A stretch of DNA of 64,000 nucleotides from Treponema primitia ZAS-2 (GTDB lineage Bacteria > Spirochaetota > Spirochaetia > Treponematales > Breznakiellaceae): contig NC_015578.1 of assembly GCF_000214375.1 (NCBI RefSeq), positions 868,001 to 932,000 on the forward strand, read 5' to 3'. The position numbers and the translations under genes are program-made. Under the pieces are notes generated by a model that was not told the origin of the DNA, did no database searches, and saw nothing but the letters and a program-made list of their open reading frames with translations. This document shows positions 1-64,000 of this stretch, piece by piece. Position 1 is the stretch's first letter; each line of letters begins with the position of its first letter.

Positions 1-365
1 ATAATCAGGGTCGGGATAACCCCCATGTTAAAAATATTGCAGCCCAGGGCCAGAAGGCCGCCGTCCGCAAAGAACAGGCACTGGATAGCCAGCACCGCCG
101 CAATGGTCAGCAGCGCCGGAAATGGCCCCAGGAGCCCTGCCAGCAAAATACCGCCCCCGATATGCCCGCTGGAACCGGTGCCGGGGATAGTAAAGTTGAT
201 CATCTGGGCGGCGAACACAAAGGCCCCGGATACCGCCATGATAGGGATCTTTTTATCGCCCAACTCGTTTTTGATCTTCACCGTCGCGTAAGTCGCAGAA
301 GCGGCGCTCGCGGCCCAAAGTACGCCCCCCACGGCGGGGGAAATAAGCACGTCAGCCATGTGCAT
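1..365 (-). CDS. cbiM: CbiM-type cobalt/nickel ECF transporter S-component (partial)
   Basis: Translating the minus strand from the ATG at 365 gives a protein beginning MHMADVLISPAVGG. The N-terminal Met-His-Met/Ala motif builds the metal site in CbiM/NikM, the substrate-binding membrane subunit of cobalt and nickel ECF transporters. Hydrophobic segments follow, with the family-typical GTGSSGHIGGG and ADGGLLALGCNIFNMG stretches. A GGAGGT ribosome site lies at 371-376. The gene runs off the left edge; the rest, and probably cbiN/Q/O, would lie outside the window. Family assignment is firm. Cobalt versus nickel cannot be decided from sequence, although the nearby cobalamin-type leader sequences favour cobalt. 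Confidence 0.93.
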   Translation of the reverse strand, partial: MHMADVLISPAVGGVLWAASAASATYATVKIKNELGDKKIPIMAVSGAFVFAAQMINFTIPGTGSSGHIGGGILLAGLLGPFPALLTIAAVLAIQCLFFADGGLLALGCNIFNMGVIPTLI

Positions 366-424
366 AAAATACCTCCAAAAAAATGAACTCGCCAAAAGGC
401 GGGATATGCATGCAGACAGTACCA

Positions 425-563
425 CTGGGCATAGTCATGCCCCAGTAGTTTCCGCCTTCATGGCAGGGTATAATACCTTCATGGTATCTGTGTTTCGGAA
501 TTAGCCGGGTTCTCGGTACAGAACATTCCGCATTCATTGCGGTTAATCGCCTTCATGACGATT
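425..563 (-). promoter_or_regulatory. cbiM leader with repeated ATGAA-pentaloop hairpins
   Basis: Upstream of cbiM the minus strand holds four short hairpins whose loop is always ATGAA (TTCAT on the plus strand). They lie at plus 452-467 (stem CUGCC/GGCGG with one wobble), 473-487 (ATACC/GGTAT), 528-542 (CCGCA/TGCGG) and 545-563 (7-nt arms, one mismatch). A fifth hairpin, GGGCAT/ATGCCC at 425-445, sits closer to the ribosome site. The stems differ in sequence while the loop is kept, as expected for a conserved RNA loop or a repeat family. I could not match this to a known riboswitch class, although position before a metal transporter suggests regulation. Confidence 0.5.
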
Positions 564-739
564 AGTAAGCATGGGGTGAAATCCCGGTGAAAGTCAATAG
601 GGTGGGCGCTTCATCTGGAAGGTATAATGCCTCTGGAGAAGGTTCCCTTGCATGAAATAGCGGTACACCCAATTGCCCTGCAAAAAGACGGGTTTTCCGG
701 GTTGCCGGGGATAAAAGAGAAAATAGTTTAAAATTTCCC

Positions 740-769
740 TTGACGGGAAACCCTTGGCAATGATATAAA
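740..769 (+). promoter_or_regulatory. Sigma-70-type promoter for the His-rich gene
   Basis: TTGACG (740-745) and TATAAA (764-769) are separated by 18 bases. The sequence around the -35 box (TTTCCCTTGAC) is shared with the promoter at 10933 in front of the cobalamin riboswitch, so the two promoters are probably duplicates. Transcription would start near 776 and read into a short leader with a terminator. Confidence 0.6.
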
Positions 770-776
770 TAAAAAA

Positions 777-871
777 ATATCGAATACAGCGGAACATGGA
801 TTCCGCCTTTAGAAGGCATGAAGCCCGATTTTCTCTCCAATTTTCAAGGGAGCAGTGTCGGGCTTTTTTAT
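777..871 (+). terminator. Attenuator-like leader: two hairpins then an intrinsic terminator
   Basis: The leader contains hairpin GCGGAA-CATGGA-TTCCGC (789-806), then GGC-ATGAA-GCC (815-825), then a terminator whose AGCCCGA arm (822-828) pairs with TCGGGCT (858-864) before a T run. The second hairpin and the terminator share bases, so they exclude each other, as in an attenuator. A closely related block recurs at 11263-11353 and, inverted, at 2281-2345. It may be the expression platform left after loss of a cobalamin aptamer, since the homologous copy near 11000 has an aptamer upstream. The ligand is unknown. Confidence 0.6.
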
Positions 872-933
872 TGGCCAATAGAAAACCCGCCCAAAACCAG
901 AGAGGCAGCGCTTATTAAAACAAGGAGTTTTCT

Positions 934-1230
934 ATGAGTATTACAGATGAAAAAGTAAGTACCCACGGCCATACAAGGCATGATCACGATCATACAGATC
1001 ATCACGACCATCGCCATGATCATGATGGTCACCATCACGGTAGCAGCGATTGCTGTTGCTGTACGGCCCATGGGGTATCTCAGGACCATATCAGAGATAA
1101 ATACCCGCTGCCTAAAAAACGGTTTATCGGCGGCGCCTTGGTTCTCTGGGCTGCCGGATTTGCGCTTATGCACCTGGTTCCTGTTTCCGGGCCGGAACTT
1201 ACGGAATTCTGTGTTACCAGGAGGATGTGA
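934..1230 (+). CDS. His/Asp/Cys-rich single-TM metal-binding protein, 3' end replaced
   Basis: An AGGAG ribosome site precedes the ATG. About residues 10-45 are dominated by His and Asp, followed by CCCC. Residues 64-82 (FIGGALVLWAAGFALMHLV) form one transmembrane helix. Such histidine tails are typical of cobalt, nickel or zinc transport accessory proteins and of N-termini of metal P-type ATPases or CDF proteins. The last ~10 residues come from a sequence that, one frame over, is the start of a dnaE fragment (from 1197). The native C-terminus has therefore probably been lost at a recombination junction near 1190. Its own promoter/attenuator and position beside cbiM suggest cobalt or nickel handling. 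Precise family is unknown, and it may be a non-functional remnant. Confidence 0.55.
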   Translation: MSITDEKVSTHGHTRHDHDHTDHHDHRHDHDGHHHGSSDCCCCTAHGVSQDHIRDKYPLPKKRFIGGALVLWAAGFALMHLVPVSGPELTEFCVTRRM

Positions 1231-1886
1231 GTAAAACTGCGGCTGTCCTTGCAGGGTTTGAAGAAATTGAAGCTGACAAGTTACGAAAGGTGATTGCTAA
1301 GAAAGCAGGGATTAAACTTGTGGCCTATGAAAAACAATTTTTTGATGGTTGCCGTCGCAATGGTGTAACCGATGATGTGATACAAAAAATATGGGATATG
1401 ATGTTATCCTTTGACAGGTACAGTTTTTGTAAACCTCACTCAGCTTCTTATGCAATGGTGTCTTTCCAGTCAGCATATCTACGTGTCCATCACCCTGCGG
1501 AATTCATGGTGGCGGTTTTAAGCAATCAGGCTTTGGGCTTTCTGCGCAAATTACATCCTTTGGCATTATGGAAAGATAAAGTTGTGGTAGTCCAACGTAT
1601 TAAGGCAGTGCATATTGGGGGATACCTGGGGCGCTACGTCTGCCTGGTCGGTTGGCAAGTAACGCAAAAAGAAGTTTGGGCCAAAGATGGTTTAACCATG
1701 AGCTTTTTAACCTTTGAAGATGAGACGGCGATATACGAAACAGTAATTTTTCCGAAGGTGTATGACCAGTACAACCGGCTGTTATTTGATCAGCGGCCTT
1801 TTTTGGTGTATGGGCGGGTTACTGAGGATAATGGGGCAGTGTCGCTAGAGGTGACACGAATTGAATTATTAAGTGAGAGAAATTAG
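1197..1886 (+). pseudogene. Remnant of DNA polymerase III alpha subunit (DnaE-type)
   Basis: Reading from 1197 gives TYGILCYQEDVSKTA, then GFEEIEADKLRKVIAKK and FCKPHSASYAMVSFQSAYL, the conserved polymerase core and finger region of bacterial DnaE. After HPAEFMVAVLSNQ the sequence jumps to GFLRKLHPLALWKDK and the OB-fold region (GWQVTQKEVWAKDG, FEDETAIYETVIFPKVY) of the far C-terminus. Several hundred residues, including the helix-hairpin-helix part, are missing by an in-frame deletion. The PHP domain and most of the catalytic core are absent upstream. The reading frame is open for about 230 codons but cannot encode a working polymerase. It is probably the relic of a transferred or duplicated dnaE joined to the His-rich gene by recombination. 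Confidence 0.85.
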
Positions 1887-1934
1887 AAAAAAGTAATTGC
1901 TTAATCTGGGTCATAAGTCATCTTTAAAAGGGTA

Positions 1935-2053
1935 TTACTGGGTTAAACGTATGCTATATGGAGTCCCTGAGTTCAAACCTGTTTGTAAAGACGATTGGAT
2001 AGTATCTGGTTCTTAGGTTTTAACCAAGGGTATTTAATTATATCGTTAACGGC
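1935..2053. repeat. Repeat A, left copy (flanks hydrogenase island)
   Basis: This block matches 10745-10870 in the same orientation, including GAGTCCCTGAGTTCAAAC and a conserved ATTTAATTATAT end. On the minus strand both copies can be read as a related peptide tail (IIK-x-PW-x-KPKN ... LY-x-x-V-stop). Here an ATG at 2056 follows AGGAGG and gives a 27-residue frame ending at 1973. Several differences between the copies are synonymous in that frame (Pro, Pro and Lys codons), hinting that the repeat derives from a coding 3' end. I do not recognise the protein. Confidence 0.6.
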
Positions 2054-2106
2054 CATAGTTTCCTCCTTGGCTTGAATCTGGCAGCTGCGGTTTCTTCATC
2101 ACTCAT
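2038..2106 (-). pseudogene. Relic of the 5' end of a methyltransferase gene (duplicate of 11668)
   Basis: The minus strand from the ATG at 2106 begins MSDEETAAA, identical to the first nine residues of the methyltransferase at 11668. It has the same upstream AACCGGAGG ribosome site and the same GC-rich terminator hairpin (2126-2147). After nine codons the similarity ends and the frame closes within 23 codons, running into repeat A. This is the truncated end of a duplicated leader-plus-gene unit, not a functional gene. Confidence 0.75.
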
Positions 2107-2345
2107 ATATCCCCTCCGGTTAAAAAGCGCCCTGGCCAAAGGGCGCTCTAATTAATTTTGTAATCATTTTTAAATATGAGGAGAGGAATCTTTACTAAGA
2201 GCGCCCTTCATACCATTGAACGGACTAGGTTCAGTAGATTGTTAAAGACATGGTTTTAGGAGGGTCTCCTATTTGTCTATAAAAAAGCCCAACACTTCTT
2301 CTTGGTATGTTAAAAGAAAATAATCGGGCTTCATATACCAAACCA
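2107..2345 (-). repeat. Repeat B: inverted copy of the methyltransferase leader
   Basis: Read on the minus strand, this stretch parallels 11290-11667. It has an AAGCCCGA...TTGGGCTT terminator, then AAATAGGAGACCCTCC (compare GAATAGGAGGCCCTCC), GTCCGTTCAATGGT, CCTCTCCTC, ATTACAAAATTAATTA and the AGCGCCCT/AGGGCGCT terminator. The 148-bp palindromic insert present at 11354-11501 is absent here, showing that the insert is a later addition to the other copy. The block now lies directly downstream of hydA. Confidence 0.75.
2281..2331 (-). terminator. Intrinsic terminator after hydABC
   Basis: On the minus strand AAGCCCGA pairs with TTGGGCTT, with complementary inner segments (TCTT/AAGA type), and is followed by a T run (plus-strand A run at 2281-2286). 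It starts about 43 bases beyond the hydA stop and is well placed to end the hydABC transcript. Confidence 0.7.
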
Positions 2346-2373
2346 TAATGTACATCATTTCGATTTTTTTACA

Positions 2374-4107
2374 TCATCTCTGTAATTTTTTGTCAATACT
2401 TCCATACCGGACATGCAGCAACTCATGGGCCCGCTCGCCCTTGAGTACTGTCTTATATAACTCCATGGTAACCGGGTTCAGGTCCGAACGTTTGATGCTG
2501 TTCCTCTTATCCGCTGCGTAGAGGCTGTGTCCCCGTTCTTTACACGCAGCGGGGGAAGCGGCAGGCTGGCCACCGCCGTTTATACAACCCGATGGGCAGG
2601 ACATTACCTCGACAAAGTCAAATTGCTCCTTTCCCGCTTTAATGTGTTTGATCAGTTCATCTGCATTGTGCAGTCCGCTTACCACGGCTATGCGTATAGT
2701 ATGAGCCGCCGCGTTTCCTGCCTCGCCTTCTTCGGGCAAAGCCAGGCTTAAGGTTTTTACCCCCTCCAGGCCGGCCAATGGTTCGTAATTAATAAAGCTT
2801 AAATTTCCAGACCCCGTGATATACCGCAATACCGCCTCGGTTACTCCTCCTGCGGCGCCGAAAATGACCCCTGCGCCGGAAAACAAACCCAGGGGATAAT
2901 CCAGGGCTTCGCTTTCAAGCTCAGAAAACACGATGCCCGCTTCACGAATCATCCTGATTAGCTCCAGTGTGGTCAGCACATGGTCCACATCCTGCGCATC
3001 AGCGGCCCTGAATTCGCTACGGGCAGCTTCCGCTTTTTTTGCCGTACAGGGCATGATGGCGACATGGACGTATTTTATTTCATCGTCCCCTTTCGCGTTT
3101 TTTTCCGTTTCCCTGATGAGCGAAGCAAGCATCTGCATGGGCGAACGACAGCTTGACACACAGTTAAGAAGCTCAGGGTAGCGTTGCTCACAAAAAGTAA
3201 CCCATGCGGGGCAGCAAGAACTAAAAAGAGGCAAGGCTTTTTTTTCTTTAACCCGCTGCATAAGCTCGGAGGCCTCTTCTATCACTGTCAGGTCGGCGCC
3301 TGTCGCCGTATCATACACCACATCAAAACCTATGCGCCGCAGAGCCGCCACAATCAAGCCGGAGCAGTCCCCTTCAAGGCCGAAGGCATCGCCCAGGGCA
3401 ACCCGCACGGCAGGGGCGATCTGAACGCTCACCACAGAGTTTTTGTCTTCCAGAGCCCGCCACACAGCGGCGCTGTCGTTCTTTACCACAATTGCCCCGG
3501 TGGGGCAAACCCGGGCGCACTGGCCGCAGCCCACACAGCCCGATTCTGCCAGGGGCTTGTCAAAGATCGCGCTCACCCGCATTGAGGCGCCCCTTCCTGC
3601 AAAGTCGATCGCGCCGACTCCCTGAATTTCGTTGCACATCCTGATGCAGTCCCCGCAAAGTATACACTTGCTGCTGTCCCGGGTCAGGCACAGGGACTGA
3701 TCATCAATTTTGTGATCCATTGCTTTATTCGGGAAACGTACATCATCAAGGTTAAATCGCAGGGCCAATTCCTGTAGCTTACACTGCCTGCTTTTTTCAC
3801 AGGTAGTACAGTCCCGGCAATGGTTTGCCAGAAGCATCTCCAAAATATTCTTCCGGTAACGGCGCAGACGCACCGTGTTGGTGTGTATGGACATACCAGC
3901 CCGGGGCTGCGCGGAACAGGAAGCTTCCAGCCCGGCTCCCTCTATCTCCACCACGCACATGCGGCAGGCGCCATAAATCGACAATTCCGAATGATAGCAA
4001 AAAGTCGGCATCTCTACCCCGGCTTTCCGCGCTACCTCCAGCAGGTTCCGTTCACCTGCTATTTCGACCCTGATACCGTCAACTTTCATATAAGACTTTT
4101 CAGACAT
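2374..4107 (-). CDS. hydA: [FeFe] hydrogenase catalytic subunit (HydA/HndD type)
   Basis: This 577-residue cytoplasmic enzyme interconverts H2 with protons and electrons. An N-terminal [2Fe-2S] domain (Cys37, 48, 51, 64) is followed by a His-ligated cluster (His96, Cys100, 103, 109) and two [4Fe-4S] ferredoxin motifs around 148-158 and 191-201. The H-cluster signatures are intact: SSCCPAW with Cys298/299, MPCTAKKAE with Cys354, and EVMSCPSGC with Cys504/508. Cys298 is the usual proton-relay cysteine. Size matches HndD of NADP-reducing and HydA of electron-bifurcating hydrogenases. It is the last gene of a three-gene operon with hydB and hydC. The start follows AAGGAG. Coupling to NAD(P)H and ferredoxin is inferred from the partners. 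Confidence 0.95.
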   Translation of the reverse strand: MSEKSYMKVDGIRVEIAGERNLLEVARKAGVEMPTFCYHSELSIYGACRMCVVEIEGAGLEASCSAQPRAGMSIHTNTVRLRRYRKNILEMLLANHCRDCTTCEKSRQCKLQELALRFNLDDVRFPNKAMDHKIDDQSLCLTRDSSKCILCGDCIRMCNEIQGVGAIDFAGRGASMRVSAIFDKPLAESGCVGCGQCARVCPTGAIVVKNDSAAVWRALEDKNSVVSVQIAPAVRVALGDAFGLEGDCSGLIVAALRRIGFDVVYDTATGADLTVIEEASELMQRVKEKKALPLFSSCCPAWVTFCEQRYPELLNCVSSCRSPMQMLASLIRETEKNAKGDDEIKYVHVAIMPCTAKKAEAARSEFRAADAQDVDHVLTTLELIRMIREAGIVFSELESEALDYPLGLFSGAGVIFGAAGGVTEAVLRYITGSGNLSFINYEPLAGLEGVKTLSLALPEEGEAGNAAAHTIRIAVVSGLHNADELIKHIKAGKEQFDFVEVMSCPSGCINGGGQPAASPAACKERGHSLYAADKRNSIKRSDLNPVTMELYKTVLKGERAHELLHVRYGSIDKKLQR

Positions 4108-4125
4108 AGTAAGCTCCTTAGCGCT

Positions 4126-6009
4126 TTAAGCCGCAGTTTTTATCGCTTTTTTGGGACAGCCGCCTACACAGGCGCCGCATTTGATACATTTTGCACTGTC
4201 GATTGTGTGGGCTACTTTTTTTTCGCCGCTAATAGCGCCCACCGGGCAGGCTTTGACACATTTTGTACAGCCTATGCACAACTGGTCATCAACAAAAAGT
4301 TTTTTGAGTTTTTGGCAAGCCCCGGCCGGGCAATGCTTTTCGTTAATATGCGCCTCATATTCTGCACGGAAGTACCTAATCGTGCTGATAACAGGGCTTG
4401 GGGCGGTTTTTCCCAGGCCGCAAAGGGCAGTAGAGCTGATAGTATCCGCCAGTTCCAAAAGCCGTTCTATGTCCCCAGCCCTTCCCTCACCGGCAACAAT
4501 ACGCTCCAGAATACCCAACATCAGTTTGGTGCCTTCCCGGCAGGGAATACACTTTCCGCAGGATTCATTTTGGGTAAAGTTCATAAAGTACCGGGCGATT
4601 TCCACCATGCAGGTTTTTTCATCCATAACCACAAGCCCGCCTGATCCGATCATGGCCCCTGCTTTTTTGAGGGAGTCAAAGTCCATGGGCAGGTCCAAAT
4701 GCTCCGCAGTCAGGCAGCCACCGGAGGGGCCGCCGACCTGTACCGCCTTGAATTCCCCACCCCCGGGGATACCGCCGCCCACGTCAAAGACTATGTCCCG
4801 CAGTTTTATTCCCATGGGCACTTCAATAAGCCCGGTGTTTGCGATATTCCCGGTCAGGGCAAAAGCCTTGGTGCCCGGGCTTGTTTCAGGTCCTATGGAC
4901 TTATACCATGCTGCGCCCTGTTCTATGATCAGGGGCACCGCCGCGAAGGTTTCAACATTGTTAAGAACCGTGGGCTGGTTGAACAGCCCATGCTCCGCAG
5001 TACGGGGTGGCTTAACCCGGGGCATTCCGCGTTTTCCTTCGATAGATGAGATAAGGGCGCTGCCTTCCCCGCAGACAAAGGCGCCTGCACCCCGGCTAAT
5101 GGTCAAGTTAAAGTTAAAATCACTGCCCAGGATATGCTCCCCTAAAAGTCCCAGTTTTTTCGCCTGTTCAATGGCGATGCCAAGGCGGCTCACCGCCAGG
5201 GGATATTCTGCCCTCACATAGATGTAGCCCTCGGAGGCCCCGCAGGCCAGGGCGCCGATCATCATGCCTTCGATCATGCGGTGGGGATCCCCTTCCATAA
5301 CGCTTCTGTCCATAAACGCCCCAGGGTCGCCTTCGTCGCCATTACAGATGATGTACTTGGGTATAGCCCTTTGCCGTTTCGCTTCTGCCCACTTCCGCCC
5401 GGTAGGAAAACCTGCGCCTCCCCGGCCGCGTAGGTTCGATTCGCTTATAACCTGGACAATATCATCGGCGCTCATTTCAAACAGCGCCTTCTCAAAAGCC
5501 CGGTAACCGCCAATGGCAAGGTACTCTTTTATAGAAAGCGCATTGATCTGACCGCAGTGTTCCAGGGCAAGGCGCTTTTGTTTTTTATAAAAAGGAATAT
5601 CCAGGCGCTTGGAATACAGCTTGCCATCTTTGGTATACACCAGCCGGTCGATTATTTCGTTTTTTACGATGGTTTTTTCGATTATCTCTTCGCAGTCTTC
5701 AAGCTTGACTTTTAAGTAAAGGCAGCCTTCGGGCTCAATAAGCACCAGGGGCCCCATTTCACAGAAACCGTGGCAGCCACTCCGTTTAATGCCCGTAAGC
5801 CCCGCTTCAGGCTCATTCTTTAATTCCACTGCGCAGGGCATGTTGCGCCCTTCCAACAAGTTGATAAGCCTTTGATAAATTTCAAGAGACCCCGCAGAAA
5901 CGCAGCCCGTTCCCGCGCACACAATAATTTTCTTCTGCTCCGCCTGGAAACTGCGCTCGTATTTAGCGCGCATTTGTTGTAGTTCTTCCCGGTCCTTTAA
6001 TTCAGGCAT
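4126..6009 (-). CDS. hydB: Hydrogenase flavoprotein subunit (HydB/HndC, NuoF-like)
   Basis: This is the NAD(P)H- and FMN-binding subunit of a trimeric [FeFe] hydrogenase. An N-terminal thioredoxin-like [2Fe-2S] domain carries CAGTGC near residue 31 and later CHGFC. The NuoF-like core shows the Gly-rich LRGRGGAGFPTGRKW nucleotide motif and the FMN-region GAGAFVCGEGSALI. The ESCGKCIPCREGT cysteines bind [4Fe-4S]. Two C-terminal ferredoxin motifs (CIGCTKCVKACP, CIKCGACVGGCP) complete it. The fused N-terminal domain replaces a separate HndB. I chose the ATG at 6009, because GGAGG precedes it and it overlaps the upstream stop by 8 bases; an ATG 13 codons earlier lies inside hydC. Confidence 0.93.
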   Translation of the reverse strand: MPELKDREELQQMRAKYERSFQAEQKKIIVCAGTGCVSAGSLEIYQRLINLLEGRNMPCAVELKNEPEAGLTGIKRSGCHGFCEMGPLVLIEPEGCLYLKVKLEDCEEIIEKTIVKNEIIDRLVYTKDGKLYSKRLDIPFYKKQKRLALEHCGQINALSIKEYLAIGGYRAFEKALFEMSADDIVQVISESNLRGRGGAGFPTGRKWAEAKRQRAIPKYIICNGDEGDPGAFMDRSVMEGDPHRMIEGMMIGALACGASEGYIYVRAEYPLAVSRLGIAIEQAKKLGLLGEHILGSDFNFNLTISRGAGAFVCGEGSALISSIEGKRGMPRVKPPRTAEHGLFNQPTVLNNVETFAAVPLIIEQGAAWYKSIGPETSPGTKAFALTGNIANTGLIEVPMGIKLRDIVFDVGGGIPGGGEFKAVQVGGPSGGCLTAEHLDLPMDFDSLKKAGAMIGSGGLVVMDEKTCMVEIARYFMNFTQNESCGKCIPCREGTKLMLGILERIVAGEGRAGDIERLLELADTISSTALCGLGKTAPSPVISTIRYFRAEYEAHINEKHCPAGACQKLKKLFVDDQLCIGCTKCVKACPVGAISGEKKVAHTIDSAKCIKCGACVGGCPKKAIKTAA

Positions 6010-6493
6010 GTACAACCTCCGTTGCCACCTCAGTTTTAAGTTCCCCAATGAGGGCGTGGACTTTTTCTTCCGTCATTGAAGCGTGAACTTCGTCATTAAC
6101 CATCAGCACCGGGGCAAGCCCGCAGGCGCCGAGACAGGATACGGTCTCTACCGTAAAATTGAGGTCATCGCTGGTCCGTTTTTGAACACTCAGCCCTAGC
6201 TCGGTACGGAGAGCCTCCAGAATCGGTGTCGATTTCCGCACATGGCAGGCTGTCCCATCACAGATCCTGATGATAAAACGCCCCTTGGCTTCCAGAGAAA
6301 AATTTTCGTAAAAAGTAGCGACCCCGTAAACCCGCGCCTCCCCTACATCCACCTGCTTGGCAATATAGGGAAACGCCGCCCTTGGGATGTAGTGGTATCG
6401 TTCCTGAACCGCGTGTAAAACAGGAATAATACTGCTCGCCCCATACCCCCATTCCTTGAGTACCGTATCAATGATACTATAGTCAAAATCCAT
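6002..6493 (-). CDS. hydC: Hydrogenase [2Fe-2S] subunit (HydC/HndA, NuoE-like)
   Basis: This thioredoxin-fold [2Fe-2S] protein of about 163 residues passes electrons within the hydrogenase trimer. The four ligands are in CDGTACHVRKS and CLGACGLAPV, the NuoE pattern. The N-terminal helical part (YHYIPRAAFPYIAKQ) is also NuoE-like. It is first in the hydCBA operon and overlaps hydB by 8 bases. The start is taken at the ATG at 6493, with a GAGAGG ribosome site 6 bases upstream; a GTG two codons earlier is possible. The operon is divergent from a LysR-type regulator. Confidence 0.93.
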   Translation of the reverse strand: MDFDYSIIDTVLKEWGYGASSIIPVLHAVQERYHYIPRAAFPYIAKQVDVGEARVYGVATFYENFSLEAKGRFIIRICDGTACHVRKSTPILEALRTELGLSVQKRTSDDLNFTVETVSCLGACGLAPVLMVNDEVHASMTEEKVHALIGELKTEVATEVVHA

Positions 6494-6678
6494 ACACACC
6501 TCTCTTGTGAAATATTCTCAGGGTGGGTTTTCCCACCCGATTTACAGAATTTTATCAGCAATTAATTTATTTGTGAAATATAAATTTTGCATGACACTAT
6601 ATTGGTTTTTATATATACCGGGAGATGAAATGCCTACGGTTTTTTCGCTTAGGGTGTAATAAAGGTTTTTCAAGCAAG

Positions 6679-6705
6679 AATAGTATATAGCTTGTATATA
6701 CTATT
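6679..6705. promoter_or_regulatory. 11-bp-arm palindrome between hydC and the LysR gene
   Basis: AATAGTATATA (6679-6689) and TATATACTATT (6695-6705) form a perfect inverted repeat with a 5-base centre. It lies in the divergent intergenic region, about 70 bases before the LysR start and about 185 bases before hydC. Its size suits the recognition site of a LysR dimer, so it is a good candidate operator for the adjacent regulator and for control of hydCBA. Confidence 0.6.
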
Positions 6706-6738
6706 TGATATATCAATAAAAAAATCGTGATTGGATGG

Positions 6739-6766
6739 TTGACATAAGTTTTTGAAATGGTAAAAT
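6739..6766 (+). promoter_or_regulatory. Promoter of the LysR-type regulator
   Basis: TTGACA (6739-6744) and TAAAAT (6761-6766) are 16 bases apart. Transcription should begin only a few bases before the GTG start at 6777, leaving almost no leader. No good ribosome site is visible, so translation may be close to leaderless. Confidence 0.6.
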
Positions 6767-6776
6767 CATCATCATA

Positions 6777-7715
6777 GTGAACACGTTGCTTTTTAAGTAT
6801 GCCATAGAAATTGAAAAAACCCGCTCAATCTCCAAGGCAGCGGAAAACCTCTATATGGCCCAGCCGAATTTGAGCAAAGCCATCAAGGAAGTGGAGGACA
6901 GTCTGGGGTTTACGATTTTTGAACGTACTTCTAAGGGAGTAGTACCTACCAGGAAGGGGCTTACCTTTTTAGCCTATTCCAGGAAAATTCTGGAGGAACT
7001 TGCCGGGATAAGCCGCCTGTCAGATTCGGAATATCCGGTGACCCAGAGCATAAGCATGTCCATACCCAGGGGGAGCTATATTGCGGCGGCGTTTATAAAA
7101 TTTGCCGGAGAACTTAATTTTGATAAAGAAATCAATGCAAATTTACAGGAAACAAACTCCATACAAGCAATAGAGAATATCGTTGACGGTCGGTTTAATT
7201 TAGGAATCATTAGATATCAGGCGGTATACGAAAATTATTTCCTTGATTATCTTGCAGATAAAAATTTATGTTACGATCAAATATGGGAATTTGAATATTT
7301 AGCCCTTATGTCGGAGAAGCATGCCCTTGCCCGTTCTCCGGAAGTAAAATTTGAAGAATTAAAATCTTACATCGAAGTCATTCATGGTGATACATCGGTG
7401 CCCTACCTTAATCAGACAGACAGCCGATGGCAGAACGATGATACAACGCCAAAGAAACGGATTTACCTTTACGAACGCTGTAATCAGTTTGATATTCTGA
7501 GCAGTCTGCCCACTGCGTTTATGTGGGTCTCCCCTATTCCGGAACGATTTATCAAACGCTACGATCTGGTTCAGCGTAAATGTGTATTTGAAAATAACAA
7601 ACATAAAGACCTGCTTATCTATCCTCAGGGATATACTTTTACCCCGTTGGAAAAATTATTGATAGACAGGATTTTTGAATCAAAAAATGAAGTATCCTTA
7701 AAAAAATATAATTAG
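6777..7715 (+). CDS. LysR-family transcriptional regulator
   Basis: The 312-residue protein has the classic N-terminal winged helix-turn-helix (residues ~1-60: RSISKAAENLYMAQPNLSKAIKEVEDSLGFTIF in overlapping segments, ending RTSKGVVPTRKG). A periplasmic-binding-protein-like effector domain follows. It is divergent from hydCBA and is followed 11 bases later by the sensory hydrogenase gene, implying that it regulates hydrogen metabolism. The effector is unknown. The start is a GTG, and no better in-frame ATG exists nearby. Confidence 0.9.
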   Translation: MNTLLFKYAIEIEKTRSISKAAENLYMAQPNLSKAIKEVEDSLGFTIFERTSKGVVPTRKGLTFLAYSRKILEELAGISRLSDSEYPVTQSISMSIPRGSYIAAAFIKFAGELNFDKEINANLQETNSIQAIENIVDGRFNLGIIRYQAVYENYFLDYLADKNLCYDQIWEFEYLALMSEKHALARSPEVKFEELKSYIEVIHGDTSVPYLNQTDSRWQNDDTTPKKRIYLYERCNQFDILSSLPTAFMWVSPIPERFIKRYDLVQRKCVFENNKHKDLLIYPQGYTFTPLEKLLIDRIFESKNEVSLKKYN

Positions 7716-7726
7716 GACTGGCATAT

Positions 7727-9490
7727 ATGAACGAGTTAAGTACAATAGAAAAACCACCCATATACAATCAAGGGGAAGATTGCCAACATTGCTACAACTG
7801 CATACGGCATTGCCCGGTAAAGGCGATAAAAGCAGAAGTCAACAGGACCGATGTTTTAAGCGCCATGTGTGTGGCCTGCGGTAGTTGTATTCAGCATTGC
7901 AGCAGAAAATTAAAATTCTATCGCAACGATATTGAAAAGGTAAAAAAAATATTAAGCGAAAAGAAGCGGGTATTCGCATCCCTGGCGCCTTCCTTTATAG
8001 CCGAATGGGACGACTGTTCAAAGGAACAGCTTATAGGAGCTTTAAAAGACTTAGGGTTTTTTGCTGTATCAGAAACTGCCCTGGGAGCGGATGTTGTGTC
8101 GGCGGAAATTGCGAAAACATTAGCGGAAGCAGCGGCTTCTCCATCGGGACAAAAATTATTCATATCCTCAGTCTGCCCGTCAGTTGTTAAATACATAAAG
8201 CTGTATCGGACCAGGTTTGCGCCATATATTACTGCTATACCTTCTCCGCTTTTGGCACACGCAAGGCTGCTAAGGAAGCTGTACGGCGACGATATCGGCG
8301 TTGTCTTTATCGGAAGCTGTATCGCAAAAAAACTGGAAGCCGATCAGTTTGAGGAAATTGACGCAGCAATCACCTTTAACGAACTACGGGCATGGCTGTC
8401 CCGCAAATCAACGGCCCCGGCCTTTATAAAAAACCGGGAAGAACAGTTTCTCCCCTATCCTGCGGCCAAAGGATCGCTTTATTCTATCGAAGATGACGGC
8501 ATTGTGGCCGCTTATAAAAAATACGCTGATCTTTCCAATGTTATTTCCATAGCCCATTCAGGGTTTGATACCATAAAAATTTTGTTGCGGGGCTTTGATC
8601 CTGCGACGCTTAAGCAGCCGGTGTTTTTTTCTCTCCTTGCCTGCCCTGGGGGGTGCGTCAACGGGCCGGGTATGAGCGGCTCTTCAAGTTCCGGCGCGGA
8701 CCGCAGCTTGCGGCTTTTACAATACGCGAAAAACGCCCTGGACAAGACCAGCGAAGAAACCCTTTCAATGAATATAAACATGAGCTATCCCATTTATTTT
8801 CCCCCAGTAGTAAAAAAAAGACACAGGGAAGAGGAAATCCGCGCCGCCTTTGAAAAAATACTAAAATATACCAAGCGGGATGAAATAGACTGTGGTAGTT
8901 GCGGCTATGACAGTTGCCGTAATTTTGTTGATGCCATGCTTGAAAACCATGCGGAAAAAACAATGTGTGCAACCTATATGCGGATTTTGTCCGAAAAACA
9001 GACCCACGGAATATTTCAGGCAATACCGAGCGGTCTTGTTATTGTTGATAACAACATGAAAATAATCGAAAGTAACAAAAATTTCGCTCTTCTTTTTGGA
9101 ACTGAAATAGAGGACCTGTTTGAGTCGATTCCCGGGCTTATAGGCGCCAGTCTGGAAAAAATCACCAAAGCATCGGAGTATTTTTCCACATTTTTCAGGC
9201 TCAGCAATTCCGACCCCATAGAGCTTGATTTTAATGAAAACAAACGGATACTTCATCTTACTATATTTGCGGTAGAGAAAGGAGAGATTGCTGCTGGAGT
9301 TTTTGATGATATTACGATGCCCCAAATTAAAAAAAACAAAACCATAGCAAATGCAAAGGACATTATCGAAAAAAATATACATGTTGTACAGCAAATAGCA
9401 TTTCTCCTGGGAGAACATGCTGCTGAAACCGAATCAATCCTACAATCAATGATACAGACATTTAATACCGGAGAGGAAACCGAATCATGA
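7727..9490 (+). CDS. hydS: Sensory [FeFe] hydrogenase with PAS domain (HydS/HfsB type)
   Basis: The 587-residue protein has two N-terminal [4Fe-4S] motifs (residues ~19-58), a hydrogenase domain, a further cluster motif CGSCGYDSC (389-397) and a PAS-like domain (~425-535). The H-cluster ligand motifs are kept as SSVCPS (Cys150), GSCIAKK (Cys198) and ACPGGC (Cys306, 310). The residue matching the proton-relay cysteine of catalytic enzymes is Val149. Replacement of that cysteine is characteristic of group C putative sensory hydrogenases, which turn over H2 slowly and signal. The gene overlaps the next one, a SpoIIE-type phosphatase, by 4 bases, so the pair is probably an H2 sensor and its output. 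The signalling role is inferred from family and context. Confidence 0.9.
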   Translation: MNELSTIEKPPIYNQGEDCQHCYNCIRHCPVKAIKAEVNRTDVLSAMCVACGSCIQHCSRKLKFYRNDIEKVKKILSEKKRVFASLAPSFIAEWDDCSKEQLIGALKDLGFFAVSETALGADVVSAEIAKTLAEAAASPSGQKLFISSVCPSVVKYIKLYRTRFAPYITAIPSPLLAHARLLRKLYGDDIGVVFIGSCIAKKLEADQFEEIDAAITFNELRAWLSRKSTAPAFIKNREEQFLPYPAAKGSLYSIEDDGIVAAYKKYADLSNVISIAHSGFDTIKILLRGFDPATLKQPVFFSLLACPGGCVNGPGMSGSSSSGADRSLRLLQYAKNALDKTSEETLSMNINMSYPIYFPPVVKKRHREEEIRAAFEKILKYTKRDEIDCGSCGYDSCRNFVDAMLENHAEKTMCATYMRILSEKQTHGIFQAIPSGLVIVDNNMKIIESNKNFALLFGTEIEDLFESIPGLIGASLEKITKASEYFSTFFRLSNSDPIELDFNENKRILHLTIFAVEKGEIAAGVFDDITMPQIKKNKTIANAKDIIEKNIHVVQQIAFLLGEHAAETESILQSMIQTFNTGEETES

Positions 9491-10695
9491 CGGAGCCTGC
9501 CTTTTCGGAAACATTTATTGAGGTGGATCATTATCAGGTATCGAAATACAATCAAAATGCGCCAGGGGACGTTTTTTATTCCCAAAAGGACGCCCAGACC
9601 GGCAGAATAATAACAGCCCTGTCCGATGGTCTGGGGTCCGGCATAAAGGCCGGGGTGCTTGCGACCCTTACCTCTACCATGATAACCAAGTTTATAATGA
9701 ACAATATCCATATAAAAAAGTCAGCAGAAATCATAATGAACACCCTGCCGGTTTCAAAAGAACTGGGCATTAGTTATGCAACCTTTACCGCAGTAGAAAT
9801 AAACAAAGATTCCACGATAAACATCGTGGAATATGATAACCCCCCGTACATATTGCTGCGGGAGGATCATGTTTACGAACCGGAGAAACAGATAATCCCC
9901 TTTGAACGGGAAAACAAGGAAACAGGGCCAGAGATTCCAACTATCCTGTCCTATTCAAGTTTTACCGCAAAACCCAAGGACAGAATCGTGTTTTTTTCCG
10001 ATGGGGTTACCCAGGCAGGCCTTGGTGAAGCAAACACCCCCGGCGGCTGGGGCCGGGCCGCCGCGCAGCGCTTTATCCTTGAAACGGTCTACAATGATCC
10101 CGATATAAGCGCCCGGGATCTTTCCTGCGCCCTGATTCAAGAAGCTCTGCGCTATCACAACTTCAAGGCAAAGGATGACGCTTCCTGTGCGGTAGTGTAT
10201 TTCCGGCGACCCCGGGATCTGCTGATTATTACCGGTCCACCCTGGCAGGCGGAAAATGACAAGGTGTTTGCCGAAATATGGAAAAATTTCTCCGGCAAAA
10301 AAATAATTTCCGGGGGAACCACCGCAAAAATACTGGAACGAGAACTTAACCTGGAAATAAACTATAAAGATAATGAGCATAATTACGACTTCCCCGCAGA
10401 ATCAAAAATGGAAGGCGCCGATATGGTTACCGAAGGAATACTCACCCTAGCCGCCGTTGCAGATATTTTGGAGGACAGTACTAAGGCAGATAAAAAAAAT
10501 AAGACGGCCCTTAGAATGGTGGAACTGTTTTTAAGCTGTGATAGGCTGCATTTCGTGGTAGGCACAAAAATAAATGATGCAAACTACGATCCTTCAATGC
10601 CCGTGGAGTTGGAAATACGGCGGAATGTGGTCCGCCGCCTTGCCCGCGTCCTGGAGGCAAAATACATTAAGGAAGTGGAATTGCGATTTTTTTAA
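9487..10695 (+). CDS. SpoIIE/PP2C-type serine phosphatase
   Basis: This 402-residue cytoplasmic protein shows PP2C-type metal-site motifs: ALSDGLGSGIKAG near residue 40, VFFSDGVTQAG near 167, and AKDDASCAVVY near 230. The remainder (~245-402) is a C-terminal region typical of phosphatases linked to sensory hydrogenases. Such phosphatases normally dephosphorylate an anti-sigma-factor antagonist or a similar partner; no partner gene is seen here. ATGA overlap with hydS indicates translational coupling. The likely role is to relay H2 sensing to gene expression. Confidence 0.88.
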   Translation: MTEPAFSETFIEVDHYQVSKYNQNAPGDVFYSQKDAQTGRIITALSDGLGSGIKAGVLATLTSTMITKFIMNNIHIKKSAEIIMNTLPVSKELGISYATFTAVEINKDSTINIVEYDNPPYILLREDHVYEPEKQIIPFERENKETGPEIPTILSYSSFTAKPKDRIVFFSDGVTQAGLGEANTPGGWGRAAAQRFILETVYNDPDISARDLSCALIQEALRYHNFKAKDDASCAVVYFRRPRDLLIITGPPWQAENDKVFAEIWKNFSGKKIISGGTTAKILERELNLEINYKDNEHNYDFPAESKMEGADMVTEGILTLAAVADILEDSTKADKKNKTALRMVELFLSCDRLHFVVGTKINDANYDPSMPVELEIRRNVVRRLARVLEAKYIKEVELRFF

Positions 10696-10740
10696 ATTTA
10701 CCTTGCGTAAAGCTTCCGGAAGCACCGCAGGTTAATAATT

Positions 10741-10870
10741 TTTTTAAGGAGGTATTACCGAGGTTTAAGCATATTATATGGGAGTCCCTGAGTTCAAACC
10801 GGTCTGTAAAGATGAACGGATGTTATCCGGTTTTTTGGTTTGAACCAGGGGCATTTAATTATATGATAAC
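10741..10870. repeat. Repeat A, right copy
   Basis: This matches 1935-2053 in the same orientation. Its minus-strand frame ends with IIKCPWFKPKN and LYRPV-stop, similar to the left copy. Together the copies flank the hydrogenase island as direct repeats about 8.8 kb apart. Confidence 0.6.
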
Positions 10871-10932
10871 GTATATATCGTACCAAAAATAAGAACCAAT
10901 TCAGAAATCTATCAAAACATAAAATATTTCCC

Positions 10933-10961
10933 TTGACAGAATGGCTGGGCTAGTGTAAATT
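10933..10961 (+). promoter_or_regulatory. Promoter of the cobalamin-riboswitch leader
   Basis: TTGACA (10933-10938) and TAAATT (10956-10961) are 17 bases apart. The start point would fall near 10968, immediately before the riboswitch. The TTTCCCTTGAC context equals that of the promoter at 740. Confidence 0.65.
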
Positions 10962-10969
10962 TCAGTTAA

Positions 10970-11130
10970 TATATTTCAAAGGAAGTGAGGTGACTGGGAT
11001 TCCTCCGCTATCCCGTAACTGTGAGTGGGTTTTCCATCACTAACGGTCACTGGTCAGACTAAAATCCGACTGGGAAGGCCGATGGAAATGTCCGGTGAGT
11101 AACCAGAGCCCATAAGCCAAGATGTTTTGA
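10970..11130 (+). ncRNA. Cobalamin riboswitch
   Basis: The order of conserved core elements fits the cobalamin aptamer. There is a GGTGACTGGGATTCC segment, then CCCGTAACTGTGAGTGGG (the invariant AACTGT region), then GTCACTGG, GACTGGGAAGGCC and a terminal ATAAGCCAAGA resembling a degenerate B12 box. The candidate sits just after a good promoter and precedes the methyltransferase/ABC operon. The 3' B12-box match is imperfect, so the exact boundary is uncertain. It probably lowers expression of downstream uptake genes when cobalamin is sufficient. Confidence 0.75.
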
Positions 11131-11145
11131 TATACGGTTGTGTTT

Positions 11146-11353
11146 TTTTAAGGCTCATGGATGATATAAATAAAGAAATACCGAAATGCTAGAACATTTC
11201 GAGTGGGACATGAAGTTCCTTGCATTTAGTTTAACCTTGAGCGTTTGTAAGTAAATTACTGTTGAATACGGCGGAACATGGATTCCGCCTATAGAAGGCA
11301 TGAAGCCCGATTCTTCTTGTACCCCCTTGGGGGGAGAAGTGTCGGGTTTTTTT
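11146..11353 (+). terminator. Second leader block with intrinsic terminator
   Basis: This block repeats the 760-871 leader: GATATAAATAAA, hairpin GGCGGAA-CATGGA-TTCCGCC (11270-11289), GGC-ATGAA-GCC and a terminator with GCCCGA (11305-11310) pairing to GTCGGG (11341-11346) before seven Ts. Relative to the first copy it carries about 85 extra bases, including another ATGAA-loop hairpin (GGGAC-ATGAA-GTTCC at about 11207-11221). It is likely the expression platform of the cobalamin riboswitch. Confidence 0.6.
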
Positions 11354-11501
11354 ATTCGCAAGCGGGTTTAATACCCCGCCCGTTAGGGCGGTTCTGACCC
11401 GGTAATAACTTGGATTGTAGGGGTATTAAACCCGCATACAATCCATACCTTACAGAACAACATACCCCGTTGCTCTGTACGGGGTATGTTGATTGGCGAA
11501 T
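11354..11501. repeat. 148-bp palindromic insertion in the leader
   Basis: ATTCGC (11354) and GCGAAT (11496-11501) bound a block that is absent from the two related leaders. Inside are a perfect 16-bp inverted repeat (11362-11377 with 11420-11435), a 9-bp pair (11411-11419 with 11437-11445) that overlaps and would compete with it, CCGCCC/GGGCGG, and an 11-bp pair (11459-11469 with 11480-11490). It resembles a small mobile palindromic element (MITE or REP type) and encodes no protein. Confidence 0.6.
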
Positions 11502-11623
11502 AGGAGGCCCTCCCAAAACCTGAGATTTAACCGTCTACCGGACCTTGTCCGTTCAATGGTTCGAGGGGCTCCTTTAGTAGAGGCCTCCTCTCCTCTTATT
11601 TAAAAATTATTACAAAATTAATT

Positions 11624-11652
11624 AAAGCGCCCTTTGACCAGGGCGCTTTTTT
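11624..11652 (+). terminator. Terminator hairpin directly before the methyltransferase start
   Basis: AAAGCGCCCT (11624-11633) pairs with AGGGCGCTTT (11640-11649), followed by a T run. It ends only 5 bases before the GGAGGG ribosome site of the downstream gene. The same hairpin is kept in the relic at 2121-2147. A terminator at this position must be conditionally read through, so it is probably part of the regulated leader. Confidence 0.7.
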
Positions 11653-11667
11653 AACCGGAGGGAATAT

Positions 11668-12534
11668 ATGAGTGATGAAGAAACCGCAGCTGCCATTCTG
11701 GAAGCCGCCGTCAATGCCGGGTCCCGGGAAGAGCGTATTAAACGCAACCCCCTGTGGAGCCGCTACTTTCGAAAAATCCTTCTCCGCCGGGATAGCCTGG
11801 AATACCGGGACAGCCCCCTGGCATTGGATGCGCTCAGCCTCCTTACGGAACGGGGCATACTGAAAGCCGAAACCACGATTCTGGATATAGGCGCCGGTAC
11901 CGGCCGCTTTGCCCTCCCCTTTGCCCGTAAGGTGAAAAGCCTTACTGCCCTGGATATATGCGGGGAAGCCCTAGATATATTGAAGGAAAACGCCGCCGCT
12001 GAAGGGCTGGGCAATACCGAAACCCGGAATGGGGTATGGGAGGAATATGCCGACCCGTCTAAATACGGGTTTGTCTTCGCCGCCCTGTGCCCGGTGATCT
12101 GCAACCGGGAGGAGCTGCTCAAAATGGAATCCCTGTCCCGGGGATACTGCGGGATGATCGCTCCCTCCCGGGGTTCCCGTTCAAAGAACCGCCATGCCCT
12201 GCGGCTGCTCCTTTCCGAGAAACCCCTGCCCGGGCTTTCCGCCGAAGTACGCTTGCTCTACGATCTGCTTTACGCCATGGGACGCCGGCCCGGGGTATTT
12301 AATTATCCGGTGGAACATTCCACCGATACCATGACTGTGGATGAGGCCTTGGAACTTTATACCATGTACTATGAAATTTTCGGGTTCACCGGTGAAAAGA
12401 CCGCAGAAATAATACGGGCCTACATTGCGGATAACCAGAAGGACGGATATCTTGAGGATGAAACCGATCTGAGCCCCGCGCTGCTATTCTGGAAAACGCC
12501 TGATTCAAACCTAGGGGGAAACTATGACCGGTAA
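11668..12534 (+). CDS. Class I SAM-dependent methyltransferase (first of three)
   Basis: The 288-residue protein carries the SAM-binding motif I LDIGAGTGRFALPFA (about residue 72) and the acidic motif II ALDICGEAL. Its C-terminal part (~180-288) is shared with the next gene, including a MGRRPG/MGIYPD loop and a final aromatic-rich strand. GGAGGG at 11657 supports the start, which is duplicated as a relic at 2106. It lies behind a cobalamin riboswitch and ahead of metal/corrinoid transporters. The substrate is unknown; a role in processing an imported corrinoid or metal chelate is only an inference. Confidence 0.85.
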   Translation: MSDEETAAAILEAAVNAGSREERIKRNPLWSRYFRKILLRRDSLEYRDSPLALDALSLLTERGILKAETTILDIGAGTGRFALPFARKVKSLTALDICGEALDILKENAAAEGLGNTETRNGVWEEYADPSKYGFVFAALCPVICNREELLKMESLSRGYCGMIAPSRGSRSKNRHALRLLLSEKPLPGLSAEVRLLYDLLYAMGRRPGVFNYPVEHSTDTMTVDEALELYTMYYEIFGFTGEKTAEIIRAYIADNQKDGYLEDETDLSPALLFWKTPDSNLGGNYDR

Positions 12535-13393
12535 TGAAACAAAAAACCTGGACTGGAACGATGCCTGGATGGATGCCCAGCGTCTGAATATTGATTCCGG
12601 CCATGGGGGTGAATGTTGGCATTCCTGGGAAAACAAGGAAGCTGCAAAGGAATATTTTCAGCATTCCCTGCACAGCTACGCTGCAAAGGAACGCATCGCC
12701 GATCTCTGCTCCCAGGTCCGGCCTGAATCCAGGGTGCTGGACATAGGCGCAGGTCCCGGTAATATCGCTATTCCCATTGCCCGAATAGCCAAACAGCTTA
12801 CTGCGGTGGAACCCGCCCCGGGGATGGCGGCGATTTTTCAGGATCAGCTTTCAATGGAAAACATCGATAATATTCAGCTTATCAACAAGAAGTGGGACGA
12901 TGTGGATACAGAAGAACTGCGGCCGTCCTATGACCTAAGCTTCGCGTCTTTCTCCATGGGAATGATCGATCTGAAAGCCAGTATTGAAAAAATGATGGAA
13001 GTAACCCTGGGAACCATCGTGATTTTCTGGCATGCGGGAATTCAGTCCTGGGATCGTGAATCCATGGAACTCTGGCCCCTGCTGCATGGAAAGCCCTACT
13101 ACCCGGTTCCGGAAAGCAATATTATTTTTAACCTGTTGTATTCCATGGGTATATACCCGGATATTAAGGTTCTGCGGCATAATCGCAAAATCGTGTATAA
13201 TTCTTTTGAAGCGGCCCTTGAGGCCTATGCCGGCCGGTATGACGCAAAGGACCCGGAAAAACGCCGGGTTCTGGAGAAGTACCTGAAGGACAAGCTCTAC
13301 CAGGCTGACGGGAAGCGGATGCTCTTTACCACCGATGTAGGTATGCGGCTGTCCTGGCCTATGGCCCAGGCTACGGTCAGGAGGTTTGATTGA
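12524..13393 (+). CDS. Class I SAM-dependent methyltransferase (second, paralogue)
   Basis: This 289-residue protein overlaps the preceding gene by 11 bases. Motif I is VLDIGAGPGNIAIPIA (about residue 68), followed by AVEPAPGMAA. Overall layout matches the first methyltransferase, so the pair arose by tandem duplication and divergence. No membrane segment or signal peptide is seen. Substrate unknown. Tight coupling suggests that both act on the same pathway, perhaps as a heterodimer. Confidence 0.85.
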   Translation: MTGNETKNLDWNDAWMDAQRLNIDSGHGGECWHSWENKEAAKEYFQHSLHSYAAKERIADLCSQVRPESRVLDIGAGPGNIAIPIARIAKQLTAVEPAPGMAAIFQDQLSMENIDNIQLINKKWDDVDTEELRPSYDLSFASFSMGMIDLKASIEKMMEVTLGTIVIFWHAGIQSWDRESMELWPLLHGKPYYPVPESNIIFNLLYSMGIYPDIKVLRHNRKIVYNSFEAALEAYAGRYDAKDPEKRRVLEKYLKDKLYQADGKRMLFTTDVGMRLSWPMAQATVRRFD

Positions 13394-13426
13394 TAGGAAA
13401 ATTCTAAAAATATACAAATATTCTGC

Positions 13427-13471
13427 TTGACAAACCCAAACCTTATAGATAAAATAATATCCATAAGGTTT
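13427..13471 (+). promoter_or_regulatory. Promoter overlapped by a NikR-like inverted repeat
   Basis: TTGACA (13427-13432) and TAAAAT (13450-13455) are 17 bases apart. AAACCTTAT (13438-13446) and ATAAGGTTT (13463-13471) are a perfect inverted repeat with a 16-base gap that brackets the -10 box. N16 spacing between short half-sites is a hallmark of operators of the nickel repressor NikR. Binding here would block RNA polymerase. The half-site sequence differs from the E. coli NikR site, so the regulator identity is inference. Confidence 0.6.
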
Positions 13472-13482
13472 GAGCCAGAGGC

Positions 13483-13660
13483 GGTCTGAAGGCCGTTTTC
13501 CATAGGGCTCGCCGGTTATGAAAACCGGCATTAATGGACTTTATTGGTTTTTTCTATAAATTCATGCCCATTGCGGCATGGCCTATTCCTTTTGAACCAT
13601 TAACCATGAAGGTTAATAAAACCGCAGAAGACGGTGTTTATTGGCCGGAGTGGCTTTTTT
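13483..13660 (+). ncRNA. Structured leader with ATGAA-loop hairpins before methyltransferase 3
   Basis: The transcribed leader holds a TGAA-loop stem near 13490 (GCGGUC/GGCCGU). It also holds GCCGGTT-ATGAA-AACCGGC (13511-13529), CATGCC-CATTGC-GGCATG (13563-13580) and TTAACC-ATGAA-GGTTAA (13600-13616). A run of eight Ts follows at about 13655-13662. Loops equal those in the cbiM leader while stems are unrelated. Not matched to a known RNA family. Confidence 0.5.
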
Positions 13661-13731
13661 TTGCGCATTCAACGCGATAAACCTTCCGGAACATATTTTT
13701 ATGTACTCAAAATAGTAAGGAGGGAATCCCT

Positions 13732-14385
13732 ATGGATCAAATGCGTGAAGAAATGCAAGCCCGGTGGAATTCCGAGGGGTGGCGGTATGATGAAGCTCCT
13801 GCCCACGGGACTGACAGTGAAAAGGATCGTTTGCAATGGGGTGAAATATTTTCACGGTACCCCAAGGAGGCCAGGATCCTTGATGTGGGAACCGGGACCG
13901 GCTTTGTGGCAATAGCTGCGGCAAAATGCGGCCTTGATGTCACCGGCGTGGACTGGTCACAGACCATGCTTTCCCAGGCCAAGGATAAAGCCGCCGCTTC
14001 AGGTCTTGTGGTGAACTGGGTTCTGGGACTTACCGAAACCCTACCCTTTCCGGATGACTGCTTTGATATACTGACCGCCCGGCATGTGGTGTGGACCCTT
14101 GTTGAACCGGTAAAAATTTTTTCCGAATGGCGGCGGGTTCTAAAACCCGGCGGTAGAGTATACGCCGATTATTCCCCCCGCAAGGGGGATCATGCCGGGA
14201 AGCATTACAGCGAAGAGATTGAAAGGAAACTTCCTTTAAACCGGGATGTACAGGCGGTGGAAGTTTCCGCACTGTTTAGTGAAGCGGGTTTCAACGACGT
14301 TTCATTTACTGCCCAGGAACGGGAAATTAATCATGAGGATCATGTACACAGATCGAATATTTTCATATTCACCGGTACAAAGTAA
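13732..14385 (+). CDS. SAM-dependent methyltransferase (UbiE/Methyltransf_11 type)
   Basis: The 217-residue protein is a compact class I methyltransferase. Motif I is ILDVGTGTGFVAIAAA, followed by GVDWSQTML and the post-motif LKPGGRVYADYSP typical of small-molecule methyltransferases. AAGGAGG precedes the ATG. It heads an operon with a FecCD-type uptake system 20 bases downstream. It is not closely similar to the two preceding methyltransferases. Substrate unknown; position at the head of a chelate uptake operon suggests modification of the imported or exported ligand. Confidence 0.85.
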   Translation: MDQMREEMQARWNSEGWRYDEAPAHGTDSEKDRLQWGEIFSRYPKEARILDVGTGTGFVAIAAAKCGLDVTGVDWSQTMLSQAKDKAAASGLVVNWVLGLTETLPFPDDCFDILTARHVVWTLVEPVKIFSEWRRVLKPGGRVYADYSPRKGDHAGKHYSEEIERKLPLNRDVQAVEVSALFSEAGFNDVSFTAQEREINHEDHVHRSNIFIFTGTK

Positions 14386-14406
14386 ATATTTTTAAGGGGA
14401 AGTTTT

Positions 14407-15468
14407 ATGAAACACAGAAAAATTATTGGAGTAGTGGCAATGGTGCTGTTAGTTACCCTTGCGGGTGGCATGGTGTATGCCGGGGGAAAACGGGAATCCG
14501 ACCCGTCAACAGCAGCGAATACGGTCACCATAACTGATGCGGCGGGCCGGCAGCTCACCATAAGCCAGCCGGTAGAACGGGTGGTAATCCTGGATACCGG
14601 CCCTTTTGAAGTTTTGGCTGCCTTAGGGGTTCTTGACCGGGTGGTGGGGAACCATAAAAGCCTGGAAGGTAGTCCCCTATATCCGGAACTGGCGGGGGTT
14701 CCGGTGGTTGCTACTAATTCAGAGGTCAACTTCGAGCTATTAGCCCAGCTTCAACCCCAGGTAGTTATTTCTTCAGTCCGGGCTCATGGGGTTGTTACCG
14801 ATGAGGAAGCTCTTTCGGGTTTCAATATCGTTGATATTAAACTTAATCTTCGGAATCCGGATCTAATGAAAGAAGAAATCCTGCTTTTAGGAAAAGTCTT
14901 TGACCGGGAAGAAAAAGCCAGAGAAATTGCCGCCTTCTATGACCAGTATGAATCCTTTATTACCGGCAAGGTCCGGAATATTCCAGCCGAAAAGAGGCCC
15001 CAGGTATTTGTGGAATACCATGCCGGCGATTTTAAGACCGGAGCGCCAAATTCCCGGTTTTATCAACAGGTGGTACTTGCCGGGGCTAACAATATTGCTG
15101 TTGACCTTGTAGAGGAACCCCAAGTAGATGGTGAATGGGTTGCCCGGATGAATCCGGATTTCTTTATCCGGGAGGCTTCTGGTTTTGGATATACGGTGGA
15201 AAACACTGATAGTGCAAAATCCATTTATGGAGAAATAAAAAACCGTGAAGCTCTGCGCAGGACTAATGCCATAGTCAATAACCAGCTTTATCTGGTCAGC
15301 ATTGATATTTATTCACGCCCGGGTTATATCGTGGGGGTAAGTTATCTGGCCAAATGGTTTTACCCGGATCTTTTTAGCGATTTTAACCCTGAACAGGTGC
15401 ACCGTGAATATATGACTCTGTTCCATCCCGGCAGAGAATTCCGGGGCTTGTGGACTTATAATGAGTGA
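14407..15468 (+). CDS. Periplasmic binding protein of FecCD/BtuCD-type ABC transporter
   Basis: This 353-residue protein binds a metal chelate or corrinoid in the periplasm. A signal peptide (residues 1-26, ending VYAGGKRE in treponeme style) precedes a TroA/BtuF-like fold with VTITDAAGRQLTISQPVERVV near residue 40, typical of this class. Its gene is followed by a permease (8-base overlap) and an ATPase. The specific ligand (cobalamin, haem or siderophore) cannot be read from sequence; the upstream cobalamin riboswitch favours a corrinoid or a cobalt/nickel chelate. Confidence 0.88.
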   Translation: MKHRKIIGVVAMVLLVTLAGGMVYAGGKRESDPSTAANTVTITDAAGRQLTISQPVERVVILDTGPFEVLAALGVLDRVVGNHKSLEGSPLYPELAGVPVVATNSEVNFELLAQLQPQVVISSVRAHGVVTDEEALSGFNIVDIKLNLRNPDLMKEEILLLGKVFDREEKAREIAAFYDQYESFITGKVRNIPAEKRPQVFVEYHAGDFKTGAPNSRFYQQVVLAGANNIAVDLVEEPQVDGEWVARMNPDFFIREASGFGYTVENTDSAKSIYGEIKNREALRRTNAIVNNQLYLVSIDIYSRPGYIVGVSYLAKWFYPDLFSDFNPEQVHREYMTLFHPGREFRGLWTYNE

Positions 15469-16558
15469 GCCGGGCGCCGGCGTTTCCGCCAGGGACGCCC
15501 TACGGCATACCTGGCAGGAACATTTACGGCATAAGGTCTTTATTATTGTGCTGCTCCTGGGCTTGCTGGTTTTCCTCTGCCTTTCGGGGCTTTCCGTGGG
15601 CGGAGCTTCCTATAACATTGCCGAAAGCTGGCGGGCTCTTATTTCCGGTATAGGCAGGTCCCGGGAGGACATGGAGTTGAGCCATCAGATTTTATGGCAG
15701 CTTCGGGTTCCCCGGGTGTTTATGGCAGCGGTATGCGGAAGCGGCCTTGCCCTGGCGGGGCTTATGATGCAGACCATCCTGCGTAACCCCCTGGCAAGCC
15801 CCTATACCCTGGGGATTTCTTCCGCCGCCTCTTTTGGGGCAGCCCTCGCTATCATCCTAAAAAAGGGAGTAACAGATTTATTACCCTTTTATGTTCCCTA
15901 CGATTACCTTATCGGAGCTAACGCCTTTTGTTTTACCCTGTTATCAACTCTCGCAATTTACTTCCTTTCCAAAAGTCAGAAAGTTACCCCCGAGACCATC
16001 GTGCTTTTTGGAGTGGCGGTGTCCTATATTTTTTCCGCCGGAGTTTCCCTGCTGCAATATATCGGAAAATCAGAAGAATTAGCTGCCCTGGCTTATTGGA
16101 TGTTTGGGAGCCTTTCCAAGGCAAACTGGAGCAAACTGAAAATATCCTGCCTGATAGTCCTGGGGATATTTATCCTGAGTTACCGCAAGGCCTGGGATTT
16201 CAACCTTCTTATGCTGGGGGATGAGGATGCCAAAAGCATGGGCATCAATGTAGAACGGCTCAGGGTAATGGGGCTGCTGCTGGCGTCCTTTATTACCGCA
16301 GTAATTGTGAGTATGCTGGGTCCTATTGGATTTATCGGCCTTGCGGCTCCCCACCTGGGGAGAATTCTGGTGGGCGGAGATCACCGCTTTCTTATACCCA
16401 TCTCCTGTCTCCTTGGTATGGTTTTACTGACCCTGGCTGACACATTGGCCAGGACCATCTTTTCTCCGGTGGTGATCCCTGTGGGGATAGTTACCTCCGC
16501 TATTGGAGTTCCCCTGCTTATTTACCTTATTATGAAAAGGCGGAAAGAACATTGGTAA
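15461..16558 (+). CDS. FecCD-family ABC transporter permease
   Basis: The 365-residue integral membrane protein has about nine to ten hydrophobic helices and the FecCD signatures RVPRVFMAAVCGSGLALAG and NPLASPYTLGISSAASFGA (read in overlapping parts), plus GPIGFIGLAAPHLGR before the C-terminal helices. It forms the membrane channel with the ATPase encoded next. It overlaps the binding-protein gene by 8 bases and the ATPase gene by 7, so translation is coupled. Confidence 0.92.
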   Translation: MSEPGAGVSARDALRHTWQEHLRHKVFIIVLLLGLLVFLCLSGLSVGGASYNIAESWRALISGIGRSREDMELSHQILWQLRVPRVFMAAVCGSGLALAGLMMQTILRNPLASPYTLGISSAASFGAALAIILKKGVTDLLPFYVPYDYLIGANAFCFTLLSTLAIYFLSKSQKVTPETIVLFGVAVSYIFSAGVSLLQYIGKSEELAALAYWMFGSLSKANWSKLKISCLIVLGIFILSYRKAWDFNLLMLGDEDAKSMGINVERLRVMGLLLASFITAVIVSMLGPIGFIGLAAPHLGRILVGGDHRFLIPISCLLGMVLLTLADTLARTIFSPVVIPVGIVTSAIGVPLLIYLIMKRRKEHW

Positions 16559-17319
16559 CTTTAAAAACAGAAAAACTGTCATTTAGTTATAAAACTCATA
16601 AGGTTTTCATGGATATAAGCCTGGACGCCTGTGAAGGGGAAATTCTCAGTCTGGTAGGTCCCAATGGGGCGGGCAAAACAACTTTCCTTAAGTGTATCAA
16701 CCGTCTTCTGGTTCCTACCGCAGGGAGAGTTACTATCCATAATCAGGATGTGGCGGGCTTAAAAAGGTCTGAACTTGCGAAACTGGCCGCCTATGTTCCC
16801 CAGGCGGCGACGCCAACCTTCCCCATTACCGTATTCGACACAATCCTTCTCGGCCGTAGGCCCTACCTTAACTGGCGGCCAGGGGAAAGGGATCTGGATA
16901 TGGTGTCCGATATTATAGACCGGATGGATCTTGGCTCTCTTGCCATGCGGGATCTGGGGGAAATTTCAGGTGGGGAACGACAGAAGGTGATTGTGGCAAA
17001 GGCGATTGTGCAGGAACCAAAGGTCTTGCTCCTTGATGAGCCGACCACCTATCTGGATCTGAAATACCAGTTAAAGATAATGCAATTCATTCGGGATCTG
17101 ATTGATGAAAAGCATATCTGCGCCCTGATAACCACCCATGACTTAAATATGGCCATGCAATTTTCAGATCGCCTGGCGATATTAAAAGATGGCGGGATTG
17201 TCAGCATGGGAAATACGGGCATTTTGACGGAAGAAGTTATTTTGCAGGTATACGGTGTTGAAGCACACCTTCAGCAATATATGGAGAAACCCTTCATGAT
17301 ACCCTTGAAGGCGGTGTAA
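16552..17319 (+). CDS. ABC transporter ATPase of the FecCD-type system
   Basis: This 255-residue cytoplasmic ATPase has Walker A GPNGAGKTT, signature ISGGERQ, Walker B VLLLDEPTT and the switch His in TTHDLN, all intact. Length and layout match BtuD/FecE. It powers the permease encoded immediately upstream. The start is taken as the GTG at 16552, overlapping the permease gene. A hairpin CCCGGCA/TGCCGGG (about 17373-17395) follows before the next gene but lacks a T run. Confidence 0.92.
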   Translation: MVTLKTEKLSFSYKTHKVFMDISLDACEGEILSLVGPNGAGKTTFLKCINRLLVPTAGRVTIHNQDVAGLKRSELAKLAAYVPQAATPTFPITVFDTILLGRRPYLNWRPGERDLDMVSDIIDRMDLGSLAMRDLGEISGGERQKVIVAKAIVQEPKVLLLDEPTTYLDLKYQLKIMQFIRDLIDEKHICALITTHDLNMAMQFSDRLAILKDGGIVSMGNTGILTEEVILQVYGVEAHLQQYMEKPFMIPLKAV

Positions 17320-17420
17320 TGGGAGATAAGTTCTGAAAGTCCAAGTTTATTTGTTTAGAATTGGCAATACGGCACCCGGCATGGTTTTTGCCGGGTTCAG
17401 CACGAAAGGAGAAATTTAAT

Positions 17421-17945
17421 ATGGATCAAACAAAGTGGGAAAAAGCAAAAGCTTTTCACGGTCATGCCTGTCCCGGGCTTGCGATAGGGTTCAGGGTATG
17501 TGATGCGGTTATTGAAAAAATGGGTGTCAGGGAATCTTCTGACGAGGAGCTTGTCTGTATAACGGAAAATGACGCATGCGGCGTAGATGCGATACAGGCT
17601 CTTATGAGCTGCACCTTTGGTAAAGGTAATCTTATTTTCCGGGATACGGGGAAACATGCGTACACTTTTATAAATCGCAGCTCAGGTAAGACAATGCGAT
17701 TCTATTTTAAGGCAAAAGGGGAAGGGCAGGGCAGGGAACAGTTCCAGGAGTACATTTTAAACGCCCCTGTGGATGAACTTTTTGATTTTAAGGATGTAAA
17801 TGTCCAGGCGCCGGAGTTAGCGAGAAAGTTTCCGTCGTTGATATGCGAAGTATGTGGCGAAAGCGCCGGTGAACACAGGATACGTATACAACAGGGCAAA
17901 GAAGTCTGTCTTGATTGTTATCTTGAATATTCAAGGGTTTTATAG
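17421..17945 (+). CDS. FmdE-family protein with C-terminal zinc ribbon
   Basis: The 174-residue protein shows the FmdE core HGHACPGLAIGFR near the N-terminus and ENDACGVDAIQ near residue 52. It ends in CEVCGESAGEH and CLDC, a four-cysteine zinc-ribbon. FmdE proteins are named from a gene in methanogen molybdenum formylmethanofuran dehydrogenase operons, but most bacterial members have no proven function and often sit with chelate transporters. The start follows AAAGGAG. It lies between two complete FecCD-type systems. A role in metal insertion or metal sensing is inference. Confidence 0.85.
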   Translation: MDQTKWEKAKAFHGHACPGLAIGFRVCDAVIEKMGVRESSDEELVCITENDACGVDAIQALMSCTFGKGNLIFRDTGKHAYTFINRSSGKTMRFYFKAKGEGQGREQFQEYILNAPVDELFDFKDVNVQAPELARKFPSLICEVCGESAGEHRIRIQQGKEVCLDCYLEYSRVL

Positions 17946-17954
17946 GAGTATAAA

Positions 17955-19037
17955 ATGAAAAGAATACTTATTGTATTATGCATAATCCTATTTATTTTTT
18001 CATCCTGTTCAAAAAAACAAATAGCCGAGGTGGTTCCTTCCGCCGCAATACGGACAATAACCGATCTTACAGGCCGTGAAGTAACTATACCACTGCATGT
18101 TACATCAATTATATGTGTGAATGTCGGAACATTACGATTTACTACCTATATGCAGGCATTGGATCTTGTAGCAGGTGTTGAACAAAATGAATTTCAGCCC
18201 AGTATTAATAAGCTTTTTAGCTATATAAACAGGGAAAGGCTTTCTGCTTTACCCGCAATTGGAGATAACGGAAAAACATTTGACGAAGAGATAATAAAGA
18301 TATCTCCGGAAGTAATTATGGCGGCATTTGACCGGGAAAGTGCCGATGCACTTCAGGCAAAAACAGGCATACCTGTTGTGACAATACCCTTAATTGACGA
18401 TGCTTTCGACGAAGCTTGTTTTGATACACTGCGTTTAATGGGTGAGGTTTATGATAAAAAAGCAAGGGCGGAGGAACTTATCGCATATATAAAAACCCTT
18501 AATGTGGATTTCAAAACCCGTATTAAGGATATAAAGCCTCAGAACAAACCCTCGGTTTATGCAGGCGGCATTTCATTTAAAGGCGCTCATGGCTTTGAGG
18601 GAACCGAGGCAAGGTATTCGCCTTTTTATATTATAGACGCCGATAATGTTGCTGACCGGACAGGCCAAAACGGTGCATTTAATATTGATGTGGAACAGGT
18701 ATTGAAGTGGGACCCGGATATTATTTTTCTTGATTTCAACGGACTTGCGCTTATTAAGGAAGATTATGCAAAAAGGCCGGCTTTTTATAATTCCTTTAAT
18801 GCCGTAAAAAATAACAGGGTATATTCGCAAATTTCTTTCCGTTTTAATGCGGTGAATATTGAGCTTGCATTTGCCGATGCCTATTATGCGGCAAAAGTAA
18901 TATACCCCGAGCAATTTGCGGATATTGACCCTGCTGTAAAAGCAGATGAAATATTTGAAAAATTGTTGGGTGTTAAATGTTATGAAATGCTTGAAAAAGC
19001 AGGTTATGCGTTTAGGCAAATTGGAATCAATGAATAA
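17955..19037 (+). CDS. Lipoprotein substrate-binding protein of second FecCD-type transporter
   Basis: The 360-residue protein has a lipobox (LFIFSSC, Cys19), so it is a membrane-anchored receptor. The TroA-like fold begins with TITDLTGREVTIPLHV, typical of iron-complex or corrinoid binding proteins. It differs clearly from the first binding protein at 14407. The gene sits 10 bases after fmdE and overlaps the following permease by 8 bases. From here to 20861 the sequence is noticeably more AT-rich than the genes on either side, which suggests a separate origin for this transporter. Confidence 0.87.
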   Translation: MKRILIVLCIILFIFSSCSKKQIAEVVPSAAIRTITDLTGREVTIPLHVTSIICVNVGTLRFTTYMQALDLVAGVEQNEFQPSINKLFSYINRERLSALPAIGDNGKTFDEEIIKISPEVIMAAFDRESADALQAKTGIPVVTIPLIDDAFDEACFDTLRLMGEVYDKKARAEELIAYIKTLNVDFKTRIKDIKPQNKPSVYAGGISFKGAHGFEGTEARYSPFYIIDADNVADRTGQNGAFNIDVEQVLKWDPDIIFLDFNGLALIKEDYAKRPAFYNSFNAVKNNRVYSQISFRFNAVNIELAFADAYYAAKVIYPEQFADIDPAVKADEIFEKLLGVKCYEMLEKAGYAFRQIGINE

Positions 19038-20097
19038 TTCACTCGGGTTACAGGAATATGAAAAATACCGCGCAAAAAATATTATAGTGATTTTTATTAT
19101 GTTGATAATGCTGTTTATTGTTTCCATAACTGCGATTGCGCTCGGTTCGTATTTTATTCCTATAATTGATATTGCAAAGGCGATATTTGGCAAATCAATA
19201 GATAATAAAATAAACATTGTGATATGGAATATGCGTCTGCCCCGTGTGCTTACAGCGTTTTTGGGAGGCGCGGGGCTGGGCATTTCAGGCTGCGTGTTGC
19301 AGGCAATACTGCGGAACCCCCTGGCTTCAGCATCCACCCTGGGTATCTCTCAGGGCGCGGCATTTGGCGCCGCTTTTGCAATAATTGTTTTAGGAGCGGG
19401 GCTGCAGGGTTCAAGCGCTTCAAGTGGAGTCAGCTTTACCAACCCTGTCCTGGTTTCGGTATGCGCCTTTTTTTTCAGCATGGTTGTTTCTTTGATTATT
19501 TTGGCCCTTTCCCGTTTTGTGAAAATAAGCCCCGAGTCAATGATACTTTCCGGGGTCGCCTTAAGTGCAGTTTTTTCGGGGGCAACAACACTTTTGCAGT
19601 ATTTTGCAAATGATGTTCAGCTTTCCTCGGTTGTATTCTGGACATTCGGCGATCTTGGGAGAACTGGTTGGAGAGAAATTTGTATAATAGGGGTTGTGGT
19701 TATATCGTTTTTGTTGTACTTTATATATAAACGATGGGATTATAATGCCATTGAAAGCGGCGAACAAACTGCAATTAGCCTTGGTGTTGACGTAAATGCC
19801 CTGCGCATTGTCAATATGATTTTTTGCGCTATAACGGCTTCGGTAATTGTGTCTTTTCTCGGTATTGTTAATTTTATCGGCCTGATTGCACCGCATATAG
19901 TACGACGTTTTACCGGTACCAATTACTGTTTTTTGCTGCCGGGTTCCGCCATTATGGGTGCAATTTTGCTTTTACTCGGTGATATTGCCGCACGGATGAT
20001 TATTACGCCTGTTATTCTTCCTATTGGCGCTATAACATCCTTTTTAGGAGGCCCTTTGTTTATGTATATGCTGTTTAGGAGTTCGTCAAAAAGATGA
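19030..20097 (+). CDS. FecCD-family permease of second transporter
   Basis: This integral membrane protein of about 355 residues contains the family motifs RLPRVLTAFLGGAGLGISG, NPLASASTLGISQGAAFGA (read separately) and NFIGLIAPHIVRR, with about nine predicted helices. The ATG at 19030 is preferred over an upstream in-frame ATG inside the previous gene. It pairs with the ATPase gene that overlaps its last 4 bases. Confidence 0.9.
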   Translation: MNNSLGLQEYEKYRAKNIIVIFIMLIMLFIVSITAIALGSYFIPIIDIAKAIFGKSIDNKINIVIWNMRLPRVLTAFLGGAGLGISGCVLQAILRNPLASASTLGISQGAAFGAAFAIIVLGAGLQGSSASSGVSFTNPVLVSVCAFFFSMVVSLIILALSRFVKISPESMILSGVALSAVFSGATTLLQYFANDVQLSSVVFWTFGDLGRTGWREICIIGVVVISFLLYFIYKRWDYNAIESGEQTAISLGVDVNALRIVNMIFCAITASVIVSFLGIVNFIGLIAPHIVRRFTGTNYCFLLPGSAIMGAILLLLGDIAARMIITPVILPIGAITSFLGGPLFMYMLFRSSSKR

Positions 20098-20861
20098 TCG
20101 ATATTAAGAATTTGTATTATCATTACAAAAAAACAAAACCTATTCTGCAGAATTTTAATTTCAGGCTGGATGCAGGTGATCGCTTGGCGATTTTGGGAAA
20201 CAACGGGGTGGGAAAAAGTACGCTTTTAAAATGCCTTACCAGGATAATTTTACCGCAAAAAGGGGAAATGACATTTGAAGGCCAGGATTTGCTGAAAACA
20301 AACCGGGTTTCTTTGGCTAAATGCCTGGCCTTTGTCGCGCAGGATTCCCCTGCTGTGCATATTACGGTTTATGATATGATTATGCTTGGCAGGAAGCCAT
20401 ACATAAAGTGGGGTATACAAGACGAAGACACAGCGACTGTATGTGATGTAATTCGCCGCTTGGATCTTGAAAACCTGGTAACCTGTTTTGTGGACGAGCT
20501 TTCGGGCGGTGAGCGCCAAAAGGTTATGCTTGCCCGCGCCCTTGCCCAGCAGCCCAGGATATTGCTGCTTGATGAACCTACCAGTAATCTTGACATGCGC
20601 AACCAATATGAGGTCCTCAGTTTAATAAAAGAAATAAGTATTGAACATAAAATTGCTGTTATCATGGTTATTCATGATATTAATTTGGCGCTGCGTTTTT
20701 GTAATAAATTTTTACTTATAAAGGATTCAAAAATATTCGATACAGGAGGCGAGGAAATCCTTTCAGGTGAAAAAATCGAAGCTGTTTATGGTATACCGGT
20801 TAGTGTGATCGAGTTGGAAAAAATCCGTTTTGTAGTGCCGGTGCAGAAGCATGATCAATAA
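20094..20861 (+). CDS. ABC ATPase of second FecCD-type transporter
   Basis: The 255-residue ATPase has Walker A GNNGVGKST, signature LSGGERQ, Walker B ILLLDEPTS and the His switch VIHDIN. It is coupled to the permease by an ATGA overlap. Composition is AT-richer than the first ATPase at 16552, and the two are diverged, so the second system is not a recent local duplication. Confidence 0.92.
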   Translation: MIDIKNLYYHYKKTKPILQNFNFRLDAGDRLAILGNNGVGKSTLLKCLTRIILPQKGEMTFEGQDLLKTNRVSLAKCLAFVAQDSPAVHITVYDMIMLGRKPYIKWGIQDEDTATVCDVIRRLDLENLVTCFVDELSGGERQKVMLARALAQQPRILLLDEPTSNLDMRNQYEVLSLIKEISIEHKIAVIMVIHDINLALRFCNKFLLIKDSKIFDTGGEEILSGEKIEAVYGIPVSVIELEKIRFVVPVQKHDQ

Positions 20862-20910
20862 AAAGCCTACGGCGTTTTGCCGGGCCTATCATTTTTACAG
20901 GAGAAATAAC

Positions 20911-22509
20911 ATGAAAAAGTCAACAGTCGGCGGATTGCTTGCGGGCCTTTTGGTTTTAGTTTCAACCCAGCAGCTGAGTGCCGGGGCAAAGCAGGAAGCG
21001 CCACGGGCCAAGGATACCCTGGTGGTTTCTGTGGGCGGGGGCATTACCAGCGGGGACTATGAGCCCTGGGGCTGGGATTATGGATTTGAGGGGATGTCAA
21101 TCTTTCATACTGCGCTGCTCAAAATTAATGTTAATGTTGAGACCGAACCGGATCTTGCCACGGGCTTCACCATTAGTGATGATGGGCTGGTGTATACCTA
21201 TACCCTTCGCAGAGATGTGAAATTTTCCGACGGGACGTCCCTGACGGCGGAGGATGTAGCCTTTACCTATGAGACCGCAAAAAACGCCGGAGGCAGCGTG
21301 GACCTTACCATGCTGAAAAGTATTGAAGTCCTTGACGGCGATACGGTGCGCTTTACCCTGAACAAGGTTTTTTCGCCCTTTATCAGGACTACTGCCCTGG
21401 TGGGTATTATCCCTAAAAAAGGCTACGGTCCCGGCTATTCCCGGAACCCTGTGGGTACAGGGCCCTTTAAGCTCAAACAAATTGATGTCAGCCAGCAGCT
21501 TATAGTGGAGCCGAATCCTTATTATTATGGAATAAAGTCGCCCTTTAAGCAGATTACTTTCCTCAATATTGACGAGCAAACCGCTTTGGCGACGGCCCGG
21601 TCCGGTCAGATCGATGTGGTGATGGTGAATCCTGAGTACGCTAGGGAAACTGTGCGGGGTATGCGCCTGGAAACTATCAAAACTTCTGATAACCGGGGCT
21701 TTAACCTGCCGGTAATTCCCCAAACTACCAATGCTGCGGGGCAGGTGGTGGGCAGCAATGTTACCAGCGATCCGATTGTGCGCCGGGCCCTGAACATCGG
21801 CATAAGCCGGCAGGAGATCATCAACAATGCCCTGAACGGCATCGGGACCCCCAGTTGGATACGCTTTGAGGGGCTGCCCTGGGCCAACGAGGAACCAGGG
21901 CTGAAGGACAGCCAGGTTGATGAGGCCCGGCGAATTCTGCAGCAGGCGGGCTGGGTGGACGGCGATGGTGACGGCATTCGGGAGAAAAACGGGGTGCGCT
22001 GCGAATTCCGCATTACCGGACGGGCGGATGACCTTCAGCGTTACAATCTTGCGGTGGCCCTGAGCGAGAACGCCCGGAAGCTGGGGATCAACATCATTGC
22101 TGAGTCCACAGACTGGCCTCAGGCTCAGCGTTCTGCCCGGGGAATTCCTACTTGCATAGGCACCGGGAGCTACAGTTTTTACGACGTGTTTACGGCCTTC
22201 CATTCTTCCTTAGCGGGGATTGATACGGTGAGCCTGGGCAATTCCCCCATGTATACAAACCCCGCTGTTGATTGGTATATTGATGCTATGCTGGGGGCGA
22301 AAACTGAGGCTGAAGCCTTTGGCTTTGCGAAACAGGCCCAATATGACGGGAAGGGCGGGCCTAATGTGGACTTGCCCTACCTGTGGCTGGTGACCATTGA
22401 CCATACTTACTTTGTACGGGATGGCCTCAGCCTGGGGGTGCAGCGGATACACCCCCATGGTCACGGGATGCCGGTGATCCAGAACCTGAACGAATGGAAG
22501 TACCAATAG
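20911..22509 (+). CDS. Extracellular solute-binding protein family 5 (NikA/OppA/DppA type)
   Basis: This 532-residue periplasmic receptor has a signal peptide (1-25, ending LSAGAKQE). The SBP_bac_5 fold shows LATGFTISDDGLVYTYTLR and FSDGTSLTAEDVAFTYE (read separately) and NPVGTGPFKL. Members bind dipeptides, oligopeptides or nickel chelates. Neighbouring metal-chelate systems favour nickel or a metallophore, but the ligand is not proven. The ATG at 20911 follows CAGGAGA; the upstream in-frame ATG at 20851 lies within the previous gene. It heads a five-gene transporter operon. Confidence 0.88.
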   Translation: MKKSTVGGLLAGLLVLVSTQQLSAGAKQEAPRAKDTLVVSVGGGITSGDYEPWGWDYGFEGMSIFHTALLKINVNVETEPDLATGFTISDDGLVYTYTLRRDVKFSDGTSLTAEDVAFTYETAKNAGGSVDLTMLKSIEVLDGDTVRFTLNKVFSPFIRTTALVGIIPKKGYGPGYSRNPVGTGPFKLKQIDVSQQLIVEPNPYYYGIKSPFKQITFLNIDEQTALATARSGQIDVVMVNPEYARETVRGMRLETIKTSDNRGFNLPVIPQTTNAAGQVVGSNVTSDPIVRRALNIGISRQEIINNALNGIGTPSWIRFEGLPWANEEPGLKDSQVDEARRILQQAGWVDGDGDGIREKNGVRCEFRITGRADDLQRYNLAVALSENARKLGINIIAESTDWPQAQRSARGIPTCIGTGSYSFYDVFTAFHSSLAGIDTVSLGNSPMYTNPAVDWYIDAMLGAKTEAEAFGFAKQAQYDGKGGPNVDLPYLWLVTIDHTYFVRDGLSLGVQRIHPHGHGMPVIQNLNEWKYQ

Positions 22510-22513
22510 CATA

Positions 22514-23500
22514 ATGAAGCAATTTTTGAAGTACCTGGCTGGTTCAAGTTTCCGCTTAGTATTGCTGCTTTTTGGGGTGAGCCTTTTCAGCTTTATCCTG
22601 GTGGTTTCATCCCCCGTAGACCCGGTCAGTTCCTTTGTGGGCATCGAAAATGGGGTGTCCGATGAGCAGCGGGCCCTGGTGGCTGCCTATTGGGGGCTGG
22701 ACCAGGGGCCGGTGGAACGCTATGGTATCTGGCTGAAAAATGTACTTCACGGCAACCTGGGTACTTCCATGCTTTTCCGGCGGCCTGTAAGATCGGTGCT
22801 GGCGGAGCGGGCCCTGGCTTCTCTGGCACTAATGCTGACTGCCTGGGTATTCTCCGGCATCCTGGGCTTTACCCTGGGGGTTATCTGCGGGGCAAAACCT
22901 AACAGTGTTTTTGATAAATGTATGCGCACCTTCTGCTTTATCCTTTCATCAACCCCTGTGTTTTGGGTAGGACTGCTGCTGCTCATTGTCTTTGCGGTCA
23001 ACCTGGGCTGGTTCCCCATCGGTTTTGCCACGCCCATTGGCAAGGCTGCCGCTGATGTGACCCTGGGGGATCGTATCTACCACCTGATACTCCCGGCACT
23101 AACCCTGAGCATCACCGGCATTTCAGGGATAGTCCTCCACACCCGGCAGAAACTTATGGACGTGCTTAACAGCGAGTACATCATCTTCGCCAGGGCACGG
23201 GGTGAAAGCCTGTGGACTGCGGTGCGGCGGCATGGCTTACGGAATATAGCCCTGCCTGCGCTGACCCTGCAATTTGCTTCTTTTAGCGAACTTTTCGGCG
23301 GTTCTGTGCTGGCGGAAAATGTCTTTTCCTACCCCGGGCTGGGGAGCGCCGCCAGCCTGGCCGGTATCAGGGGAGATGCTCAGCTCCTCCTGGGGGTGGC
23401 CCTTTTTTCGGTATTCTTTGTGTTCATCGGGAACCTCACAGCCAACTTGCTCTACGGAGTCTTTGATCCCCGGATCAGGGAAGGGGGCAAGCACCCATGA
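22514..23500 (+). CDS. ABC permease (NikB/DppB type)
   Basis: The 328-residue protein has about six transmembrane helices and the BPD_transp_1 coupling region ARARGESLWTAVRRHGLRN near residue 225. An N-terminal helix with the family-typical FSFILVVSSPVDPV precedes the loop. It forms the transporter channel together with the protein encoded next. Confidence 0.9.
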   Translation: MKQFLKYLAGSSFRLVLLLFGVSLFSFILVVSSPVDPVSSFVGIENGVSDEQRALVAAYWGLDQGPVERYGIWLKNVLHGNLGTSMLFRRPVRSVLAERALASLALMLTAWVFSGILGFTLGVICGAKPNSVFDKCMRTFCFILSSTPVFWVGLLLLIVFAVNLGWFPIGFATPIGKAAADVTLGDRIYHLILPALTLSITGISGIVLHTRQKLMDVLNSEYIIFARARGESLWTAVRRHGLRNIALPALTLQFASFSELFGGSVLAENVFSYPGLGSAASLAGIRGDAQLLLGVALFSVFFVFIGNLTANLLYGVFDPRIREGGKHP

Positions 23501-24330
23501 TACAAGCTTTTCCTTTTAACCGCCGGATAAAAACACTGTTGCTGACTAGTTCGATACTTTTACTGCTTTTGGTAATAGCCCTGGCGGGGCTTACCATGAA
23601 TAGCGCCCGTTACAGCCCGGACTATTCGGTCAAGCTCTTTGGCCCTTCCCTTAGCCACCCTTTCGGCACCGATTATTTGGGGCGGGATATGTTTTTCCGC
23701 ACCGTAAAGGGCCTTTCCACCAGCATTCTTATCGGAACTTTGGCTGCCACGGTGAGCGCCATTATCGCCCTGACCCTGGGGCTTGTCGCGGCAAGCGCGG
23801 GGGGTGCCGTGGATAAGATCATTGCCTATTTTGTGGATCTCTTTATGGGGGTGCCCCACTTAGTATTACTGATGCTGATAGCCTATATGATGGGCAAGGG
23901 TTTCCGGGGGGTTACCCTTGCGGTGGCCCTGACCCACTGGGCTTCCCTGAGCCGGGTCATCCGGGCTGAGGTGCTTCAGGTGCGGGAAGCCCAGTATGTT
24001 AAAATCGCCCGGAAGCTCGGGAAAACCCAGGCCATGGTGGCTTTTCAGCACATATTGCCCCACGTGCTGCCCCAGTTTATCATCGGGCTCATCCTGCTCT
24101 TCCCCCATGCGATACTCCATGAGGCGAGCATTACCTTTCTGGGCTTTGGCCTTTCGGTGGATACCCCGGCTATCGGCATTATCCTTTCGGAATCCTTAAA
24201 CCATATTGCTACAGGCAAGTGGTACCTGGTGTTTTTTCCCGGCGTATCCCTGGTAATTATCGTGATGCTCTTTAACAAGTTGGGGGAGCAGTTAAAGCTC
24301 CTGTTTGATCCCGCCAGTGCCCAGGAGTAG
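23497..24330 (+). CDS. ABC permease (NikC/DppC type)
   Basis: The 277-residue membrane protein carries the DppC-type HPFGTDYLGRDMFFR motif in the N-terminal loop and the EAQYVKIARKLGK coupling helix near residue 165. ATGA overlap with the preceding permease indicates coupling. It is the second half of the channel. Confidence 0.9.
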   Translation: MIQAFPFNRRIKTLLLTSSILLLLLVIALAGLTMNSARYSPDYSVKLFGPSLSHPFGTDYLGRDMFFRTVKGLSTSILIGTLAATVSAIIALTLGLVAASAGGAVDKIIAYFVDLFMGVPHLVLLMLIAYMMGKGFRGVTLAVALTHWASLSRVIRAEVLQVREAQYVKIARKLGKTQAMVAFQHILPHVLPQFIIGLILLFPHAILHEASITFLGFGLSVDTPAIGIILSESLNHIATGKWYLVFFPGVSLVIIVMLFNKLGEQLKLLFDPASAQE

Positions 24331-24334
24331 GAAT

Positions 24335-25267
24335 ATGAGTCAGACTATTCTTGGTGTGAAGGAACTTACCGTAGAATTCCGCCGGTATAATAGTGCAGCA
24401 AAACTGCTCGGACTGGATCAAAGTAATCTCCGGGTGATCCACAATTTAAGTGTGTCTGTCGCTGAAGGGGAAATTGTGGCGGTAGCCGGCGCTTCCGGTT
24501 CGGGAAAAAGCCTTTTAGCCGGGGCCATCCTGGGGATACTGCCCGCCAATGCTTCTGTAAGCGGGGAAATGTCTTTTTACGGCCAGCCCCTGACAGAAAA
24601 ACTACAGGAACAGATCCGTGGCCGGGAGCTGGCCCTGATACCCCAGTCAACCGCCTACCTGGACCCCCTGATGCGGGTGGGCAAACAGATTATCGGCATT
24701 AGGGGCAGTGATGAAAAGCGGGAGGCTATTTTTCGGCGATACAACTTGGAGGAATCAGTGGCACGGCTGTTCCCCTTCCAGCTTTCCGGGGGCATGACCC
24801 GGCGTATCCTGCTTTCCACCGCCATCATCGGCGATGCCAAGCTGATAGTCGCTGATGAGCCCACACCGGGGATGAGCGTCGATATGGCCCGCCGGGTATT
24901 CAGCCACTTCCGGGAACTTGCCGATGAGGGAACAGGAACGCTGCTCATCACCCACGACATTGATCTGGCGGTGGAATTCGCCGACCGGGTGGCGGTTTTC
25001 TATGCCGGGTCCACTGTGGAGATCGCCCCGGCGGGGGACTTTAAGACGGGGGTAGAAGTTCTTCGCCACCCCTATTCAAAGGCCCTGTGGCAGGCCATAC
25101 CCCAGAACGGCTTTACCCCGACGCCGGGTTCCCAGCCCTATGCGGGAGCCCTGCCTGAGGGCTGTGCCTTTGCGCCCCGCTGTCCTCTGCGGACTGAGGC
25201 CTGTGAAGAACCGGTTTCCATGCGGAAACTGCGGGGAGGGGAGGTGCGCTGTGTCCACGCTGTTTGA
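24335..25267 (+). CDS. ABC ATPase (NikD/DppD type)
   Basis: This ATPase of about 310 residues has Walker A GASGSGKS, Walker B LIVADEPTPGM and the D-loop/switch ITHDID. The signature is LSGGMTRR. The C-terminal oligopeptide/nickel-family extension with cysteines (EGCAFAPRCPLRTEAC) is present; in Dpp/Opp ATPases this region binds an iron-sulphur cluster. The ATG at 24335 is chosen, as GTAGGAAT precedes it and the earlier ATG lies in the permease gene. Confidence 0.9.
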   Translation: MSQTILGVKELTVEFRRYNSAAKLLGLDQSNLRVIHNLSVSVAEGEIVAVAGASGSGKSLLAGAILGILPANASVSGEMSFYGQPLTEKLQEQIRGRELALIPQSTAYLDPLMRVGKQIIGIRGSDEKREAIFRRYNLEESVARLFPFQLSGGMTRRILLSTAIIGDAKLIVADEPTPGMSVDMARRVFSHFRELADEGTGTLLITHDIDLAVEFADRVAVFYAGSTVEIAPAGDFKTGVEVLRHPYSKALWQAIPQNGFTPTPGSQPYAGALPEGCAFAPRCPLRTEACEEPVSMRKLRGGEVRCVHAV

Positions 25268-25922
25268 GGCCCGGAATATTTCCTTTGGCTATGATCCAAA
25301 AAAATTGGTGCTTGACAGGGTTAGTATTACTATTGGGGAAGGGGAACGGGTGGGCATTATAGGGCCTTCAGGCTGCGGCAAGAGTACCCTGGCCCGTATC
25401 ATGGGGGGCTATATCGCGTCCCAGTCCCCAGGAAACAGCGCAGGGTATACCGGGGAGATACTCTTTGAAGGGAAACCTCTGGCCCGGGAAGGGTACTGCC
25501 CGGTGCAGCTTGTCTACCAGCACCCGGAACGGGCGGTGAATCCCCGGTGGAAAATGGGGCGGACCCTCACCGAAGCATGGCAACTTGCAACGAAGTTTCC
25601 CACGCAGCCTGATGAGGCTTTGCTCAGAACCATGGGTATTGAAAGGGAATGGTTTGAGCGCTACCCGGCGGAACTGTCCGGCGGCGAGATACAGCGTTTC
25701 TGTTTAGCCAGGGCATTGGGGCCCCGGACCCGAATTATCCTGGCGGATGAGATAAGCACCATGCTGGATGTGATTACCCAGGCCCAGATTTGGCAGGCCC
25801 TGTTAGCTATAACTGCGGAGCGGGGCCTGGGACTTTTGGTGATCACCCACAACCCGCATTTGGCGGAGAAGATTTGTTCACGGATACTGAAGTTTGAGGA
25901 TTTGAAGAGTGTCGAGAACTGA
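25251..25922 (+). CDS. ABC ATPase (NikE/DppF type, short)
   Basis: At about 223 residues this second ATPase lacks the C-terminal extension of DppF. Walker A GPSGCGKST, signature LSGGEIQR, Walker B IILADEIST and ITHNP are intact. GTG at 25251 is taken as start because GGGGAGG lies 7 bases upstream; it overlaps the previous gene by 17 bases. Residues near 110-115 (QLATKFPTQP) come from a copy of the short palindromic repeat family (ACTTGCAACGAAGTTTCCC) inserted in frame. Confidence 0.88.
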   Translation: MSTLFEARNISFGYDPKKLVLDRVSITIGEGERVGIIGPSGCGKSTLARIMGGYIASQSPGNSAGYTGEILFEGKPLAREGYCPVQLVYQHPERAVNPRWKMGRTLTEAWQLATKFPTQPDEALLRTMGIEREWFERYPAELSGGEIQRFCLARALGPRTRIILADEISTMLDVITQAQIWQALLAITAERGLGLLVITHNPHLAEKICSRILKFEDLKSVEN

Positions 25923-26042
25923 AATTTATCCGTAAATGGGGGCATTATGAAGGGCGAAGGCTCCACCCATTATAGGTTATAGGCAGAAAAATACTACGAA
26001 AAAGTAAGTTTTTCTGGTTATAACCCGAATAACTCCAGGTGC

Positions 26043-27332
26043 CTAAAGTTTTCCCGCAGTCTCGTAGATAAGGCTGTATATTCCCGGAATTTGCTCTTTC
26101 TCCAGGGCCGCAAAAGCGACTCTGAGTATGCCGGCGCCTAAGGCGATGGTACCGATGCCATGATCCGCCAGGAGCTGTTTCCGCAGGGCTTCGGCGTCAA
26201 TGCCAATGCAGCGGAAACTCATGAAGTAGCCCGAGTTAAAGGGCAGGGGCTTGAGTTTGGGCTGCTCCGGCTGATTCCGGATGAAGTCTTTAACCGCCTG
26301 GTAGCGGCTCCGGAGCAATTCGTGGTTGGCCTTTTTTTCACCCGGGGTGCGGGGATCCGAAAGGACCTTGAGGATCAGGTACTGGGCCGGGGTGTTGGCG
26401 CATGAAACTGAGGAGCGGATCCCCCCCATAAGTTTTTTGCCCAGGGCTTCCTGGTGTTCCGTTTTAAGGCTGGGGCTGCCAAAGGTGACGAAGGCTACCC
26501 GCAGGCCCCAGACATAGTCTTCCTTGGTGGGGCCATCAATTTTTACCGCCAAAACCCGTTCATGGAGGGAGGCCAGGCGACCGAAAAGGGATTCCCGGTA
26601 GATGCCATCCTCATAATAGAGGCCAAAATAGGCGTCATCGCAGATCACCAGGACATCCGCGCCGGCTTCGGCAGTTTCCCGAATGATTTCTATCAAAGCA
26701 TCCGCTTCGGCTTGAGTGGGGGAGTAGCCCGAAGGATTATTTGGAAAATTGAAAATTATCCGCACTTGCCCGGTTTTGGCCTCCTCAAGGATCACCCTGC
26801 GGATGGCTTCCAGGTCCAGGCCCGGGCCTGTTCCGAAAAAGGGGACCCCCCGGAGCTCCGCGCCCCGGCGTTCGGTGAAGATGAGGCTGTAATTGTCCCA
26901 ACAGGGATCGCTGGCGATGATTGTGTTGTTTTCATCCAGGAAAAGGTCCGCCACAAAGGAGATACCTGCGGTTATTCCGGGTACCGCCGCGGGTAGGGAA
27001 ACATCCTCCGGCTTTAGGGACGGGTTTTTCTTCGCCATGGATTCCTTCCAGGCTTTGCGAACCTCCTCGACCCCGGCGGTAGCGGCGTAGGTGACCGCTT
27101 CTTTCGCCGTCAGGGTGGGCATGCTGTCCCTGATAGCCGACAGGATCAGGGGCTGCCCCTTGTGGAAGGCCATGCCGATGGTGGCGTTTTTCACCGGCGC
27201 AAGCTGTTTCGCTTCGCTGGACTGGGCGATGATCCCTTTTGGGAAAAAAAGGCGGCGGCCGAGAGAAGACAGAAGGCGGCCCGCGACAGAGCCGTCCAAT
27301 ACGGCATTGAGTTCGCTTGCAAGTGGGTTCAT
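26043..27332 (-). CDS. Class I/II pyridoxal-phosphate aminotransferase
   Basis: This fold-type I aminotransferase of about 429 residues shows the PLP-phosphate and substrate regions FNFPNNPSGYSPT (about residue 195), VICDDAYFGLYYE, and the Schiff-base lysine likely within KIDGPTKEDYVWGLR. I place the start at the ATG at 27332 (MNPLASELN), since the 57 preceding residues do not resemble an aminotransferase and would overlap the divergent MoxR promoter region. Substrate probably an amino acid/2-oxo acid pair; not assignable further. Confidence 0.85.
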   Translation of the reverse strand: MNPLASELNAVLDGSVAGRLLSSLGRRLFFPKGIIAQSSEAKQLAPVKNATIGMAFHKGQPLILSAIRDSMPTLTAKEAVTYAATAGVEEVRKAWKESMAKKNPSLKPEDVSLPAAVPGITAGISFVADLFLDENNTIIASDPCWDNYSLIFTERRGAELRGVPFFGTGPGLDLEAIRRVILEEAKTGQVRIIFNFPNNPSGYSPTQAEADALIEIIRETAEAGADVLVICDDAYFGLYYEDGIYRESLFGRLASLHERVLAVKIDGPTKEDYVWGLRVAFVTFGSPSLKTEHQEALGKKLMGGIRSSVSCANTPAQYLILKVLSDPRTPGEKKANHELLRSRYQAVKDFIRNQPEQPKLKPLPFNSGYFMSFRCIGIDAEALRKQLLADHGIGTIALGAGILRVAFAALEKEQIPGIYSLIYETAGKL

Positions 27333-27451
27333 AGGGTAAGAGTATCTGGAGGAGGGAGCTTCGTCAATAATGGGAGGATGAGATGTCAGGGGTTTTGGGG
27401 GCATAATTCGCCATATTGCCCCCGGTGCGCCCCGCAGGTTACAATAGAACC

Positions 27452-28549
27452 ATGGCGCAAACAAACACGGATACCGAAGCCCTACTGGCCGGGGCGCAGA
27501 CATTGCTGGATTCCTGTAGGGAAGAGCTGGCGAAACGGGTTATCGGCCAGCGGGAAATGATTGACGGGCTGCTTATGGCCTTGATTGCCCGGGGGCATAT
27601 ACTCCTGGAAGGGGTGCCAGGGCTGGCTAAGACCTTGGCGGTGAAGAGCCTGGCGGAAATTACCGGGCTGGACTTTAAGCGGATACAGTTTACCCCGGAT
27701 CTGCTCCCTGCGGATGTGACGGGCACCCTGATTTGGGAGCAGTCTTCGGGGAAATTTTCCGTGCGCCGGGGTCCGGTTTTTGCCAATGTGATCCTGGCGG
27801 ACGAGATTAACCGGGCGCCTGCTAAGGTGCAGTCCGCCTTGCTTGAGGCTATGGAGGAGTACCAGGTTACCATCGGGGAGGAGACTTACCCCTTGCCGGA
27901 TCCTTTTTTTGTCCTGGCTACCCAGAATCCTATTGAGCATGAGGGGACCTATACCCTGCCTGAGGCGGAGTTGGACCGGTTCCTTCTCAAACTGTTGGTT
28001 CGATACCCCAGTCCTGAGGAAGAGCTCCGTATTTTGACCCCCGGGAATTCCTTTTCCGCAGGGGGCTCTCCCGCTGGCGCCGGGGCGGGTAATCGCCGGG
28101 GCAGCCGGAACCGGGGGCCTGCATTGGCGCCTCTGCTGGGCCCTTCCCAATTGGAAAGCCTGCGGGCCGCCGCAGATTCGGTCCGCATTGACGACAAGAT
28201 CGCCGAATATATTGTCTCCGTGGTTTCCGCTACCAGGCCGTCGGGGACCAGGCCCAGTGCGGCATCCCGGGCCGGGGAATCCACTGCGGGCACCGGCAGG
28301 GTCGGAAAGGAGGGCTTGTACCGGTATATTTCCTTTGGCGCATCCCCCCGGGCTTCCATTGCCCTGTACCGCTGCTGCCGTATCCTTGCCCTTTTTGAGG
28401 GGCGGCCCTTTGTTACCCCTGAGGACGTGAAGGCTGCGGCTTTGCCGGTGCTGCGGCACCGGATTGTCCTTTCCTACGAAGCTGAAGCGGATGGGCTTGA
28501 CCCGGATGCGGTGGTTTCCCGTATTTTGGCCTTTGTCCCGGTACCTTGA
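27452..28549 (+). CDS. moxR: MoxR-family AAA+ ATPase
   Basis: This AAA+ chaperone-like ATPase has ~365 residues. Walker A is GVPGLAKT, Walker B is VILADEINRAPAK and sensor 1 is FFVLATQNPIEHEGTY, all typical of MoxR/RavA. The lid domain follows an inserted Ala/Gly/Arg-rich linker (around 200-285) that is longer than usual. MoxR proteins act with von Willebrand A proteins, here encoded in the same operon, on envelope stress or metal insertion. Start at 27452 (MAQTNTD) is preferred; an in-frame ATG 12 codons upstream lacks support. Confidence 0.93.
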   Translation: MAQTNTDTEALLAGAQTLLDSCREELAKRVIGQREMIDGLLMALIARGHILLEGVPGLAKTLAVKSLAEITGLDFKRIQFTPDLLPADVTGTLIWEQSSGKFSVRRGPVFANVILADEINRAPAKVQSALLEAMEEYQVTIGEETYPLPDPFFVLATQNPIEHEGTYTLPEAELDRFLLKLLVRYPSPEEELRILTPGNSFSAGGSPAGAGAGNRRGSRNRGPALAPLLGPSQLESLRAAADSVRIDDKIAEYIVSVVSATRPSGTRPSAASRAGESTAGTGRVGKEGLYRYISFGASPRASIALYRCCRILALFEGRPFVTPEDVKAAALPVLRHRIVLSYEAEADGLDPDAVVSRILAFVPVP

Positions 28550-28558
28550 GGAAGCCCC

Positions 28559-29467
28559 TTGGATCGCTATGAGCTTTTGCGGAGGATCACTACCTTTCCC
28601 CTGGTGGCCCGGGGCCTTTCGGAGGATCTCCTGTCCGGGGATTTCCGCTCGGTGTTTAAGGGCCAGGGTATAGAGTTTGATGAGGTCCGCCGCTATGAGC
28701 CGGGAGATGATGTCCGTTCTATAGACTGGAATGTGAGCGCCCGGTTCGGCGCCACCTATGTAAAGATGTACCGGGAAGAGCGGGAGCTGACGGTTTGCCT
28801 GGTCCTGGATGAATCGGCTTCCATGTTTGCCGCTGGGGATGGTAACAATACTGCGGGTATGCACGAGGAACTTCGTTACAAAATGCGCCGCTGCGATCAG
28901 GCGGTGCTGGCTGCTGCACTGGTTGCTTTTTCTGCGGAACGGGCGGGGCAGCGTATCGGAGCCCTCTGCTTTGACGAGGAAATTACCCGGGTCTTTAATC
29001 CCCGCAAAGGGCGCTCCCATATTATGAGCATTATCAGCGGCCTCCTTTCCGCCAAGGACGGGGGCCGGGGGAGCAACCTGGGCATGGCCCTGGAGGGAAC
29101 CGGGCGTATGCTCAAGCGCCGGAGCCTGGTGGTGATCCTTTCGGATTTTCTTTGCGTCAACTGGGAACAGGAATTGGGGGCCCTCTGCGCCAAGCATGAT
29201 GTGATCGCCATAGGGATCACCGACCCCCTGGACAATGGGATCCCCAACCTGGGGCTCCTTTCTATGGCGGATCCTGAGACCGGGGCTTTGCTCCATGCTC
29301 CCACGGGATTTTCGTCATTCAGGTCCGCCTGGACAGAATGGCATGGGGACCGGGCCAAGCTGCGGAAGGCCCTTTGCCGGCGCTGCGGCGCATCATATCT
29401 GGAGCTTTCCACCACCGATGACGCCCCCACGGTGCTGACCCGGTTTTTCGGGGGGCGGCGTTCGTGA
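28559..29467 (+). CDS. DUF58 protein, Bat operon
   Basis: The 302-residue protein has the DUF58 hallmark FKGQGIEFDEVRRYEPGDD and IDWNVSARFG near residues 38-65, followed by a vWA-like fold (LVLDESASMFA, partial MIDAS DxSxS). Start codon TTG at 28559, with no ATG closer. It links MoxR to the vWA proteins downstream; all genes from here to batC overlap or nearly abut. Confidence 0.88.
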   Translation: MDRYELLRRITTFPLVARGLSEDLLSGDFRSVFKGQGIEFDEVRRYEPGDDVRSIDWNVSARFGATYVKMYREERELTVCLVLDESASMFAAGDGNNTAGMHEELRYKMRRCDQAVLAAALVAFSAERAGQRIGALCFDEEITRVFNPRKGRSHIMSIISGLLSAKDGGRGSNLGMALEGTGRMLKRRSLVVILSDFLCVNWEQELGALCAKHDVIAIGITDPLDNGIPNLGLLSMADPETGALLHAPTGFSSFRSAWTEWHGDRAKLRKALCRRCGASYLELSTTDDAPTVLTRFFGGRRS

Positions 29468-30480
29468 AAAGTTTCCTCCTGCTTGCCCTGCTATTTATTG
29501 GGCTTCCCTGCTTTTCCCAGGAGCCATCGGGCAATTCCGGCGGCGACTTTAGCCGGGAAGCTAACCGAAACTCAAATCGGCCCCGGGGAGACGCCCCCTA
29601 CATCATCCCCCAGACGATCTTTGTGGGGGATAAAGGCAGGCTGGTGTTTCCCCTGGGTTCCGCCTTTGCGGGGATCGAGGGCAGGGTCCTCCAGGGGGCG
29701 GATTTGCCCCGGTCCCGGGAGCTGGTGATCAGCCGGGTGGAACTGGAGCGCCGGGGAACTGCAGCCCGGCTGCTCATTGATTTTCAGGCCTATGTGCCGG
29801 GGATCATCGAGCTTCCCCCCATTACCATTGCCTCCTATACCTTTACGGGCCTTGAGGTGAACATTAATTCTATCCTTTCGGTCGAGCAGCAGGGTATGGT
29901 ACTTTCAGGCCCTGAGGATCCTATGGCTGCGCCGGGTACGGCCACGCTGATCTACGGAACCATCATCGGGATTGTCCTGTTTCTTCTGGCCCTGACCCTG
30001 GGAAGTTTTTGGGGGAAAACCAGGCTGGGCGCCCTTGCGGACATGCTCAGGCGGCGGCGGGTTATCCGTGCCATGGGAAGGACTCTCAGGCGGCTGCGGG
30101 GCTGGAACAACGGCGGCCAGGAAACTGAAACCCTGGAAGCTCTTTCCACTGAATTCCGCAGTTTCCTGGGAATTATCACCGGGACCAACTGCCGGGCCAT
30201 GGTTCCCCGGGAATTCCTGGACCTTCCCGCACTGGGCCCCGGGGACGCCCTGTCCGGGCCAGCCCTGTCGGCGCTGTTCCGTCGCTGTGATACCCTGCGG
30301 TTCAGCGGGGCGGGGATAGAACGGGAGCTCGTGTCTGCCCTGCTGGATGATTTTAAAAACTTGATCGCCGCCCTGGCGGATGCCGAGAAGGAACGCTACC
30401 ACAGTAAAAAAACTCCTCCCGCTGGTGCAAGTTCCAGCGCCGACTTTAGTCGGAAAGCTCCCCGCGGAGGCACCCGGTGA
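29464..30480 (+). CDS. Bat-operon membrane protein (unknown family)
   Basis: This 338-residue protein has a signal peptide (MKSFLLLALLFIGLPCFS), a beta-rich periplasmic part, one transmembrane helix near 163-183 and a cytoplasmic helical part. Position corresponds to the accessory gene found between DUF58 and batA in related operons. Two copies of the palindromic CCGACTTTAGTCGG-type repeat sit inside the frame (SGGDFSREA near residue 28, and SSADFSRKAPRGG at the end), adding low-complexity residues. Starts at GTG, overlapping the previous stop. Confidence 0.7.
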   Translation: MKSFLLLALLFIGLPCFSQEPSGNSGGDFSREANRNSNRPRGDAPYIIPQTIFVGDKGRLVFPLGSAFAGIEGRVLQGADLPRSRELVISRVELERRGTAARLLIDFQAYVPGIIELPPITIASYTFTGLEVNINSILSVEQQGMVLSGPEDPMAAPGTATLIYGTIIGIVLFLLALTLGSFWGKTRLGALADMLRRRRVIRAMGRTLRRLRGWNNGGQETETLEALSTEFRSFLGIITGTNCRAMVPREFLDLPALGPGDALSGPALSALFRRCDTLRFSGAGIERELVSALLDDFKNLIAALADAEKERYHSKKTPPAGASSSADFSRKAPRGGTR

Positions 30481-31478
30481 ATTTTGGTTTTGAACGCCCC
30501 TGGCTTCTGATCGCCGGGGTAATAATAGTATTACTGTGCTTTATCATTTCCCGTTTTTTAAAAGGCGCCTTTACCCTGAGCATTTCCTTAGGCCCCCCGG
30601 GGGGCAGCCCCTTCAAGCCCCCCTTTAACGTGGAATTTCTGGTGCGGATAATCCGGGCCCTGGATTTGTTCGGTACCCTGGCCCTGTTTGTCGCCGCTGC
30701 GGGGCCTATTTTAATCAACACAGAATTGGTGTGGCTTAACCGGGGGGCGGATATACTTTTTGTGGTGGACGTAAGCCCCAGTATGGCGGGAATCGATATG
30801 AACGGCCGCAGCCGCTTTGATACCGCCCGGGACCTGGTCCGGGATTTTGCCCAGTCCCGGCCTTCGGACGCCATTGGGCTGGTGGCGGTGGGGAATGACG
30901 CAAGCCTTCTGGTGCCCCCCACGGTGGACCGGGGCGCCCTGTTTTCCCGGCTGGAATCCCTGCGTATCGGCGAACTGGGGGATGGCACCGCCCTGGGCCT
31001 GGGCTTGGGAATTGCCGCCCTGCACATACGGAATTCCGGGGCCCCGCGAAAGGTGGTGGCGCTGATCACCGATGGGGAAAATAATGCCGGGGCCATACAT
31101 CCGGAAACCGCAGCGGCGGCCCTGCAAAACGCCGGGGTCTCCCTCTGGGTTATCGGGGTAGGGAGCGGTGGGGAGGTGCCCATCGACTATGTAGACCCGG
31201 TCACCAGGATACGCCGTACCGGCACCTTTGATTCACGGTTCAATTCCGAAAGCCTCAGATCCATCGCTGAGAGAGGCGGGGGCCAGTACATTGCGGCGCC
31301 GTCGGCGGAGGCCTTTTCCCTGGCCTTTTTCCGGATCGATGAGGGGGAGATGACCATACGCCGTTCAGGCACCATAAACCGGACCCGGAGTTTTGAGACA
31401 CCGGTTATAGCTGCCGCCCTGATCATGATCTGCGCCGCCCGGTTTATACGGCGGTATATACTGGGGGCCTTCCTGTGA
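30477..31478 (+). CDS. batA: BatA-type von Willebrand A membrane protein
   Basis: The 333-residue protein has N-terminal helices, a vWA domain with MIDAS motif DVSPSMAG (about residue 98), the downstream TDGENNAG, and a C-terminal helix. It fits BatA of the Bacteroides aerotolerance operon, which is linked to oxidative and envelope stress. Encoded with MoxR, so likely its partner. Start GTG at 30477, overlapping by 4. Confidence 0.9.
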   Translation: MNFGFERPWLLIAGVIIVLLCFIISRFLKGAFTLSISLGPPGGSPFKPPFNVEFLVRIIRALDLFGTLALFVAAAGPILINTELVWLNRGADILFVVDVSPSMAGIDMNGRSRFDTARDLVRDFAQSRPSDAIGLVAVGNDASLLVPPTVDRGALFSRLESLRIGELGDGTALGLGLGIAALHIRNSGAPRKVVALITDGENNAGAIHPETAAAALQNAGVSLWVIGVGSGGEVPIDYVDPVTRIRRTGTFDSRFNSESLRSIAERGGGQYIAAPSAEAFSLAFFRIDEGEMTIRRSGTINRTRSFETPVIAAALIMICAARFIRRYILGAFL

Positions 31479-32554
31479 GCTTTGATAATCCCCAGGCGCT
31501 CCTGGCACTCTTTTTGCTGATCCCGGCGATATTCATTTCTTTTATCCATTACCGTAAACGCCGGGGGGTGCTGAAGTTTCTTGGTAACTCCTCAGAGGAG
31601 CTGGCGGGATCCTCGGCAGGCTCCTCCGTGGAAGACCCAGGGCGGAACCTCAAGTCCCGGTACTTCCTCTCAGCGGTGGCCTTTTGCCTTTTCCTGGCCT
31701 GCATCATCATTGCCCTGGGAAGGCCCCGGGGTGGAACCCGGCTGGTGAGCGAGACCCGCCGGGGGGTGGACGTGATCCTGGCCTTTGACCTGTCCCGGAG
31801 TATGGATGTCCGGGATATAAGCCCCGGCGGCCCATCCCGGCTGGGCAAGGCCGTATCGGTGGCCATGGAACTAGTGTCCAACCCCTGGTTCAGCGGCGCT
31901 GTCTCGGCTACAGGGGCCCCGGGGCTGCGTTTCGGCGCAGCCATTGGGAAAGGGCAGGGTATTCTGGCCCTTCCGCTGACTGAAGATGCCGAGGCGATAC
32001 AGGCTTTCCTGTCCAGCCTTTCCGGGGATGCCCTCACCGGCAGCGGGACTAACCTGGAATCCCTCATTGTTGCCGCGACCGGGGCATTTCAGGATGCCTT
32101 CCCCAGCCGCCGCCGGATTATCCTTTTTTCCGACGGGGAAACCCTGTCCGGTTCCCTTAAGACAGCCCTGGAACGGGCCGCTGACGCTGAAATTACCATT
32201 ATTGCTGCGGGCTTCGGTTCTGAAACCGGGGGGGTGGTCCCCCTGGGAAGGGATACCCTGAAAGGTGATGACGGGTACCCGGTAACCAGTTTCCTACAGT
32301 CTGAAACCCTGCGGGATGCGGCGGAACAGACCGGAGGTATCTATGTGGACGGAAACCGCCTTAACGCCGCCGCATTGTTGGCGGATCACCTGGCAACTCT
32401 GGGTGTATCAGGCAGCCGGAATGAGAATGCCGGCGCTGCGGTAAAGGGTTTCCGCCGGGAAACCCGGCCCCTGGGCTATCTCTTTATCATCGCCGCCCTG
32501 ATCTTCCTGGGACTTTCGAAGATCCCTGAAAAGGGGAGGCGGAAACATGGGTAA
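31475..32554 (+). CDS. batB: BatB-type von Willebrand A membrane protein
   Basis: The 359-residue paralogue of BatA has two N-terminal hydrophobic segments, MIDAS DLSRSMDV (about residue 106), FSDGETLSG near 215 and a final helix near 340. It is coupled to batA (4-base overlap) and batC (8-base overlap). Acts at the inner membrane with MoxR by family analogy. Confidence 0.9.
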   Translation: MSFDNPQALLALFLLIPAIFISFIHYRKRRGVLKFLGNSSEELAGSSAGSSVEDPGRNLKSRYFLSAVAFCLFLACIIIALGRPRGGTRLVSETRRGVDVILAFDLSRSMDVRDISPGGPSRLGKAVSVAMELVSNPWFSGAVSATGAPGLRFGAAIGKGQGILALPLTEDAEAIQAFLSSLSGDALTGSGTNLESLIVAATGAFQDAFPSRRRIILFSDGETLSGSLKTALERAADAEITIIAAGFGSETGGVVPLGRDTLKGDDGYPVTSFLQSETLRDAAEQTGGIYVDGNRLNAAALLADHLATLGVSGSRNENAGAAVKGFRRETRPLGYLFIIAALIFLGLSKIPEKGRRKHG

Positions 32555-33191
32555 ACGCCACTTGCAACAAAGTTCCCTGGATAAGGTTTTGATAAGGCTT
32601 CTCCCCTTGGCCTTGCTTCTTGTTTTCCTGGCTTCCTGCGGGGGCCCGGTTTCGGGAAGACTCATGCTCCTGCGGGGCAATTTTTTCAATACCCAGGGGC
32701 TCTATACCGAGGCCATCCTGGCCTATCTGGAAGCCCTGGAATTTCCCGAAACCGCCCCCTACGCCGAATTTGGCCTGGGCTCGGTGTACCTGGCCCTGGA
32801 CGAAGGTCCCGCCGCATTGCAGCACTTTGCCGCCGCCGAGGAAGGGCTGACCCCCCTGTTTCGGGAGGACCACCGGGAACTGATCTACCGGATCCGCTAC
32901 AATAGCGGGGTGGTCCGCTTTCACGCCGGGGACTACGGGACTGCGGCGGATCAGTTCCGGGCCGCCCTGGAAACCGATGGGAGCCGTATTGAGGCAAAGC
33001 GGAACCTGGAGCTAAGCCTCCTTTCCCTGACCCGTCAAAGTTCCGGGGCCAGCTCATCACCTTCGTTAAATTTTCAGGACGAACTCAAGGGCTCCCAGGT
33101 CCTTTTTGATTATATACGCCGTAAGGAGAGCGACCAATGGAAAAGCCGGGAATGGGAGGAAGATACCCCTTCAACCGGGCCGGATTACTAG
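32547..33191 (+). CDS. batC: BatC-type TPR lipoprotein
   Basis: The 214-residue protein has a signal peptide with lipobox LVFLASC (Cys31) and TPR-like helical repeats (GLYTEAILAYLEALEF, DYGTAADQFRAALE), typical of BatC. The very N-terminus (HLQQSSLDK) is encoded by a degenerate copy of the ACTTGCAAC...AGTTCCC repeat. Overlaps batB by 8 bases. Confidence 0.85.
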   Translation: MGKRHLQQSSLDKVLIRLLPLALLLVFLASCGGPVSGRLMLLRGNFFNTQGLYTEAILAYLEALEFPETAPYAEFGLGSVYLALDEGPAALQHFAAAEEGLTPLFREDHRELIYRIRYNSGVVRFHAGDYGTAADQFRAALETDGSRIEAKRNLELSLLSLTRQSSGASSSPSLNFQDELKGSQVLFDYIRRKESDQWKSREWEEDTPSTGPDY

Positions 33192-34813
33192 GAGTTTGTA
33201 GCGCTTTGCGCTACTTGCAACGTAGTTCCCCGCGCAATAAATCGAGAAAAATTGCCTATTTGGCCATTTTTCAACCCCTCAAACTCCATAAGCAGCCCAT
33301 AAATCGAGGTTTTTTTCGGCTTCAAGCGAAAAAAACCTACAAGCGCAACTGGCTGCTCGGCCTAATTGTATACGCAACATTGTTCTCTCCCCTGATTCCA
33401 GGGCTTTTTCCCCAATCCGGGGAAGATCCGGCAGTTGTGGTGGAAACATCCCCGGAGCGGCCCCTGCTGGACGGTTCCTGGCGGGTATCCATCCTGGTGG
33501 ATCACCCCAACCCTGATGAGGTCAATGTCAGCCCTCCGGATTTGCCATCCTCCATTACCTTTGCCCAGGTCCGCAAGGAAACCCGGCTGATCCGCACCAC
33601 CCCTGAAGAGGGGACCCGCTGGACCCTGGTGGAATTCCTCTTTGTCCCCCAGCGGACAGGAACCATATCCCTGGGGGCCTTTGAGGTTTCCATTCCCGGG
33701 AAAAGGGTCTTTACCAGGGCTCTGCGGACCTATGTGGTAACCCAGGAAGGGGGGCGGGAGGAATACCACCCCCGACTTAGTTGGGAAAGCTATCCTCCTT
33801 CTATTAAAATAGGGGAAAGTGTGGAGCTGACCCTCCGGATCATTGACTGGGACCCGGATAAAACCCTGGCCCACCCGGCTTTCCAGGAAACCGCCCCGGC
33901 GGATGCCCTGCTGGAGGAGCTGCCCTTAAGCAAGGCCGACTTGGATCAGGGCCTGGTACTGCGGCTCCGGCTGACCCCCCTGGAGGGAACCAGGGTTTCC
34001 CTGGACCCTTTTTCCCTGCGTTTTAATACCCTCAGCCTGGAAGCCCCGGCCATCTCCATACGCCTGAACCCGCCGGGGGCTGCTGCTGCCCCGGGGCCTG
34101 CCCCTGTAGACCGGTCGGGAACTGAAGAACCGGCTCCCTTGGCATCGGGCCCGGCCCCGGCTAATCTGGCCTTCCCGGAAACACCCCTTAAGGTGTTCCC
34201 CCTGTTCAGGAAAGCCTATGGGGAAACCCTGGACAAAGCCCGTACTCAGTGGCTCCGGGGGGAATACTCAGGCGCCCTGGGAGAACTCCGCCGGGGGGAG
34301 CGGGATCTCCTGGCAGGCCCCGCATTGGTGGTACTCCGCAGGGCTGCGGAAACAGCTCTGGGGCTTACGGAAACGGAGGATGAAAAATGGCAGCCCCTGG
34401 GCTTTTCCCTTGGCCTGGTGGTGATCAGTTTTTTCCTTTTAATCCTGGTTATTTGGCGTTTTTTTTACCGGAACAGAAAAAGAAATAAAGTAACCTCCCT
34501 TTCTTTATGGGGTTTTAGAATTGTACTTCTGACTCTGCTGGCCATACTTGGCTGGGGCATCATGGACCTGGGAAAAATTGGGGGGATAAGCCGGAACGGC
34601 GCCCTGCAAAGCGCGGTGCTCCATGCCTGTGAAGCCTACCGGGTGCCGGATACCAATGGCGCGGTCAGCGCCCGCTGGCGGGAGGGGCAGCCTGTAAAGG
34701 TCCGTACTGTGGGAAAGCTTCAGCCTTCCCCTGCCGCCAACTTGTGGGCCTATGCGGAAAGTCCCGGCGGGGACGCCGGATGGGTACATCAGGATAATAT
34801 AATTTTTTATTAA
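33137..34813 (+). CDS. batD: BatD-type protein with C-terminal SH3 domain
   Basis: The protein holds a BatD-like periplasmic region (SWRVSILVDHPNPDEVNV and repeated beta modules), a transmembrane helix near 430-450 and another near 465-485, and a C-terminal bacterial SH3-like domain (ACEAYRVPDTNG to GWVHQDN). A signal-type segment occurs at residues ~72-92, unusually far in. The first ~70 residues are partly encoded by a palindromic repeat (33210-33235) and overlap batC by 55 bases, so the true start may be an unusual codon nearer 33330. Function by analogy is with MoxR and BatA/B in stress resistance. Confidence 0.78.
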   Translation: MEKPGMGGRYPFNRAGLLGVCSALRYLQRSSPRNKSRKIAYLAIFQPLKLHKQPINRGFFRLQAKKTYKRNWLLGLIVYATLFSPLIPGLFPQSGEDPAVVVETSPERPLLDGSWRVSILVDHPNPDEVNVSPPDLPSSITFAQVRKETRLIRTTPEEGTRWTLVEFLFVPQRTGTISLGAFEVSIPGKRVFTRALRTYVVTQEGGREEYHPRLSWESYPPSIKIGESVELTLRIIDWDPDKTLAHPAFQETAPADALLEELPLSKADLDQGLVLRLRLTPLEGTRVSLDPFSLRFNTLSLEAPAISIRLNPPGAAAAPGPAPVDRSGTEEPAPLASGPAPANLAFPETPLKVFPLFRKAYGETLDKARTQWLRGEYSGALGELRRGERDLLAGPALVVLRRAAETALGLTETEDEKWQPLGFSLGLVVISFFLLILVIWRFFYRNRKRNKVTSLSLWGFRIVLLTLLAILGWGIMDLGKIGGISRNGALQSAVLHACEAYRVPDTNGAVSARWREGQPVKVRTVGKLQPSPAANLWAYAESPGGDAGWVHQDNIIFY

Positions 34814-34826
34814 TGGGGACTAAGCC

Positions 34827-35447
34827 ATGGATTTTGGAGAGATCCTCGATGAATGGGACCGGCAAACCGGCAAGCCCGCGGGAAAGAAGGCCCTGAAGAA
34901 AGCCTTGCAAAGAAACCCCGAAAACCCCGATGTTTCCGGGGCTGATCAGCAGAGCGAACAACGTGCAACGAAGTTTCCCGCGCAACGTGCAACGCCGGCT
35001 TTAGCCGGAGAGTTCCCCGCGCCACTTGCAACGCCGGCTTTAGCCGGAGAGTTCCCCGCGCAAAGGGTTGATCCCCTTACGGCCTGGCTGCGGGTAAACG
35101 GCATAAGCGACAAGGATGCGGAAGATGCGGAAAATGCCCAGCCCCCGGGAGAACGCCGCCGCCGGCTGCTCGCCAAAAAACCGGACGCCACTATCGACCT
35201 TCACGGCCTTACCCGGGATGAAGCTTGGCTTGCCCTGGAAAGTTTTTTCCGCGTCAGCCAGCAGCAAGGCTTTGAGAAACTGCTCATAATCCATGGAAAG
35301 GGGAACCACACTGACGGGGAAGCGGTGTTGAAACGCTCGGTCAGGGATTTTATAGAACGCTGCCACTATGCCGGGGAAAGCGGCTACAGCCCGGCTGTCG
35401 ATGGGGGGACCGGTTCTACCTGGGTGATATTAAAGGATGAGGGGTGA
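34827..35447 (+). CDS. Smr (MutS-related) domain protein
   Basis: The 206-residue protein ends in an Smr domain (about 115-206) with IDLHGLTRDEAW and the catalytic-type IIHGKGNH motif, seen in small nucleases or ribosome-rescue endonucleases. Between residues ~48 and 85 it contains three in-frame tandem copies of a 24- or 39-base palindromic repeat (34965-35065). These encode low-complexity RATPALAGEFPA units unrelated to the family. The domain appears intact, so the insertion is probably tolerated in a linker. Confidence 0.85.
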   Translation: MDFGEILDEWDRQTGKPAGKKALKKALQRNPENPDVSGADQQSEQRATKFPAQRATPALAGEFPAPLATPALAGEFPAQRVDPLTAWLRVNGISDKDAEDAENAQPPGERRRRLLAKKPDATIDLHGLTRDEAWLALESFFRVSQQQGFEKLLIIHGKGNHTDGEAVLKRSVRDFIERCHYAGESGYSPAVDGGTGSTWVILKDEG

Positions 35448-35455
35448 TTTAGGTT

Positions 35456-35680
35456 TTACCGCTCGCGGTAGATAATACGGCCCCGGCTCAGATCGTAGGG
35501 GGAAAGGGCGCACTTCACCCGGTCGCCGGGGACAATCCTGATATAGTGTTTACGCATCTTGCCTGAAAGATGGGCCAGTATAAGGTGTCCGTTCTGGTTA
35601 TCAAGCTCCACCCTGAACATGGTATTGGGAAGGGCTTCCCTGACTACCCCTTCGACCTCTATCGCTTCTTCTTTCGCCAC
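35456..35680 (-). CDS. infA: Translation initiation factor IF-1
   Basis: The 74-residue S1/OB-fold protein shows the IF-1 pattern [29 protein letters not shown] and [18 protein letters not shown]. It binds the 30S A site during initiation. Length agrees with the usual 72 residues. Start is GTG at 35680, with AAGGAG upstream. Confidence 0.96.
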
Positions 35681-35819
35681 GTGTACTCCTTGGCATTTCT
35701 AAAAATGTATACTTTCCATGTATGGTATAGTAGTTTGGCGGAAAAGTCAATTAAGCGTATTAAGATGGCAAATCCTGGGTATTTTGCGGGATCCTGCTTT
35801 TTGATAGGATGGCAAACCC

Positions 35820-35848
35820 TTTACACCGCATATTATAGGCAGTATAAA
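35820..35848 (+). promoter_or_regulatory. Probable promoter of aroA
   Basis: TTTACA (35820-35825) and TATAAA (35843-35848) are separated by 17 bases, placing the start point about 50 bases before aroA. No clear ribosome site is seen before the ATG at 35908. Confidence 0.5.
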
Positions 35849-35907
35849 TTTTCCTCCGTTCGGCCTACGACTTTCATATTCCGGGGATTTTATACTATAG
35901 TAATACC

Positions 35908-37278
35908 ATGCGCGCCACCATATACCCCCGGCTTAGCGCCGGCGCCCCTCTGGGCCCTGTCCGTATTCCGGCTTCCAAATCCCACACCATCAGGCGGCTG
36001 CTCCTGGCCTGGCTGGGGGAAGGGGTTTCGGAAATTCGCTACCCCCTGGACTCCCTGGATGCAAGGTCCTGCATGAAGGTCTGCCGTGCCCTGGGCGCGG
36101 AAATCGAGGAGCGTTATGCCCTAGATCCCGCCTGCCCCAACCCCCTAGGCTCTGATGGGAAAAAGCTCGTCGCCTGGATCGTTCGGGGCATAGGCCTTTC
36201 CGGGAAAAACGGCAGCTTCAAGGCCCCGGCAACGGATCTGGATGTGGGCAATTCGGGCACCACCCTATTCCTCGCCCTGACGGCGGCGTCCCTGGGAAAT
36301 GTCCCGGTACGCTTTACCGGGGACGAGCAGATAGCCCGGCGCAGCGCCGGCCCTTTGCTGGATGCCCTTTCCGGCCTGGGCGTAGGGGTAGAATCCGCCA
36401 ATGGCTGTGTGCCCATTACCGTACAGGGCCCCTGGAAGGGGGGGCGGGTCAGCATTTCCTGCCCCACCAGCCAGTACCTTTCAGCCCTGCTCCTGGCTGC
36501 CCCCCTGGCCCCGGCGGGGCTTATCACGGACATTGATGTGCCCCTGATTAACGAAATACCTTACATTGAAATGACCCTCTCCTACCTCAAAGCCCAGGGC
36601 GCCGGCTGGGAAGCCCCGGCAGACTTTTCCCGTTTCCGGATACCCGGGGGCGCTTCCTACAAACCCATGAACGGCCCGACCCCGGGGGATTTTTCCTCCG
36701 CCGCCTTCCCTGGTGGCGTCGCCGCCATTACCGGCTTTCCCCTCACCATCCTGGGGCTTGATCCGGAAGAAACCCAGGGGGACAAAGCCTTCTTTGACAT
36801 GATCGCCCGCATGGGCTGTGATATTGAATGGAAAAAACTGGAAGCCCCACCCGGCGCCGTCCAGGAATGGTCCCTGAAAGTATCCCGAACACGCCCCCTG
36901 AAGGGCGCCGAGTTCGACTTGAACGCCACCCCGGACATCCTGCCCATGCTGGCAGTGACCGCCGCCTACGCCGAAGGGGACACAGCCCTGGTAAACGTAG
37001 CCCACGCCCGGATAAAAGAGACGGACCGCATCGCCGTAATGGCGGAAGAACTGGGCAAACTGGGAGTATCCATCACCGAACGCCCCGACGGCATGGTCAT
37101 CCACGGCAAAGGCGGCGGCCTCAAGGGGGGGAGGGTGGACAGCCGAGGCGACCACCGCATCGTGATGGCCCTGGCCGCCGGAGCCCTGGGCGCAGCAGGG
37201 CCGGTAGAAATCGAAGCCGCTGAAAGCGCCGCCGTGACCTATCCGGGCTTCCTGGAACTGCTGGGCGCGGTATGGTGA
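35908..37278 (+). CDS. aroA: 5-enolpyruvylshikimate-3-phosphate synthase
   Basis: The 456-residue cytoplasmic enzyme joins phosphoenolpyruvate to shikimate-3-phosphate, the sixth step of chorismate synthesis. Motifs seen: SKSHTIRRLLLAW (substrate Lys/Ser), LDVGNSGTTLFLAL (PEP region), RIKETDRIAVM and GDHRIVMALA. Slightly longer than the 427-residue E. coli enzyme. With aroF and tyrA later in the window it supports aromatic amino-acid synthesis, but it is not in their operon. Confidence 0.96.
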   Translation: MRATIYPRLSAGAPLGPVRIPASKSHTIRRLLLAWLGEGVSEIRYPLDSLDARSCMKVCRALGAEIEERYALDPACPNPLGSDGKKLVAWIVRGIGLSGKNGSFKAPATDLDVGNSGTTLFLALTAASLGNVPVRFTGDEQIARRSAGPLLDALSGLGVGVESANGCVPITVQGPWKGGRVSISCPTSQYLSALLLAAPLAPAGLITDIDVPLINEIPYIEMTLSYLKAQGAGWEAPADFSRFRIPGGASYKPMNGPTPGDFSSAAFPGGVAAITGFPLTILGLDPEETQGDKAFFDMIARMGCDIEWKKLEAPPGAVQEWSLKVSRTRPLKGAEFDLNATPDILPMLAVTAAYAEGDTALVNVAHARIKETDRIAVMAEELGKLGVSITERPDGMVIHGKGGGLKGGRVDSRGDHRIVMALAAGALGAAGPVEIEAAESAAVTYPGFLELLGAVW

Positions 37279-37347
37279 CTGTCACCTTTTTTTTGGCCTG
37301 TGGTCCCCCCGGTATGGTATACTAAATTTTATGGAGAGCGAGGCAGA

Positions 37348-37765
37348 ATGGTGGGTACAGTATTTGAAGAAATCACTCTGAAAAACGTGGGTGATGTAAT
37401 TAATGTTGGGCGCGGCTATATCAAGGAAGCGGAAGTCCGGCAGGTGACGGTCCGGTGCATCGTTGATACTGGCGCGGCGACCCTGGTAATCAGCGAAGCG
37501 ATGCAGAAAGAGCTGGGTCTGCGGACGAAGCATGTGCGCGAGTCTACCCTGGCAAATGGGGAAAAAGGTGGTCTGCAAGATAGCCGAAGCCGTAGAGGTG
37601 CTATGGAAGAACCGTTCCATGGCCTGTGAACCCTGGGTACTTCCCGAGGCGCCGGAAGTGCTCCTTGGCGCTATCCCTTTAGAAAACATGGACCTTATGG
37701 TGGACCCGAAACGGCTGCAACTGGTCGGCGTCCACGGTGACGAACCTGTGGGGATGATCTACTAA
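37348..37765 (+). pseudogene. Retropepsin-like (clan AA) aspartic protease, frameshifted
   Basis: The first frame carries the catalytic motif VDTGAATLVI (residues ~42-51) and continues to LANGEK at 37566. The expected sequence then continues in another frame (VVCKIAEAVEVLW, LPEAPEVLLGAIPLENMDLMVDP) to 37765. Removing one A from the run of five at 37561-37567 joins the frames into a protein of normal size (~139 residues). It is therefore a recent frameshift, a sequencing error or a slippage site. A degenerate second copy of the C-terminal segment follows at 37766-37815. Confidence 0.8.
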
Positions 37766-37815
37766 ACGAAACGGAAACTGGTCGGCGTCCAGGGCGATCA
37801 AGCCCTGGCTCTTAC
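37720..37815 (+). repeat. Degenerate tandem duplication at the protease 3' end
   Basis: CGAAACGG...CTGGTCGGCGTCCA occurs at about 37709-37735 and again at about 37769-37791, followed by similar GG-GA-GA-C bases. The second copy lies beyond the stop codon and encodes the same region (RLQLVGVHGDE-like), showing a small local duplication followed by decay. Confidence 0.5.
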
Positions 37816-38009
37816 CAATGATCTGCATTAACTGGAAAAAAGTCTAGAAATATACCCTTAATACTAGCTAAAAGTTTAGAAAAGTCCCTCAAAGTCTGGA
37901 CAAAAGATAGGGGTTTTCTTTCAAAAACACGATACATTGCAATATATGTGGATTCCAGAACGGTGCCTGGCACCTGTTGCTTTTATAGTAACTAAAATAA
38001 CTAACACTA

Positions 38010-38025
38010 CCCCCCCCCCCCCCCC
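38010..38025 (+). repeat. Homopolymeric tract of 16 C
   Basis: A run of 16 cytosines interrupts an AT-rich region about 215 bases before the large repeat lipoprotein, upstream of a strong terminator. Such tracts gain or lose bases easily by slippage. Confidence 0.85.
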
Positions 38026-38094
38026 ATTTCCGATAGATTTACTAGGATATATAAACCAGCCCATTTTCGGGCAGTTCTTTTCTCACCCCTGGCA

Positions 38095-38138
38095 AAAGCC
38101 CGTACCCTCATGCATGGAGGCACGGGCTTTCTTTTTTT
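38095..38138 (+). terminator. Intrinsic terminator upstream of the repeat lipoprotein
   Basis: AAAGCCCGT (38095-38103) pairs with ACGGGCTTT (38122-38130) and is followed by a T run. The loop contains a further CCTC-ATGCAT-GGAGG pairing. It either insulates the lipoprotein gene from upstream transcription or acts as an attenuator in its leader, since it ends about 100 bases before the start codon. Confidence 0.75.
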
Positions 38139-38241
38139 CCAGAGGCTCAACACCGGCACCAAAAAGGAGATTCCGAATCCGTTGGGTTCGTTCAATTTGT
38201 ATACTGCGGGTATTCACCTGCAAAAAAGCGAGGATTTTTGT

Positions 38242-41200
38242 ATGAAAAAGACATTACTGGTAAGTATTCGTCTTGTGGCGTTGTTCGCGCTGCTCGGGGC
38301 ATTAGCCCTGGCAGGGTGCGAGAACGGAGATGGCGGTACCAAAGTGCCATTCCTGGTATCTATTACCATAGAGGGAGCGCCGGAAACCTATGCTGCGGGC
38401 GCCGACCTGAATGTAGGCGGGCTGACTGTAACCCTGACCTATTCCAATGGACTAGCCAGCTCCGTAACCCTTCCTGAGGGAACCGTTGGTGTCCTTGATG
38501 AGGCAGGGGACCTCACCTATACCGCAGGGGGTATCACCATAATTATTTCCGGGTACAACCCCGACGAAACCGGGGACCAGACCATCACCGTGACGGTGGG
38601 CAGTAAGACAGAGGAATACACCATCACCCTAAGCAGCACAACCACCGACAAGGCCGCCTTCAATACCGCCATTGCTGCGGCGAACACCGCCAAGGTTGAT
38701 GTGGTGGTTGATACCGATGCCGCCAATGTGGCCATCGGGACCGAGTGGGTAACCCAGGAGGTTTTGGCCGCCTTTAACACCGCCATTGCCACTGCCGAAG
38801 GGGTAGCCACCGACAGCGAAGCAAGCGCAGACCAGATTACCGACGCGGTAACGGCCCTGAATGCCGCAATTGCCACCTTTAAAACGGCAAAGAAGACCGG
38901 AACCGGGACCGATATCGTAAACGCCAACAAGGCTGCACTCAATACCGCTATTGCTGGGGCAAGCGCCGCCAAAACCGGTGTGGTGGTTGATAGCGCCGCC
39001 GCCAATGTGGCCACCGGGACCAAGTGGGTGACCCAAGGGGCACTGAGTACGTTTAACGCCGCAATAAGTGCCGCCGAAGGGGTATCCTTCAAAAACAGGG
39101 CAACCCAGGCGGAAGTAGACAGCGCCGTTACTACCCTGAACAGCGCCAAAGACACCTTTAATGCCGCGAAGAAGGACGGGACCAAGGCCAACGAAGTATC
39201 CGTAGATAAGCCCGCCCTCACCACGGCTATTACCACGGCGAATAGCGCCAAGTCCGGTGTGGTGGTTGATACCGCCGCGGCGAATGTGGCCACCGGGACC
39301 AAGTGGGTGACCCAAGGGGCCTGGGATGCCCTTGCCACGGCGATTACCAATGCCGAAACCGTGTCCGCCAACAACGGGGCGACCCAGGCTCAAGTGAGCA
39401 GCGCCGTTACTGCCCTGAACACCGCAGTCACCACCTTTAACAATGCGAAGAAGGACGGAACCAAGACCGGCGGGGTAACAATAAATAAAACCGCCCTCAA
39501 TACCGCCATTACCACGGCGAATGCCGCCAAGGTTGGTGTGGTGGTTGCCACCGACGCCGCCACTGTCGCCCCCGGGACCAAGTGGGTGACCCAAGGGGCA
39601 CTGGACACCTTTACCACCGCTATTGCTACTGCCGATGGGGTAGCCGCAAATAATTCGGCAACCCAGGCGGTAGTAGACAGCGCAGTCACGACCCTGAATG
39701 CCGCCAAAGACACCTTTAACGATGCGAAGAAGGACGGAGCCAAGGCCGATGTCTCCATCGTTACCCACACCGTTACCTTCAATACTGGTGCAGACGGACC
39801 CGTGGTTGCCGCTAAAACGGTAAGCACAGGCGGGACTGTAGAGCGCCCGGCGGACCCAACCAAAGACGGCGTCACCTTTGACGACTGGTACACCACAGCA
39901 GGATTAACCACCAAGTACACCTTTACTGCCGCCGTAACAGGCAACATCACCCTGTATGCCCGATGGACCGCAACCCTTACCTTTCGTGACGTTGACGAGA
40001 CCGTGATTGACGCCAAGACGGTAAGCGCAGGAGAGACCATAGTACGCCCGACGGACCCAGCCAAACCAGGCTATGTTTTTGACAACTGGTACACCGCAAA
40101 GGACTCTGACACCCTGTACACCTTCGCCGCCGTGAACAGCAACACCACCGTGTACGCCAAATGGCTCTCCGAAGCGGAAGTCGCTGCGAAAAAGGTGGCG
40201 GACGCCAAAGCCATCCTGAGTGGGAAGATTACCGACGCCCAGGTGTTGTCCCTCACTATGACAAACGACATCTATCAAGCGGCGATTGCTGCCGCACTGT
40301 CGGTCCAGAACAACGCCGGAGCAACCCTGGAACTGGTGACTGGGGCGACAACTACCCTCAACAATGCAACAACTGTCTTCAATGCCGTGGTAGCCGCCAA
40401 AGCGCTGCTACAAGCCGCCATTACTGAGGCGACCACGACAAAGAACACCGCCGGTCTGGTTGACACCGCCTTTGTGGAAGGTACAGAGTATGCCGCCGGG
40501 GCCGTGTTTACCACCGGAAGCGCCTCCGACATCCCGAAAGGCTTAAAACGTCTGACCGTAACCGACCCACGCACAGCCTATCAAAGCGCTATTGAGACCG
40601 CCCAGGCCGTCCATACCAGCGCCGCCAAGACAGCAGCAGAGACCACCACGGCAGAAGAAACCCTTGCCTCGGCGACCACCACCTTCACCAGCGCCGTTTC
40701 CTCGGCTAAGTCAAGCGCAACCCCCGGCGCCTTGGGCCTAGCCGCCCGTGTAAGCGCCGCTACGACCAACACCACCATCTACCTGTACAGCGATGAAAGC
40801 GACTTTGCCGGGATCGGGAGTGGCGAGTTCAACATCGTCAACAAAACCATTACCCTGCAAGGCGTGGGCGAGGAACGGACGATTACACTTGTCAGTAACG
40901 GCAGGATGTTCCGTATTGACGGAACCAGCAGCCTTACGCTGGACACCTATGTTACCCTCCAGGGCAAAAGCGATAATACTGGAAGCCTTGTAAACGCTAA
41001 TGTCAATGGGGCTGTATTTACCATGAAAGCCGGATCAAAAATAACCGGCAACACCACCAGCGCCAGTGGTGGTGGCGTGCTTGTTGCCAGCGGCGGTACA
41101 TTTAACATGGAAGGCGGCGAAATCAGCTACAACGAGAGCACTACCGCCGCCAACGGCGGCGGCGTGTATGTTAACGGCAACACCGACAACCCCAACGTCA

Positions 41201-41742
41201 CCACCTTTAATATGACCGGCGGCGAAATCAGCTACAACACAGCCGCCCGCGGCGGCGGCGTGTTTATTGACAACAAGGGCAAGTTTAATCTGTCCGGTAA
41301 CAGCGTAATTAGCCACAACCACGCCACAAACGGCGTCAAAACAGGCGGCGGCGTGAATGTTGACGGCGGCGAGTTTAAGATGCTCAGCGGCACTATCAGC
41401 GACAACGAAGCCGGCACCAACGGCGGCGGCGTGTATGTCGGCGGCAGCAGCACCTTCTCCATGGAAGGCGGCGTCATCAAAACCAACAAAACCACCGGGG
41501 CCCCCAACAATGGCGGCGGCGTGTATGTTTACAACGCCGCTACTTCCAAGTTCTATATGAGCGGGGGAACCATTACCGCCGACAACAGTGCCACCAACGG
41601 CAAAGCCTTGTTTAAGAATACTGCCGGTATAGCAAAGTGGGGCACTCCCGAAAGTCTATTGGCCTTTATCAAGGGCGATGAATCCACAGTAGGTAATGTG
41701 GAGACCACGATACACGGTGGCAGCCCGGGATCGATAGAGTAA
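38242..41742 (+). CDS. Giant repeat surface lipoprotein (FIVAR, InlB-type, beta-helix)
   Basis: The 1166-residue protein has a signal peptide with lipobox ALALAGC (Cys ~24). Residues ~30-130 form an Ig-like domain. Four ~93-residue alanine-rich helical repeats follow (starting about 133, 228, 321 and 414), each with VVVDT-AANVA-GT-WVTQ, resembling FIVAR modules. Two InlB/Flg_new-type repeats (~508-640; FDDWYTT, YARW) come next, then another helical stretch and a right-handed beta-helix region (~840-1160) with GGGVYV repeats. Probably an outer-surface adhesin. The repeated DNA favours length variation. The ATG at 38242 is chosen for its signal peptide and nearby GAGG. Confidence 0.85.
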   Translation: MKKTLLVSIRLVALFALLGALALAGCENGDGGTKVPFLVSITIEGAPETYAAGADLNVGGLTVTLTYSNGLASSVTLPEGTVGVLDEAGDLTYTAGGITIIISGYNPDETGDQTITVTVGSKTEEYTITLSSTTTDKAAFNTAIAAANTAKVDVVVDTDAANVAIGTEWVTQEVLAAFNTAIATAEGVATDSEASADQITDAVTALNAAIATFKTAKKTGTGTDIVNANKAALNTAIAGASAAKTGVVVDSAAANVATGTKWVTQGALSTFNAAISAAEGVSFKNRATQAEVDSAVTTLNSAKDTFNAAKKDGTKANEVSVDKPALTTAITTANSAKSGVVVDTAAANVATGTKWVTQGAWDALATAITNAETVSANNGATQAQVSSAVTALNTAVTTFNNAKKDGTKTGGVTINKTALNTAITTANAAKVGVVVATDAATVAPGTKWVTQGALDTFTTAIATADGVAANNSATQAVVDSAVTTLNAAKDTFNDAKKDGAKADVSIVTHTVTFNTGADGPVVAAKTVSTGGTVERPADPTKDGVTFDDWYTTAGLTTKYTFTAAVTGNITLYARWTATLTFRDVDETVIDAKTVSAGETIVRPTDPAKPGYVFDNWYTAKDSDTLYTFAAVNSNTTVYAKWLSEAEVAAKKVADAKAILSGKITDAQVLSLTMTNDIYQAAIAAALSVQNNAGATLELVTGATTTLNNATTVFNAVVAAKALLQAAITEATTTKNTAGLVDTAFVEGTEYAAGAVFTTGSASDIPKGLKRLTVTDPRTAYQSAIETAQAVHTSAAKTAAETTTAEETLASATTTFTSAVSSAKSSATPGALGLAARVSAATTNTTIYLYSDESDFAGIGSGEFNIVNKTITLQGVGEERTITLVSNGRMFRIDGTSSLTLDTYVTLQGKSDNTGSLVNANVNGAVFTMKAGSKITGNTTSASGGGVLVASGGTFNMEGGEISYNESTTAANGGGVYVNGNTDNPNVTTFNMTGGEISYNTAARGGGVFIDNKGKFNLSGNSVISHNHATNGVKTGGGVNVDGGEFKMLSGTISDNEAGTNGGGVYVGGSSTFSMEGGVIKTNKTTGAPNNGGGVYVYNAATSKFYMSGGTITADNSATNGKALFKNTAGIAKWGTPESLLAFIKGDESTVGNVETTIHGGSPGSIE

Positions 41743-42160
41743 CAGGCAGACACCAAGAGAACCCCAAACCCACCCCCTCCGGGGGCTGGGTTTGGAAACG
41801 GGAAAACAAAATGGTGACTGTCACCAGTCTAGCCCAGTGTCCTTCCCACGAGGGACACTACATGTAGCGCAGTAAACACTTTTTCTGTGCAAAACAAAGT
41901 AATAAAAAGCCCGGTAACCCCGGGCTTTTTTTCAATCATCGTACTAATACAAAAAAATATTTTTCACTAGTAAAGCAAAATCTATATAAAAGCCTTATCT
42001 TGCCGGAGGTTTTTATGCACAGAAAAACAAGGTATCGTTTACACAGCGGGTATAGGGAAATAGATGAAATTCGTTTAAACTTCGTTATGTGCAATTGGGC
42101 CTAAACACTGTATGAAAATTCATACATTTAAGAATTTTTGAAATTTCTTATCAAAATATA
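41743..42160. other. Intergenic stretch after the repeat lipoprotein
   Basis: This gene-free stretch contains an AACCCA/TGGGTT hairpin near 41763-41795 and a GGTGACTGTCACC palindrome at about 41813-41825. The same palindrome occurs at 37274-37287 after aroA. A terminator follows at 41904. The motif GAAATTCGTTTAAACTTCG (about 42067-42085) recurs in similar form near 43418, suggesting remnants of an inserted element. No coding region is supported. Confidence 0.5.
41904..41932 (+). terminator. Intrinsic terminator
   Basis: AAAGCCCGG (41906-41914) pairs with CCGGGCTTT (41920-41928), followed by seven Ts. It lies about 160 bases after the repeat lipoprotein and is its likely terminator. Confidence 0.85.
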
Positions 42161-42169
42161 AAAATAATA

Positions 42170-42198
42170 TTGGCAAAAGGTTATACCTCTGTTATACT
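42170..42198 (+). promoter_or_regulatory. Promoter of the MazEF-like module, probably leaderless
   Basis: TTGGCA (42170-42175) and TATACT (42193-42198) are 17 bases apart. The expected transcription start coincides with the A of the ATG at 42205, so the antitoxin would be read from a leaderless mRNA. No ribosome site is present. Confidence 0.6.
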
Positions 42199-42204
42199 AT
42201 AAAT

Positions 42205-42453
42205 ATGAAAACAGCAATATCTCTTCCGGATGTGTTATATAAACGGGCCGAAGAAACGGCTTCATACATGGGTGTTCCTCGAAGCAAATTATTTGCGATG
42301 GCTTTGGAAGAATTTGTTGTCAGGCATAATGGAAAAATGATAACGGAAAAAATCAATGAAGTTTATGACAAAATTGATCAAAAAGAATTCGAACCATATT
42401 TAAATGCAACACTTGAAGCTCAAAGGGATTTAACCAAAAATGATACGTGGTGA
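42205..42453 (+). CDS. Ribbon-helix-helix antitoxin
   Basis: The 82-residue protein begins MKTAISLPDVLYKRAEE and continues MGVPRSKLFAMALEEFV, the ribbon-helix-helix pattern of CopG/MazE-like antitoxins. The C-terminal part would bind and neutralise the toxin. The gene overlaps the toxin gene by 14 bases and is in an AT-rich island with IS relics, typical of acquired toxin-antitoxin modules. Confidence 0.85.
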   Translation: MKTAISLPDVLYKRAEETASYMGVPRSKLFAMALEEFVVRHNGKMITEKINEVYDKIDQKEFEPYLNATLEAQRDLTKNDTW

Positions 42454-42787
42454 AATATGGTGGATTGATTATGGTATTCCCTATGGCAACGAACCTGGAT
42501 ACAGACGGCCTGTTATAATAATACAAAATGATCTTTTTAACGCCAGTAAAATCAATACAACTGTTGTCATACCATTATCAACAAATTTATTATTGGCTGA
42601 TGTTCCTGGGAATATAATTCTTAAAAAAGACGATTCAAAATTAAAGAAAAATTCTGTAATACTATTATCGCAAATAGGTGTTATTGATAAAGAACGTCTT
42701 ATAGAAAAAATATCAAAAATCAATAAAGAAGTAATGAGAGAAATAGAAAATAGTATACTATTTGTACTTGGAATAAAGTTAATATAA
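42440..42787 (+). CDS. MazF/PemK-family endoribonuclease toxin
   Basis: The 115-residue protein matches PemK/MazF over its full length: RGEIWWIDYG, EPGYRRPVIIIQND, TTVVIPLSTNL and SVILLSQIGVIDKERL. These mRNA interferases cleave RNA at short motifs when the antitoxin decays. All expected motifs, including the conserved Arg in the GYRRP loop and the Thr/Ser-containing strand, are present, so it seems functional. Confidence 0.92.
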   Translation: MIRGEIWWIDYGIPYGNEPGYRRPVIIIQNDLFNASKINTTVVIPLSTNLLLADVPGNIILKKDDSKLKKNSVILLSQIGVIDKERLIEKISKINKEVMREIENSILFVLGIKLI

Positions 42788-42852
42788 AGAACGGCACAAA
42801 TGGGAAGAAACTATTATTCAAACGGCATGTAGTCTTAAACCGGAATCATGGG

Positions 42853-43206
42853 ATGAAATATGAAAGTAAGATATTGGATTGCCGAGGCTGTTCTTATTTT
42901 GAAAAATGTATCAGCTCAAAAAGCAAAAAGAAAAATTACCGGACATTATATATACCGGTCTCAGATTATGCTGAAAACCTGGCTGAAAAGATGCGTGCCA
43001 AAATAGATAATCCAAAGTACAAGAAAATATACAGCCGCCGGATGCAAATAATAGAGCCGGTATTTGCAAATATCACGTATTGCAAAGGCATTAGTCGATT
43101 CACCATGCGGTCAAAGGCAAAAAACGATATACAACGGTTATTATACTGTATCATGCATAACATAGGGAAATGTTTTATGGCGGCGAAGGTGAAACATGCG
43201 GTATAG
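42853..43206 (+). pseudogene. IS1182-family transposase, C-terminal remnant
   Basis: The frame reads CRGCSYFEKC, followed by a Lys-rich segment and RRMQIIEPVFANITYCKGISRF, then RLLYCIMHNIGK. This is the C-terminal end of IS1182/DDE transposases (cysteine cluster, IVEPVFG-x-IK motif, catalytic Glu, C-terminal helix). The N-terminal two thirds are missing, so this is a dead fragment. A further piece of a related transposase lies inverted at 44273-44416. Confidence 0.85.
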
Positions 43207-43514
43207 GGGCGATATTAAGGAAGAAATAGTTGTTATAGGAAGGGAATTCAGAATTATTTCGACAAAACCAGTATATTCAATGAAATATTAGTAGTAATAG
43301 TATTATTAAGAATATATTGGAAGGAATATACCGGACTAAAAATGACTTTTTCAGCAACCTCAACCAGACTGTCGATTTAATCATAATATAGGTCGACAGT
43401 ATCCCATAGATAAAATTCGCTTGAACTTCGCTAGACGAAATACCCCCTAAATTGGTCGAAAATTTAAACAAAAAAGGCTTGCAAAATACTTTAAAATATC
43501 GTATAATAACTAAC
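43207..43514. other. AT-rich remnant region
   Basis: No gene is supported. An inverted repeat ACTGTCGA (about 43371-43378) with TCGACAGT (about 43393-43400) begins with ACCAGACTGTCGAT, the same string found at about 44262 next to the inverted transposase fragment, so it may mark an insertion-sequence end. A motif related to 42067 occurs near 43418. Confidence 0.45.
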
Positions 43515-43805
43515 ATGAATATACAGACTATAACTGCCTTAGAAAAGGCTTTAAAAGACGAAAACATACTTAAAAAATACAATTTAGAAAAAATTGGCAT
43601 TTTTGGCTCTTTTGCTCGTGGTGAAAAAGCCAATGATATAGATTTTTACATTGATTTAGAAAATTACAATATCAATAATTTAATCAATTTAAAAAAAGAT
43701 CTGGAAAAAATTACTGAAAAAGAAGTTGACATTATGATAAAAAAATACGCAAATCCAATCGTTTTGTACCGGGCGCAGAAGGACATGAAATATGTTACCC
43801 AATGA
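43515..43805 (+). CDS. mntA: MNT-type nucleotidyltransferase antitoxin (MntA)
   Basis: The 96-residue protein has the nucleotidyltransferase motif GSFARGEKANDIDFYIDL (Gly-Ser, then two Asp), followed by a third acidic strand VDIMIKK. Members of this family AMPylate and silence HEPN toxins. It overlaps the downstream HEPN gene by 14 bases. The ATG at 43515 is chosen over an upstream in-frame ATG that would begin in the IS-like region. Confidence 0.88.
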   Translation: MNIQTITALEKALKDENILKKYNLEKIGIFGSFARGEKANDIDFYIDLENYNINNLINLKKDLEKITEKEVDIMIKKYANPIVLYRAQKDMKYVTQ

Positions 43806-44235
43806 AAAAAATGATTTATTGTATCTTTTAAATATTCTGGAATACATTGGAAAAATATGGAAATATACAGAAACGGTAAAAGATGCCGAGGAATTATTTG
43901 AACTCAATGAACAGTTAAATTTAAATGCTTCATTGACATTATTGGCAAATATCGGTGAAAATGTTTCAAAAATAAGCAATACATTAAAACAAGAATTTCC
44001 CAATATAGAATAGCAGCAAATTAAAGACTTTCGGAATAGAATTATACATGACTACGTTGGAATTGACTTAGTAATAGTATTTGAAATTATAACAAAAGAC
44101 TTGAAATTATTAAAACCACAATTTGAAAATATAATAAATAAAAATATTGAGAATAAAATATTTGATATTGAAGAATTAAAAATAAGTAAAGAAAGCAAAT
44201 ATTATAAAAATATAGATTTTGAAAAATTAGTTTGA
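43792..44235 (+). pseudogene. hepT: HepT-like HEPN toxin interrupted by an amber codon
   Basis: The frame starts at 43792 and stops at a TAG at 44011-44013. Beyond the stop the same frame continues with QQIKDFRNRIIHDYVGIDL to 44235. The HEPN ribonuclease motif (Arg-Asn-x3-His: RNRIIHDY) is therefore after the stop, and the premature stop falls where related proteins have a Trp (TGG to TAG). The truncated 73-residue product lacks the catalytic residues, so the toxin is probably dead while its antitoxin partner is intact. Suppression or readthrough would restore it. Confidence 0.87.
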
Positions 44236-44272
44236 AAAAGTACAGGGGTACTTCGTATAACCAGACTGTCGA

Positions 44273-44416
44273 TATTGCCGGGAAATGTTCGCTTTCACTG
44301 CTGCTTCCAAAGGCCTCCGCCGAAACAATGACTTGATGGGCTGAATCAACTATGGCAATGCCGTTATAACCCTGAATATACCCATGCGGTCCTTTGATTC
44401 CGTCCGAGGGGTACAT
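44273..44416 (-). pseudogene. IS1182-family transposase internal remnant
   Basis: On the minus strand the frame GPHGYIQGYNGIAIVDSAHQ, then VIVSAEAFG, matches the central part of IS1182-type transposases. Only about 48 codons are left; both ends run into unrelated sequence. It lies opposite in orientation to the remnant at 42853. Confidence 0.8.
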
Positions 44417-44418
44417 AC

Positions 44419-44442
44419 CCCGCTGCTTGCGGCGGGTTTTTT
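44419..44442 (+). terminator. Intrinsic terminator
   Basis: CCCGCTGC (44419-44426) pairs with GCGGCGGG (44429-44436), followed by six Ts. It isolates the downstream promoter from the toxin/IS region. Confidence 0.75.
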
Positions 44443-44451
44443 CATTAATTC

Positions 44452-44479
44452 TTGACAGGTGAAATATTCATACTATACT
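44452..44479 (+). promoter_or_regulatory. Promoter of the rubredoxin-PTPS gene
   Basis: TTGACA (44452-44457) and TATACT (44474-44479) are 16 bases apart. The ~65-base leader contains a small CTATTC-T-GAATAG palindrome near 44496. Confidence 0.7.
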
Positions 44480-44551
44480 GTTACTATCGGTATCTATTCT
44501 GAATAGAGTAATAAAAGTCGGCGGACTTTAAGCGCCATGGGAGTTATAAAA

Positions 44552-45157
44552 ATGAAACAATGGGTTTGTTCAAAATGCGGGTATGTTTACACAGGGGAAA
44601 GCGCTCCGGCTCAATGTCCGGTATGCCATGTTCCTTCTTCGGCGTTCAAAGAAAAAGCGCTGGGCGGGGAAAAAAGAGTGTTGACTTCAATTACCAAACT
44701 CAACATCCAGTATGCGCATCGGTTTTTGGGATACATTGGTGAGGCCCAGTATCTTCATGGGCATACCGGAACATTGACCCTGGAAGTGGAAGGGGAGGTA
44801 AACACTTCAAACGGTTTTGTTGTGGCGTGCAATAGTATCAAAAATCATGCCTGGGAATATTTAGTAAATTTTGACCATGCGATTATTTTACAAAAAGAAG
44901 ACCCGATTCTTCCTGAACTTCTCAAGGTCTATGAGGCCCAGGGAATCAAGGGCGGATCCCCATGGAATACCAGCACCGGCAGGGCCTTTGATACGGATCT
45001 TGCAAAAGCCTATCCGGAATGCCGCCTGGTGGTTGTGAAGAAGGTTGCAACCGTAGAGAACTTGATCGAAGTTTTCTACACTTTATTGAAAGATACCCTC
45101 AATATCAAAAAACTGACATTTACGTCCGGGGACAATGCCGCTTCATTTAGCGTGTAA
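44552..45157 (+). CDS. Rubredoxin-like domain fused to PTPS/QueD-like protein
   Basis: The 201-residue protein begins with a four-cysteine rubredoxin-type iron site (CSKCGY and CPVC, residues ~5-25). A 6-pyruvoyl-tetrahydropterin synthase-like domain follows: zinc ligands His in YAHRFLG and HGH in YLHGHTGTL, a cysteine in VACNSIKN, and NFDHAIIL. PTPS/QueD enzymes convert dihydroneopterin triphosphate to pterins or 6-carboxytetrahydropterin for queuosine. An N-terminal rubredoxin is not usual for QueD and hints at a redox role or a distinct reaction. The ATG at 44552 has GGGAG upstream; no queuosine genes lie nearby. Confidence 0.85.
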   Translation: MKQWVCSKCGYVYTGESAPAQCPVCHVPSSAFKEKALGGEKRVLTSITKLNIQYAHRFLGYIGEAQYLHGHTGTLTLEVEGEVNTSNGFVVACNSIKNHAWEYLVNFDHAIILQKEDPILPELLKVYEAQGIKGGSPWNTSTGRAFDTDLAKAYPECRLVVVKKVATVENLIEVFYTLLKDTLNIKKLTFTSGDNAASFSV

Positions 45158-45194
45158 AGCGCCGGGCGCCGATCATCCGGGGCGCCGGGTACCT

Positions 45195-45244
45195 GTCCTT
45201 TACATTGTCATAAAATTCTTGTATTCTATGATAATGTAAAGGAC
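45195..45244 (+). promoter_or_regulatory. Long inverted repeat covering the trkA promoter
   Basis: Bases 45195-45211 and 45228-45244 form a 17-bp inverted repeat with one mismatch and a 16-base spacer. A promoter lies inside it: TTGTCA (45205-45210) and TATGAT (45227-45232), spacing 16. Transcription would start within the right arm, so the repeat cannot fold as an intact RNA hairpin and is more likely a repressor operator. The ATG of trkA is 6 bases downstream. Confidence 0.65.
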
Positions 45245-45249
45245 CATAC

Positions 45250-46695
45250 ATGCGAATCGTTATCGTCGGTGGGGGCATGGTAGGAACCCTGCTTGCCCGG
45301 CACCTTATCCATGAAAAACACGATGTTTCCCTCATTGAGGCGAATGAGGAGCGGGCCCGGCACGCTTCCAACCGGCTGGACTGCCTGGTCATCCATGACG
45401 GGGGAAACAGTATTTCTGCGCTGGAAGAAGCGGGAATTGCCAAGGCAGACGCCCTGGTCTGCGTTACCGATTCTGACGAGGTGAACATGATCACCTGCGG
45501 CCTGGCGGCGTCCCGGTACCCGGAACTGCTCAAGATAGCCCGGGTGCGGAATGACGACTACATCAAGCTCAACGCCGGGGAAAACCGGTTCCTGGAGAAC
45601 CGGGCCATCCTGGGGATAGATTACTTTGTGCATCCCGACGTGGAGGCCGCCCGTTCGGCGATCAGCTCCATCGAACATGGCGCCATGGGGGATATCCTGG
45701 TTTTTGCGGATACCCCTTACGAGCTTGGGGCGGTGGATATCAACGAAGGGAGCAAATTTGACGGCCTGGTCATGAAGGACTTCCGCACCCTGGTGAAGGA
45801 AGACAGCCTGGTGACCCTGGTGGAACGCCGGGAGGAAACCTTGTTACCCCGGGGCTCCACGGTGTTGGCGCCCGGGGACCGTCTGCACATCCTTGCCAAG
45901 GAGCAGGACCTGGACCGCATCTTTAAGCTGGCGGGCCGTTCCGAGCGGGTGCTGCGGAAGATCGGCATAGTCGGGGGCAGCCGGGTGGGCGCCCTTATTG
46001 CAGAAGGACTGCTGGGCATGGATAAGCCGGGAGAGAACCGACACGCCAAATCTATCTTCTCCCGCCTCAAGCCCTTTATCTCGCGGTCCGGCCGACGGGT
46101 GACCATCATTGAAAAGGATTACAATCTCTGCAAAGACCTGTCTGCCCGCTATCCGGAAGCGCTGGTCCTGAATGAAGATATCTCCGATGAAAGCTTTGTC
46201 AGCGAAGAGCGTATCGACGACCTGGACCTGATAGTTACCGCCACAGAGGACCAGGAGCTCAACATGATTGCTGCGATATACCTGAAATCCCGGGGGGTCC
46301 ACCGGGCTATTGCCATGGTCACCGGGTCCGGCTACGCTGCCATTGCCCGGCAGCTTGGGGTGGATGTGGTGATCCCCATGAAGTCCGTGGTGGTGGACTC
46401 CATCCTGTCCCACCTTATGGGGGAAGGGATCACCAGGGTCCACCGGCTTGGGGACGGCAGTATTAATGTGGTTGAACTGGAACTGGGCCCGGACACCCCT
46501 GCTGCGGACAAGGGTATCGCCGAGCTGGATCTTCCCGGGGGCGGCCTGGTGATGCTGGTCAACCGGGGTGACCGTTCTTTTATCCCCCGGGGGGATTATA
46601 TTTTCAAAAGCGGCGACCGTATCATCCTGATCGCCAAAAACGGGAGTGAAGCGGAAATAGAACGGTTCTTCGGCTCCTTTCAGGATCGGTCGTGA
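45250..46695 (+). CDS. trkA: Potassium uptake regulatory subunit TrkA
   Basis: The 481-residue peripheral membrane protein has two RCK (TrkA-N/TrkA-C) units. The first Rossmann motif is IVGGGMVGTLLARHL near residue 4, and the second is VGGSRVGALIAEGL near 242. Each unit ends with a TrkA-C domain (PRGSTVLAPGDRLHILA, PRGDYIFKSGDRIILIA). It gates the TrkH channel in response to NAD(H)/ATP. Fused with trkH by a 4-base overlap and preceded by a long inverted-repeat operator. Confidence 0.95.
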   Translation: MRIVIVGGGMVGTLLARHLIHEKHDVSLIEANEERARHASNRLDCLVIHDGGNSISALEEAGIAKADALVCVTDSDEVNMITCGLAASRYPELLKIARVRNDDYIKLNAGENRFLENRAILGIDYFVHPDVEAARSAISSIEHGAMGDILVFADTPYELGAVDINEGSKFDGLVMKDFRTLVKEDSLVTLVERREETLLPRGSTVLAPGDRLHILAKEQDLDRIFKLAGRSERVLRKIGIVGGSRVGALIAEGLLGMDKPGENRHAKSIFSRLKPFISRSGRRVTIIEKDYNLCKDLSARYPEALVLNEDISDESFVSEERIDDLDLIVTATEDQELNMIAAIYLKSRGVHRAIAMVTGSGYAAIARQLGVDVVIPMKSVVVDSILSHLMGEGITRVHRLGDGSINVVELELGPDTPAADKGIAELDLPGGGLVMLVNRGDRSFIPRGDYIFKSGDRIILIAKNGSEAEIERFFGSFQDRS

Positions 46696-48137
46696 GAACA
46701 CTAACACTGCTGCGAATCCTGGTGATACTCCTGGGAGTGGGTGCTTTGATCATGTTGATCCCCCTGGCCCTGGCGCTAATCCTGGGGGAACAGCGGATGA
46801 TTTGGGCCCTGGGCCTGCCGGCGGGTATAATTATTGCAGCGGCGCTGCCGGCCTTTTTTTCCTACCGAAAAAATCCCCTCCGGTTCAGGGCGCGGGACGG
46901 GTTCCTTCTGGTGTTCCTGACCTGGGTAGGGATGAGCCTTCTGGGAGCCATGCCCTTTTACCTTTCCGCCCGGGAATTCAGCTTTACCAACGCTTTTTTT
47001 GAAAGCGCCTGCGGTTTTGCCACCACCGGGGCTACTACTATTACTGACGTAGAGGCTCTGCCAAAATCACTGCTGCTCTGGCGATCAATCAGCCACTGGG
47101 TAGGAGGCATGGGGATAGTATTACTCACCGTGGCCCTAATGCCCCTCCTGGGGGTCGGCGGGTTCCAGCTTATCAAGGCAGAAGTTTCGGGGCCGGAAAA
47201 AGAGCGGATCACCCCCAAGATAACCGCCACTGCAAAGGTTATGTGGTTTACCTACTGCATTCTCACCGCAGTATTGGTGATCCTGTTCCGTATAGGGGGT
47301 ATGGAATGGCTGGATGCCTTCTGCCACAGTTTTACTACCATGGCTTCCGGGGGTATCAGCACGAAAAATTCAGGCCTGTCCTGGTACAATTCCGCCTTTA
47401 TTGACCATGTCACTATGGTATTTATGCTTTTGGCAGGGCTCAACTTTAACCTGTACTTCAGGCTGGCCCGGGGCAAATTTAAGGACATCATCACCAATAC
47501 TGAAGCTCGGGTCTACCTGGGTATCTTTCTTATCTCTGCCGCAGCTATCACCTTCACCCTGATTCCGGTCTACGGTTCGCTTTCCGCCTCCTGGCGTTTC
47601 GGCGCTTTCCATGCTGCCTCGATCCTCTCCACCACCGGCGCGGTGATAGCCGACTATTCAGTCTGGCCCGCCTTTGCCCAGGCCATTCTCTTTGCCCTCA
47701 TGTTCGTGGGGGGCTGTTCCTCCTCCACCGCCGGGGGCATCAAGGTGATACGCCATGTGGTTCTCTGGAAACAAACCGGCAATGAACTGCGGCGTATCCT
47801 CTTCCCCCAGGGGGTATTCAGCATCCAACTAAATAAAAAAGTGGGTCGCAAAGACGTGGTCTACGGCGTATCGGCCTTTGTTTTCCTCTATGCCGCAGTG
47901 GTAACAATCGTCGCCCTGATCACCGCCGCCTCGGGGGTAGATATCTTCTCCTCCTTCAGCACCGCCCTTTCGGTAATCAGCAACATCGGCGTAGGATTCG
48001 GCGCCATCGGCCCGGGTCATAACTTCGGCGCCTTTCCGGACCAGCTCAAGTGGCTCTACTCCTTCGCCATGATCGCCGGCCGGCTGGAACTTTGGACCGT
48101 ACTGATACTGTTCACTCCGGAATACTGGCGGAGATGA
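46692..48137 (+). CDS. trkH: Potassium uptake channel subunit TrkH
   Basis: The 481-residue membrane channel has four pore-like repeats; recognisable filters include ACGFATTGATT near residue 103 and TTMASGGIST near 215. Further ones, in ILSTTGAVI and ISNIGVGFGAIG, follow. It carries K+ uptake together with TrkA. It starts with GTG overlapping the trkA stop. Confidence 0.95.
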   Translation: MRTLTLLRILVILLGVGALIMLIPLALALILGEQRMIWALGLPAGIIIAAALPAFFSYRKNPLRFRARDGFLLVFLTWVGMSLLGAMPFYLSAREFSFTNAFFESACGFATTGATTITDVEALPKSLLLWRSISHWVGGMGIVLLTVALMPLLGVGGFQLIKAEVSGPEKERITPKITATAKVMWFTYCILTAVLVILFRIGGMEWLDAFCHSFTTMASGGISTKNSGLSWYNSAFIDHVTMVFMLLAGLNFNLYFRLARGKFKDIITNTEARVYLGIFLISAAAITFTLIPVYGSLSASWRFGAFHAASILSTTGAVIADYSVWPAFAQAILFALMFVGGCSSSTAGGIKVIRHVVLWKQTGNELRRILFPQGVFSIQLNKKVGRKDVVYGVSAFVFLYAAVVTIVALITAASGVDIFSSFSTALSVISNIGVGFGAIGPGHNFGAFPDQLKWLYSFAMIAGRLELWTVLILFTPEYWRR

Positions 48138-48174
48138 GGGAGAGGGCCCTTCCTGATTAGTTTTTAAGGCTACC

Positions 48175-48852
48175 CTATATAAAAATGAAGAGAAGACTGG
48201 TGATAATCCCCATAATTCCTATAGCAATGCCCGACATGGCGCCCTGAACTTCCCCCATTTCCAGGGCTGCTGCGGTTCCGATGGCGTGACCGGAAGCCCC
48301 CATGGCGACTCCTGCGGCCACCGGATCCTTCAATTTCAGGGACCTGGCAAAAAAGGGATTAAAGGCGGCGGCAAATATACCGGTGATGATCACCGCCGAT
48401 ACTGTAAGCCCTCCAAGGCCCTGGTGTTTCACCGAAAGCTCCATGGCTATGGCGGTGGTAACCGATTTGGGCAGCAAGGAGATGGTGACCGTTTTGTCAA
48501 TGGAAAAGAGCCGACAGAGCAGGGCAATGACCCCCAGGGAGCTTAAGGATCCTGCCAGGCAGCCCAGGAGTATGGGGATCAGGTTCTCCTTCAGCAGCTT
48601 CCGCTGCCGATAGATGCGTAAAGATAGTATCGTGGTAGCCGGGACTATGAACATGGTGATTATGCTCCCGCCCTTCATGTACTGTTCCAGGGTCAGGGGG
48701 GTCACGCAGATAATGAGCACCACCAGGACGTTGGCCACCAGCATGGGGTTAGTCAGGGGTGAGTTGATAAGCTTCCGGACGCTGAACCCGATAAAATAGC
48801 AAAGAATAGTTAAGATAATCCCAAAAATCGGAAGAGAAACCAGATTTTCCAT
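48175..48852 (-). CDS. lrgB: LrgB-family membrane protein
   Basis: The 225-residue protein has about six helices and the LrgB/CidB pattern LLPKSVTTAIAMEL and GASGHAIGTAAALEMGEVQGAMSG, read in overlapping parts. LrgAB-type pairs modulate autolysis or carry small organic acids such as pyruvate. It follows lrgA by 2 bases. Confidence 0.93.
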   Translation of the reverse strand: MENLVSLPIFGIILTILCYFIGFSVRKLINSPLTNPMLVANVLVVLIICVTPLTLEQYMKGGSIITMFIVPATTILSLRIYRQRKLLKENLIPILLGCLAGSLSSLGVIALLCRLFSIDKTVTISLLPKSVTTAIAMELSVKHQGLGGLTVSAVIITGIFAAAFNPFFARSLKLKDPVAAGVAMGASGHAIGTAAALEMGEVQGAMSGIAIGIMGIITSLLFIFI

Positions 48853-48854
48853 GA

Positions 48855-49211
48855 TTAAACCCTCTTACCCAATAGCATACGGGAAACCCGTACGGTAAAA
48901 TAGGTGATGAAGAAGGTCGTCACAGTACTAATGATGGCAATCAGAAGCAGCTGTAACAGTATCGGTTTTATGACCCCGTAGTTTTCCAGTACGGTTACTG
49001 CTGCAGGTAGAAAGAAAAAAGCCATATTAGTGCTGATAAAATCAGCGGTCTCCCCTAGTTGTTCCGGCTTGAGCAGCCTGAACCCCAGGGCGCTCAACAT
49101 CAATGCCAGGCCCAGAACACTGGCGGGCAGTCCCATGGGGAGGTAAAAGGAGATAATTTCCCCCAAAAACCCAAAGCCAAGGATAATTCCCAATTGTCGT
49201 AATATACGCAT
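48855..49211 (-). CDS. lrgA: LrgA/CidA holin-like protein
   Basis: This 118-residue protein has about four transmembrane helices and typical features (FYLPMGLPASVLGLALML, FFLPAAVTVL). It is first in the lrgAB operon. Its 5' region carries a 35-base palindromic element shared with the region upstream of hsp20, and a GTGCGGC/GCCGCAC hairpin before an AAGG ribosome site. Confidence 0.92.
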   Translation of the reverse strand: MRILRQLGIILGFGFLGEIISFYLPMGLPASVLGLALMLSALGFRLLKPEQLGETADFISTNMAFFFLPAAVTVLENYGVIKPILLQLLLIAIISTVTTFFITYFTVRVSRMLLGKRV

Positions 49212-49237
49212 AACCTTACCTTCAGTGCGGCGGCTGC

Positions 49238-49272
49238 CGCACGGTATAATCGAAACGAAACGAAGTTTCGCA
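49238..49272 (-). repeat. Palindromic 5' element shared with hsp20
   Basis: On the minus strand this reads GCGAAAC-TTC-GTTTCG, then TTTCGATT and ACCGTGCG. The block at 53097-53131 has the same arms and flank with a different 3-base loop. Its position in front of two unrelated minus-strand genes suggests either a small mobile palindrome or a shared regulatory site. Confidence 0.6.
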
Positions 49273-49335
49273 TAACCTTACTATATAATAAAACCCCCTG
49301 GATGTTAAAGCCTTCTCAGGTTTTTTCCTAAAAAC

Positions 49336-49364
49336 TTGTTGACAATACGGAGCTGTACTATAAT
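49336..49364 (+). promoter_or_regulatory. Promoter of the BspA-like gene
   Basis: TTGTTG (49336-49341) and TATAAT (49359-49364) are 17 bases apart. A leader of about 55 bases ends in GAGGATG before the ATG. Confidence 0.55.
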
Positions 49365-49424
49365 TTAAGACAAAGAAGTTTCTTTTAGAACAAAATATTA
49401 TTTCGTGATAATGAGGATGTTTTT

Positions 49425-51803
49425 ATGCTTAGGAGAGGAAAAAATAATACCCTAGTATTATTTTTCGGTTTAATCGGTTCACTCGGCCTCTTTATCCGGT
49501 GTGAAGAACCAATTAATAGCTTTCAGCGGGGAGGGTTTACCCTGAGCTATAGTGGGAACGGCAATACTGACGGTTCGGTTCCCCCATCTCTGAGTTACCT
49601 GGCCAGAGGGCAGCGGGTGTATGTGGAGTCCCCCAAGGAGGGGTTCGGGAAGTCAGGATATGTGTTTGATGGATGGGCCTATTCATCAACAGGGGATGCG
49701 GTATTTACAAAGGATGCCCTGGAAAAGTCCCCGGCTCCTATGGTGACCGTAAGCGGCGATATGACTCTGTACGCCGCCTGGAAGCCGAATGACGATCCGG
49801 GAAAATTGGCGGGGATATGGAAGGTGGTGCAAAAAAACGGCGTTTCCGTCAGCTCAGCCATGTTTTTCATATTTAATGGGGAAAAGTACTCGGTTGACAG
49901 TAAAGGTACTATGCCCGTGGCCGATAAAAACGCTGCCCCCTCGGAATATTATGTTACCACAGGGAAGGATATCTATGCCGGAAAGGAGCTTGTTCCTAAT
50001 CAGAGGATCATGGTTTTTGAGATTGGCAAGGATGCGGCTACCAACAGGGACTCCATGTTATTTACAGAGTACGGTTCCTTGGTAAAGTACCGGTGTCTGC
50101 GGGTATTGCCCGGCGAAACCGGCGGGTCCGTAAGCAATCCGCCTGAGGGCGGGTTCACCATCAGCCCCTTGACCATTGATGGTGAACCGGGCTTCATGAT
50201 AAGCGGATTTGGAGCAGGTACTGTTTCTACTATTACAATTCCTGATGAAATTATCGGACTTCCGGTATTTGCCATAGGATCAGGGGCGTTCCGTCAGAAA
50301 AAAAACATAGCAACCCTGCGCTTCAATACCAGCAGGCTTATAAGCATCGGGGACGAAGCCTTTGCCGAATGCGGCCTTACCAAGGAACTGATCCTGCCGG
50401 CCAGCCTGAAAACCATAGGGGAGCGTGCCTTTGCGGGCAATGCTATTCCGAAGATTGAATTTGCCGGGGGCGCCGGGGGCAACAATATCCAGGACAGGGT
50501 TATCATGAAGGGGGATACCGGCCTTCCTTCACCGGGGGTCCGGGGTATTACCCTGGTCCTTAACAAACAGGAGTATACCTTTTTTCCCGGTATAGGGAAG
50601 GAAGCCTTTGCGGGAAACAATATTGCGGGAACCACCCTGAACTTTGGCACCCACGCTGCGGGCCTTCCTTCCACCGTCATTGGAGAAGGGGCATTCTCGA
50701 TCAGTGCCGTCAGCGGTACTGCTCTCGGGTTGACAAAGCTCAGTATCCCTGACTGGGTGGCGGATCACGAGATAGTAGACAGCAGCGATTCTGCCCAGGT
50801 ATATAGTTTTCCGGGTATAGGGGCCAACGCCTTTGCGGGCAATTCATTGACGGCCCTGGATATAAAAACTGCCCCGGTCTCTCCTGCCGGGCTAAGGGGG
50901 GTAAAAACCCTGGGCGACGGGGCTTTCAGGAACAATAGGCTGTCATCGGTGACCATTCCGCCCAGTGTTGTGAAAATCGGGGATTCCTCGGCTGCCTTTT
51001 CCGGGGTTGGCGCCGCTATTCCCCCCTCGATAGGGGTATTTCAGAACAATCTATTGGAGAGTATCACTATCCCTGACACGGTGGAAGAGATCGGCAACAT
51101 GGCCTTTGCTAAAAACAATATCAACTCGGTAAGCTGGGGCAGCAATAGCAGACTTACGAAAATCGGAGGCGGTGCTTTTTACTCAAACAAATTAACCGAG
51201 CTGACAGTTCCCGTGAAGGTAAAGAAAATCGGCAGCGGGGCGTTTTATTTGAATGATTTAATCGCTCTTAACTTCAATTCGAGCCTTGAAGATATAGGCG
51301 ACGATGCCTTCCGACGCAACCAAATTGTCACCCTTACTATTCCTGCCACAATTAAAAACATAGGAAGCGGAGCCTTTGCCTCTAACACTAGTTTGAAAAC
51401 CGTTACTTTTGAACTGGATAGTAACGGTAAGAGCGGTATTACCGAAATAAAATATTCCACCTTTGAGGCGGATTACACCCTGGGCAGCGACTCCAATAAG
51501 CTTATCATCCCCGAAGGGGTAACAAGCCTGGGAGACTATGCCTTCTACGGCTGCGCCGCTCTGACCGAAGTTGATCTTCCCGGGACGCTGAAAGATAGCG
51601 GTATAGGCCGTTGGCTTTTCTCCGGAGCTCCCCTGAGGGTGATCACTTTACGAAGTGTTAATACTATGTTACCTTCAGAAGAATCCGGAAATGTGTTTGG
51701 AAAATATACTAAAGAGTTTCGCCTGGAATATATTTGGCAATCCCTGGAAGCCGGTGTATACACCTACACAGCAGACAAATGGAAGCGTGTAGATATTTTG
51801 TAA
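49425..51803 (+). CDS. BspA-like leucine-rich-repeat surface lipoprotein
   Basis: The 792-residue protein has a signal peptide with Cys27 in LFIRC as a likely, non-classical lipobox. An InlB/Flg_new-like domain (~35-115; YVFDGWAY, TLYAAWKP) comes next, then a lipocalin-like segment (~120-225: LAGIWKVV). A long run of LRR_5/BspA repeats follows (~240-780; IGDEAFAECGLTKELILP, IGERAFAGNAIPKIEF). Treponeme BspA homologues bind host or extracellular matrix and other bacteria. Likely surface exposed. Confidence 0.9.
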   Translation: MLRRGKNNTLVLFFGLIGSLGLFIRCEEPINSFQRGGFTLSYSGNGNTDGSVPPSLSYLARGQRVYVESPKEGFGKSGYVFDGWAYSSTGDAVFTKDALEKSPAPMVTVSGDMTLYAAWKPNDDPGKLAGIWKVVQKNGVSVSSAMFFIFNGEKYSVDSKGTMPVADKNAAPSEYYVTTGKDIYAGKELVPNQRIMVFEIGKDAATNRDSMLFTEYGSLVKYRCLRVLPGETGGSVSNPPEGGFTISPLTIDGEPGFMISGFGAGTVSTITIPDEIIGLPVFAIGSGAFRQKKNIATLRFNTSRLISIGDEAFAECGLTKELILPASLKTIGERAFAGNAIPKIEFAGGAGGNNIQDRVIMKGDTGLPSPGVRGITLVLNKQEYTFFPGIGKEAFAGNNIAGTTLNFGTHAAGLPSTVIGEGAFSISAVSGTALGLTKLSIPDWVADHEIVDSSDSAQVYSFPGIGANAFAGNSLTALDIKTAPVSPAGLRGVKTLGDGAFRNNRLSSVTIPPSVVKIGDSSAAFSGVGAAIPPSIGVFQNNLLESITIPDTVEEIGNMAFAKNNINSVSWGSNSRLTKIGGGAFYSNKLTELTVPVKVKKIGSGAFYLNDLIALNFNSSLEDIGDDAFRRNQIVTLTIPATIKNIGSGAFASNTSLKTVTFELDSNGKSGITEIKYSTFEADYTLGSDSNKLIIPEGVTSLGDYAFYGCAALTEVDLPGTLKDSGIGRWLFSGAPLRVITLRSVNTMLPSEESGNVFGKYTKEFRLEYIWQSLEAGVYTYTADKWKRVDIL

Positions 51804-51813
51804 GGAGTTTGTT

Positions 51814-52455
51814 ATGGACAATTCACCTGTGGATATCCAAAATTCAAAACGGGGCCCCAAGCTGGTTAAGGCTCTGCAAAACCGGCGCTTTGAAGCATGG
51901 TATGTGGCGACCCCTGATGAAGCGGTAGAGAAGGTGTTCTCCCTTATAGAAGCGGGCAGTACCATTGCCTGGGGCGGCTCCATGACCGTGACAAGCCTGG
52001 GCCTGACCAGGCTTGCGAAAGAAAAGGGCTACCCTGTCATAGACCGGGACGCCGTGCCTCCGGAGCAGCGGAATGATACCATGCGCCAGGCCCTGCTTTC
52101 GGACACCTTCCTTTGCAGTGCCAATGCCATCAGCGAAGACGGCCAACTGGTGAACATCGATGGCCTGGGCAACCGGGTAGGGGCCCTGATCTTCGGCCCC
52201 AAACAGGTGATAGTAGTGGCGGGTATGAACAAAGTAACTAAAACCCTGGAAGACGCCTACACCCGCGCCAGAACTGTTGCCGCCCCCCGGAACACCCAGC
52301 GTTTTTCCGCAAAAAAAACTCCCTGTAACGAAACAGGGAGCTGTGCCAACTGCACTAGTCCGGATTCAATCTGTACCCACATTGTAGCCACCAGGCTCTG
52401 CAATCCCCCGGGCCGGATCAAGGTAATCCTCATTGGCCAAGACCTGGGGTTATAA
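51814..52455 (+). CDS. LUD-domain (YkgG/LutC-like) protein
   Basis: This 213-residue LUD protein has the N-terminal VKALQNRRFEAWYV, GSTIAWGGSMTVTSLGL and the C-terminal cysteine-containing CNETGSCANC and VATRLCNPPGRIKVILIG. Homologues act in lactate utilisation or in related anaerobic metabolism, and many have no known function. It stands alone here with an AAGGAG ribosome site, so its partner is unknown. Confidence 0.85.
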   Translation: MDNSPVDIQNSKRGPKLVKALQNRRFEAWYVATPDEAVEKVFSLIEAGSTIAWGGSMTVTSLGLTRLAKEKGYPVIDRDAVPPEQRNDTMRQALLSDTFLCSANAISEDGQLVNIDGLGNRVGALIFGPKQVIVVAGMNKVTKTLEDAYTRARTVAAPRNTQRFSAKKTPCNETGSCANCTSPDSICTHIVATRLCNPPGRIKVILIGQDLGL

Positions 52456-52491
52456 CATAGACCAAAGCCCCCAGTAATTGTAAACCAAGGC

Positions 52492-52616
52492 GCCGGGAGG
52501 GGCAGGGAGGGGCTCGGGGGCGTCTATGGAATTCCCCGCCGTAGCAGACCGCGTAGCGGGCTGACGGAGGCGGACTCAACATGTTAGCCCTCGAGCCCCT
52601 CCCTGCCCCTCCCGGC
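52492..52616. repeat. 30-bp-arm inverted repeat between convergent genes
   Basis: Bases 52492-52521 and 52587-52616 are inverted repeats matching at 29 of 30 positions (GCCGGGAGGGGCAGGGAGG at the outer end), separated by 65 bases. The loop holds secondary palindromic pieces (CGCGTAGCGG). It lies between the convergent LUD and hsp20 genes and could stop transcription from both sides, although no T run follows; the size is more typical of a small mobile palindrome. Confidence 0.7.
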
Positions 52617-52626
52617 AGGTTTGGGA

Positions 52627-53082
52627 TTACTTCCCTCCGATTTGGATGAGCCGCTTTTTGGTCTCTGCCCGTTTCTTAATGTCCAGGCTGAGGACCCCGT
52701 TTTTGAAATTGGCGCTGATGGCTTCCAGGTCGGCGTTTTCCGGCAGCTTGAAGGAGCGGCTGAAGGAAGCGCTCCGGCGTTCCCGGATTATAAAATGTTC
52801 GTCTTCTTTGGCGGGGGAAACATCCCGCTCTTTTTTCTCTTCTGTTTTGCTTGCAATGGTCAGCACGCCGCCGTCCACCTGGACTTCGATATTTTTCTCA
52901 TCATAGCCTGGAAGTTCCGCTTCCAGCAGGTAGGCATCGGCATTTTCCCGGATATCCACCGCCAGTTCCCTGGTATAGGCCGGGGTCAGGGGGGATTCCC
53001 CAAAGAAGGATTCCATATAGCGATCAAAGTCGTTCAGGGCCTTTTCAATGGTAACAGGGCGATACATGGTAACAGCTTTCAT
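52627..53082 (-). CDS. Small heat-shock protein Hsp20
   Basis: The 151-residue chaperone has an alpha-crystallin domain (~45-145). Features are DAYLLEAELPGYDEKNIEVQ (in parts), GGVLTIASKTEEKKER, and RRSASFSRSFKLPENAD followed by FKNGVLSLDIKK (the I/L-x-I/L signature is near the end). It prevents protein aggregation in the cytoplasm. GAGGAG precedes the start. Its 5' region carries the palindrome shared with lrgA. Confidence 0.95.
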   Translation of the reverse strand: MKAVTMYRPVTIEKALNDFDRYMESFFGESPLTPAYTRELAVDIRENADAYLLEAELPGYDEKNIEVQVDGGVLTIASKTEEKKERDVSPAKEDEHFIIRERRSASFSRSFKLPENADLEAISANFKNGVLSLDIKKRAETKKRLIQIGGK

Positions 53083-53096
53083 TTTTTTACTCCTCT

Positions 53097-53131
53097 CGTA
53101 CGGTTAAATCGAAGCGAAACAACGTTTCGCA
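53097..53131 (-). repeat. Palindromic 5' element shared with lrgA
   Basis: GCGAAAC-GTT-GTTTCG plus CTTCGATT and ACCGTACG on the minus strand match 49238-49272 except for the loop and a few bases. It sits about 15 bases before the hsp20 start. The remaining 350 bases upstream hold no supported gene. Confidence 0.6.
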
Positions 53132-53423
53132 AAACTCCTAATTATAAAAGCTTGTTTTGCTTTTACATTTATATATAAGCAAGGCCCGTGCCAAATCGTT
53201 CAATAAAAAACAAATATTTTAGCAATTTTTATATTTTCATACAGCACAAGGAATTAAGAGTGAAAGCTAAATATGCAAAAACTCAATTTTTGCCAAGAGG
53301 GATATTCTGGGAACCATCGTATTTTATGAATGTGTCATTATTACCCATATGGGTTATATTGGCATTTTAGCTAGGTCAAAAAGAAACAGTCGAAAGAAAA
53401 GAAAAACCGGGATCTGGGGAATC

Positions 53424-53452
53424 TTGACTTTTCATGCCTATAGCATTACAAT
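53424..53452 (+). promoter_or_regulatory. Promoter of the RelB/YoeB module
   Basis: TTGACT (53424-53429) and TACAAT (53447-53452) are 17 bases apart, and the downstream AT-rich sequence (ATATAGGTATATTATAT) is partly palindromic as expected for an autoregulated toxin-antitoxin operator. Confidence 0.6.
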
Positions 53453-53481
53453 ATAGGTATATTATATGACAGGAGCTAGTT

Positions 53482-53763
53482 ATGAGCCAGGCAGTGCTTA
53501 GTATTCGTATGGACGAAGATATTAAACGGCGTTTTGATTTTTTTTGCGCCGATGCAGGGATGAACGCCACTGTGGCGGTCAATATGTTTGCCCGGGCAGT
53601 GTTGCGGGAAAAGCGCATCCCCTTCGAGATTACCGGCAATGACGACCCCTTCTACGGCGCCAAAAATCAGGGGATCCTTGCAAAATCCATCGAAGACCTA
53701 GAAGCGGGGCGGGGGCTGATCGAAAAAACCTGGGAAGAGTTGGAGGCCATGGAGGGTGAGTAA
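53482..53763 (+). CDS. RelB/DinJ-family antitoxin
   Basis: The 93-residue protein begins MSQAVLSIRMDEDIKRRFDF and continues GMNATVAVNMFARAVLR, a ribbon-helix-helix DNA-binding fold as in RelB/DinJ. The C-terminal half should bind the toxin. The gene overlaps the toxin gene by 8 bases. Confidence 0.9.
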   Translation: MSQAVLSIRMDEDIKRRFDFFCADAGMNATVAVNMFARAVLREKRIPFEITGNDDPFYGAKNQGILAKSIEDLEAGRGLIEKTWEELEAMEGE

Positions 53764-54019
53764 AAGAGTAATTTTTCAGGCCGCCGCATGGGAAGAATAC
53801 CAAGACTGGCAAAACCAGGACCGAAAGACTATAAAACGAATTAACCAGCTCCTCAAGGATATCGAAAGAAACGAAAATGAGGGCATCGGCAAGCCGGAAC
53901 CGCTAAAATACAAACCCGGTTTTTGGAGCCGCAGGATTGATGATGCCAATCGCCTAGTATACCGTATCGTAGATGGCTCAATCGAAATAGCCCAATGCCG
54001 CTTTTACTATGACGACTAA
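53756..54019 (+). CDS. YoeB/Txe-type mRNA interferase toxin
   Basis: The 87-residue RelE-fold toxin matches YoeB/Txe: AWEEYQDWQNQDRKTIKRIN, KPEPLKYKPGFWSRRIDDANR, LVYRIVDGSIEIAQCRFYY (parts). The C-terminal active-site histidine of YoeB (CRYHY) is replaced by Tyr (CRFYYDD), which may lower ribosome-dependent RNA cleavage. Start is GTG. Pairs with the RelB-type antitoxin upstream. Confidence 0.9.
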   Translation: MSKRVIFQAAAWEEYQDWQNQDRKTIKRINQLLKDIERNENEGIGKPEPLKYKPGFWSRRIDDANRLVYRIVDGSIEIAQCRFYYDD

Positions 54020-54030
54020 GCTTGTTTCCC

Positions 54031-54465
54031 TCACTCAATGTCGAATTCCGCCCACCTGACCCGGCCCGCCTGAACCGCGTCCCGGAGCCGCCTTTCCTGC
54101 TCGTTCAGGTTTTTCCCGGTCCCGCTTTTCACTTCCAGAAAGATAACTTCGGTAATGTTCTTTTCATTCATCCCCCGGAACACAATGAAGTCCACAGGCT
54201 TCCCCACAAAGCGGCAATCCCCGGGGTCGAAGGGGAAATCCGGCAGCATGGGCGCTATCTGTTCCGAGACCAGCCCCCCCAGCACCGCCCGGGACGCCTT
54301 GAGCCGAGCCTTGACTATCCCCGCAAGTTTGCCCGACTCCCAGTCCGCCCGTTCCTGCCGCCGCCCCTGGCTGAGCCCCATGCGCCGGCCAATGAGGAGG
54401 AAGAGCAGGCAAAAAAGGGCAAACACGCAGAGGAGGAGGATGGTTTGGGGGCTCAGGGTTTTCAT
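54031..54465 (-). CDS. Membrane-anchored Holliday-junction-resolvase-like endonuclease
   Basis: The 144-residue protein has one N-terminal transmembrane helix (LLLCVFALFCLLFLLIG) followed by basic residues and a nuclease-like fold: PVDFIVFRGM and VIFLEVKSGTG, i.e. the D...E-x-K motif of the 'endonuclease related to archaeal Holliday junction resolvase' family. Asp, Glu and Lys are present. The family function is not established. Its genuine frame is on the minus strand; a longer plus-strand frame is a shadow. Confidence 0.8.
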   Translation of the reverse strand: MKTLSPQTILLLCVFALFCLLFLLIGRRMGLSQGRRQERADWESGKLAGIVKARLKASRAVLGGLVSEQIAPMLPDFPFDPGDCRFVGKPVDFIVFRGMNEKNITEVIFLEVKSGTGKNLNEQERRLRDAVQAGRVRWAEFDIE

Positions 54466-54659
54466 GGTTGCTTAAGTATACTGAACAAAGGGCGGTATGC
54501 CTACAAATTCTGGAAGGGAGGGGGCTTGGGGGGGGCTTTGGTAGACAGAACAAACTCTTGACATTTGTATTATTTACATTTTTATAAGGTTAGGTTCTGT
54601 TTATTCTACAAATGAAAGTTACATCCATATGCTTTTTAACAGAAATTATAGAGGTAATT

Positions 54660-55670
54660 ATGAAAAAAAGGTTCAGGCTTTCCGCTGTCCTTGGGGCTGT
54701 AGTCATGATTTTGGCTATGGCGGGGTGCGAGGAATCAGGCGAAACGGTAAAAGATTTTAACGCAGCCCTTAGTGCGATTTCGGTAACCGGAACAGGGGAG
54801 GTGGCCCTTCCTTTTACGAGTGCATTTGCCAAGGGTAACCTATCTTACACATTAAACGTTCCTATTGGTACAAATGCCATTCAGATAAATCCCATACCGA
54901 GCAACACTAAATCAAGCTTTAGTGTTAATCTTCCAAACCCTATCAATAAACCAGATGGAAATATATCCACCATCACTATTGTGGTCACTGCGGAAAATGG
55001 AACTACGCAGGTCTATACGATTACTGTTAACTGGGACGTTAACAATAACCAAGACAGCAATGAAAACCAAGACAGCAATGAAAACCAAAACAGTAATGAA
55101 AACCAAAACAGTAATGAAAACCAGGACGGTAACGACAACCAAGGTGGCAGTGGCGGAGCAATCGCACTTGTTGGGCAATGGGCCTTATACGGTACTCCGT
55201 TTTATGAATTTACATCGAATGGAAAGATACTGATAGCTGGTATTGATATATCAACGACTTATACGGTGGCTACCAATAATACCATAACAGTAAAATCTTC
55301 CGGTTATACACGAGGAACGGTCACATGGTCCGTTTCCGGTGATGTGCTGACATTGTCAAATGCAGGAACCTCAGGTATTGTCCCCGGTACATATACTAAA
55401 ATAACAGGTTCCAGTGGTGACCATGGCGGTACTTCCACTAATTTTATTGTAGGGACTTGGCATGGTTATTTAGGAATAGCGATTGTTACATTTACGTTTA
55501 CATCTGATGGTTGGAGTATGAGTGGCAGGTCCGGTACCTATACCATGACAGATGAAGGCACTGCAGAATTAGAAGAAAGCGGCGATACGATCGGTTCCGC
55601 TATCATTTCAGGGGGTATCCTGAAGGTATCGTTATACGACGGCAGGTCCGGTTCTTTCGTTAAGTATTAA
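54660..55670 (+). CDS. Lipoprotein with cadherin-like and NQ-rich repeat regions
   Basis: The 336-residue protein has a signal peptide with lipobox LAMAGC (Cys20). Residues ~25-120 form a cadherin-like beta sandwich (VKDFNAALSAISVTG, VTAENGTTQVYTITVNW in parts). A hydrophilic linker made of about six 18-base tandem repeats (SNENQD/NSNENQ; nucleotides ~55040-55145) follows. The C-terminal half holds two lipocalin/TIM-like beta modules (WALYGTPFYEF, GTWHGYLGIAIV) each starting LVGQW or VGTW. Likely surface protein. The linker repeat number could vary between strains. Confidence 0.78.
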   Translation: MKKRFRLSAVLGAVVMILAMAGCEESGETVKDFNAALSAISVTGTGEVALPFTSAFAKGNLSYTLNVPIGTNAIQINPIPSNTKSSFSVNLPNPINKPDGNISTITIVVTAENGTTQVYTITVNWDVNNNQDSNENQDSNENQNSNENQNSNENQDGNDNQGGSGGAIALVGQWALYGTPFYEFTSNGKILIAGIDISTTYTVATNNTITVKSSGYTRGTVTWSVSGDVLTLSNAGTSGIVPGTYTKITGSSGDHGGTSTNFIVGTWHGYLGIAIVTFTFTSDGWSMSGRSGTYTMTDEGTAELEESGDTIGSAIISGGILKVSLYDGRSGSFVKY

Positions 55671-55700
55671 GTAGTTCCTTCTTTGTTTGCTGAATTGAGG

Positions 55701-55740
55701 CAGCGGTTCCAAATCATCATTTTGGAACCGCTGTTTTTTT
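55701..55740 (+). terminator. Intrinsic terminator
   Basis: CAGCGGTTCCAAA (55701-55713) pairs perfectly with TTTGGAACCGCTG (55721-55733), followed by seven Ts. It ends the lipoprotein transcript. Confidence 0.92.
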
Positions 55741-55767
55741 CGGTACATCCACCGTGGCCTTTAACCC

Positions 55768-55797
55768 TTGAAAAAGACCCCTCCCGCCGTATATGAT
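55768..55797 (+). promoter_or_regulatory. Promoter of leuS
   Basis: TTGAAA (55768-55773) and TATGAT (55792-55797) are 18 bases apart, with a start point about 25 bases before the leuS ribosome site AAGGAG. Confidence 0.55.
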
Positions 55798-55826
55798 ACC
55801 CTCATACGACAAGGAGCCTGAGAATC

Positions 55827-58316
55827 ATGGCAAAAAAAGCCGGGGTCAAATACCCCTTTGAGACAATCGAACCCAAATGGCAGAAGTATTGGGCGGATCA
55901 TCAGACCTTTAAGGCCGTTGAAGATCCGTCTTTCCCCAAGGATAAGCGCCGGTATGTGCTGGATATGTTCCCCTACCCATCGGCCCAGGGGCTCCATGTG
56001 GGGCATCCCGAAGGCTATACCGCCACGGATATCTACTGCCGTTACCTGCGCATGAACGGCTACAATGTGCTCCACCCCATGGGCTTTGACGCCTTTGGGC
56101 TGCCTGCGGAGAACTACGCCATCAAGACCGGGACCCACCCCTCGGTGACCACTGCGGCGAATATCAATCACTTCCGCACCCAGATTAAGTCCCTGGGCTT
56201 TTCCTACGACTGGGACCGGGAAGTGGACACCTCCAATGAAAAGTACTACCGCTGGACCCAGTGGATCTTCCTCAAGCTCTTTGAAAAGGGACTGGCCTAC
56301 GAGGCGGAAAGTCCCATCAACTGGTGCCCCTCCTGCAAGACCGGGCTGGCCAACGAAGAGGTGAAGGACGGCTGCTGCGATCGCTGCGGGACCAAGGTGT
56401 CCCGGAAGCGGATCCGCCAGTGGATACTGAAGATCACCGCTTACGCCGAGCGGCTCCTGGATGATCTGGACGGCCTGGACTGGCCTGAGCCGGTAAAGCT
56501 GATGCAGCGGAACTGGATAGGCCGATCGGAAGGGGCGAATGTCATCTTTAAGATCGATGGGCATAGCGAAGCCCTGGAAATTTATACCACCAGGCCGGAC
56601 ACCCTGTTTGGGGCGACCTACATGGTCCTTTCCCCGGAACATTCCCTGGTGGAGAAGATCACTACGCCGGATCAGAAGGCCGCAGTAGGCGCCTACCTGG
56701 ATGCGGCGGCTAAGAAGAGCGATCTGGAACGGACTGACTTGGCAAAGGAAAAGACCGGGGTTTTCTCCGGGGCCTATGCCGTCAATCCGGTGAACGGCGC
56801 CAAGATACCCATCTGGATCGCCGATTACGTGCTCATCTCCTACGGAACCGGGGCCATCATGGCGGTCCCTGCCCACGATGAACGGGACTGGGACTTTGCC
56901 AAAGCCTTTAACTTGCCCATTATTCAGGTTGTTTCCCCAGTTCCGCCTGGTGGAGAATCCGCAGGATTCTCCGATGGAAATACCGAAGGTATTTCCACGT
57001 GTACGGTTGCTGATGGGTGGTCGGTAAACTCTGGGGACTTTACCGGGCTTCCCACAACAGAGGCGAAAGAAAAAGTAACTGCCTGGGTTGAAGCCCAGGG
57101 CTTTGGAAAAAAGACCGTGAACTACAAGCTGCGGGACTGGATTTTCAGCCGCCAGCGTTACTGGGGGGAGCCGATTCCGTTAGTCCACTGCGAGCATTGC
57201 GGTATAGTACCCTTGCCTGAAACTGAACTGCCCCTGCGGCTGCCCGATGTCCAGTCCTATACTCCCACGGGCACCGGGGAATCCCCCCTGGCGGGGATCA
57301 CCGATTGGGTGAACACCACCTGTCCCGTCTGCGGCGGTCCGGCCAAGCGGGAGACCAACACCATGCCCCAATGGGCGGGTTCCTGTTGGTATTACCTGCG
57401 CTATCTGGACCCTGACAACGATACTGCCTTTGCCGCAAAGGACAAGATCGACTACTGGGCGCCGGTGGACCTCTATGTGGGCGGTGTTGAACATGCGGTG
57501 CTGCACCTTCTCTACAGCCGCTTCTGGCACAAGGTCCTCTACGACCTGGGCCTGGTCAATACCAAGGAGCCCTTCCAGCGCCTGGTTAACCAGGGGATGA
57601 TCCTTGGGGAAGATAACCTGAAGATGAGCAAGAGCCGGGGCAACGTGATCAACCCCGACGATATTGTAAAGAGCTTTGGCGCCGATTCCATGCGGGTCTA
57701 CGAGATGTTCATGGGCCCCCTGGAGGTTACCAAGCCCTGGCTCACCGCAGGGCTCGTTGGGGTGTCCCGGTTTCTGGAACGGCTCTGGGCCATTGCCGAA
57801 AAGCCGCTTACTGAAAAATCCCCCACAGAAGCCCTGGGCGCGGAGCAGGCCGAAGAACTGGTACGCTTACAACACAAGACTATCAAGAAGGTGAGCAGGG
57901 ATACTGGGTCCCTGGACTTCAACACCGCAATCAGCCAGATGATGGTCTATTCCAACGAGCTGGCCAAACTTGCCGAGCTCCCCCGGAGCCTCTGGGAACC
58001 CCTGGTACTGATGGTCAGCGCCTACGCCCCCCACCTGGGTGAGGAGCTTTGGGAGAAATTGGGCCACAGCGGTTCCGTATCCAAGGCGGCCTGGCCGGTC
58101 TGGGAAGAAAAGCTCACCGCGGATAACGAAGTAACCGTGGTGGCCCAGGTCAACGGCAAGATCCGGGACAAGTTTACTGCGGCAGCGGGGACGTCAAAGG
58201 AAGAGCTTGAAAAGATCGCTCTGGCCCTGCCGGGGGTGCTCAAGTGGCTGGACGGGCAGACCGTAGTAAAGGTAATCGCTGTGCAGGATAAGCTTGTTAA
58301 TATCGTGGTGAAATAA
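55827..58316 (+). CDS. leuS: Leucyl-tRNA synthetase
   Basis: The 829-residue enzyme charges tRNA-Leu. The class I signature is HVGHPEG near residue 55, the KMSKS loop is [11 protein letters not shown] near 597, and the editing domain (~225-420) contains [13 protein letters not shown] and [12 protein letters not shown] zinc-like Cys cluster (CPSCKTG, CCDRCG) is near 170-190. Residues ~375-391 ([17 protein letters not shown]) are encoded by two perfect palindromes inserted in frame (56952-56997), forming an extra loop in the editing domain. Length is otherwise normal. Confidence 0.96.
56952..56997. repeat. Twin palindromes inside leuS
   Basis: GGAGAATCC-GCA-GGATTCTCC (56952-56972) is followed by TGGAAATACC-GAA-GGTATTTCCA (56975-56997). 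Both have perfect 9- or 10-bp arms and 3-base loops. They encode residues not found in other leucyl-tRNA synthetases by motif comparison, and the frame is preserved. Confidence 0.7.
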
Positions 58317-58339
58317 TACCCTCAGGATTGGTTACATAA

Positions 58340-59530
58340 TTGGCAACATTGTTACTGTGCATTATCTATCTCGCCTTCATCAGCCTGGGCCTGCCCGATT
58401 CGCTTCTGGGGTCCGCATGGCCGGTGATGCACCGGGATTTCGCGGTCCCCCTCTACTTTGCGGGGATGGTTTCCGCTGCGGTCACCGGGGGGACCGTTAT
58501 ATCCAGCCTGCTCAGCAGCCGGGTGATACGCCGTTTCGGGACCGGCCGGGTAACGGCGCTGTCCGTAGCCTTGACCGCCATTGGGCTTTTGGGGTTCAGC
58601 CTCATGCCGTCTTTTTACTGGTTTGTCGTTTTTGCCCTGCCCCTGGGATTGGGTGCCGGGGCCATAGACACGGGGCTGAACAATTTTGTGGCCCTCAATT
58701 ACAAAGCCCGGCACATGAACTGGCTCCACTGCTTCTGGGGCATAGGGGCGGGCTTGAGCCCGGTGATCATGTCCTGGTTCATTTCTGAGGGGGAACAGTG
58801 GCGTCACGGGTACCGGACGGTTTCCTTCGTCCTGATGGGAATAGCCCTGGTATTGAGCGCCACCCTTTTCCTCTGGAAGCCCTTTGAAGCAAAACATCAG
58901 GCAACAACGGAAGGCCCGGGGGCGCCGGGGCAAAAAAACATTTTCCGTATACCTGGAGTTAAGGCCGCGCTTCTGGGTTTCTTTTCCTACGTGTCCATGG
59001 AGGGGATCATCGGCGTTTGGGGGCCCACGTATCTGGTTATGCGCCGGGGGATAAACCCCAATACCGCAGCCCAATGGCTGTCCCTGTACTTTCTGAGCCT
59101 CACCATAGGCCGGTTTTTATCAGGATTTGTGAGCGCCTTCCTCAATAATATAAAACTGATCTACCTGGGCTGCCTCTTTATTGCCCTGGGGGTAATCTTT
59201 CTTGCCCTGCCCCTGCCGCCGGTCTTTTTGCTCCTTGCCTTTCTGCTCATCGGCTTCGGTTATGCGCCGGTTTTCCCCTCCATGCTCCACGAAACCCCCC
59301 GGCGTTTCGGCCCTGCCGTTTCCCAGGCCATCATGGGCTGGCAGTTCGCCCTGTCCTACATCGGCGCTTCCTGTACTCCCATGCTCACCGGTTTGATCAT
59401 CTCCCGGATCAGCATGGGGCTCTACCCCTTTCTGTTCGTGATCTACCTGGCCGTGCTGGCGGGAAGTACTGCGTTTATCGGGGTGCTGGAAAAACAGGGG
59501 AAACTGGCAAATAAACTTGACCCACAATAA
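58340..59530 (+). CDS. Major facilitator superfamily transporter
   Basis: The 396-residue protein has twelve hydrophobic helices in two bundles, with RRFGTGRVTALSV and LPLGLGAGAIDTGLNNFVAL in the first, resembling FucP/sugar-type MFS carriers. Start is TTG at 58340 with no ATG before the first helix. It lies 23 bases after leuS, so it may be co-transcribed. Substrate not identifiable. Confidence 0.85.
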   Translation: MATLLLCIIYLAFISLGLPDSLLGSAWPVMHRDFAVPLYFAGMVSAAVTGGTVISSLLSSRVIRRFGTGRVTALSVALTAIGLLGFSLMPSFYWFVVFALPLGLGAGAIDTGLNNFVALNYKARHMNWLHCFWGIGAGLSPVIMSWFISEGEQWRHGYRTVSFVLMGIALVLSATLFLWKPFEAKHQATTEGPGAPGQKNIFRIPGVKAALLGFFSYVSMEGIIGVWGPTYLVMRRGINPNTAAQWLSLYFLSLTIGRFLSGFVSAFLNNIKLIYLGCLFIALGVIFLALPLPPVFLLLAFLLIGFGYAPVFPSMLHETPRRFGPAVSQAIMGWQFALSYIGASCTPMLTGLIISRISMGLYPFLFVIYLAVLAGSTAFIGVLEKQGKLANKLDPQ

Positions 59531-59626
59531 GCAGTAAGAAGAATTTCACCACGAAGGGACACAAAGGTGAATAGGAAAAGATCAGAGGACTACAATCCAG
59601 TATTTTTTTGGGACTGAGTATACGCT

Positions 59627-59764
59627 ACGTGCAACGCAGTTCCCCGCGCTACTTGCAACGTAGTTCCCCGCGCTACTTGCAACACCGACTTTAGTCGGCA
59701 AGTTCCCCGCGCTACTTGCAACGCAGTTCCCCGCGCTACTTGCAACGCAGTTCCCCGCGCAGTT
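59627..59764. repeat. Array of the palindromic GCTACTTGCAACG repeat
   Basis: Five direct units, each running from GCTACTTGCAACGCAG to TTCCCCGC, are tandemly placed. The third unit has an additional CCGACTTTAGTCGG palindrome. The units share the short TGC-AAC-GCA stem and the CCCCGCGC link. Copies of both unit types occur inside nikE-like, bat and smr genes. It is not a CRISPR array because units abut without unique spacers. Confidence 0.85.
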
Positions 59765-59782
59765 ATTCCACCCTGATAAACT

Positions 59783-60649
59783 CTACCCGTTCATGGCGCT
59801 TCGCCTGTCCCTCACCGCAGCCAGCCTTTGTTCCAGCCCTTCTCCCTGCCCGCCAGTGATAAGCGCCTTCAGGGAGTCCAGGCTCCCTTCAAACTGCTCT
59901 ATGCGCTGCAGTAATTCTGTTTTATTTTCCAGGAATAGTTCTGCCCACATGGGTGCGTTGAGCATGGCGATCCGGGTGAGGTCCTCAAAACTGCCGCCCC
60001 CGAAGCGGGTGATTTCCGTGTCAGCCTCGCAGTCTATCAGGGCTGCGGCGATAACATGGCAAAGCTGGGAGGTAAAGGCTATCTTCCGGTCGTGTTCCTC
60101 CGGCGTAGTCTCAGTAATCCTGCCGAAACCCATGCGGTGAATCAGGGCTTTCAGGAATTCCAGGTTTTCCGGTTTGTTCTGCGCCAGGGGGGTGAGGATG
60201 TAGTTTTTCCCCTGAAAGTTACAGTGTTTCGCGTTGGCAAAGCCCCCTTTCTCGCTGCCCGCCATGGGGTGACCGGGGATAAAGTCCAGGTCCGGCCGCA
60301 AGGTCCTTTCCACCGCTTTGACGATGTTGCCCTTAATACCCGCAATATCCGTGATGAGGGCGCCTGGGCGGAAGGCTGCCATCCAGGTTTCCAGGAACCT
60401 GAGCAGGGTGGAGGGATTGAGGCAGAGGAAGACCAGATCGCACTGCCCCAGTATTATTGTGGGGTCGTCTTTCCCCATGAGCAGCCCCTGGTTGATGACC
60501 CCCTGAGCTTTAGCCGCCTCCAGGGTTTCGCCGTCCGCCTCCAGTGCCAGGATGCGCCGGGGCCCCAAGGGCCTGAGCGCGAGAGCTATTGCGCCGCCCA
60601 TGAGGCCTAATCCCACGATACCCACAGTACAGTCTTCGATAAGTTTCAT
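59783..60649 (-). CDS. tyrA: Prephenate dehydrogenase (TyrA)
   Basis: The 288-residue dehydrogenase converts prephenate to 4-hydroxyphenylpyruvate for tyrosine synthesis. The NAD(P) site is GIVGLGLMGGAIALAL at the N-terminus; the catalytic part has FIPGHPMAGSEKGG (conserved His and Ser) and TPEEHDRKIAFTSQLCHV. Chorismate mutase and ACT domains are absent. It is 12 bases after aroF in one operon. Together with aroF it is under tyrosine attenuation. Confidence 0.93.
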   Translation of the reverse strand: MKLIEDCTVGIVGLGLMGGAIALALRPLGPRRILALEADGETLEAAKAQGVINQGLLMGKDDPTIILGQCDLVFLCLNPSTLLRFLETWMAAFRPGALITDIAGIKGNIVKAVERTLRPDLDFIPGHPMAGSEKGGFANAKHCNFQGKNYILTPLAQNKPENLEFLKALIHRMGFGRITETTPEEHDRKIAFTSQLCHVIAAALIDCEADTEITRFGGGSFEDLTRIAMLNAPMWAELFLENKTELLQRIEQFEGSLDSLKALITGGQGEGLEQRLAAVRDRRSAMNG

Positions 60650-60661
60650 TATCGTTCCTTT

Positions 60662-61687
60662 TTATATTATTTTTTCTTCCAGGGCTGCATATTTCCGCAG
60701 AACTGTCATGAGCGAATCGAAAGCGTCCGGGGTAATGGACTGCTCCCCATCACAAAGCGCCTCCTCAGGGTTGTTGTGCACCTCGATGATGAGCCCGTCC
60801 GCCCCTGCCGCAATGGCCGCCTTTGCCATGGTGGGAACCATCCAGGCAAGCCCTGTGGCATGGCTGGGGTCCACGATCACCGGGAGGTGGCTCTTCCGTT
60901 TTAAGGCCGGAATGGCGCTGAGGTCCAAGGTGTTCCGGGTAAAGTTATCAAAGGACCGTATGCCCCGCTCGCAGAGGATTATCTGATCGTTACCCCCGGC
61001 CATGATGTATTCCGCAGCCATGAGCAGTTCAGTGATAGTACACGCATAGCCCCGCTTGAGGAGTATGGGTTTGTGGCAGCGGCCCAGTTCTTTGAGCAGG
61101 GTGAAGTTCTGCATGTTCCGGGCCCCTACTTGGACAATGTCAACTTCGTCAAAAAGTTCCAGTTGGTGGATGGCCATGAGTTCCGTCACAATGGGAAGCC
61201 CGGTTTCTTTCTTCGCCTCCAGAAGCAGGTCCATCCCTTCGCAGCCCAGGCCCTGGAAACTGTAGGGGCTGGACCGGGGCTTGAAGGCGCCCCCCCGGAG
61301 AAAAGTGGCCCCTGACTGTTTTACCGAATTGGCTATGCCCACTATCTGCTCCCGGGTCTCCACGGAACAGGGGCCGGCCATGATCCCCAGGCTTCCCGCC
61401 CCTATGCTCCGCACCTGGCCCCCGGCAACCGGAATATCGATCCGGGTATCCAGGGGGTGAAAAGCCCGGTTAGCCCGCTTGTAGGGCTCCTGCACCCGGA
61501 CAACCTTTTCCACCAGGTGGTGGGCCTGAAGGCTTTCTTCGCTGATCCCCGTGGTGTCCCCCACCAGGCCCAGGACAGTCTGGGAGGTTCCTGCCGAATA
61601 GTGAACCTTGACCCCCCGCCTTTCCAGCAGGGCGGTAAAGTTTTTGATGTCCTCCTGGGCGGTTCCCGGTTTAATGGCAATGATCAT
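60662..61687 (-). CDS. aroF: DAHP synthase (AroF/AroA-beta type)
   Basis: The 341-residue enzyme condenses phosphoenolpyruvate with erythrose-4-phosphate to start the shikimate pathway. The N-terminal ferredoxin-like domain (~1-75, MIIAIKPGTAQEDIKNF) resembles the regulatory domain of T. maritima DAHP synthase that senses Tyr/Phe. The barrel shows AGPCSVETREQ, GGAFKPRSSPY, LLKRGYACTITE and DPSHATG. The ATG at 61687 fits homologues; a longer frame back to 61762 lies in the attenuator. It is preceded by a complete tyrosine attenuator. Confidence 0.95.
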   Translation of the reverse strand: MIIAIKPGTAQEDIKNFTALLERRGVKVHYSAGTSQTVLGLVGDTTGISEESLQAHHLVEKVVRVQEPYKRANRAFHPLDTRIDIPVAGGQVRSIGAGSLGIMAGPCSVETREQIVGIANSVKQSGATFLRGGAFKPRSSPYSFQGLGCEGMDLLLEAKKETGLPIVTELMAIHQLELFDEVDIVQVGARNMQNFTLLKELGRCHKPILLKRGYACTITELLMAAEYIMAGGNDQIILCERGIRSFDNFTRNTLDLSAIPALKRKSHLPVIVDPSHATGLAWMVPTMAKAAIAAGADGLIIEVHNNPEEALCDGEQSITPDAFDSLMTVLRKYAALEEKII

Positions 61688-61738
61688 GATCTGCTCCTTG
61701 GCAATAATTTTCCGGCGGCCATACAACCGCCAGGGCGC

Positions 61739-61790
61739 AAAAAAAGGGAGGCCCCTTGGCAATACTCTTATTGCCCTGGAGTCTCCCTGG
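61739..61790 (-). terminator. Attenuator terminator before aroF
   Basis: On the minus strand GGGAG and CTCCC pair at the base, GGCAATA pairs with TATTGCC at the top, and seven Ts follow (plus 61739-61745 are A). The 5' arm lies within 61778-61790, the segment that can instead pair with upstream 61827-61835 (GGAGCCTGG with CCAGG then CTCC after a 4-base bulge). This mutual exclusion marks an attenuator. Confidence 0.8.
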
Positions 61791-61813
61791 TTTACAGGTT
61801 ATGGGTGTTTAGA

Positions 61814-61924
61814 TCAGCTAAACACCCCAGGCTCCGCGGGGTTTGAGGACAGATAATAATAGTAGAGGTAGGCCTGGATAAGGGAGGCGGTTTTATCTGT
61901 TCGGAAAGACGCGGAACTTTTCAA
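61814..61924 (-). CDS. Tyrosine-rich leader peptide of the aroF-tyrA operon
   Basis: A TTG at 61924, preceded by AGGA at 61931-61934 with 6-base spacing, opens a 36-codon frame ending TGA at 61814. Codons 19-24 read Tyr-Leu-Tyr-Tyr-Tyr-Tyr, five Tyr of six (61853-61870). The stop codon lies in a perfect 10-bp hairpin (61803-61827). Ribosome stalling at the Tyr codons would leave 61827-61835 free to form the antiterminator; translation to the stop would mask it and let the terminator fold. The peptide has only regulatory function. The start codon is inferred. Confidence 0.72.
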   Translation of the reverse strand: MKSSASFRTDKTASLIQAYLYYYYLSSNPAEPGVFS

Positions 61925-61945
61925 TATTTTTCCTTTCAGGGATAC

Positions 61946-61973
61946 GTTATAACAGAACGGCGGAAAATGTCAA
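61946..61973 (-). promoter_or_regulatory. Promoter of the aroF-tyrA operon
   Basis: On the minus strand TTGACA (plus 61968-61973) and TATAAC (plus 61946-61951) are 16 bases apart. The transcript would begin about 61939, just before the leader-peptide ribosome site. Confidence 0.7.
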
Positions 61974-62001
61974 TAGCCTGTTGTATTGGGCGATCTGTTT
62001 T

Positions 62002-62241
62002 TCACCGTACAAACCTGATAAACCCCTCATCAATACGAAGGGTCACAGTGCTGTCCTTTGGGGACAGGCTGGCCCGGGGTCCGGTTTCCACGGTGCAGGG
62101 CAGGCCTCCGGGAAGTTCCAGTTCCAGGCTAAGCCGGTCCCCGGTGAATCCGCTGCCCCGGTAAACTGCGGTACAAGCAGCTTCCCCGGAAGCCGGCAGG
62201 GCGGCGGCAGGCGGGTGAACGGTTAATGCGTCCGGGCACTT
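62002..62241 (-). pseudogene. C-terminal TOBE-domain remnant of an ABC ATPase
   Basis: On the minus strand a frame from about 62241 reads KCPDALTVHPP, then GEAACTAVYRGSGFTGDRLSL, ELPGGLPCTVETG and DSTVTLRIDEGFIRFV-stop (shown in parts). This is the TOBE-domain pattern ending MalK/PotA-type ABC ATPases (Arg/Lys-x-P-D-A-L, TG-D, final FI-RF). No Walker motifs occur upstream and the frame runs into unrelated sequence, so only the tail remains of a transporter gene. Confidence 0.7.
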
Positions 62242-62345
62242 GCCACCTTGGGTGGAGGGTCCTATTCGAGTAAATCGTTTCTGACGCAGAATAGCACGAT
62301 AAGCCGCTCCCTGATGGCATTCTTGAGGTAATTTTAAAATCGATT

Positions 62346-62448
62346 CTAGTACTAAAGTACTAGATATTTATCAGAAAACAGTACTTTGGTAACATTCGGT
62401 GCGAAAGGACAGTTTTTCCTTTCCAATAAATGTAATCCGTGGTATAAT
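62346..62448 (+). promoter_or_regulatory. Promoter region of the esterase gene
   Basis: TATAAT (62443-62448) with a weak -35 TTTCCA (62420-62425), spacer 17, lies 36 bases before the start codon. Upstream are a CTAGTAC-TAAA-GTACTAG palindrome (62346-62363) and an AAAGGA/TCCTTT pair near 62404-62422, possible operator sites. Confidence 0.5.
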
Positions 62449-62484
62449 TTAACTGGTTTTAATCAAATTTATTGGAGGAAAGAA

Positions 62485-64000
62485 ATGAAAAGAATTTGTA
62501 TCGTTTTAGCATTGTTGTCGGCAGCTATTGCTGTGTTTGCTGGCCCTGCTAAGGACAACGAAAGTCGATCTGGCAGTGCAATCACCGGTATAACGGTTAA
62601 TACAACCGTACACGGAGACGGGCAAAAGATTGAAAGTATCACTATTATTGCAGAAAACCAAAGGGTTTTGCAGGGACTTACCGCTGGAGATTTTAAATTC
62701 ACCGGTAATACCGGCGGCTGGGGCAGTAATTTCCCCGTAGGCAGCGATCCCGCGGACCCGATGGCCTATGTAACCCTGTACGGAGCGAATCAGGCCAGCC
62801 CTGAACGGACTCCGGTTATTGAACCCTTTACGCCGGATATAAGCGGCATCGCAGTTGATGGAAATAAAATTACCCTTAGGGTGTCAAATTTTTCTCCAAA
62901 GCTTTATTATGTAAAGGATTTTACCATAGAGTGTACCAATAAGGATTTAAGCTTTTCCAACCGGATTCTGCCTGTACTTGATAATAGCGGCAGGTTTGGT
63001 AATTCCAACTCAAAAGTAACAGTGGTTACTCCCACGGCGGACGAATTTGCTTATATCAAGGTTTCCAAAAGCGGCTCGGAGCCGACGGACTATAATTACT
63101 TCCTGTTTACTCCCCGGGGAGCAGGCAGCAAACCCCTGCCCCTGGTTCTTTCGAATCATGGTTCGGGGGATCAGATGACTCTGGTTGCTAACCGGGTTAC
63201 CCTTGCCTGGGCGGAACCGGGAGTTCAGGCGGAAAACCCGTCCTATGTACTTGCGCCGGTTTATCCTCAGGGGGATTACGAAAATACCCAGGTGACGACC
63301 ATCGTTAGAACTATCGCCCTTATTGAACAATTAATAGCCCAGGGAAAAGTTGATCCTGCAAGAATATACATCGAAGGGAAATCCATGGGAGGGAAAAATA
63401 CGGTCAAAATTGCTTCGCTCTATCCGGATTTTTTTGCCGCCGCCCTGCCCCTTTGTCCGGCCAGTATTCTTCCCAATTCATCTTCCCAGGCAGAATATGC
63501 GGATGACTATAAAAAAATAGGAACCATCCTCAAGGACCTGCCCATATGGTTTGTTGTCGGTAGAAACGATGCCCTTTCCCCTCATAGTCAGGGTTATTAC
63601 AATGCCTTGACGGCGGCTGGAAGTTATAAGGCGAAACTATTGATGTACACCCCTGAACAAATGCTTGCCCGGGGTATATTCAAAGCCCATGATAATGAAA
63701 TTATCAGTCTGGAAGATTCCCGGTATTCCGACTGGTTGTTTGCCCAGAGGAAGGTAAATAAACAAACCGATGCTATTGATTACATCAGACTCAATACATG
63801 GTCTGCACCCCGGGGACACACTATCAAAACCATTGATATTTATGTAAATAATCCGGCGGTATTGTCAAACATCCGCAGCCCTGCGGATTTCGGCGGGAAA
63901 ATAACCGGTAACACCTACAATTACAGCAGTCGCAGTCTGCCCAACGGAGAATATCGGACTAATACGCTGGTCCCCTATGAAGCGAAGATCAATAACGTAG
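62485..64000 (+). CDS. Secreted alpha/beta-hydrolase esterase (partial at right edge)
   Basis: An ATG at 62485, with GGAGG at 62474, opens a frame still open at 64000 (505 codons). A signal peptide (1-24, ending AVFAGPAK) is followed by an N-terminal beta domain (~30-185) and a hydrolase core resembling PHB depolymerase/S9-type esterases. Core features are LVLSNHGSGDQM, the nucleophile motif GKSMGGKN (Ser about residue 302), VVGRNDALSP for the acid and AHDNEI for the histidine. It is extracellular or periplasmic and probably acts on polymeric or acylated plant or host compounds. The C-terminus lies beyond the window. Confidence 0.85.
   Translation, partial: MKRICIVLALLSAAIAVFAGPAKDNESRSGSAITGITVNTTVHGDGQKIESITIIAENQRVLQGLTAGDFKFTGNTGGWGSNFPVGSDPADPMAYVTLYGANQASPERTPVIEPFTPDISGIAVDGNKITLRVSNFSPKLYYVKDFTIECTNKDLSFSNRILPVLDNSGRFGNSNSKVTVVTPTADEFAYIKVSKSGSEPTDYNYFLFTPRGAGSKPLPLVLSNHGSGDQMTLVANRVTLAWAEPGVQAENPSYVLAPVYPQGDYENTQVTTIVRTIALIEQLIAQGKVDPARIYIEGKSMGGKNTVKIASLYPDFFAAALPLCPASILPNSSSQAEYADDYKKIGTILKDLPIWFVVGRNDALSPHSQGYYNALTAAGSYKAKLLMYTPEQMLARGIFKAHDNEIISLEDSRYSDWLFAQRKVNKQTDAIDYIRLNTWSAPRGHTIKTIDIYVNNPAVLSNIRSPADFGGKITGNTYNYSSRSLPNGEYRTNTLVPYEAKINNV

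Follow-up and report, generated by a model that had tools for sequence, protein, structure and literature searches.

Upstream of the aroF-tyrA genes of Treponema primitia ZAS-2, we found an element that very probably belongs to the ribosome-mediated transcription attenuators, of which trp and his are the type cases, and that would sense Tyr-tRNA. On the basis of its sequence and of its counterparts in related genomes, we assign to this reading a probability of about 0.91. The element lies on the minus strand of the window, i.e., the whole 64,000-nt stretch of DNA that was analysed. There, a short translatable frame with a start codon and a ribosome-binding site is located downstream of a promoter; the codon run of the frame matches the amino acid made by the aroF-tyrA pathway and is conserved; and an intrinsic terminator sits between the frame and the first gene. 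Furthermore, folding models predict an antiterminator that is mutually exclusive with the terminator and would be freed by a ribosome standing at the sensing codons. From these features we infer that the frame is translated, that ribosomes stall on it, and that read-through into aroF responds to tyrosine.

The aroF-tyrA locus and its leader frame

The gene aroF (60662..61687, minus strand) starts with ATG and encodes a 3-deoxy-7-phosphoheptulonate (DAHP) synthase of 341 aa (Pfam PF00793 and PF18152, NCBIfam NF006421; by name, Pfam DAHP_synth_1 and NCBIfam PRK08673). It is followed on the same strand, after a gap of 12 nt, by tyrA (59783..60649), which encodes a prephenate dehydrogenase of 288 aa (Pfam PF02153 and PF20463, PDH_N/PDH_C). 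The earlier note on this DNA had claimed that the controlled genes make tyrosine, and the Pfam and NCBIfam assignments agree with it. The logic of the attenuator fits because the downstream genes encode a DAHP synthase and a prephenate dehydrogenase.

The same note had described a promoter, a ribosome site, a TTG-started frame with Tyr codons, a stop within a 10-bp hairpin, and a terminator, and each of these parts was found again in its place. Reading along the minus strand, a sigma-70-type promoter, TTGACA-16-TATAAC, spans 61946..61973 with 11/12 matches, the −35 box TTGACA (61973-61968) being separated by a 16-nt spacer from the −10 box TATAAC (61951-61946). A generic promoter scanner missed it, since it accepts only T as the sixth base of the −10 box. 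The ribosome-binding site AGGA (61931..61934) stands 6 nt ahead of the TTG start (61924-61922) of a 36-codon frame, MKSSASFRTDKTASLIQAYLYYYYLSSNPAEPGVFS* (61814..61924), identified from the sequence and from its equivalents in relatives. The putative sensing codons, TAC CTC TAC TAT TAT TAT (Y L Y Y Y Y; 61853..61870), place five Tyr among six codons.

RNA elements and the predicted switch

The RNA of the leader contains the regions expected of such a switch. Region 1, which comprises the 5′ arms of a protector stem (GTTCCGCG, 61917-61910, and ACAGATAA, 61900-61893; overall 61893..61917), lies at the start of the frame and pairs with the segment after the Tyr codons and with the last Tyr codon, as indicated by the minimum free energy structure and by covariation. 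Region 2 (CGCGGAGCCTGG, 61827..61838), assigned from pairing and covariation, is inside the frame, about 15-26 nt past the last Tyr codon, and is the partner of either region 1 or region 3. A 10-bp hairpin found by folding, GGGTGTTTAG/CTAAACACCC (61827-61818 with 61812-61803; overall 61803..61827), holds the stop codon TGA (61816-61814) in its loop. Region 3 (CCAGGGAGACTCC, 61778..61790), defined by pairing and by alignments, is common to the antiterminator and the terminator. The intrinsic terminator (61739..61788) consists of the 3:4 stem (61788-61745; −25.7 kcal/mol, with covariation) and ends in a run of seven T (61745-61739).

The alternative pairing of 61835-61827 (GGAGCCTGG) with 61790-61778 (CCAGGGAGACTCC), proposed in the earlier note, is present as written. 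The switch is more complete than was thought there, as it adds the 1:2 protector stem. The whole leader of 192 nt has a folding energy of −62 kcal/mol (z = −4.8), a value reached by none of 200 shuffles.

We then modelled the effect of ribosome position by constrained folding, in which the ribosome footprint was held unpaired and only the RNA before region 4 was taken as transcribed. In the window leader, a ribosome standing at the last Tyr codon gave an expected number of 2:3 pairs of 7.8; moving it to the stop codon lowered this number to 0.0, and leaving it out gave 1.2. In the last state, the protector 1:2 formed in place of 2:3. These values support the claim that stalling would favour the antiterminator and that finished translation would mask it. 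In the modelled stalled state, two hairpins lie within the 2:3 stem, namely that of the stop codon and a small one of the CCUG/CAGG type, and the antiterminator is thus predicted to be a three-way junction containing the stop-codon hairpin. Among 43 leaders of the family, at least four 2:3 pairs were obtained in 29 in the stalled state, in 9 when the ribosome had reached the stop codon, and in 20 when it was absent; under this simple footprint model the trend is the same as for the window leader, but weaker. At equilibrium, the full-length RNA preferred the terminator in nearly every leader. Since the complete RNA prefers the terminator, antitermination would have to be kinetic, as in other such systems, being decided during transcription.

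The proposed sequence of events is as follows. Transcription would start just ahead of the short frame, with the ribosome trailing the polymerase. A shortage of charged Tyr-tRNA would hold the ribosome at the Tyr codons, so that the 1:2 stem is broken and region 2 is freed just ahead of the ribosome; region 2 would then pair with region 3 in a three-way junction around the stop-codon hairpin, at a time when region 4 is still to be transcribed. Formation of 2:3 would block the terminator and aroF-tyrA would be transcribed. When tyrosine is plentiful, the ribosome would reach the stop codon, open the stop hairpin, and cover region 2, leaving region 3 to pair with region 4 and transcription to end. 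Without translation, the 1:2 stem would form in the window leader and the terminator would again be favoured.

Conservation in the family and in a sister family

AroF homologues are present in 170 of 200 genomes of the family to which T. primitia belongs, and a Tyr-rich frame precedes the close homologues in 43 distinct leaders. Their Tyr runs include, for example, FYYYYYY, SSYYYYYLS, and YFYYYYYYLS, and the 43 leaders together use 157 TAT and 80 TAC as sensing codons. The order of elements is Tyr-rich frame, CGGAG-type segment, stop codon, and terminator, with about 70-145 nt between the stop codon and aroF in most of them. The GGA core of region 2 starts 11-20 nt past the last Tyr codon, a spacing that would be consistent with the leading edge of a ribosome. 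The stop codon falls in a hairpin in 42/43 leaders (mean z = −2.1).

A covariance model built from the family leaders matched 46/200 family genomes, representing 23/57 genera, nearly always once each; the matches that were checked are located at aroF, except for one at a contig edge that could not be placed. In a phylum-wide sample, the model also found a sister family, in which 47 aroF leaders carry Tyr-rich frames and terminators with sequences quite different from those of the family (e.g., the peptides MKNITYAYYYYWYSHKACRVLAK and MNTVTTRWAYTSSNFSSLFTEVYFYYYYWFYCCPRSVHVRH). Promoters with at least 10 of 12 matches stand just upstream of the frame in 21/40 family leaders (0.5 expected) and in 42/47 sister-family leaders (2.9 expected). 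Between the two families the flanking peptide diverges and the Tyr runs are constant, only the Tyr residues being conserved.

The leader is missing in several lineages of the family (L046, L142, L127, L137, L144, L036, L168, L173, and L174), and it was not found before the fused DAHP synthase genes checked, nor before the free-standing ones checked in other spirochaete families. In some of the leaderless lineages, only a few nt separate the end of the upstream frame from aroF, which would fit a loss of the leader and a joining of aroF to an upstream operon.

Firmicutes tyrosine genes are commonly controlled by T-boxes (PMC1262725), and the element described here has a terminator at its end, against which another pairing competes. 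One may thus ask whether the RNA itself binds uncharged tRNA, as a Tyr T-box, or tyrosine, as a riboswitch, the short frame being incidental. We consider this very unlikely: nothing meaningful matched in Rfam, neither for the window leader with E as high as 10 nor for four relatives at the gathering score, and the T-box covariance model did not match the leader. The conserved feature is an open frame whose Tyr runs keep a near-fixed distance from region 2, rather than an aptamer core, and the runs differ in length and in the use of TAT and TAC.

The recurrence of Tyr-rich frames at one position in some 90 leaders from the two families also bears on the simplest explanation, namely a constitutive partial terminator accompanied by a Tyr-rich frame that arose by chance, with aroF controlled by a repressor at its promoter. 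Runs of four Tyr codons do occur 33 times in the 4.06-Mb genome, below the 53 of the reversed control, and it is conservation, not rarity of the run, that rules out chance as the source of the run. This conservation, together with the covariation of the alternative stems reported below, makes the partial-terminator explanation the least probable of those considered. Among the genomic loci with four Tyr codons in a row, the window leader has by far the strongest layout, combining a short frame with a −26 kcal/mol terminator. Another of the Tyr-run loci of the same genome (L195) was inspected by eye and discarded as a leader.

Covariation of the alternative stems

The earlier note had held that related leaders should share a Tyr frame and covarying terminator and antiterminator stems, and that their absence in close relatives would speak against an attenuator. 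Aligned relatives contain both frame and covarying stems, in two families. The covariation alignments discussed here cover the 43 family leaders. In the terminator, 94.5% of the cells are paired and 9/11 pairs show double changes, a result reached by none of 500 shuffles. The protector 1:2 has 74% of its cells paired vs 34-50% when slid, and exceeds all 500 shuffles both in double-change cells and in covariation score.

The antiterminator 2:3 is 83.8% paired in the family vs 32-51% when slid. In the family alignment (A2) it does not exceed the shuffle control, because the columns are conserved; at its most variable well-paired position, G-C changes to A-U in step (Fisher p = 0.004). In the strict ungapped test, native 2:3 partners of the family were not better than swapped ones (p = 0.13), because the leaders resemble each other; in the gapped test, they beat them (p = 0.007). 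Free duplex search with gaps is too permissive in GC-rich leaders, and alignment counts and the ungapped test were used instead.

The native 2:3 helix of the sister-family leaders outperforms both shuffles (p = 2e-12) and swapped partners (p = 9e-9), p-values that take no account of the relatedness of the species. Examples of helices in this sister family are TGCGGAAA/TTTCCGCA, CGCAGGGT/ACCCTGCG, and GTGCGGA/TCCGCAC, and further ones are TTCGGAAGTTT/GGACTTCCGAA and TTGCAGAGTTCT/GGAGCTCTGCAA. These comparisons indicate that compensatory changes preserve the antiterminator, with the strongest signal in the sister family.

The pairing of region 2 also helps in judging whether the leader could act through its peptide, which would stall the ribosome when a small molecule is present, as the erm and tna leaders do. 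In favour of this, the residues PAEP often stand directly after the Tyr run in relatives. They are explained by the RNA pairing of region 2, however, and change when the pairing partner changes, and the Tyr residues are the only ones conserved between the families. Nascent-peptide arrest is hence as improbable, in our judgement, as a T-box or riboswitch, and a Tyr-tRNA-sensing attenuator remains the preferred reading.

Origin of aroF and of its leader

In the AroF tree, the Treponematales sequences fall among clostridial ones, away from the fused DAHP synthase of other spirochaetes; T. primitia also carries a DAHP synthase of the fused type as a second copy. The nearest neighbour of the treponeme AroF is a Eubacteriaceae MAG (L049), whose leader has Tyr codons. 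This suggests that the gene and the leader type came together from Bacillota and that the sensing codons were narrowed to Tyr. Since the branch uniting the treponeme sequences has moderate support (84/72), we regard a Bacillota origin as a lead.

As regards the second DAHP synthase of T. primitia and other spirochaetes (L002 and the second hits in the sister family), it is encoded by a frame of about 650 aa, apparently a fusion, is roughly 46-53% identical over the DAHP part, and has no Tyr leader. Many clostridial aroF leaders (loci L052-L058, L061, L063, L070-L077, L080, L081, L084, L087-L092, L095, L096, and L104) contain frames rich in Phe/Tyr and sometimes in Trp, followed by a terminator, and a core resembling FFYFxFWGFYFSAGYxFC is conserved in several of them. 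The clostridial aroF leaders that were scanned matched neither an Rfam family nor a T-box.

Comparison with known attenuators

In the enterobacterial trpL, hisL, and pheL leaders, the frame is rich in codons for the product of the pathway, the 1:2, 2:3, and 3:4 stems are mutually exclusive, and the terminator precedes the first biosynthetic gene. The treponeme leader is like them in its product codons, in its exclusive stems, and in the place of its terminator. Unlike them, it would sense tyrosine and its host is a spirochaete; its region 2 lies inside the frame and a conserved hairpin separating regions 2 and 3 holds its stop codon, an arrangement that would turn the antiterminator into a three-way junction.

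Attenuation by Tyr-tRNA of aroF(-tyrA) in E. coli and Shewanella is, as far as the citing papers relate it, a hypothesis of Camakaris 1980 (cited in PMC8632094 and PMC2659441). The operon and the proposed signal are the same as here; unlike in that hypothesis, as there related, in treponemes the leader, the Tyr codons, and the covarying stems are seen. In Acholeplasma, uORFC-13-1 stands before aroF with Phe codons, a promoter, and a terminator, and attenuation was predicted; its 24 representatives come only from Acholeplasma and environmental sequences (PMC8632094). Compared by its published description, it shares with the treponeme leader a short frame of aromatic codons with promoter and terminator before aroF, but its codons are Phe and not Tyr. 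The putative leader peptide of Corynebacterium glutamicum aroF (PMC4046766) likewise precedes a DAHP synthase gene, but contains Phe-Tyr-Phe, is a single peptide, and belongs to another phylum. Classical leaders outside Proteobacteria and Actinobacteria, the only phyla in which the authors previously knew leader-peptide systems, were described before hisS/hisZ in bacilli (PMC2965389); these are His leaders of Firmicutes, and neither spirochaetes nor tyrosine are mentioned in that text. Attenuators upstream of tyrA operons were predicted by computer in several phyla, Treponema being absent from the portion of the text searched (PMC1173090).

The earlier note knew of no tyrosine leader attenuation in spirochaetes, and the literature searched likewise yielded neither a clear tyrosine leader nor one from a spirochaete; an example might be contained in Lopatovskaya 2010, which treats attenuation in bacteria at large (cited in PMC4833913). 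The mechanism is classical, and the sensed amino acid and the phylum appear new within this literature.

A histidine leader and wider meaning

The genome also has a frame for the peptide MNRIFAALGHHHHHGYSLPPESGGFAR* and a terminator ahead of hisG, at 11 kb past the end of the window. Judged from its sequence, this histidine leader (G000:C1:943440-943715; L326, L359) has a promoter-like TTGACA and, after the His codons, a GGAATCC complementary to the 5′ arm of the terminator (GGATTC). Equivalent His leaders occur at 10/30 loci examined, the hisG locus of this genome included. Classical attenuation is thus not an isolated case in these spirochaetes. Four His codons in a row (CAYCAYCAYCAY) are found 67 times in the whole genome vs 24 times for the reversed control, and these runs are not confined to leaders. 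Patterns of Trp and Phe codon runs gave no convincing leader among the loci fetched (for Trp, the first 15 places).

A wider picture, to which we give even odds, is that Treponematales have widespread Tyr-specific leader attenuators whose stop codon lies in a junction hairpin, that these were inherited along with an aroF branching among clostridial ones, the leaders of which mix Phe, Tyr, and Trp codons, and that they form, with the His leader, an amino-acid control network. The roughly 90 comparative examples would allow codon-by-codon and stem-by-stem tests to be designed directly, and the treponeme leader could be a ready part for a tyrosine biosensor. Together with the clostridial aromatic leaders, it would let a shift in sensing specificity be followed, from mixed aromatic to Tyr only. 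Classical attenuation would be extended to spirochaetes and, if the wider picture is true, an attenuation-based network of amino-acid control would exist in a phylum where none was known.
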